From the IMG/VR virus record IMGVR_UViG_3300021960_000416, positions 1 through 26,999 of that record: 26,999 nucleotides of DNA. One strand, given 5' to 3'. The DNA comes from a virus. Every line of letters begins with the position of its first letter. The first letter of the stretch is position 1. The translations under genes and the position numbers were made by a program. The notes beneath the pieces are model-generated. The model saw nothing but the letters and a program-made list of their open reading frames with translations, did no database searches and was not told the origin of the DNA. Below are positions 1-26,999 of the stretch, piece by piece.

Positions 1-669
1 CCGCAGCAAACTGGCCCCCAGCAATGGGAGCCGGTGGATACGCCATGCGTCTGCGCTGCTAAAGGCGCTATGGAATGTTCACCACATACCCGTCTCAAGG
101 TACTCCTGCCCAACGTTCCTTTCCGTGGGGTATGGAGGCTTGAGACAAAAGGCTGGAACGCACTGAAAGAACTGCCCGGTATGGCTGATCTAATCCGTCA
201 GCTAAACGAGTCCGGTTCGATGGTGCGTGTGGCGCTGGGGATTGAGAAGCGAACCCAGATGAGGCCAAGCGGTAAGCGTAACTTCGTCACGCCAACACTC
301 ACGATGCTCGACACCCCCTTCGAGATAATGAGCGGCAAGGCAAGCATCGCATCCCTAGCGCCCGCCCAGCCTGCACCCAAAGCTCTGCCCGTGTCTCCAT
401 CTGAGCCAGAAATAATTGACGCCGAGATCATCGAGGAAGATGAGCGAGTGTTGGCTGCACGAGAAGGCGTCATGGATTGTGCAAGTCACTTTGGTGTTGA
501 TGCCACGGCGCTTTGGCTTGGCATCACGAAACAGGTAGGAGCTAGGGGTATCTTCACGGACGAGCAAGTGACCCGCATTAATACGGCCGTTCTTAAGATG
601 CGAGATGGCTCGTTGTTCCCGGAGGGATTTAACAACGATGGCACCCCAATTTGGTCTAGATCGACATGA
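1..669 (+). CDS. Recombination directionality factor-like protein (phiC31 gp3-like), 5' end outside window
   Basis: The frame is open to the left edge, so this is the C-terminal 222 codons of a longer gene; a GTG at 34 is in frame but is probably internal. Seen: a Cys cluster (C16, C18, C26 counted from position 1) followed by CSPHTRLKVLLP and then GVWRLETKGWNALKEL at residues 43-58. From memory, this order (CxC, later Cys, TRL, LP, GVWRL-T-G-NA-KEL) is the signature of the family that includes the phiC31 gp3 recombination directionality factor, which switches serine integrases to excision. Many phages with no visible integrase also carry relatives, so the role here may differ. The C-terminal third is acidic (EPEIIDAEIIEEDE) and then helical. 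The stop overlaps the next start by 4 nt (ATGA), which suggests translational coupling to the WhiB-like gene. No integrase is visible in the window. Confidence 0.85.
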   Translation, partial: PQQTGPQQWEPVDTPCVCAAKGAMECSPHTRLKVLLPNVPFRGVWRLETKGWNALKELPGMADLIRQLNESGSMVRVALGIEKRTQMRPSGKRNFVTPTLTMLDTPFEIMSGKASIASLAPAQPAPKALPVSPSEPEIIDAEIIEEDERVLAAREGVMDCASHFGVDATALWLGITKQVGARGIFTDEQVTRINTAVLKMRDGSLFPEGFNNDGTPIWSRST

Positions 670-1004
670 CCAGTACCCCATCTTGGTTTGTTTCAGCCCT
701 TTGTAGGGGCTCTGACACGAATTATTTTTTCCCTGAAGTGGGTGTGTCGATGAAGCACACAGCAAACATCCGCAAAATCTGTAGCCAGTGCCCAGTTAAA
801 GAAGAATGCCTCGAGCTCGGGCTAGAGTCGCACAATGATGAACATGGATTCTTCGGCGGCAAGTCCCCTCGAGAGCGTCAAGCGATTAATGCCGAACGAA
901 AGCGTGCTGCACGTCATGCGATTCGCCAGGCCCGGCGAGTACATGACTATGAACCAACGCAAGCATTGGACATGGACCGCCAAGCAGAAACGGGCGTGGC
1001 GTGA
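666..1004 (+). CDS. WhiB-family iron-sulfur transcriptional regulator
   Basis: A 112-residue protein. Seen: four cysteines in WhiB arrangement, C13 (in SALCRGSD), then C39-x2-C42-x5-C48, followed by the turn HGFFGGKSPRER at residues 60-71, which corresponds to the G[VI]WGG-type loop. A strongly basic helix follows (AERKRAARHAIRQARR), the usual DNA-contacting tail. Known of the family: the four Cys ligate a [4Fe-4S] cluster and the protein binds the primary sigma factor of actinobacterial RNA polymerase; phage copies such as WhiBTM4 repress the host whiB2. Inference: a regulator of host or phage transcription made with the rightward genes. The start overlaps the previous stop by 4 nt, and the 3' end overlaps the RusA-like gene in another frame by up to about 116 nt. 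This is the best evidence for an actinobacterial host. Confidence 0.9.
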   Translation: MTSTPSWFVSALCRGSDTNYFFPEVGVSMKHTANIRKICSQCPVKEECLELGLESHNDEHGFFGGKSPRERQAINAERKRAARHAIRQARRVHDYEPTQALDMDRQAETGVA

Positions 1005-1284
1005 AGCTGCTTATTGGGCGGCCTGCGAGTGGCGTAGTAAGCCCACGAGCCGCCGCCTCAACAACCTGGCTGTAGTCACATGCGTATTCCCTGTCACAAC
1101 AAACCGACGCAGAGATCCGCATAACTATTTCCCTACTATCAAACCAGTAGTAGATGGTTTGACGGATGCTGGCCTATGGCCCGACGACACACCTGAGTAC
1201 GTGCGGACAATCGAGCCAGTCTTCACCCGAGAAGATGGCAAAGTCACAATTGTTATTGGAGAACTGTGGCCGGAATCAAAGTAA
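889..1284 (+). CDS. RusA-like Holliday junction resolvase
   Basis: A 131-residue protein from the ATG at 889. The N-terminus reads as a beta strand followed by RFARPGEYMTMNQRKHW, matching the phage RusA form (strand, then an N-x-R-x-H-W start to the first helix). Next come a basic helix and RRRDPHNYFPTIKPVVDGL (residues 73-91), with D76, N79, K85 and D89, then GLWPDD; this is the family's D-x-x-N...K...D core. Known role: a dimeric endonuclease that cleaves Holliday junctions and branched DNA, clearing replication and recombination intermediates before packaging. The start is uncertain: 835, 916 and 943 are also ATG in frame. I prefer 889 because it retains the first strand; upstream GAGAG is a weak ribosome site. 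The 5' end overlaps whiB in a different frame. Confidence 0.85.
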   Translation: MPNESVLHVMRFARPGEYMTMNQRKHWTWTAKQKRAWREAAYWAACEWRSKPTSRRLNNLAVVTCVFPVTTNRRRDPHNYFPTIKPVVDGLTDAGLWPDDTPEYVRTIEPVFTREDGKVTIVIGELWPESK

Positions 1285-1320
1285 TACCCGAGGAGTTTGC
1301 AACACTAGATCCTGGACCGA

Positions 1321-1325
1321 AGGAG
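1321..1325 (+). promoter_or_regulatory. Ribosome binding site AGGAG choosing the 1334 start
   Basis: AGGAG lies 8 nt before the ATG at 1334. It favours a 69-residue product over the longer in-frame reading that opens at 1166, whose upstream part overlaps the RusA-like gene and does not look protein-like. Confidence 0.6.
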
Positions 1326-1333
1326 TGGACAAC

Positions 1334-1543
1334 ATGGCACACGAACCTGAAGAGACTCCTGGATCTGGTGCACAGCGCGGTCGAGGACGACCAAGAAAAA
1401 CGCCGGTCGGCTCGCAAGAATGGGAATGCGCCCACTGCAAGACTAGAATAACTACGCATGTTCCCCTGTTGGAATCGCCGTGGTGCACGCGGCACACGGG
1501 GGGCCCACGAGTTATGAAGCTCGTGCGCACTGTCACCGAGTGA
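1334..1543 (+). CDS. Small AT-hook plus zinc-knuckle protein, function unknown
   Basis: A 69-residue protein. Residues 15-22 contain a classic AT-hook core (RGRGRPRK), which in known proteins inserts into the minor groove of AT-rich DNA. Residues 32-54 carry C32-x2-C35, then C51-x2-H54, a spacing compatible with one zinc site. The C-terminus is basic (RVMKLVRTVTE). I infer a small DNA-binding or accessory protein; no named family is recognised. It starts 49 nt after the RusA-like stop, has a good AGGAG, and ends 10 nt before the transglycosylase start, so it sits inside the rightward unit. A different frame (GTG at 1266 to 1451) overlaps its first half and is less convincing. Confidence 0.7.
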   Translation: MAHEPEETPGSGAQRGRGRPRKTPVGSQEWECAHCKTRITTHVPLLESPWCTRHTGGPRVMKLVRTVTE

Positions 1544-1553
1544 AAGGCCAGTC

Positions 1554-2129
1554 ATGCGCAAGATCCTTGCAGCTTTGCTGCTTTGCAGTTGTACCGCCAC
1601 ACCCGCCGAAGTGGTTAAGGAACCAACCACATCACTAGCCACGACCAAAACAACACAGGTAGTCCCAGTCCCAACAACATCACAATCACAAATCGCAGCG
1701 TCTGTCCCCAAGGAATCTGTTTCAATCGAGTTGCTAGTCGAGAATGCACTTCGTCAGGATAATCCATGTCCCGAATGGTTCGACGTAGCACAAGACGTAG
1801 GCTGGCCTCTTGAGCTTTGGCCGCAACAATCTTATGTAATTTGGAGAGAGTCACGTTGTTCTGTCGAAGCATGGAATGAAGAAGATCCTTTCGGTGGTAG
1901 CCGTGGTTTGATGCAGATTAACCAGTTCTGGTGCAAGCCATCTCAATACACAGCACATGGATGGTTGCAAGACCAAGGCATTCTTGATCATTGCCTAGAA
2001 CTGCACGATCCTTCGATCAATCTCGAAGCATCGCTCGCAATCTTCACGTACTCAACGCTGAAGAATAAGAACGGCTGGAATCCGTGGAGCATGCGCGCAG
2101 ACTTTGACCCGCCTGCTGTAGAGAGTTGA
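1554..2129 (+). CDS. Exported SLT-type lytic transglycosylase
   Basis: A 191-residue protein. The N-terminus (M-R-K then ILAALLLCSC) is a short signal peptide; C13 is in a lipobox-like setting (LCSC), although Cys at position -2 is not canonical. Residues 14-55 form a Thr/Pro/Val-rich linker typical of exported actinobacterial proteins. Residues 90-185 resemble the goose-lysozyme/SLT fold: E99 in WRESRC is the likely catalytic acid, SRGLMQINQFW (116-126) is the SLT motif, and HDPSINLEASLAIF is the usual helix. Known activity: cleavage of MurNAc-GlcNAc bonds with formation of 1,6-anhydroMurNAc. AAAGG precedes the ATG by 6 nt. It is the last rightward gene and sits apart from the leftward lysis genes, so a role other than final lysis, such as acting on the infected cell's envelope, is possible. 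Paired Cys (C71, C102, C127, C147) could form disulfides outside the membrane. Confidence 0.85.
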   Translation: MRKILAALLLCSCTATPAEVVKEPTTSLATTKTTQVVPVPTTSQSQIAASVPKESVSIELLVENALRQDNPCPEWFDVAQDVGWPLELWPQQSYVIWRESRCSVEAWNEEDPFGGSRGLMQINQFWCKPSQYTAHGWLQDQGILDHCLELHDPSINLEASLAIFTYSTLKNKNGWNPWSMRADFDPPAVES

Positions 2130-2238
2130 TCACACTAAACAACTCATCCTGCTCATACTGGCCTGCGGGCGTGACTCGTCGGAGATAATAAACGGCGAGG
2201 GCAATGGTGGAGGGATCGATCTTCATAGGACGAATCAC
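2044..2238 (-). CDS. Small hypothetical protein at the convergence point
   Basis: A 64-residue frame starting GTG at 2238, or ATG at 2226. The first 45 residues look protein-like (IDPSTIALAVYYLRRVTPAG, then an acidic helix), while the Ser-rich tail is less convincing. It lies 17 nt downstream of the stop at 2256, in the same direction as the leftward unit, and its last 86 nt overlap the 3' end of the transglycosylase on the other strand. No clear ribosome site is visible. I do not recognise a family. If it is not a gene, 2130-2255 is a plain convergent intergenic region with no obvious terminator hairpin. Confidence 0.45.
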   Translation of the reverse strand: MIRPMKIDPSTIALAVYYLRRVTPAGQYEQDELFSVINSLQQAGQSLRACSTDSSRSYSSALST

Positions 2239-2255
2239 ATTAGTTCGTCACATGA

Positions 2256-2540
2256 TCACTTGCGCTTGGCTCGTGTAACTTTCTTGTTGCGATCTGGGAT
2301 GTAGTGCATCTCCGTGATGCATTTCTTGAGGACAGCCGTGCCTGCACTGTACGACTTGGTAGCTGGCTCATATGTGCAAGCAACGTACAAGTATAAATCG
2401 TCCTGAGAAACAAGATAACCAACAGCAGACAAAATACAAACCTCGTGTTTGTGATCTGCTTCAAACCAATCGTCCCCAATGCTGTAATGGTCCTCCCAAA
2501 AAACTTCCACTAACGGCGGAAGCTCGTGGGTCGTTACCAC
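2256..2540 (-). CDS. Conserved-looking small phage protein, function unknown
   Basis: A 94-residue protein starting GTG at 2540. That start overlaps the phosphoesterase stop by 7 nt (GTGGTAA), with AGAAGG at 2545-2550 placed 4 nt upstream. Frame upstream of this start overlaps the phosphoesterase and is not used. The sequence is acidic and beta-rich: VEVFWEDHYSIGDDWFEAD, then an ILSAVGYLVSQDDLYLYVA strand pair, then a basic end. This pattern (W-x-D-x-x-S...VGYLV...D) resembles small proteins I recall from other phages, but no function is attached to them. Coupling to the phosphoesterase suggests the two are made together. Confidence 0.75.
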   Translation of the reverse strand: MVTTHELPPLVEVFWEDHYSIGDDWFEADHKHEVCILSAVGYLVSQDDLYLYVACTYEPATKSYSAGTAVLKKCITEMHYIPDRNKKVTRAKRK

Positions 2541-3604
2541 TTTTCCTTCTTTCGATCCTGACAAAAGACGGGGGCTTGGAAGGTTATGTTGTGTTCGGGC
2601 GTGACCACGGCGAGAGCCTGCTGGGGCACTTCGAAACCAAAGTTGTTTATCCACGCGTACTCGTCCAATCCCTTCAGACTGCCGTTAACTATCATATTCG
2701 GGGTTGAGATGTATTGGTGCCAATGCCCAATCCACATAGTCTGGAACGGAGTGCCAACATCCATCGCACGCTGGGCTTTTCTGGCCTTCATCCGCATGAT
2801 GGGCGGCCAGATCCCCCCGATCCCACCGCCCCCCGATACCTGATCTCCGTGACTGAGTAAGTGATGCCAGCCGTAGATCGGGATCAAAGTGTCGGCGTTC
2901 TCAGACACCTGGAAAGTGACCCGCTTGTCCTTGGCGAAGTGTCGCTCGACCATCTTGCCGAGCAGCCAGTCCATGTTGGTGCGAGCCCGCAGTTTCATCC
3001 GTGGTTTCCGCGATAGCCGGCCGTGGTTCCCCATCACACAAGGCACGTGGACTTTGCCAAACTCGTCGGCCAGAAGGCCAATCGCAGCGGAGATCTGTTC
3101 CGACCAATGCAACAGCGAGCCAAGGATCGTGTCCTCGTTTGTCTCTTTGAGCTCCTCGTGAATGTCGCCCGAGAAGATGTCGCCGCCCAGCATGCACACA
3201 ACACCATCAAAAGACATGCCAGTGAGGTAGTGCCTCGACATCTTGATGGCGTTCTCAACCCACATGTGTAATCGCGCCTCCGCAATCGTGCGGTCGTAGG
3301 CGTTAAGGCCACCAACTTCCTCGGCCAAAACCACTTCGTCAAAATGTGTATCTGATAGCAACAGCGCCAAGGTTGCGTGTTTCTTGCGCGACGATGGCGG
3401 TACAGCCAACCACTTGGGAGGCTTGATGGCAGCCGACTCGACTGCATCAACAAGCTCCAAAGCCTTTTCCAGTTGGGCCATTTGCTCGAGAAGCGCAGCG
3501 TTCTGCGCATCGGCCGCCCGTTGCTGACGCTTGGCGCGTTCGAGCTTTGCCCGAAGATCAGCGTCGTTCATTTCGATAGCGTCGAGCTCATCCCCCAGTG
3601 ACAC
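2534..3604 (-). CDS. Calcineurin-like metallophosphoesterase (phage SbcD/Mre11-like)
   Basis: A 356-residue protein. Residues 5-55 are a charged, Ala/Gln/Leu-rich probable coiled coil. The metal-binding motifs follow in order: SDTHFDE (D85, H87), GGDIFSGD (D142), GNHGR (N193, H194), SHGDQ (H252) and GHWH (293-296), the full set for a two-metal phosphoesterase. Known of the fold: metal-dependent hydrolysis of phosphoester bonds, with Mre11/SbcD nucleases among its members. The extended SGDIHEELKETNED segment is typical of the phage branch. Inferred role: DNA processing or nucleotide turnover; no SbcC-like ATPase partner is present. The start is GTG at 3604, supported by AAGGAG 7 nt upstream. 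It overlaps the HTH-like gene by 17 nt and the 94-residue gene by 7 nt, so these three genes form a coupled set after the lysis genes. Confidence 0.9.
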   Translation of the reverse strand: MSLGDELDAIEMNDADLRAKLERAKRQQRAADAQNAALLEQMAQLEKALELVDAVESAAIKPPKWLAVPPSSRKKHATLALLLSDTHFDEVVLAEEVGGLNAYDRTIAEARLHMWVENAIKMSRHYLTGMSFDGVVCMLGGDIFSGDIHEELKETNEDTILGSLLHWSEQISAAIGLLADEFGKVHVPCVMGNHGRLSRKPRMKLRARTNMDWLLGKMVERHFAKDKRVTFQVSENADTLIPIYGWHHLLSHGDQVSGGGGIGGIWPPIMRMKARKAQRAMDVGTPFQTMWIGHWHQYISTPNMIVNGSLKGLDEYAWINNFGFEVPQQALAVVTPEHNITFQAPVFCQDRKKEKW

Positions 3605-3842
3605 AGTTGCACTCCTTGTTCCGGTGGTGGCCTACTGCCCACTTAGAAAACTTTGCACCTCGAGCTTGACAAACCTGAAGTATTGCTTTCGTTGTGTACT
3701 TTGGGTTTGCCAATGCAAGCGCAAGTGCTTCTTTGTCTTCGTCAGAAAAATGAGCAGTCTCTACCATAAAGAGACACTCATTGCGCCTTGGTTCCGAGAG
3801 AACATCAAGCTCTCCCAATAGCGTGCTTTTATCTTTAGCCAT
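3588..3842 (-). CDS. Small helix-turn-helix-like protein
   Basis: An 84-residue protein from the ATG at 3842; GAGGGG lies 4 nt upstream, so the ATG at 3854 is less likely. Layout: a short N-terminal helix (LLGELDVLS), an acidic helix (SDEDKEALALALANP), a recognition-like pair of helices (KYTTKAILQVCQARG, then FSKWAVGHHR), and a C-terminal KECNC. This arrangement (L-D-x-L...DE-D-x-x-x-L-x-x-A-L-x-D/N-P...HR-x-x-x-C-x-C) matches small DNA-binding proteins I recall from actinobacteriophages next to this type of phosphoesterase. Inferred role: DNA binding; a terminase-small-subunit-like role is conceivable, but the gene is far from TerL. C-x-C near the end could bind metal. Confidence 0.75.
   Translation of the reverse strand: MAKDKSTLLGELDVLSEPRRNECLFMVETAHFSDEDKEALALALANPKYTTKAILQVCQARGAKFSKWAVGHHRNKECNCVTGG
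3612..3617 (-). promoter_or_regulatory. AAGGAG ribosome binding site for the phosphoesterase GTG start
   Basis: On the minus strand AAGGAG is followed by 7 nt and then GTG at 3604. It lies inside the end of the upstream HTH-like gene, and fixes an unusual GTG start that overlaps that gene by 17 nt. Confidence 0.7.
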
Positions 3843-3869
3843 GGTTCCCCTCATGTTGTGGATGCTGGC

Positions 3870-3898
3870 TGTTTACCGACGCACTAAGACTATGTCAA
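3870..3898 (-). promoter_or_regulatory. Candidate promoter for post-lysis genes
   Basis: Minus strand: a perfect TTGACA (3893-3898) that includes the holin stop codon, a 17-nt spacer, then TAAACA (3870-3875), which matches the -10 consensus at only three of six positions. It lies in the third-longest gap of the leftward unit and points at the HTH-like gene. The weak -10 keeps confidence low. Confidence 0.3.
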
Positions 3899-4101
3899 GA
3901 ATCCTTGGGCTTCTTGCCAATGATGGGCTCGACAGAAACGCCAGCCTTGGCCGCGATCCCGTTGCCTATCGCATATCCCAAGATACTTCCGATCATTCCG
4001 ATGCCAGCCTCGTTAGGAATTGCATTGACCGCAAGAAGCACCGTCAAGCAGATGAGGCCAACCAAGGCAATCAAGGCCTTGGAGGGATTGTTGATGTTCA
4101 T
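3895..4101 (-). CDS. Small membrane protein, candidate holin
   Basis: A 68-residue protein. Residues 8-28 form a strong membrane segment (ALIALVGLICLTVLLAVNAI), and residues 33-52 form a second, glycine-rich weaker one (GIGMIGSILGYAIGNGIAA). The C-terminus is basic (GKKPKDS). Size, membrane segments, charged tail and position right after the endopeptidase fit a holin, which makes membrane holes that release or trigger the lysin. The assignment rests on context, as holins share little sequence. Its ATG overlaps the endopeptidase stop (TAATG), so translation is probably coupled. Confidence 0.7.
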   Translation of the reverse strand: MNINNPSKALIALVGLICLTVLLAVNAIPNEAGIGMIGSILGYAIGNGIAAKAGVSVEPIIGKKPKDS

Positions 4102-4682
4102 TACTTTGCCTCCAATTCTGGAAAGGCCTTGAGTGCTTCAAGGACCGCAGGTGGATAGTTGTCCCCACATACATACCTGATATGCCACGACTCAGCATTT
4201 CTGCCAGACGCGACCTCCCAGGAAAAACCGTACTGAAGGACCGGAGAATCCCACCAGCCCTTGCCAAGCATCCAGGCAAGGCGAGAGCCGCTAGCGCCTG
4301 CGATATCGATTGCTAGGCCCCAACCGTGGTTGCTGGTACCAGGGGTAGCCATCGGGGCACGACCCTTCTTCAACCAGTATGTCTTACCATTCCACCGTCT
4401 GGCAACAGGCGGAATGCGTTTGCTCCAGCTTGTTGAATATCTCTGAAGGAACCCGCTTTCTTGGCGCTGATAGGCGCGGTAGGTGTCGGCCGTTGACGTT
4501 GACTGAAGATCAATGCCGTTGAAGTAGGCGTTTAGCTGAAGACAATTAAAAGCAGTAGCCGCCTTGTGGTGCAACGCACCCTTAGTCCCATGAAGCTTGC
4601 GAAGCAGGCGCTCGTCAAGCTTGCCATTCTGCTGGCCAGCAAGATCACTTGGCTGGATAATTGGGAGGACGTGATACTTCAT
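4101..4682 (-). CDS. Endolysin: M15-family D,D-peptidase (VanY-like)
   Basis: A 193-residue protein. Seen: SNHGWGLAIDIA (residues 117-128) gives the S-x-H-x-x-G-x-A-x-D zinc motif with H119 and D126, and ESWHIRY (164-170) gives the catalytic E and the third zinc ligand H167. This is the M15B/VanY D-Ala-D-Ala carboxypeptidase/endopeptidase core. Residues 40-90 are the usual TYRAYQRQ region preceding the core. There is no signal peptide, so release would need a holin. Position between the collar fibre and the holin candidate supports the lysis role: cleavage of peptidoglycan cross-links or stem peptides. AAGG lies 7 nt before the ATG; the fibre stop is only 2 nt upstream and the holin start overlaps the stop. 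It complements the glycan-cleaving enzyme on the other strand. Confidence 0.9.
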   Translation of the reverse strand: MKYHVLPIIQPSDLAGQQNGKLDERLLRKLHGTKGALHHKAATAFNCLQLNAYFNGIDLQSTSTADTYRAYQRQESGFLQRYSTSWSKRIPPVARRWNGKTYWLKKGRAPMATPGTSNHGWGLAIDIAGASGSRLAWMLGKGWWDSPVLQYGFSWEVASGRNAESWHIRYVCGDNYPPAVLEALKAFPELEAK

Positions 4683-4684
4683 GG

Positions 4685-5761
4685 CTATACCTTGATGATG
4701 TAGTTGACGACGATGTACGGCTGAAGGTTTTGGTGGCTTGCGTTGCTGCCAACATCTGATTCACTAACGGTAGCTGTATACGTCGGGTTGGGGTTTGTAT
4801 ATTCCGTATAGTTATCCCCATCTTGTGGAGCGGCGGCAATTGCTCCCGTTCCAGACTGAACGATAACGTCGTTAAGTGTTGATCGCTCAAACACGTGCCT
4901 ATGATTTAGCGTAGTTGAACTAACCGCAACTGAAACATTGTGTTTGTGTGTCGGCAATTCGCTTGCAGAAAGCTGATGCGTTTTTGATCCGCCAGTTTGG
5001 CCGAGCTGCAAAAACTCCCCTTGGGCCGAGTCCAAACCAACGCCAACCTTGCCCTTCAAATTTGGAAGACTAAAAGAAGAACCGGATCCGCCGTACCTAT
5101 ATCCGCCACCAGCGGCTCCGCCAAAAGCCTCAAACAAAGCAGAGTAAGTTGTTGTGCTTAGTGACTGACCTTGGCAAAGAAGCCAGCCGGTGGGAGCCGT
5201 AACACCGGCATATTGTGTAATCACACCAGCGGGCACGCCAGAGGGGCTAATCAAACCCTCAACCTGAGTTGCAATTGCAGAAATTCCAGCAGCACTAATA
5301 CTGTCTGCTTCAATTTGGCCCCATTTAATCCCGGAACTTTGTGCCGAATCAGCAACGAGCACCGTATTGTTTGCGCCAACAGACAGTTTCTGGGAGGTTG
5401 TGCCATCAAATGCAACCAAATCACCCTTGGCCGTCTGAAGATTGACATAACGATTTGCCTGTTCAATTGTGTAAGCATCGAGAGCGTGCTCAACAACGGC
5501 ACCAAGCGTATGCGTCTGTGCAGAAGATCCGTCGTAGGCGCGCTCAAGTACGTTGAACGAATTTGCCACACGTGTTGAAATAAGAATCTTTTCTTCTGTT
5601 GCCAAACCTCGATCAACAACTACAACAAATGGGCTACTGCCCGGAGGGAACGAGCTGCCATCAACCACAGAAAAACTCATGGCTGCGCTAGTCAGGGCGG
5701 CAGTTAGTGTCGTTTTCTGCGCGCCTCCGTCAAAATCTTTCAAAATATAATTGTTAGGCAT
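4685..5761 (-). CDS. Tail collar-domain fibre protein
   Basis: A 358-residue protein. Residues 38-93 carry the shared beta module (EEKILIS..., LERAYDGSSAQTH). Residues 95-175 form a short repetitive stalk (KGDLVAFDGTTSQKLSVG). From about 180 on, the tail-collar domain is clear: APTGWLLCQGQSLSTTTYSAL, then YRYGG...FSLPNLKGKVGVGLD, LSASELPTHKHN, NHRH, and the terminal HQNLQPYIVVNYIIKV. The His pairs (THKHN, NHRH) match the metal-binding rows of trimeric collar or short-fibre tips. Known role: receptor-binding or baseplate-type fibres. Inferred role: the receptor-binding tip of a short tail. TGAGGA precedes the ATG at 5761 by 5 nt; the gene lies between the nozzle-like protein and the endolysin. 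Confidence 0.9.
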   Translation of the reverse strand: MPNNYILKDFDGGAQKTTLTAALTSAAMSFSVVDGSSFPPGSSPFVVVVDRGLATEEKILISTRVANSFNVLERAYDGSSAQTHTLGAVVEHALDAYTIEQANRYVNLQTAKGDLVAFDGTTSQKLSVGANNTVLVADSAQSSGIKWGQIEADSISAAGISAIATQVEGLISPSGVPAGVITQYAGVTAPTGWLLCQGQSLSTTTYSALFEAFGGAAGGGYRYGGSGSSFSLPNLKGKVGVGLDSAQGEFLQLGQTGGSKTHQLSASELPTHKHNVSVAVSSTTLNHRHVFERSTLNDVIVQSGTGAIAAAPQDGDNYTEYTNPNPTYTATVSESDVGSNASHQNLQPYIVVNYIIKV

Positions 5762-5767
5762 AGTTCC

Positions 5768-7564
5768 TCACAGTGTTACCAATCGGACCACCATGGTCCC
5801 TTCAAATCCAGTTAATGAATCAGACCAATCTTGTGGCGTGTATTCGTACGCCTCGAGACGCACGCGTCGAACAATCTCGCCCTCGATGTAGGACAGCGGA
5901 CGCTTTTCGCGCCACGCATTAATGAGGTACTCCATTTCTTCGTCAATGTCAATGGAGTACAACTGGCCTTGGCCATCGTTGACCACGCTCTTTGAGTAAA
6001 GGATGAGCGGAACGACAAACTGCTCGACAGGCGGGACAACAGGGAATGCACGTACGCGCCAATACTTAAACGTTGGGGTGCTTGTTCCGTCACCCTCAAG
6101 CATGATGGTGGTGTTGAAGTAGTTGCCCTGCTCGCCATCGAGCTGAACGTCAATAGTTGTCTGACCAGATTGCTGGCCGACAACGGTTTCGATCTCTTCG
6201 TTGGCATCGTTCAACATTGTCATCGTGACTTTTTCGCCCGAGGCAAGTGCATCAAACGATGCAAGGGCGTCGGTCACCGACTTGCGTTCAACAGCTCCGT
6301 AGTAAATGTTGCCGGAACTAAGCGTTCCTTCGGTCACGTAACCCGAAGTGGTGCTGGCATACACGCCGTTACCGGCTACGCCAAATACCGTGCGACCGTT
6401 GAACCGAGCTACTGCCGTTGCTGTCGCAGACTGCTCGGCATAAACGTCGGTTGCATAAGCCGGCTGCAACGTAGCGGGAGTAATCGCCAGACTTGCTCGG
6501 CCAGCACCAGTCTTGTTCGGCCCAATGCCAGACCAGGTAAACCAAATGTATTGGCCCTCGGCCGTTGCATCGTAGACGGGACCTGGATCATCAATTAATG
6601 GACCATAAGAAATAGATCCGTCAGTGCCAACTGTGGAAAGACGAACGCCCTTGTTGGTGCAAATCAACACCAAACCCACATGGCTAACAGCGTTGTAAAG
6701 AAGTTCATTGGTTCCAAAAGGTGCAACTTCTGCACCTAGCACCAAGTTGCCACTGCTGTCAATTGTGAATCCGTACAGCTCAGACCTTGATCCGCTGTAG
6801 CCACCCACGTAAAGCTTGCTTCCTACAGCAAACGCAGTGGTCCACGTAAATGAGTCCTGAAAATGCGCATACAAAAGATTTTCCGAACCATTACTAGCCA
6901 CAACATGAAGATGATTGCCATGCGCATCAAGCAAATATCCAGCAGCAAACCAAATTTTGTCCGCGCTGTGGTTCGAAAACGAAGTAGTTGTAGCGGAGGC
7001 CGGGGTGCACTTGGCAATTTGTGAGCTAGTTGCAATGTAAACATTGATGCCGTCGGATGCAATGTCCTGTGGCAAACCACTAAATGTTACCTGTTCCCAT
7101 GTGACAAGGTCGGCCGAACGATACACGGCAGCACTGTCCAACGCATAAATATGCGCAGCTGTTACCGCCAGTTTAATGTTTGATCCATCAACGTCTGACG
7201 TAGATAGTTCCGTGCTAGGAAGAAGGGTCAGTTGTCCTTCGGTCCATACGTCAACTCCAACACTGGTATCGAAACGTCGAGAATCTCGAGACTCACCAAG
7301 ATCCATGATTCGTTGTCCAGCTCCAGCATGCCAGTTACGTCGGTATCTCCACCAGGCTCCGTCTGTATTAAAGAGAGAGTCGTCCACCTGCCCTGTGCTA
7401 ACAACAGAGTCACGCAAAGTAGCCAGCGAGGATCGACGATAGTTTCGTAGGTCAACTCCATAGGTCCGCCCATCTAGTCGTACCGTAAACGGAACGGCCT
7501 CGTTGAGACTCGTCTCTCCATCGTAAAAGGTATACGGATCCTGGCCGAGAACTACGGTCAACAT
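5768..7564 (-). CDS. Minor tail / nozzle-like beta-propeller protein
   Basis: A 598-residue protein. The N-terminal region has WWRYRRNWHAGAGQ and then RFDTSVGVDVWTEGQLTLL (residues 71-115), a combination I recall from actinophage minor tail proteins. Residues 130-450 are a run of beta strands with propeller-like blades (AHIYALDSAAVYRSADLVTW, DGINVYIATSSQIAKC, GSKLYVGGYSGSRSELYGF). The C-terminus (450-598) has an immunoglobulin-like strand set, then FPVVPPVEQFVVPLILY and an EEMEYLINAWREKRPLSYIEGE segment. Known parallel: T7 gp12 nozzle is also a beta-propeller-based tail protein. Its position directly after the connector supports a tail nozzle or hub role. The start overlaps the connector stop (TGATG), and the stop lies 6 nt before the collar fibre. 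Confidence 0.8.
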   Translation of the reverse strand: MLTVVLGQDPYTFYDGETSLNEAVPFTVRLDGRTYGVDLRNYRRSSLATLRDSVVSTGQVDDSLFNTDGAWWRYRRNWHAGAGQRIMDLGESRDSRRFDTSVGVDVWTEGQLTLLPSTELSTSDVDGSNIKLAVTAAHIYALDSAAVYRSADLVTWEQVTFSGLPQDIASDGINVYIATSSQIAKCTPASATTTSFSNHSADKIWFAAGYLLDAHGNHLHVVASNGSENLLYAHFQDSFTWTTAFAVGSKLYVGGYSGSRSELYGFTIDSSGNLVLGAEVAPFGTNELLYNAVSHVGLVLICTNKGVRLSTVGTDGSISYGPLIDDPGPVYDATAEGQYIWFTWSGIGPNKTGAGRASLAITPATLQPAYATDVYAEQSATATAVARFNGRTVFGVAGNGVYASTTSGYVTEGTLSSGNIYYGAVERKSVTDALASFDALASGEKVTMTMLNDANEEIETVVGQQSGQTTIDVQLDGEQGNYFNTTIMLEGDGTSTPTFKYWRVRAFPVVPPVEQFVVPLILYSKSVVNDGQGQLYSIDIDEEMEYLINAWREKRPLSYIEGEIVRRVRLEAYEYTPQDWSDSLTGFEGTMVVRLVTL

Positions 7565-8466
7565 CAGGTGAACCTAAGCGGATACTGCCAGCGCAGACGA
7601 TCCACTTCCTCCTGCTTGCGGCGCACATATAGCGGATAGATGCGAGTTGCTTCGTCAGACGCTGATCTTGGCGGAACTTCCTCGGCCCTGCGAGGCTGAT
7701 CCTGGGCAACGCGTGCCGAGCGTCCTGCCTCAGCATCACCCAGCAAACGCCACTTGATGCCCATGTCAAGCACGTCAAGCTGACTGGCCTGCATGCCAAT
7801 GTCATCAACAAGATCGGCGGTCCAAGAAATGGAATCAACGTCGAGGGGTGCAGCCGCCAGCAGATAGACCGCCCCTGCCCGAACAGGCGGAAACATTCTG
7901 AACAGAGCTCCGGAGGAGGGACCGTCCGTCCACGTCCCTGCTACTCCTTTCTGGAGTCTGCCGGACAGACGAGGCCAGGAGGAGGAGTCCTCGTCTGTCC
8001 ACTGGCGGCGCACATCAATGATGCCGTAGATGTTTCTCCACGACTGGGGCAGGTTGATTGTGTCTTGGCTATCGGAAACCGTTTCCACGCGACCAAGAAT
8101 CCGATACAGATCTGCGCCCCAAGAAGTCAGCTCATCAATAAGAGCTTCGTAAATATCCATTCCCGAGAACCGAGGGTTGATCATGACCTCGTCGCCGGTC
8201 GAATGGTTCAAGCGTTCCGAGCCATTCCAGCCTCGAAGCACTGTAATTGTCTGAGCAATGCGGTCCACTTGCATGACACGCATCAGCTCCTGCTTGGCAG
8301 AAATGACCGCGCCAGGAATCACCGAGGCCGGCAGGTCATAGCCAAGCGTAACTGTTGTGGCAACCGTTGAAAGGTTGGTTGCCAGGGTATTGATTTCGTA
8401 ACGAAATGAAGAAGCAAGCTGACGCTTGACGCGGTCAACAGCTGAACAGACGAGACTACGTGACAC
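7564..8466 (-). CDS. Head-tail connector (adaptor / tail tubular A-like)
   Basis: A 300-residue protein starting GTG at 8466, with AAAGGA 6 nt upstream and just after the capsid hairpin. Residues 1-30 are helical. Residues 30-105 form a beta module that includes QELMRVMQV and VLRGWNGSERLNH and aligns with parts of the capsid and fibre proteins. Residues 103-120 (DIYEALIDELTSWGADLYRI) are a long amphipathic helix, followed by a beta domain and a C-terminal helical region rich in Arg/Glu (YPLYVRRKQEEVDRLRWQ). Position between the capsid and nozzle genes, size, and the helix-plus-beta layout fit the ring protein between portal and nozzle in short-tailed phages. No specific catalytic motif is visible, and none is expected. 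Confidence 0.75.
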   Translation of the reverse strand: MSRSLVCSAVDRVKRQLASSFRYEINTLATNLSTVATTVTLGYDLPASVIPGAVISAKQELMRVMQVDRIAQTITVLRGWNGSERLNHSTGDEVMINPRFSGMDIYEALIDELTSWGADLYRILGRVETVSDSQDTINLPQSWRNIYGIIDVRRQWTDEDSSSWPRLSGRLQKGVAGTWTDGPSSGALFRMFPPVRAGAVYLLAAAPLDVDSISWTADLVDDIGMQASQLDVLDMGIKWRLLGDAEAGRSARVAQDQPRRAEEVPPRSASDEATRIYPLYVRRKQEEVDRLRWQYPLRFT

Positions 8467-8490
8467 TGCTCATCCTTTCGGACAGTGGCA

Positions 8491-8526
8491 ACCCAGGGGA
8501 TGGGGGGAACCAGGCATCCCCTGGGT
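8491..8526 (-). terminator. Perfect 12-bp hairpin after the capsid gene
   Basis: Arms 8491-8502 (ACCCAGGGGATG) and 8515-8526 (CATCCCCTGGGT) are perfect inverted repeats around a 12-nt loop, 18 nt past the capsid stop. The minus strand has no U run after the stem, so it may be a leaky terminator, an RNase processing site or a 3'-end stabiliser rather than a strong intrinsic terminator. Confidence 0.65.
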
Positions 8527-8543
8527 CACCGACTAACCAGGTA

Positions 8544-9704
8544 TCAGACTCCGGAACCCGGAAGTGCTGCGGTCAGATCAAGGGCCGTCCACTTGGCCAT
8601 GTGATCCTGACCCTTCACCTGGAAACCACACTCGGCCACCATCATGAACGAGTCGGTGTCGTCAGTCTTAGCGAGCTTCTGGGCCACGAGCGGCTGGAAG
8701 ACACGCTGGATGAAGTTGTCACGGTTGTAAGCAAACGCTTCGTTCTTGCGCACGTAGCGGTTGCGAACCAGGGTGACCTCACCGAACTCGGTCATGACGA
8801 CCTGAGCACGACGGCGGCCACGACGGGCGTCCTCGACCGTAACGGTCTGAACACGCTCGTTGCCCATGATGTTGTTGAGAGCCTGGAAGGCGGCCGGACG
8901 AGCGGTGATGAACTCGAAGTATCCACCGTTGTCGTAAGCAGCCTGCTGCTGGGTCTCAATGTTGGTAACGGTCAGCCAGTCCGAGCTGCTGTCCACGTTG
9001 GTCGTGATGTAGTGGTTCAGGCCACCGGTCGACCGGACGCGGGTTGCGCTGTCCTCGTACTTGATGCCGTACAAAGCGGCCTGCTCGATGCCAACGTTGC
9101 AGTGAAGCATTGCGTTCTTCATCTGCTTGTTGAGTTCGTTCGGAACGCCGTACTTCGGGATCGACTGCTCGGTACGAGACACCGTGAGCTTCTTGCTGAA
9201 GATCTGGGTGTAGTTCGAGTACTTGTCGCGACCCTGGAAGTTGGCCGAGCCGATGTTTCCTTCTGCGAGGACCGTGCCAACGCCGACCACTTCCGACGCA
9301 TCGACGTGCGTAGCGGCGGTGGAGCCGAGAGCGCCACGGGTGACCGTGAGAACTTCGGTGGTGGTGTTGACTGCGGTGACCAGCAGGATCTCGTTGTCGA
9401 TGCGGATGGCGTCGCCAACAGCAAACTTGACAGCGTCGCCAGCGGCCACGGTGAGGTCGGTCTCGCTGGCGTCGAGTGCCTCGGCAGCGGTGCCACGGGG
9501 GAGCGGAACATCCTCTTCCATCCAGTAGAAGACGGTGTTGTCAACCGGAGCCTTGCCGATCACGCCGAGTCCGTCCGAACCGATGCCCGAAAGCAGTGGA
9601 AGGTCGTCCGGAGTGAGAATGTAGATCAACTCATCGATGTTGATCTTGGTTTCGACCTGGAGGTCGTACGAATAGAAACTAGGTCCAACCAGTTCCTGTG
9701 CCAT
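8544..9704 (-). CDS. Major capsid protein, HK97 fold (SU10-like)
   Basis: A 386-residue protein from the ATG at 9704, which has AAGGAAGGA 8 nt upstream; the ATG at 9713 directly abuts that site and is unlikely. Seen: an N-terminal SFYSYDLQVETKINIDELIY, then PLLSGIG, FYWMEEDV, an inserted beta module (residues 94-139 with NEILLV and VTRGALGSTAATH), IFSKKLTVSRTEQSIPKYG, a spine helix with LNKQMKNAMLHCNVGIEQAA, GGLNHYI, and a C-terminal FMMVAECGFQVKGQDHMAKW. These match the SU10-type capsid family as I recall it. Gene position (after scaffold, before connector) agrees. The gene contains no TTA, CTA or TCA codons, which leaves the exactly opposed frame on the other strand open for 461 codons; strong codon selection fits high expression. 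Confidence 0.92.
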   Translation of the reverse strand: MAQELVGPSFYSYDLQVETKINIDELIYILTPDDLPLLSGIGSDGLGVIGKAPVDNTVFYWMEEDVPLPRGTAAEALDASETDLTVAAGDAVKFAVGDAIRIDNEILLVTAVNTTTEVLTVTRGALGSTAATHVDASEVVGVGTVLAEGNIGSANFQGRDKYSNYTQIFSKKLTVSRTEQSIPKYGVPNELNKQMKNAMLHCNVGIEQAALYGIKYEDSATRVRSTGGLNHYITTNVDSSSDWLTVTNIETQQQAAYDNGGYFEFITARPAAFQALNNIMGNERVQTVTVEDARRGRRRAQVVMTEFGEVTLVRNRYVRKNEAFAYNRDNFIQRVFQPLVAQKLAKTDDTDSFMMVAECGFQVKGQDHMAKWTALDLTAALPGSGV

Positions 9705-9709
9705 GAAAG

Positions 9710-9994
9710 TCATCCTTCCTTAGTGCGCGATTTGCGCAGGTGGTCTTTGATCTTGTGCCGTTGCTCGGCTCCCTGTTTCATGCGAACAGGACTCATGTCC
9801 GGATTCAGAACCGGCATCTTGGTGCCACCAGCTCTTTCGTCGTAGACAATTCCCTTGTTCCATGAGGGCGGCTCGACTCGATCTTTCCGGCGATTATGCC
9901 GGGAAGGTGTAGCGGAAGGACTGACCTGCACTCCCTTGGAACGGAGGCGACACCCGTAGTGTTCCTCGCATCCCTCGATTTGGCAGATAGCCAT
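9710..9994 (-). CDS. Small head-associated protein, function unknown
   Basis: A 94-residue protein. The N-terminus has a Cys cluster (ICQIEGCEEHYGC: C4, C9, C15), then RLRSKGVQVSPSATPSRHNR, SWNKGIVYDERAGG, and TKMPVLNPDMSPVRMKQ, with a basic helical tail. The LRSKGVQ-SPSATPSR...W-KG...G-x-MP-L...PV segment resembles a small protein I recall beside capsid genes in marine and actinobacterial podovirus-like phages, with no function given. It lies 3 nt after the scaffold stop and its end overlaps the capsid ribosome site, so it belongs to the scaffold-capsid cassette. It could be a decoration, portal-capsid or assembly factor. The Cys/His set could bind zinc. Confidence 0.75.
   Translation of the reverse strand: MAICQIEGCEEHYGCRLRSKGVQVSPSATPSRHNRRKDRVEPPSWNKGIVYDERAGGTKMPVLNPDMSPVRMKQGAEQRHKIKDHLRKSRTKEG
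9713..9721 (-). promoter_or_regulatory. Strong ribosome binding site of the capsid gene
   Basis: AAGGAAGGA on the minus strand, 8 nt before the ATG at 9704. It overlaps the stop codon of the upstream gene (AAG GAA GGA TGA), so the purine run both codes for the end of that protein and loads ribosomes for the capsid. It argues against the ATG at 9713. Confidence 0.7.
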
Positions 9995-9997
9995 TTG

Positions 9998-10540
9998 CTA
10001 TCGGTCGAACCTATGTCCAATTTGACCGCGCTCGGAAGCCCAGTCGTTCGGATTGAAGATCGCCCGCTTGTCACCGGATGAAGCAGCCACGAGGATCCGG
10101 TCGATTGCAGCAAGGCCGGCGTCATCCATGGTTGTCCCGCGCTTGCGGGCTTCATGGAATAGCTGGTAAGCCTCGTCGTACGGATCCATTTCTGGAAGTT
10201 CCGTAGCCGCTGCCGCCTGCCCACGGTTCAAGTTCTGACGGAAGTCCTGCTGCTCGCGCTCCTCGGCCGGAATCTCGGTTGTCGATGCAGGCTCAGCGCC
10301 TCCAACGATTCCCAGATCCATTGCTTCGGCCTTGAGAGACTCGACATCGTCGCCCTCCCAGGTCTTGAACAACAGCCCGCCAATCTTGCTTGCCGTGTCG
10401 ATTCCAGCCTTAGCAAAAAGGAGTTCGCGCTTCATCTGGGCCAGCTCGTCCTGAGCTTTCTTCCCAGCTTCCGCTGCCTTCCGCAAAGCCCGGATATCAG
10501 GCTGATCGGTTTCTTCGTGGTTTTCCATTTCCTGTGCCAT
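9998..10540 (-). CDS. Capsid scaffolding protein
   Basis: A 180-residue acidic protein with little aromatic content. Residues 15-50 are a probable coiled coil (IRALRKAAEAGKKAQDELAQ, then MKRELLFAKAGID). KIGGLLFKTWEGDDVESLKAEA follows, the usual scaffold pattern (ALR...AF-KAGID...G-x-x-F...Y/W-G-x-x...LKAEA). The C-terminal half is acidic, then helical (DPYDEAYQLFHEARKRG), and ends basic (RGQIGHRFDR), as expected for capsid-binding tails of scaffolds. Location just upstream of the capsid gene agrees. AGGGAG lies 7 nt before the ATG at 10540. The 169-nt gap before it is the longest in the leftward unit and may hold its own control signals. No protease is visible, so the scaffold probably exits or is cleaved by another factor. 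Confidence 0.85.
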   Translation of the reverse strand: MAQEMENHEETDQPDIRALRKAAEAGKKAQDELAQMKRELLFAKAGIDTASKIGGLLFKTWEGDDVESLKAEAMDLGIVGGAEPASTTEIPAEEREQQDFRQNLNRGQAAAATELPEMDPYDEAYQLFHEARKRGTTMDDAGLAAIDRILVAASSGDKRAIFNPNDWASERGQIGHRFDR

Positions 10541-10709
10541 GTGGGTTCTCCCTTTGGAAGTTGTGTCAACAGCCGACTTGACCTACACCCGAGACGCGGC
10601 GACTTCTCGAGGATGCTTCCGGCGGCCACTAAGTAGCACTCACCTGTACGGCCCTAAGAGCTCACATACAGACACAACCATACACATGGGTTGTAGCAAA
10701 ATGCAAGTA
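10541..10709 (-). promoter_or_regulatory. Longest gap of the late unit, ahead of the scaffold-capsid cassette
   Basis: A 169-nt gap in an otherwise closed-up unit. On the minus strand it holds a hairpin at 10674-10694 (8 bp with one bulge and a GTGT loop), a second weaker one at 10588-10611 (7 bp with one wobble), and a poor promoter-like pair (TTGCAT, 18 nt, TATGGT) starting 5 nt after the preceding stop. A TTGACA at 10564-10569 is too close to the scaffold start to serve it. A promoter or processing site is expected here by position; the sequence evidence is weak. Confidence 0.35.
10674..10694 (-). other. Hairpin between the basic-protein cluster and scaffold gene
   Basis: On the minus strand, ACAACCCAT and ATGGTTGT pair as 8 bp with one bulged C around a GTGT loop, 16 nt after the stop at 10710. 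There is no following U run, so a processing or pausing role is as likely as termination. Confidence 0.4.
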
Positions 10710-10973
10710 TTATTTCTTGCCTCTGTTACGAGCGCGATTCTTTGATGCGTTTTCTTTCACCATGCCACCAGATCTGGTGTGCGAAAGATCGGGCCCGCCC
10801 TTGCCCATCATGCCTCGACGGCGGCGTTCTTTGGCCAGCTCGCGACGCTTGGCCATCTGACCCGGACGAGCGTTGACCTCATCATCGGTCCCCGCTTTCT
10901 TGGCTCGAGCTTTGGCATTGGATCGGTAGTACTTGGCCGTGGCTTTTGGCTTTGCTACCGGACGAGGGGCCAT
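10710..10973 (-). CDS. Small highly basic virion-cluster protein (NRARNR C-terminus)
   Basis: An 87-residue protein starting at the ATG at 10973, which overlaps the previous stop (TAATG). It is very rich in Arg/Lys/Ala: KATAKYYRSNAKARAKKAG, MAKRRELAKERRRRG, then GGPDLSHTRSGGMVKENASK and the end NRARNRGKK. The order YYRSN-x-x-ARAKK...RRELAK-x-RR...D-x-SHT-x-x-G...NRARNR resembles a protein I recall as a conserved hypothetical near capsid genes of aquatic podovirus-like phages. No enzyme motif is seen. The charge suggests contact with packaged DNA or acidic capsid surfaces. It is the last of five basic genes before the regulatory gap. Confidence 0.8.
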   Translation of the reverse strand: MAPRPVAKPKATAKYYRSNAKARAKKAGTDDEVNARPGQMAKRRELAKERRRRGMMGKGGPDLSHTRSGGMVKENASKNRARNRGKK

Positions 10974-11269
10974 TACCACTTCACCTTGTCGGCCCAGTAA
11001 GCGGCAGAGCAAGGGCCTTTAGCGATATTGGCAGAGTGGCGTGCTTTAAACGAAGCCCTCTTTTTCTTCATCTTTGCCGACTCGCCTGCCTTTGGCTTGC
11101 CCGCTGTCTTTGCACCTTGTTCGCCAAACCGAATTGTCTTTGGCTTACCATTGCACTTTGCCACAACAATGTGGGACTTTGTGGGATGCCCAGGCGTGCG
11201 CTTGGGCTTGTTGTATCCACTAACGCCGGCTCGAGCCAGCCGAGGATCGGCTTTCTTTTTAGCTGCCAT
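10973..11269 (-). CDS. Small basic virion-cluster protein (SFKARH...AAYWADKVKW family)
   Basis: A 98-residue protein. The ATG at 11269 is preferred over the upstream 11311 codon because the conserved-looking part begins there. Seen: GVSGYNKPKRTPGHPTKSHI, KTIRFGEQGAKTAGKP, and the C-terminal KKRASFKARHSANIAKGPCS followed by AAYWADKVKW. From memory, the GYNKPKRTP-HPTKSH...IRFG-QG...SFKARH-NI-KG-x-SAAYWA-KVKW pattern is widely shared among short-tailed phages of marine and freshwater bacteria and has no assigned role. It overlaps the upstream gene by 11 nt and the downstream gene by TAATG. Its conservation together with the neighbouring basic proteins argues for a structural or assembly job. Confidence 0.85.
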   Translation of the reverse strand: MAAKKKADPRLARAGVSGYNKPKRTPGHPTKSHIVVAKCNGKPKTIRFGEQGAKTAGKPKAGESAKMKKKRASFKARHSANIAKGPCSAAYWADKVKW

Positions 11270-11465
11270 ACCGAGTTTTGGAATTGTGCGAACCCCAACC
11301 ACGAATGGCATCGGTCACTTTGCGGCGATAACCAATCGTTCCGATACCGGGATTCTCATCCTTACCGGGGGGGATCATAGGCCCATAGGCCTCTTTGTAA
11401 CGACCAGTAGGCGATGCCTTGACCATTTTCTTTTTGCCACCACGATTTCCACCCGGACCAGGCAT
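11259..11465 (-). CDS. Small basic glycine-rich protein, function unknown
   Basis: A 68-residue protein. The N-terminus is Gly/Lys-rich (PGPGGNRGGKKKMVKASPTG), then RYKEAYGPMIPPGKDENPG and a basic end with YRRKVTDAIRGWGSHNSK. No domain is recognised. It starts 2 nt after the stop of the 196-residue gene and overlaps the next start by 11 nt, so it is tightly embedded in the cluster of basic small genes. It could be a DNA-contacting head component, judged only by charge and position. Confidence 0.65.
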   Translation of the reverse strand: MPGPGGNRGGKKKMVKASPTGRYKEAYGPMIPPGKDENPGIGTIGYRRKVTDAIRGWGSHNSKTRYGS

Positions 11466-11467
11466 GA

Positions 11468-12058
11468 TTATCTTCCCATCAATCGGGCTCCGCCACCGCG
11501 AAGCAAACGTCCAAAACCACCAGTACCCAAATTTGCAGGACCACTACGGGGAGTCCGAGGCAACGTTTGGCCCCAAGCGTCACGACCGCTACGACGCGTA
11601 GCTGCGTGCAAAAGTTTTCTTTCAGCAGTACTAAGCGCTGTTCCGTTTGAATTATAAACGTTCCCGGTATATGCGCTTCGACCAATAGCCCGACCACCTG
11701 CGCGACCGGCAGCAGCAGCCGCACCTACAATGCCCGTAGCGGCAACAATACCAGGAACAGGGCTCTTGGATCCCTGGCCGCCTCGTGCTTTTGTCCCAGG
11801 GCGCGTATTGGATGTGGGGCGCTTAGTTGGCGGAACGGCCTTACCGCGCCCACCAGCAGCTTTGGCTGGCGCAGCCTTCTTCTTAGGCCCTTCAGAACCA
11901 ACAGCCTGATAGGTGGCAGAACGGCGCGATGCGCCACGAGCTGCTTGCGTATCCGCTGAACCCGAACCCTTGCCGGAATAAAACTTACCGACCTGCTTCA
12001 ACTGAGAATTTTGGCGAGCGCGCGTTGTGTCGGCGCTCATCCTTTTCTTTGAGGCCAT
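11468..12058 (-). CDS. Basic, low-complexity virion-cluster protein with a hydrophobic Ala/Gly segment
   Basis: A 196-residue protein. The first 100 residues are Lys/Arg/Ser/Ala/Pro-rich and probably disordered (ARGASRRSATYQAV, KKKAAPAKAAGGRGKAVPP). Residues 102-125 form a hydrophobic Ala/Gly stretch (GIVAATGIVGAAAAAGRAGG) that could insert in a membrane or pack as a helix. The C-terminus (GTALSTAERKLLHAATRRSG) has a helix and then a basic Gly/Arg tail. I do not recognise a family. Its ATG overlaps the upstream stop (TAATG). The mix of a basic tail and a membrane-like helix, next to the internal virion genes, fits a small ejected protein, but this is inference. Confidence 0.75.
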   Translation of the reverse strand: MASKKRMSADTTRARQNSQLKQVGKFYSGKGSGSADTQAARGASRRSATYQAVGSEGPKKKAAPAKAAGGRGKAVPPTKRPTSNTRPGTKARGGQGSKSPVPGIVAATGIVGAAAAAGRAGGRAIGRSAYTGNVYNSNGTALSTAERKLLHAATRRSGRDAWGQTLPRTPRSGPANLGTGGFGRLLRGGGARLMGR

Positions 12059-12231
12059 TATGATGCTCGCTTTCTTCCCTTTGCCGCCATTTGCTGAAAC
12101 TTCTTTTTGCCGTACTTCTTGCGGCCAATGTGTGCGGCGAGGGCTTTCGGATCGTTGGCCCCCTCTTCCTTCAGCTTTTTAACAAGCTTCTGGTATCGAC
12201 CGCCACCGCCAACTTTCATCGACTTTGCCAT
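12058..12231 (-). CDS. 57-residue basic protein (HIGRKKYGKKKFQ motif)
   Basis: Start ATG at 12231 with AGGAAAG just upstream; the frame extends to 12312, but that part overlaps the preceding gene. Seen: KVGGGGRYQKLVKKLKEEGA, NDPKALAAHIGRKKYGKKKF and QQMAAKGRKR. The pattern KL-x-x-G-x-x-x-PKALAA-IGRKKYGKKKF-x-MAA is one I recall as a short conserved hypothetical in many tailed phages. It may bind DNA given its charge. It sits 10 nt after one stop and overlaps the next start (TAATG). Confidence 0.8.
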   Translation of the reverse strand: MAKSMKVGGGGRYQKLVKKLKEEGANDPKALAAHIGRKKYGKKKFQQMAAKGRKRAS

Positions 12232-12241
12232 ATCTTTCCTT

Positions 12242-13111
12242 TTATACCACGCTTGCGCCAGTAATTCCAGACTGTCCTGCAACGGCGCCACCAGTTGTGG
12301 CCCGCTGCCCAAGCTGACGCCGAGTCAAACGCTGCTCGAGCAGTGCCTCATCTGCCGCTGATTGACCAAGGCCAGCAGACAAAGCAACCTCGGAAGTTAG
12401 ATCAGTTCCAGATTCTCCAATAGTTTCCTGGGTGAGAGGAGCCAAACGTGCAGCTTCCTGAACCCCTGTTTCAATTTCGCTCAGGGTAAGAGGAGCTTGA
12501 GAGAATCGAGAAGCTTGCTCGGCTGTTACCTCAAGCCCTGCTCGTCGACCAAAACCGGAGATCTGTGCGGCACGAACCGACCGATCAATTTGAGCCAAGG
12601 TTTTCTCGGGGTCTAAGACTGCAGCAAGCAAAACACCATCGGCTTCGTTGCCATAAAGCTCGCGAAAAGCATCCTTCACCTCGACAGGCATGGTTTGCAT
12701 CGTGCCATAGCCACGCTCAATACGATCAGCTACTTGAGTAACCGAAAGGTTGGATCTCATTGCGCTGTGGGCGTCATCAAGACTGTCATAGAACCAGCTG
12801 GGCACGCCCGCTGCCGTCATTTCCCGCACGAAATCTCGCTCATAGTTCAGGACATCTTGGACAGTTGGTACGTAAGCACCTTCGCCACGCGTAGCTTTGT
12901 CGCGCATCTCGAAGATAACACCAAAGCGCTGTTGAAACTGAGGCGTTTGCTCAAGGGCAAACAACAACTGATCCTGATTATCAATGCCGTTAACAATCTG
13001 ATCCCAAAGCCAGCCGCTCGGCTTACCTGATGAGTCAATTTCAAATAACGAGCCGAGTCCAATTGACTTCAGGAAACCAGCAAGTTGATCAAAGATGGCT
13101 TCATCTTCCAT
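12242..13111 (-). CDS. Alpha-helical internal virion protein candidate (289 residues)
   Basis: A 289-residue, mostly helical, acidic protein. The N-terminus (IFDQLAGFLKSIGLGSLFEI) is amphipathic. The middle has TPQFQQRFGVIFEMRDKA, VPSWFYDSLDDAHSAMRSNL and DRIERGYGTMQTMPVEVKDA followed by FRELYG. A second part (VLLAAVLDPEKTLAQIDRSV onward) reads as repeated helices with Ala-rich faces. The motif L-x-x-x-YG...AA-LDPEKTL...AA-I-G-GRRAGL looks like virion proteins I recall from actinobacterial short-tailed and related phages. No catalytic motif is seen. Coupled TAATG at its start. With its two upstream neighbours it forms a set of helical proteins next to the giant protein, which is why I place it among ejection proteins. 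Confidence 0.7.
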   Translation of the reverse strand: MEDEAIFDQLAGFLKSIGLGSLFEIDSSGKPSGWLWDQIVNGIDNQDQLLFALEQTPQFQQRFGVIFEMRDKATRGEGAYVPTVQDVLNYERDFVREMTAAGVPSWFYDSLDDAHSAMRSNLSVTQVADRIERGYGTMQTMPVEVKDAFRELYGNEADGVLLAAVLDPEKTLAQIDRSVRAAQISGFGRRAGLEVTAEQASRFSQAPLTLSEIETGVQEAARLAPLTQETIGESGTDLTSEVALSAGLGQSAADEALLEQRLTRRQLGQRATTGGAVAGQSGITGASVV

Positions 13112-14055
13112 TAGTACACGCTCCTACCAAAGATTTTGGCGATAAGTCCAGCTGTTCCAACTGCGGCTGATCGAGCTTCGCCGGTTTGTTTCCAAGCATC
13201 ATCCTTGCGAATATTCTTGGCCAGCTCCCTATTGCTAGCAAGCCGAGTCGTTCCTTTGTCGTCGCTTATGGTTGCCATGTCCATAAAACGCTGGTCTGTA
13301 AAGTCAACTGTGTTTGCGTCAACTTCCAGCATTCTGGAAATCATGTCACGACTTGCCGAAAGAAGTTCCTCTGGCTTGACACCCGCGTCGATGTACTCGG
13401 CCATCCAAGGATTCAGCGCCTTTGACTGTGCCTTTAGGAACGACTCGATGCCTTCTGCTGTAGCCGAACCCGTCGCAAGTTTCTTTGCGTAATCCTGAAG
13501 CGTTGCATCAGAAACATTGATTAGATAACTGCTGCTCAGCGCTTTCATCTGATCAACCGATGCAGTCAGCTGGCCAGCTTGCACCTTGGTGAAATCGGCA
13601 AGACCAACGATTGCATTCATCAACTGCTCAGACGAAAAGTCCTGGCTTTCAGCGACGGTAGCAATATATGAAATTTCTTCGGGAGTCAACTGCATGCCCA
13701 AAGCCGAAGAACGATTGAGAATTGCCGTCTCGAACGATCTAATTGTGTTTGCTCGGTTAATACCGGAGCCTCCGCCACCACCAGTGGACAACAAATTGGC
13801 TGGCACGCCATTGGCTTTTGCCCAAGAAGCTTCCTCATACCAGGGAGGAGCCGCATTATAGGTCACAAAATAATTGGCGACCTTCCACATGAACCCCGGA
13901 TAATCCGCAAATCGTTTGTAATTGGGATGGGTTTTCATGATTTCCATAACCGAAGCAACGTTATGGTTTTTAGTAACAATCGAAGACGGGACAGTAGGAC
14001 CCATCTGAGGTGCACCCTCAATTCGATCTTCGGCGCGGTCTGCTGTTTCTGACAT
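13111..14055 (-). CDS. Alpha-helical internal virion protein candidate (314 residues)
   Basis: A 314-residue protein from the ATG at 14055; a GTG at 14061 is an alternative with AAAGG 5 nt before it. Seen: NYKRFADYPGFMWKVANYFV, a Gly-rich linker (LLSTGGGGGSGINRA), then LTPEEISYIATVAESQDFSS, YLINVSDATLQDYAKKLATG, GIESFLKAQSKALNPWMAEY, and a MLEVDANTVDFTDQRFMDMA segment near the end. The two-part pattern (VSDATLQDYAKKL-TG...EG-x-x-SFLK-Q-x-x-x-NPWM...GVKPEELL) recalls helical virion proteins of actinophages. No enzyme motif is present. The stop overlaps the next start (TAATG), so stoichiometry is probably fixed by coupled translation. Confidence 0.7.
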   Translation of the reverse strand: MSETADRAEDRIEGAPQMGPTVPSSIVTKNHNVASVMEIMKTHPNYKRFADYPGFMWKVANYFVTYNAAPPWYEEASWAKANGVPANLLSTGGGGGSGINRANTIRSFETAILNRSSALGMQLTPEEISYIATVAESQDFSSEQLMNAIVGLADFTKVQAGQLTASVDQMKALSSSYLINVSDATLQDYAKKLATGSATAEGIESFLKAQSKALNPWMAEYIDAGVKPEELLSASRDMISRMLEVDANTVDFTDQRFMDMATISDDKGTTRLASNRELAKNIRKDDAWKQTGEARSAAVGTAGLIAKIFGRSVY

Positions 14056-14057
14056 GA

Positions 14058-15167
14058 TCACTTAAACCTTTCGAGCCATTCAGTCATGCCCTGCGCCGAC
14101 TGCTCGACCTTGAATCGTTCATCAAAGTACTGCTCAGCTCGGGCGGTAAGATCTACCTTTTCTTGCTCTTGGGCAAAGGTGAGAGCTTGTGCGCCCTCAA
14201 TCTCCCATTCGCGAGCCTTGGAAATAAACCCGTTAAGTTCAGCTTCATCTAGGTTTCGTCCAACCAACGCCCTGCCAAACTCATTGGCCAAGCTGCGAAG
14301 TGTGGCAATGTCCTTGGGTGCAAAGTCAGGAGCCTTGCGCCGTTCTCCCTGCATCATCTGAATACGGTCGTTAAGTACATCCTGAGGAGTGCTTTGTTCG
14401 CCGGCCGCTACGGCATCGACAAGGAAGTACTGCCACGCAGTTCTTGTTGCTGCATCTCGAGAATCGCCGGGAAGCACGTACGGCGAACCAACCCTGTCGA
14501 AGTACCCAGCTTTTTCAAGAGCATCCTGCACGCGTGCAACTTCATCGGCAGAAAGATTAGTAAGAAAACGACCGGCTTCGTCCCATCGCAAACCTTCAAG
14601 TTTCTCTGAAGTCTGCCCAGCCATAAAACCTTTAAACCCAAAGGTAAGGGTTTGGTCAAACCCAAGATCAGACAACGTCGTATCAACATAAAGATTGGCG
14701 TACTCTTGGGCCGAGAGTGTCAGATCTTCGCCAAGCGCATAATCAGACAAGGGGACGCCCCGAGGATCTAAAATGGCTGTTGGCGTTTCTGCCTCACGTT
14801 GCTGCTGAAGGACCGAGAAAGATGCTTTTATTTCTTCGACCTCTTTGGGTACATTTTTAATTTGGTTTGCTTCAGCTGCTGCATCAATAAACGTGGTTAG
14901 GTCAACTTGCTCGAGGGCGTTATTTTCAACGTCGATAATCTCGCCCTTGTCATTGACCACTACTCGCCCATACTTGTACTCATCAGGTATTTGTTTTGCT
15001 GCCTGGATAAGCACAGCCCCAATCCGGCTTGGAAACTCTTTAGTGCCAGGATCGACGTTCAGCATTCGAGCATAAAAGCTTGCTACTTCCCAATTGCCCA
15101 TTGCTCCGTACGGCCTGTAGACCTCATTTGCTTTAACGAGTTCTTCGTCAAGGGTAATTTCTGCCAT
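14058..15167 (-). CDS. Internal virion protein candidate with a peptidoglycan-binding-like repeat (369 residues)
   Basis: A 369-residue protein; the ATG at 15167 is 2 nt past the giant gene's stop. The N-terminal half is acidic and helical (AEITLDEELVKANEVYRPYG, KEVEEIKASFSVLQQQREAE). Around residues 200-265 it reads RFLTNLSADEVARVQDALEK, AGYFDRVGSPYVLPGDSRDA, then ATRTAWQYFLVDAV. This L-x-x-x-Q-x-x-L-x-x-AG-YF...G...D-x-x-T-x-x-A pattern resembles peptidoglycan-binding-type helical repeats found in phage virion proteins. The C-terminus (DLTARAEQYFDERFKVEQSA) is helical. Function inferred from place: part of the ejection set with the giant protein. No catalytic residues are evident. Confidence 0.7.
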   Translation of the reverse strand: MAEITLDEELVKANEVYRPYGAMGNWEVASFYARMLNVDPGTKEFPSRIGAVLIQAAKQIPDEYKYGRVVVNDKGEIIDVENNALEQVDLTTFIDAAAEANQIKNVPKEVEEIKASFSVLQQQREAETPTAILDPRGVPLSDYALGEDLTLSAQEYANLYVDTTLSDLGFDQTLTFGFKGFMAGQTSEKLEGLRWDEAGRFLTNLSADEVARVQDALEKAGYFDRVGSPYVLPGDSRDAATRTAWQYFLVDAVAAGEQSTPQDVLNDRIQMMQGERRKAPDFAPKDIATLRSLANEFGRALVGRNLDEAELNGFISKAREWEIEGAQALTFAQEQEKVDLTARAEQYFDERFKVEQSAQGMTEWLERFK

Positions 15168-15169
15168 GA

Positions 15170-18100
15170 TCAATCCAATCCTGATTCGGGCTGAAGAATA
15201 GTAATCCAATAGGACGACAGTGACGGGTTGGCAACAATAAAGTCATCAACCCATTCCTTGAACGATCCCTTAAGGGCGTTCAAAGTGTTGACTCCTCTGC
15301 TCGTACGGTCAAGACCAAGCTCGCTACGAGCAACAGAATACGCATCAAAAGAACGCTGCAAAGATGCAAGCGCCTCAAAGTGCCCAGCCTTCGGAGCCAA
15401 AGGATCCTTGATGAGATAACGCATCTGCGACATCACAGATTGGCGACGCTTGCGTGATTCGTCCGATGTCAGCATTTCAGCAAACAAGGGATGGGTAGCC
15501 TTGAACGACTCGGCCCACAGCAACCATTCCCGGTTCAAGTTGCGAGCAGCCTCGGGATTCCCAGAAGCTCGCAACTTCTTGTCTTCGCGCTCATACAAAT
15601 CCTTGGCCGCGAAATACTGGGTTGCACCTTCCTTGTACTTAATCATGGTAATGAACTCGTCGGGCGTACGACGCTCGCGGAATCCGTCAACCAATTCGGA
15701 GTTGAAGGCGTATTGGCTACGAGTTTCGTTGTCCTCGAGCTGGGGCAACAACCATGGGCCAGCCATCGAATACTGGTCAAAGAATTCTTTATTGTCGGAA
15801 TAAAAATTGTAAGCCTGTTCCGTACTGGCCAAAGGAGCACCGCTCTTAGAAGCAGTGCGGGCCACGGTATAAGCCAGTGGCTTGACGACACTGTTGATCC
15901 CAGCATTCTTATTAAGGGCCAAGAACTGCTGAGTCCCCTTTTCAATACCAAGATTTGAAATCAGCTCATAGTACTGAGACTGGAGCAGTTCGGCTGGGTT
16001 GGTCAAAGCGCCATCGGTAATCCAATCAAGCGAGCCGCCATCTGGGATCTGGATCATTTGCGCTGGGCCTGCCGTGAAGAATCCTGCCAATGCCTGGGAG
16101 AAAACGATGATACGCGCATGGCTACGCACGCGACGCAGATAATCATCTCGCTGCTCGGCGGTCGCATTATCGGGCAACCCTTGATCATTGGCTTCCATAT
16201 GCGCCATTGCAGCCATCATTGCGCTGGCCACGCGTTGATTATTGGGATTCAGATCCGTATCAAAAATGTCGCCTAGGCTTTGCCAAACATTGGCAACGTG
16301 TCGTGGGACAATTGCGTCAACGACGTTTCCGAAAACGTACTCTTTGCCAATAAGCGCTTCCTCAAATGTTCGAGCCTCAGGGAAAAGCGCCGTTACAAGA
16401 TCCAACGAAACCGCAGCAAACGGAGTAAGGCTTGGCCGGCCAAAATCTCGGTTGAATCCAGGGATCATCTTTGCTGTTTGAGTTTGAATCAAAGCATCAA
16501 GGGGAAGCCGCTTGCCTGGGAAAACGCGGTCTACTGCATCGAAGAAAAGCTCAGACCCAGGGTAAACAAAGTAGTCCTGACCTTGAGCATCGGTACGAAC
16601 AATGCCAACATTCTTCAAACCTTGATAAGTCAACTGAAGCTTGCGCATCCGCTCAAGACTTACGGCCGGTCCACCTTCGCTGAAAATCTTGCCCCAACGC
16701 TTAAGGAAGTTTTCTTCTGCATACCAGAAAGGCAAAAGACTGGACATTGAATCAGCAAATTGTGAACGAACTTCATGCGAGTCTACATACGGCATGATGT
16801 CGCGGATTGTGTGCTCGGCGGCATACTCGTAAACCTCCTCGCTGTAGCTTGCTCTTTGCTGTGCAGACTTCCGAATCGCTGTCCACTCATCGGGAGTAAT
16901 TGCTTCGTACAAAGCTCGAGCCTGGGCAGGAAGCTCGTTCCACTCTGCGTTCGAGATTGTCTTTTCACCTTTAAGGGCGGTGCCCTTTCCGAAGAGTCTG
17001 TCAAGTTCTCCCAGGAACGTATTCCCAGTCCTGTCGGAAATCGTTGAATGAAGCTCATCAAACTTATCGGCCGCATAAACAAAGGATGCGTCCATCCGTG
17101 CGGCTTCGCTCTTGCTACTTGCTTGGAGGTTTGACCAGAAGCTTGACGCTGGAGTTTCAACAACATCTGCGCCCGCAGCCCTTGATTTGGCCACGTCGAA
17201 TCCAGCGCGCCCAATACGCAAAGCTTCATTTAATTCGTCTTGTGTAAAGCCGCGCAGGAAAGCAAGAGACATCATGTTGTCCCATTGACTGGCGTTATCA
17301 ACGCCGTAGATCTCGCCAATAGCCCGGCCCAAATCAGACCAAATGTTGAGCTGATCGGTATTGATCACCGCATCAGGCATCCGGCTTTCAATCTGAGTAA
17401 TGGCAGTTCGTAGCAACTGCTCTTCCTTCGAGCTATTAATCAACCACTTTGTCATGTTGCGGTTGCGCTCTGCTGCAATATGGAATGCGTGTGCGGCCAT
17501 CGGTTTACGCGTGATGGCATCAATCGTCGGCCCAATAACGTTATTGAAACCAAACTGAACCGCACGATCCCAAACGTTTTGTTTAATTGGCTTGTAGAGC
17601 TGAACAATTTCCCAGTCAGGTAGATCACCGGCTGGTGTATTAACAACGTGTTCAGTAGTGGCGTACCGAATACGGTCACGCTGCGTATAAATGCGCTCGC
17701 GACGGCCACCAATTGTTGGCATATCAACGGGGGCCTTGAGATCATAGAGCCGCAGGCCCATGTCCGCTTCGGTCGCATCAAGCAAAACCGGACCAAGTAC
17801 TGGCCAAAGAAGATCGCTTGATCCTTCGTAAGACAGTTCGCCCATTTGGAAATAGCGTTGGTCGCCAGGAGCAATCTGGTTCTTAGTTGTCAACTTAGCG
17901 TCTGCGTAATAACGCTCGTTGGGGTTGATCAATTCACCGGGCTCAAGCGGAACGGCTTCGCCATTCACGTTTCGGTAAACCGTACGCGCATTGGGTCCAT
18001 CGTTTGCAAATACCTGAAGTCGCCGGCCAGCGCGAACTCGTTGATCAATGAGTTCCATCATGTTGTCAACAATGTTCTGCGGCCCTGGTGCCTGGGCAAT

Positions 18101-21100
18101 TTGATCGAGCCAATCCCACACGAAGGGAGTTGGAGACAACCAGTTATAGCGAGTCCCGATTGGCATTCGTTCCGAGACTGACCCGTAAAGAACTGTATCA
18201 ATCCTTTTGCCACGCGAGTCCGTTCCGCGCAGAGGTATGGATGTCCACTCCTTGCCAAATGCACTCGGATCGTCTGCGGGCAAATTCGTAACAGCAATGA
18301 GGGGACGCTCGGATACTCGTCCGGTCTTGAGCTGTACAAACTCCTCAATAATGTCGCTCATGATTTCGGCGGTTGCTTTATCACCAACAACCAAAGGTTG
18401 CTGTTCTGCGATGGCCGTCATGATTGGTGTAAGCAGTTCCTCCGCTTCTAGGTTCGGCTGCTTTGAGGTCTTTGGCTTAAACGTAATGTGCTTTGCAATC
18501 AGTTCGCGAATCAGATCGTCGTCCTCGCCAACCAAAGAAAACTCACCCCAACGCTGATCGGGTGCTCCTTGATATACGGCGGCATCTCGAGCACCCAAAT
18601 TAAGTGGGCGCGTGTCGACAATGTAGGCATCGACGGTGCTAGGAACTCCATGCCATTCGGCGTTCTTTTTGAGCAGCTCATCGAACTGGCCGGTTGCAGT
18701 TTCCTGTGCACCCGACAAACGCATGGCGTTTTTTGCTTCATCGTATGAACCGAAAAATGGCCAGTAGTTCTGGTCTGTGGAGTACTGCCTAAGCTTTTCA
18801 AGCTTCCCACCAGGGCGTGCTTCGGCAAGCGGATCTCCAAGGGCCGACCAAGAGCCAGCCGGAACTCGAATTGTTGGTCCAGACACTCGACCATAAGCAA
18901 GTCCGGGCGATGCAAACTCATGCAGATCTTGCATGCCCTTCACAAAATGACTCATCTGGTAATAATCGACATTTTCAAAGTCAAGGTCATCGAACATTTC
19001 GCGCATCCACGCGTTGAGCTGTTCATCAGTTGCTCCGTTTGCCTGCTGAAATTCGAGGTCAACAAGACCAAACCTAAGTTCGGTCGGAACGTCAGAACCA
19101 AGTTCGGTGACTTGAATTTCTTTAAACCTTCGACTTACCTGACGACGGAAAACTTCAGTAGCGATGTCAACAGTATCAATAATTGCTGGATCGTCAAACG
19201 CCTCTCGTACGCCCTGTCTGTATTTCGAGATAATTTGATAAGCAAATTGATCTGCTTCGCCCCTAGCAACAAAATCTAATCCCTCAAGCGCAAGGCTTTT
19301 TGGATCTATTGCTTCTACCATTTTCTGCGCAAAAGCAAACTGCTCGTTGAAATTCTCTATGCCGGGTAGACCGCCAGCTGCAGCCGACAATTCATCCTCA
19401 AAAGCTACGTTGAGTGAATCTACTCTTGCATCAACCCAGGATTCGTCGCCAAAGTGAGTGATCGCAAATTCGCGCCTGTGAAGATTGAAAGGATCTCCCG
19501 GCACCTCAAATGGAAACTTCGGAGGATTAGCCATGTGTGGGAAAAACTCTCCACCCATAAGCATGCGGTTTGCCTCAGAGGGCACGCCATACTCGACACC
19601 GTTGACGTCTGAAATATCTCGTCCAATTGACTGGACCAACGAATCGCCATTAATAACAAATAGCGTTTCAATTTTTTCACTGTCCGGTCTGGTTGCTGTA
19701 GCACCCACCTGTGCTTCAACGTACTTTTTCGCCTGAAATTCATTTAGCGAAAATGAAACTGACGGTTTGTTGCCTGTCCAATCTCGAGGAGTAAGACGGA
19801 AAAGCAAATCGCCATTGTCATCGACCTCAAGCAAATCATCAAACGTCATTCCGCGATAAGCCCAAAAAGAAGGCCGCGCCCGTGCTGCGGTTTCCGACAT
19901 ATTCAATACCGAAGGCAAGTGCAACAACTCAGGATTGTTGTGCCAAGCCATGACCATCTGGTTGAACCAATCACGACCGTAGGGCTTAGCCCCAGAAATA
20001 GCTGCGTCCATGCGCTCAAGCACGGCTAGCTGATCGGCAAGGCGCGTGTATCCATACTTGTAATCAAGCAGCGTTTGATCAACATCGGTTACGTCAATGA
20101 CGATCTTGTCGGACTCGGCCCCGCCAGGTGCTCGGTAAGATCCCCATTCCTTCATGTCAATCTTGATCTGCTCGATCTCGGCTCGACGCTGCGCAAACTC
20201 CATCTGGAGCACATCGTCATGCTTTGACCGCAGAATTGAAACCAGCTCGCCAAAGGTCGGCATGTTCTGACCCGGATAAGCGTCCCGAATTGTTTGCACC
20301 AAGGCGTTGCGCTCTACCGCCCAGTAATAAAGGTCAGACGACACTTCAGCAAACTCATCAATCTTAGACTGAGGAATGGTCATCCGCTGAAGCAGCGATT
20401 GCAAACGATCGGGCCGAGGTGTACCAGCATTGAGAATTGTCCAAAGCTGAAGTAGGTCATCATCCCACTTATTGCCACTCGCCGCAAACTCACCAAAGGA
20501 CTTTAGAGCCGGAATCAACTGAGTTGCCGGAAGAGCCGCCTCAATGTCTGCGTCATAAACAAGACGCATTGGCTCCATGGCCTTGGCAATAATTGGATCG
20601 TCCTCAATTAATCCCTGGATGCTTTCGAGGTTTGCTTCATGGAAAGGCTGCTGATTTGGCAAATTGTTGGCGCGTGTAGAAAGCCCACGTTCACCAAGAA
20701 CCTGAACAAGTTGCACCTGTTGCTTTGAGTTTTCGTCAACCAGCAAAGCTTGGACTCCCTTTTGCCGGAGGCCGGTCCTGTCCCACGGGGCCAGGTTGGA
20801 AGTACCAACAGTGTCCATGATCGACTTCAGATAGATGCCCTCAAAGGCACGCATGTCGTCCAGCAATGTTTCGTTCAAGCCGCCAATAACCATGCGGCGC
20901 AGCGAGTACTGATTGCCAAATGCAAGACGGGCAACAATATTATTGAGTCGACCCCGCGCAGTTTCTTCAACTGCCGTTCCGGAAAACTTGGCCGCACCGC
21001 GACGAAGCGCCTGGCCTCCAAAGCCATGCAAGAGCAATCCCTGGATTGACGCGTTGGCTCTACCAGAAAAATCGACAATGTATTTCGAGTAACTACGAAG

Positions 21101-23896
21101 CACCTTCTGCCAGGGCTGACCATCGGGGATTCGTTCAATGGCTCGAGCGACGGGGCGAAGAGGCGGGGGAACATCGTAACGGCTACGAATTACATGGGCG
21201 TCATACGCAGAAAGAGCAGACTGCTGGTTGAGCTTTCTCGAGGCCGCTTCAGCTCGGAAGAACTCTTCGCGCTGTGCGACTTGACGGCCCAGGAATTCTT
21301 GCGACCAACTGCCGATGCCGTAACGAGTCAGCATAGAAAGCATTTCTTCGCCTACGTTACGGACAACAAAACCAACACGAAGAAGAACGGCTGGCTTCCA
21401 GAATCGGTTTTGAGCAGCAAGGACAGCCGTGTTCTCGGAAACACCAAGGAGTGTTCGCATTACCATGCCCTGGCGAACGGCCTTGCGCATCTCTCGCAAA
21501 TCAGGAATTGCAATCATGTCGGCCATATCGGCTACGGGACGGAATGCCCGTGGCGTAAATGCATTGGACATAAAGCCGAGGCTGTAGCGAGACGACTGAC
21601 CAAGGCCATAAATCTGCTTGGTCTTTTCGAGGAACTCATCAAGCAGGTCGGTCCCCGACTTTGTCAATCGCATTCCACTTGCGGTTGCTGCGCTATCAAC
21701 TAAAGCAAGAATGCTGTTCAGTCGTACGCCAGGTGTATCACCAAAGAGAATGGCGTTTGTCCAGGCGTTGCGAGCATAAGAAGGCATGCCTACATATCTG
21801 AATAGCTCAACAAAATTGCGGATGTCATCGGGTGCTTCAAGACCGGTGATCTTGATTGCACCGCCTGGGATGCGTGTTGTAATGCCTTCGACAAAGTTGG
21901 CGAACGGCGATAGAACCGTTCCGATAAACGGCATATTGCCAATTGTGCGACCGACACGGTAAGCATCTCGACTATTGGAAAGCGAGTCAGTGAGGAAGCT
22001 CTTGGCTTCCCTGACCGTTGCTTCGGAGTAGTTATCTAGCTGGTCCCACAGATCAAGCGCGTTGACCGAATTTGCTTCCCTTAGGGCATCGGGAACCTGG
22101 TCAATAATTGTTCGCGCATGCAGGTTGGAAAAGAAATTGGCAACTAGGTCGGCGGCGTTATCACTAAGACCAAACTGCTTGAGTTCGTCAACCGATGATC
22201 GGGCAAGGTTGCTTACATTTGCGTTGCGAATATCGCGAGCAATCTTGGGTAGACGAACGTTTTCGATGCGTACATCAGCAATACCACGCAGGGCATCTCG
22301 GGCTACGCCCGTTGCTTGCGCCCAGGCATACTGCCCACGATTTAAACCACGGAGCTGTCCGTAGCTTGCACCAGGTACAACGCCCACACCCTTCATCACA
22401 CTCTTCAACTTGTCAGTGCCAACAATAAAATCAACAACGTTATTGGGCGTAAATGTTTCAGCAGCAATTTGACGCTTGTTCATAACAAGCATGTCAAACA
22501 GCGGTCGATAATCTCGTGCCCCTCGATTCAGAAGCGCTACGTCTCCAGCATTAACCGCATCCGCAACAACCTGAAGCTTTCGCTGCATTTCTGGCAACTG
22601 TGCGATCTGTCGAAACCGCTCATGGTAGTTGACCGTATCGACAAACTGAATGCCACGCCGCGTCATTGCCGCAGCTCGGGCTGCTTTGCCAGCAAGAAGG
22701 AAAGGGTCAATTAGGAAGATCGATACAAGATCAAATCCGCCGGACATTGTTCGGCCCCAACCGGAGGACGGATCGCCACCGAACAGTCGCACAATATCTC
22801 GACCCATGGAAATCTTACTTTTTTCAAGAACTGTAAGTGCCTCGCTAAAAGCGGGAATCGTCAACATGGTCGAAATCAGCTCATACGCATTTTCAAATGC
22901 CGGAGTTCCCGGCGTTGCGTATTTTTCTGCAACTCGCTGAAGTTGATCAGTGCGTGTTTTTGGATTTGTGGAATCACGAACACCGGCAATCTCGCGAGCA
23001 ATCGAAAGTAGATCGCCAGGGAATTCGCTTTCATCGGCTAGCTCTTGTGCTAGAGAAAGAAGATTCGAATCCATACCAAGAAGCTCGCTGGCTTTCTTGA
23101 TTCCAGATTCGGTAAACAGCCGCTCCCCGTCGTAAGCATTCGACCACGCATTAAGCCAGGTCGAGGTTCCACCATTTAAAATCGAAGAACCAACAAATGA
23201 CGTTGCCGCTGCCGCTGCAGTTCCGACAGATGCGGCGAGGCCCAAGCGACCCGCCGTCAACAAAGCTGTCACCGCAAGAGAGCTACCACCCGTAACCGGA
23301 GCAAGCGCAATTGAACCGGCCGTCACAAGGCCCGCCGCCAATGACATCCACTGTGTTGCATCGTCAAGCTGCTTGATGGTTCGGTAAACCTTCATGCCAG
23401 CTTCGCCCACGTTGTAAAGCGCATCGAACGTGGGCCCGAATGCCGGAGCAACCGCCTTACCAATTCCGCCGAAGACCTTTGCTGCCGGCCAGGCAGCTAT
23501 TGAAACGATCTTGCCGAATAGTCCAGAACCATTTACATCTTCTTCTGGGTATTTGTATCCATAGGCGCGTACTGTTGCTTGCTGAGCTGGCGTTAGCTGC
23601 CCATAGATCGAACGTTGCATCGACGGGTCATATTCTCGAAGCTGTGAGGCCAGACCGCTTCCGACTTGCATTCCATACAATGCGCCAGCCTGACTCATCA
23701 ACTGAGCTGTGGGTATTGGCATATTGGCCATCGTCGCAATTGCTTGCGGATTCGTGGCCATGTATGGATTCATTTTCGCGATAGTTCGAAAACGAAACGC
23801 ACGCGTATTATCGGCGGCAGTTGTTGCCATAATTTCATCGACAAGCAAACTGTCTCGGAGCTGTGCGTCCTGGTTATCGTTTTCAATAAGCGACAT
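15170..23896 (-). CDS. Giant 2908-residue virion (ejection / polyvalent) protein with a candidate ADP-ribosyltransferase-like region
   Basis: A single uninterrupted reading frame of 8.7 kb, about a third of the window. Residues 1-120 are helical; 125-165 are glycine/alanine-rich and amphipathic; 183-240 are a long hydrophobic Ala/Gly/Val stretch that could cross a membrane. Residue 850 lies in VVRNVGEEMLSM. Residues 1340-1455 look ADP-ribosyltransferase-like: AYRGMTF (R1348), KPSVSFSLNEFQAKKYV (S1379-V-S1381), LFVINGDSLVQSIGRDI, then PSEANRMLMGGEFFPH (E1441, E1450). Around 2380-2400 is SLLPFWYAEENFLKRWGKIF, a motif I recall from very large phage virion proteins. Position (after portal and a small head protein, before helical virion proteins) and lack of tape measure suggest an ejection protein carrying enzyme modules, comparable in logic to T7 gp16 or T4 Alt. 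No RNA polymerase or lysozyme motif was found. Starts by TAATG overlap. Confidence 0.9.
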   Translation of the reverse strand: MSLIENDNQDAQLRDSLLVDEIMATTAADNTRAFRFRTIAKMNPYMATNPQAIATMANMPIPTAQLMSQAGALYGMQVGSGLASQLREYDPSMQRSIYGQLTPAQQATVRAYGYKYPEEDVNGSGLFGKIVSIAAWPAAKVFGGIGKAVAPAFGPTFDALYNVGEAGMKVYRTIKQLDDATQWMSLAAGLVTAGSIALAPVTGGSSLAVTALLTAGRLGLAASVGTAAAAATSFVGSSILNGGTSTWLNAWSNAYDGERLFTESGIKKASELLGMDSNLLSLAQELADESEFPGDLLSIAREIAGVRDSTNPKTRTDQLQRVAEKYATPGTPAFENAYELISTMLTIPAFSEALTVLEKSKISMGRDIVRLFGGDPSSGWGRTMSGGFDLVSIFLIDPFLLAGKAARAAAMTRRGIQFVDTVNYHERFRQIAQLPEMQRKLQVVADAVNAGDVALLNRGARDYRPLFDMLVMNKRQIAAETFTPNNVVDFIVGTDKLKSVMKGVGVVPGASYGQLRGLNRGQYAWAQATGVARDALRGIADVRIENVRLPKIARDIRNANVSNLARSSVDELKQFGLSDNAADLVANFFSNLHARTIIDQVPDALREANSVNALDLWDQLDNYSEATVREAKSFLTDSLSNSRDAYRVGRTIGNMPFIGTVLSPFANFVEGITTRIPGGAIKITGLEAPDDIRNFVELFRYVGMPSYARNAWTNAILFGDTPGVRLNSILALVDSAATASGMRLTKSGTDLLDEFLEKTKQIYGLGQSSRYSLGFMSNAFTPRAFRPVADMADMIAIPDLREMRKAVRQGMVMRTLLGVSENTAVLAAQNRFWKPAVLLRVGFVVRNVGEEMLSMLTRYGIGSWSQEFLGRQVAQREEFFRAEAASRKLNQQSALSAYDAHVIRSRYDVPPPLRPVARAIERIPDGQPWQKVLRSYSKYIVDFSGRANASIQGLLLHGFGGQALRRGAAKFSGTAVEETARGRLNNIVARLAFGNQYSLRRMVIGGLNETLLDDMRAFEGIYLKSIMDTVGTSNLAPWDRTGLRQKGVQALLVDENSKQQVQLVQVLGERGLSTRANNLPNQQPFHEANLESIQGLIEDDPIIAKAMEPMRLVYDADIEAALPATQLIPALKSFGEFAASGNKWDDDLLQLWTILNAGTPRPDRLQSLLQRMTIPQSKIDEFAEVSSDLYYWAVERNALVQTIRDAYPGQNMPTFGELVSILRSKHDDVLQMEFAQRRAEIEQIKIDMKEWGSYRAPGGAESDKIVIDVTDVDQTLLDYKYGYTRLADQLAVLERMDAAISGAKPYGRDWFNQMVMAWHNNPELLHLPSVLNMSETAARARPSFWAYRGMTFDDLLEVDDNGDLLFRLTPRDWTGNKPSVSFSLNEFQAKKYVEAQVGATATRPDSEKIETLFVINGDSLVQSIGRDISDVNGVEYGVPSEANRMLMGGEFFPHMANPPKFPFEVPGDPFNLHRREFAITHFGDESWVDARVDSLNVAFEDELSAAAGGLPGIENFNEQFAFAQKMVEAIDPKSLALEGLDFVARGEADQFAYQIISKYRQGVREAFDDPAIIDTVDIATEVFRRQVSRRFKEIQVTELGSDVPTELRFGLVDLEFQQANGATDEQLNAWMREMFDDLDFENVDYYQMSHFVKGMQDLHEFASPGLAYGRVSGPTIRVPAGSWSALGDPLAEARPGGKLEKLRQYSTDQNYWPFFGSYDEAKNAMRLSGAQETATGQFDELLKKNAEWHGVPSTVDAYIVDTRPLNLGARDAAVYQGAPDQRWGEFSLVGEDDDLIRELIAKHITFKPKTSKQPNLEAEELLTPIMTAIAEQQPLVVGDKATAEIMSDIIEEFVQLKTGRVSERPLIAVTNLPADDPSAFGKEWTSIPLRGTDSRGKRIDTVLYGSVSERMPIGTRYNWLSPTPFVWDWLDQIAQAPGPQNIVDNMMELIDQRVRAGRRLQVFANDGPNARTVYRNVNGEAVPLEPGELINPNERYYADAKLTTKNQIAPGDQRYFQMGELSYEGSSDLLWPVLGPVLLDATEADMGLRLYDLKAPVDMPTIGGRRERIYTQRDRIRYATTEHVVNTPAGDLPDWEIVQLYKPIKQNVWDRAVQFGFNNVIGPTIDAITRKPMAAHAFHIAAERNRNMTKWLINSSKEEQLLRTAITQIESRMPDAVINTDQLNIWSDLGRAIGEIYGVDNASQWDNMMSLAFLRGFTQDELNEALRIGRAGFDVAKSRAAGADVVETPASSFWSNLQASSKSEAARMDASFVYAADKFDELHSTISDRTGNTFLGELDRLFGKGTALKGEKTISNAEWNELPAQARALYEAITPDEWTAIRKSAQQRASYSEEVYEYAAEHTIRDIMPYVDSHEVRSQFADSMSSLLPFWYAEENFLKRWGKIFSEGGPAVSLERMRKLQLTYQGLKNVGIVRTDAQGQDYFVYPGSELFFDAVDRVFPGKRLPLDALIQTQTAKMIPGFNRDFGRPSLTPFAAVSLDLVTALFPEARTFEEALIGKEYVFGNVVDAIVPRHVANVWQSLGDIFDTDLNPNNQRVASAMMAAMAHMEANDQGLPDNATAEQRDDYLRRVRSHARIIVFSQALAGFFTAGPAQMIQIPDGGSLDWITDGALTNPAELLQSQYYELISNLGIEKGTQQFLALNKNAGINSVVKPLAYTVARTASKSGAPLASTEQAYNFYSDNKEFFDQYSMAGPWLLPQLEDNETRSQYAFNSELVDGFRERRTPDEFITMIKYKEGATQYFAAKDLYEREDKKLRASGNPEAARNLNREWLLWAESFKATHPLFAEMLTSDESRKRRQSVMSQMRYLIKDPLAPKAGHFEALASLQRSFDAYSVARSELGLDRTSRGVNTLNALKGSFKEWVDDFIVANPSLSSYWITILQPESGLD

Positions 23897-24339
23897 TAAA
23901 ACCGTGCCCTACTAGCAAGTTCGGTAAAAATAGGATCGCCCGTTTGATTGGCAAGCATGCGCAAAGTATTGCCAAGTGTCGATCCATATGTAAGTGCTTC
24001 TGGCCCACGACCAGGTCCACTGGGTAGGCCGTCAGTAACGGGAAGATTTGGGTTGTCGTCCGGCGCAGTCAACAAACCACCACTTCCAGAAATGCGTTGC
24101 ATTGCCTCAGCAAGCGACAAGCGCGGTTGTGCAGCTGGCGCTTGCACAACTTCTTGGGGTTGCTGCTGCTGTTGCGGGTTTGCTTGTGGTCTCGCTGGGG
24201 CTGGAGCAGCCATCTGGTTGGGAGCAGGCATTGCCTTCTGCAACATTTCTTGCTGCTTCGCCTCGCCGTAGGTCTGACCAGTAATTGCCTCAATTTTCTG
24301 AGCCGGAGCTCCCATTGCAGTTTTCTTAGCCCTGGGCAT
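23896..24339 (-). CDS. Pro/Gln-rich small head protein
   Basis: A 147-residue protein. The ATG at 24339 has GGGGAGG 5 nt upstream; a GTG at 24345 is too close to that site. The N-terminus PRAKKTAMGAPAQKIEAITG then QTYGEAKQQEMLQKAMPAP is followed by a low-complexity Pro/Gln/Ala region (PQANPQQQQQPQEVVQAPAA), then RLSLAEAMQRISG, LPVTDGLPSGPGRGPEAL and an ANQTGDPIFTELASRARF end. The PRAKKT-x-x-GAPAQ...TGQ-YG...AMPAP...PVT-GLP-GPG-GPEAL pattern is one I recall directly downstream of portal genes in actinophages, without known function. It overlaps the portal end by 14 nt. It may be a head completion or internal linker protein. Confidence 0.75.
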   Translation of the reverse strand: MPRAKKTAMGAPAQKIEAITGQTYGEAKQQEMLQKAMPAPNQMAAPAPARPQANPQQQQQPQEVVQAPAAQPRLSLAEAMQRISGSGGLLTAPDDNPNLPVTDGLPSGPGRGPEALTYGSTLGNTLRMLANQTGDPIFTELASRARF

Positions 24340-26176
24340 TCGCACCTCCCCGTGCTGCCAACGCTTGCATGATTTGTGCTACTCGAGCTCGTGGATCTTG
24401 TGGACCCTCCGGTGCTTGCTGGGTCGGAGCGCCCTGCATTGCCATCATTTGCTGCGGGGGCGCAGCCATTCCAGGCATTGTTTCTGGAGACGCAGCCATT
24501 CCCGGAGGCGGCTCGGGGGCTTGTGTTGCTTGACGGGCACGCATTTCTTCGTCTGCCTTAACCACGGCGTCGAAAATATCGAGCCCGTCTGCCACATATT
24601 TCTTAATGAGTGCTGATGCCACAAGGGGCATCTCTCCGGTGAGGAGCTTTTGCAAGATCGACTGGCGAAGAGCTTCGTCAAAATCTTCATCGTGAACCAA
24701 CTTTTCTTCGGCCTCGGGGTCATCGATGTACGGGTGCATCGAGCGGAATGTCCGCCCGGAAATAGCCTTAGCACCTCGTAGGGAACCCAGGATCTGTGTC
24801 TGTTGAATGACATCCGCTCCCGGCAAGTTGTACGAGACTGTATTCTCCGTAGTTTCGATGTGTTCTTGGGGGGTGAACTCGACCATCCCCTTATCACCAG
24901 CCCAGCCTGAGTACATGGAAAACTTTTTGTCCGGCCAGTACGCCTTGTATGTCTCAAGAATCGCTCCGTTCAGGTGCGGCAACCAGGCTTCTGAAATCTC
25001 ATGGAGTTCCTGGATGCGGGGATCAAGCGCAATACCAGATAGAGCGTCAATGCCGCGACCAGTACGAAGGGCGCCATAAGTTTCTCCACCAAACTGCGGA
25101 AGAAGGCCGGTGCTCGTGCGGAAGTTTCGCTCGAGGCGGTCGATGATTTGGGTGGTGCGGATATCAGGCGTACTTCGTATTTGCCCGATGGACTCCACGT
25201 CTTGGAGCAAGTTGATATCGCCCTCTCGTCCATCCTTCCAAACTCCTCCAATGATTCGGGGCATACCGCCGGATCGGCCGATGGCATACATATCGGGCCA
25301 GATGGCCTTTTCCTGGGCAAGAATGTCAAGCGCCATAAGTCGAGCCTGCAAATCGACGTTGCCGAGCATGGATCCGATGCGACTGGCAATGCGGCCAAGG
25401 CTGACGTTATGCGGCACAACGGCTGGGCATACACCCAAACGGTTGGGGTAAACAGGGCTGAGCTGCTGCCACGGGGTAATCCACGGCCGCTCGTTGCTCA
25501 TGCGTCGGTCGTCCCAAACGGGGCCGATGATGCCGAACACGGTCTGATCAAGGTCGTACCATTCGACGCAGTCCCACATCTCACGCAGGTCGTGCGCGTG
25601 AATGGGCCCGCCATTCTCCTGGCGAGCCTGCGGATAGACGCGACGGAGGTACTCGGCGCTGTGCCGAGTCACGAATGCTACGTACTCTGGCTGCCTGAGT
25701 TCTTCGTTGGCCTGGGGCTCGACGTAGGTTCCGAGGGGGTCTCGGACTTCGATCTTCGGGAGTCCGGTTTGGAAGTCGGGGAGGACAACAAGAGAGCAAG
25801 TGTGATAGGCAGCCAACTGCCGGTAGTAACGGCGACGAGCCAGGTTCCACTTGGATTGGTGATAAGTGGCTGCGATGATCTTTCGTCGCTTGTCGGCATA
25901 CTCTCGTGACCTCCTTCCTCGATCTTTGTTGGGGTCAATGGCTGGGAAAATGTTGACTGGTCGTACTGAGGCGGCTCGCATGGCCATGTTGTCCACGGCG
26001 TCTGCAATAAGGGCCGGCGTCAACGGGGGAAGGTTGGGCTCCTTGTCGATGTCGGGGAGCGGCAGTACCCAGTCGCCGTCGTAGCGATCTAGGATGTCTT
26101 TCATCCGGTTGAGGACTGGACCCTGCTGGATCTGCAAGTCCTTTACAATGTTGACAATTTCGTTAAACGTTCTCAA
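24326..26176 (-). CDS. Portal protein
   Basis: A 616-residue protein. It starts TTG at 26176, overlapping the TerL stop (TTGA); an ATG at 26104 is a possible later start. Seen: LDRYDGDWVLPLPDI near the N-terminus, DAVDNMAMRAASVRPVNIFP, a basic WNLARRRYYRQLAAYHTCSL, LPKIEVRDPLGTYVEPQANE, VYPNRLGVCPAVVPHNVSLG, LMALDILAQEKAIWPDMYAI and a central LLPQFGGETYGALRTGRGID, the order of wing, stem and clip elements in portal proteins. The C-terminal 90 residues are Met/Pro/Gln-rich with repeated PGMAA units. Known role: the dodecameric ring through which DNA is packaged and ejected. Position next to TerL confirms it. The low-complexity tail may lie inside the capsid or bind the next small protein. Confidence 0.88.
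   Translation of the reverse strand: MRTFNEIVNIVKDLQIQQGPVLNRMKDILDRYDGDWVLPLPDIDKEPNLPPLTPALIADAVDNMAMRAASVRPVNIFPAIDPNKDRGRRSREYADKRRKIIAATYHQSKWNLARRRYYRQLAAYHTCSLVVLPDFQTGLPKIEVRDPLGTYVEPQANEELRQPEYVAFVTRHSAEYLRRVYPQARQENGGPIHAHDLREMWDCVEWYDLDQTVFGIIGPVWDDRRMSNERPWITPWQQLSPVYPNRLGVCPAVVPHNVSLGRIASRIGSMLGNVDLQARLMALDILAQEKAIWPDMYAIGRSGGMPRIIGGVWKDGREGDINLLQDVESIGQIRSTPDIRTTQIIDRLERNFRTSTGLLPQFGGETYGALRTGRGIDALSGIALDPRIQELHEISEAWLPHLNGAILETYKAYWPDKKFSMYSGWAGDKGMVEFTPQEHIETTENTVSYNLPGADVIQQTQILGSLRGAKAISGRTFRSMHPYIDDPEAEEKLVHDEDFDEALRQSILQKLLTGEMPLVASALIKKYVADGLDIFDAVVKADEEMRARQATQAPEPPPGMAASPETMPGMAAPPQQMMAMQGAPTQQAPEGPQDPRARVAQIMQALAARGGANAQG
24345..24351 (-). promoter_or_regulatory. Ribosome binding site GGGGAGG inside the portal end
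   Basis: On the minus strand GGGGAGG precedes the ATG at 24339 by 5 nt. It decides between the GTG at 24345 and the ATG at 24339 and shows that the small head gene is translated from a strong site embedded in portal coding sequence. Confidence 0.65.
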
Positions 26177-26999
26177 ACTTGCGCCCCAATCGGTATGAGG
26201 AGGCCCGTCCTAGTTCCTGACCAGGGGATTCCAGTACGTCTCCAGTTGTCGTCCCCATAACTGTCCACAGGTTGCTTCCATCTTTGTCGCCACAAAATCC
26301 AGACAAACCATAGTGCCATGACGCGGTCTTGTCTCAACTTATTGCCACGCGCACCAGGTCGCCAAGCTTTGAGCTGCTTGACCAATTCACCCATTTCTTG
26401 ACGAGTGTAGTCATCTCCAGCCCACGGTATGACGATTTCTTTACGTAAAAAGCTTTCACACATCGAGGCCACGCCGATGGACTCGTCGTACTTATTCCAA
26501 CCGGTCAGGTGTTCCCGCATGGCAAAGCCATAGTGTTCCTGCATCTCTTGCAAACGTTCATCGCGTGCAAGGCCAGCCTGGAAGTTCTTGGTTTCGATAA
26601 CTACATCAGTCACCCGAGCCGTCAGGTTGCACGACATGATCACCGAGTTCAGTGCCTGCATGATCTGTTCGTTGCGCCTGAGCCCTACGTCTTCCCTGAT
26701 CCTGCGGATGATCAGCTGACCCTCCGGAGACACCTCGCACGCGATGACGCAGTTGTTGGAGCCCAGAGCGGGATCGAGGCCAAGGTAAACGATTGCGTCG
26801 CTGGGAATATCGTGAGTGAGGGATATGAGCGGGTTGAGACATCCATCCACCATTTCGTCGGTAAACGTACGGTTCGAGTTAGATGATCCTGGGTTCTGCA
26901 TGTAGTTGCGGTCCCAGGCTTCTTGACCAACCTTGCGTCGCTGGCGGTCGAGCATGTCAAGCGTGTATCGCTCGGGCCACAGTGGTTTTTCCTCGCCTG
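26173..26999 (-). CDS. terL: Terminase large subunit, C-terminal nuclease part (5' end outside window)
   Basis: The frame is open to the right edge; the visible 275 codons begin inside the protein with PLWPERYTLDMLDRQRRKVG, the usual link between the ATPase and nuclease domains. The RNase H-like nuclease follows: YLGLDPALGSNN (first Asp), VVIETKNFQAG (second acidic strand), and QDRVMALWFVWILW (third Asp). In the middle, IIRRIREDVGLRRNEQIM and MCESFLRKEIVIPWAG fit the fold. Known role: the nuclease cuts concatemeric DNA and, with the ATPase half, drives it through the portal. The stop overlaps the portal TTG start (TTGA). The ATPase Walker motifs lie off the right end and cannot be checked. 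It is the first of the leftward structural genes. Confidence 0.92.
   Translation of the reverse strand, partial: GEEKPLWPERYTLDMLDRQRRKVGQEAWDRNYMQNPGSSNSNRTFTDEMVDGCLNPLISLTHDIPSDAIVYLGLDPALGSNNCVIACEVSPEGQLIIRRIREDVGLRRNEQIMQALNSVIMSCNLTARVTDVVIETKNFQAGLARDERLQEMQEHYGFAMREHLTGWNKYDESIGVASMCESFLRKEIVIPWAGDDYTRQEMGELVKQLKAWRPGARGNKLRQDRVMALWFVWILWRQRWKQPVDSYGDDNWRRTGIPWSGTRTGLLIPIGAQV

Follow-up and report, generated by a model that had tools for sequence, protein, structure and literature searches.

A six-stranded barrel module probably shared by the capsid, head-tail adaptor and tail fibre proteins of one viral genome

Three virion proteins encoded close together in the record IMGVR_UViG_3300021960_000416, a major capsid protein (MCP), a head-tail adaptor and a tail fibre, carry the same short pattern of residues, which raises the question of whether these proteins share a domain and, if so, how it reached all three and what it does. 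The window analysed comprises positions 1 to 26,999 of this record, on one strand, and the features concerned are listed in Table 1. The residues on which a sequence-only reading had based the likeness (with the adaptor called a connector) are all present, namely E60 and R78 in the adaptor, E56 and R74 in the fibre, and E108 and R126 in the MCP, with GS at position +4 and His at position +10 relative to the Arg, and Val six residues past the His, in each of the three. The MCP residues had been given as E105 and R123, a shift of three that arose because they were counted from the second ATG, from which the MCP has 386 aa, as against 389 aa from the first. Only three copies of the module are present in the 27-kb record, those in the MCP, adaptor and fibre. 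The gap-free match over 34 residues that had been described holds for the three window proteins but does not extend across their families, in which the spacing varies. In the family alignments, the E-R spacing ranges from 17 to 21 in the fibre family and the R-H spacing from 10 to 13 in the MCP family, and the Arg is missing from some fibre-family modules. The E-18-R-10-H arrangement is exact in the window proteins and in the adaptors aligned, but its variation among MCPs and fibres disqualifies it as a defining feature of the module, and the gap-free match is partly the luck of this genome. The shared module is also longer, at ~75 residues, than the 34 residues originally aligned.

Table 1. 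Positions in the window of the three proteins, their modules and motifs, and the gene between those for adaptor and fibre
Feature	Position	Strand	Basis
Collar-type tail fibre, 358 aa	4685..5761	-	C-terminal Pfam Collar 1.6e-13, Gp10_C 1.8e-9
Fibre module, N-terminal, residues 6-95	5477..5746	-	Model, pLDDT about 92
Fibre motif LERAYDGSSAQTH, residues 72-84	5510..5548	-	Read from sequence
Probable tail nozzle protein, 598 aa, phrog_11667	5768..7564	-	Between adaptor and fibre genes
Head-tail adaptor, 300 aa, phrog_7578 family	7564..8466	-	phrog_7578 E 6.9e-33; model compared with solved adaptors
Adaptor module, residues 24-100	8167..8397	-	Model; superposition on 8rk3_b and 9in6_M
Adaptor motif VLRGWNGSERLNH, residues 76-88	8203..8241	-	Read from sequence
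Major capsid protein (MCP), SU10 type	8544..9713	-	Pfam SU10_MCP PF17236 E 8.9e-51; phrog_1328 E 3e-44
MCP module, residues 72-150	9264..9500	-	PHROG matches to adaptor family and tail proteins; solved homologous segment 9in6_M
MCP motif VTRGALGSTAATH, residues 124-136	9306..9344	-	Read from sequence

When the three proteins were compared as single sequences, the ungapped 34-residue score of MCP and adaptor was matched by none of 300 shuffles, and the scores of MCP with fibre (81/300) and of adaptor with fibre (236/300) were not above those of shuffled sequences, so that the three letter strings alone are insufficient to establish the fibre link. Alignment of the module families with hhalign joined MCP and adaptor with P 98 and E 1.7e-13, MCP and fibre with E 3.6e-5, and adaptor and fibre with E 2.2e-5, over 65-69 columns. 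As a control, the three module profiles were compared with 72 families of unrelated proteins encoded on the contigs analysed; the best E values were 0.008-0.03 and the best score was 21, whereas the true module pairs score 30-69. The three families thus find each other above background. Residues 77-142 of the MCP match the adaptor family phrog_7578 in the PHROG search, at that family's own module; 4 of 12 fibre modules also match this family, and adaptors from a distant phage group (L019, L024, L040, L073 and L091) bridge the families in that they match all three module HMMs. The fibre link (E about 3e-5) is weaker in sequence than that between MCP and adaptor. No Pfam model covers the module in a search with 25 module sequences. 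Direct searches of the PDB by sequence with the adaptor and with the fibre module profile returned chance matches only, and a combined module profile succeeded where these single queries failed. The combined alignment has no conserved stretch. As judged from these profile comparisons, the MCP, adaptor and fibre share one homologous module.

Models of the fibre N-terminus and of the whole adaptor were built on alignments that combined sequences of the window with those of viral contigs. In the models, both modules have six strands in identical order (residues 17-19, 29-32, 45-49, 57-65, 68-73 and 89-92 in the fibre; 24-28, 38-41, 54-57, 60-68, 73-77 and 93-96 in the adaptor), and both models independently match the same segments of two solved structures, 9in6_M and 8rk3_b. 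The adaptor module superposes on residues 478-558 of 8rk3_b with Z 11.7, an rmsd of 2.0 A and 24% identity, and on residues 59-146 of 9in6_M with Z 11.6 and an rmsd of 3.0 (VIA-align). The fibre module superposes on residues 479-558 of 8rk3_b with Z 9.2 and an rmsd of 2.3 (VIA-align), and on residues 54-150 of 9in6_M with Z 10.5 but an rmsd of 8.3 over 91 residues (VIA-align); its closest fold is that of the Ralstonia phage GP4 fibre, 8jov_1 (Z 12.2). For the MCP module, the six-strand order is that expected by homology to the solved 9in6; among solved structures, 9in6_M comes nearest in sequence to the window MCP, also across the module. The conserved Glu lies at strand 4, the Arg-Gly just past strand 5 and the His in the long loop between strands 5 and 6. 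Superposition therefore gives one strand order for the fibre and adaptor models, extended to the MCP by homology; with strand topologies in agreement and profiles that find one another, neither of the outcomes that the sequence-only reading had named as telling against it, differing topology or profile scores at background, was observed. Barrels of F1-ATPase also match the fibre and adaptor module fold, at Z 6-8, so six-stranded barrels are common and the fold alone is no proof of descent. Together with the lack of significance of the fibre link in single sequences, this could be taken to favour convergence, in which an ordinary six-stranded barrel and a chance RG-x-x-GS-x-x-x-x-H string would have coincided in each protein, but such an origin is highly improbable given profile scores well above those of the 72 unrelated families, bridging sequences that match all three HMMs, and the retention of the E and H at the same structural places. 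We consider it likely that each of the three proteins carries a homologous copy of a promiscuous virion module, ~75 residues long, that folds independently into a six-stranded beta-barrel.

The MCP passes the gathering score of PF17236 (173.6 bits against a cut-off of 24.1) and has its module inserted between FYW (residues 62-64) and a conserved A-E-G (residues 150-152). In two SU10-type MCPs of Cronobacter phage GAP52 that lack the module, FQWQ runs directly into the post-module segment, and when the module was excised from the window MCP, the BLAST alignment to GAP52_010 covered 306 columns instead of 219 and the E value fell from 2e-13 to 2e-17. Comparison with these module-less homologues indicates that the MCP module is an insertion. 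The two GAP52 major head protein genes are in tandem (L211:2817-4954), and the second protein carries a C-terminal extension that is Ig-like in appearance. The module site falls between the N-arm and the P-domain, an interval that is occupied by the E-loop in GP4 and T1 (PMC9698820, PMC11945409), and by analogy we infer that the MCP module lies at the E-loop tip.

The adaptor model resembles the solved adaptors of P1 (Z 11.0), SU10 (Z 10.2) and GP4 (Z 10.1) and the VP1 portal-tail structure (Z 9.9), and the part outside the module matches the adaptors of P1, Pa223, KHP30, SU10, GP4, VP1 and N4 over 160-180 residues with Z 9.5-11.0. The Pfam family SU10_adaptor (PF24175) gave no match to the window adaptor, and the related L040 adaptor scores 23.4 bits to it, under the cut-off of 27; the protein is therefore called an adaptor by its fold and not as a member of PF24175. 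In the model, the module is placed between helix 1 (residues 6-20) and helix 2 (residues 102-115), and residues 122-206 form a separate beta domain. The 598-aa protein encoded between adaptor and fibre probably has the role of a nozzle, as suggested by gene order and by comparison with SU10 (PMC9509320), and hhalign detected no module in it (E at least 0.16 against the modules). Directly downstream of the fibre gene, at positions 4101-4682 (-), is a gene for a VanY-type D-Ala-D-Ala carboxypeptidase, a probable endolysin, that by PHROG matches a domain of tape-measure proteins. Ahead of the capsid gene in the direction of transcription, positions 15170-23896 (-) encode a protein of 2908 aa that matched neither Pfam nor PHROG entries and is probably an internal or ejection protein of giant size. 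At 666-1284 (+), a WhiB-type regulator (666-1004) overlaps the frame of a RusA-like resolvase (835-1284) that probably starts later than 835, a combination that points to an actinobacterial host.

The module is not confined to this record. In 11-12 related contigs, genes for an MCP, an adaptor, a 600-aa protein and a fibre are present in the same order, and the module is kept in the same three genes, the point on which the sequence-only reading had suggested that relatives be compared. It is also present in the MCPs of Bacillus phi18-2, Vibrio VS-ABTNL-3 and many viral contigs (L188-L207), in both adaptor and fibre in the L019/L040 group and in Streptomyces phage RosePharie, whose MCP has no module that could be seen and is not of SU10 type by these profiles, and in the MCP and a 700-aa nozzle-like protein of L068. 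In the latter protein (L068:3864-5963), the module lies near the C-terminus (residues 595-663). PHROGs with the module include tail, tail fibre, baseplate wedge and virion structural proteins, and its fold is found in solved structures of tailspikes, the Chi tail tip (8vjh), the JBD30 hub and the Mystique tail tube. Many viral contigs (L099-L177, for example L109:724-1062) encode a separate protein of ~113 aa (MLRREF...) that apparently consists of a module of the fibre type and a short C-terminal stretch, with nothing else.

Because the same pattern recurs within one phage, the sequence-only reading had pointed to internal duplication or module exchange. The first of these, in which one gene would have passed its module on to the two others in the lineage of this phage, is unlikely and, as a recent event, is rejected. 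The three genes do neighbour each other, no two modules are closer than those of MCP and adaptor (E 1.7e-13), and the window MCP has 46.7% identity over 45 aa to the adaptor of L007. Across phages, however, modules group by the protein that carries them, with 3 changes as against 19.8 in shuffles, and MCP and adaptor modules are no more alike within the same phage (24.7% identity) than between different phages (25.7%), whereas identities within one protein family are 49-63%. Trees that place the three window modules in one clade were rejected by the AU test (p 2.8e-7), as were those with the window MCP and adaptor modules as one clade (p 5.8e-10); a single origin of all adaptor modules (p 0.32) or of all MCP modules (p 0.47) was neither favoured nor rejected. 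The grouping by protein, the identities and the AU rejections together argue that the module has long resided in each gene. A transfer from the MCP gene to the adaptor gene, or the reverse, is possible as an ancient event that predated the diversification of the group. Module exchange is upheld in a broad sense only, from the scatter of the domain over many virion protein families. The module would have spread by domain shuffling among the virion genes of many phages, with each of the three window genes inheriting its copy from older relatives.

Most likely, the module is a promiscuous barrel that serves in structure or anchoring, and in this it can be compared with phage Ig-like domains. It appears to fold alone and tolerates insertion in a loop, and is therefore suited as an add-on. 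The Glu, Arg and His would be structural, holding the loop between strands 5 and 6. Insertion domains brace neighbouring capsomers in other HK97-fold capsids, and the MCP barrel at the E-loop tip may likewise be an outer insertion domain with this function. The adaptor barrel would face outwards as an addition to the helix bundle, placed between its first and second helices, and the N-terminal barrel of the fibre would anchor the trimer on the tail, as in GP4. Of the 439 residues of the GP4 fibre, the 116 that are ordered in the solved portal-tail complex (8jov_1, 18 chains) are N-terminal ones, which fits anchoring and makes such a function plausible, by analogy, for the window module.

A common docking surface or a sugar-binding decoration had also been suggested. 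In the former, the fibre module would bind the adaptor modules, and perhaps those of the capsid, like-with-like, and the three copies would be kept for this reason. Adaptor and fibre jointly carry the module here, in the L019/L040 group and in RosePharie, and the N-termini of SU10 fibres dock on adaptors (PMC9509320), but the separate beta domain predicted at residues 122-206 of the adaptor could be the fibre dock, and solved hubs and capsids carry the module with no known matching fibre, so this form of docking is conceivable but unlikely. Its extension to a common assembly interface, with like-with-like docking of the capsid, adaptor and fibre N-terminal copies organising fibre attachment around the head-tail joint, is distinctly unlikely. 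Carbohydrate binding, with the barrels as decorations that bind host or environmental sugars, is very unlikely: although often proposed for phage Ig-like domains, as cited in PMC13320782, and although a similar barrel occurs within tailspike depolymerases, the conserved E, R, G and H persist in copies from hubs, which need have no contact with sugars, and no sugar-binding family matched any of the 25 module sequences in the Pfam search. The data thus give no support to sugar binding by the module, and the structural or anchoring barrel remains the preferred reading.

Among solved structures, the MCP of Vibrio phage VP1 (9in6, residues about 54-150) is homologous to the window MCP and has the module in the equivalent position. 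This is the only VP1 copy seen here, in the capsid; the VP1 adaptor 8zkk_B matches as an adaptor and, at about 200 aa, is too short for the module. In JBD30, the segment 478-558 of the baseplate hub gp53 (8rk3) is homologous in sequence (E 4e-5) and fold, but this copy is in a tail hub rather than in a capsid, adaptor or fibre protein. The N-terminus of the putative GP4 tail fibre (8jov_1) is like the window fibre module in both fold (Z 12.2) and sequence (E 1.9e-4), whereas at 204-213 aa the adaptor chains of GP4 (8jov_2 and 8jov_G) leave no room for a module. Residues 490-567 of lambda gpJ, also an insertion in a hub protein and corresponding to an inserted beta-sandwich documented at 483-569 (PMC10721106), are matched by the fibre model with Z 7.0. 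For gpJ, no sequence match was found and the Z is near the level of unrelated barrels.

Sharing of add-on domains between phage structural proteins is known and is best described for Ig-like folds. Like the module, the phage Ig-like domains (Fraser et al. 2006, J Mol Biol 359:496, as cited in PMC8718954 and PMC13320782) are small, independently folding beta domains scattered over the capsid, tail and fibre proteins of unrelated phages. The module differs from them in sequence family and apparently in predicted fold, a six-stranded barrel with an E...RGxxGS/T....H signature; none of the 25 module sequences has an Ig-type Pfam match, and Ig folds are absent among the fold matches listed for the fibre and adaptor models, which does not in itself exclude an Ig fold. 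Domain shuffling between functionally different phage proteins has been documented by Smug et al. 2023 (PMC10684548), the consulted sections of which neither name this module nor report sharing between capsid, adaptor and fibre. The module would be a second promiscuous one, not represented in Pfam, and common to capsid, adaptor, fibre, tailspike, tail tube and hub proteins. Its recognition by sequence, where the domain has hitherto been described structure by structure, should be useful to structural groups, and carries a warning for annotation, as matches to 'tail protein' families made through the module are uninformative on the rest of a protein. Set beside the Ig-like domains, it is a well-supported shared module and one more case of promiscuous virion domains.
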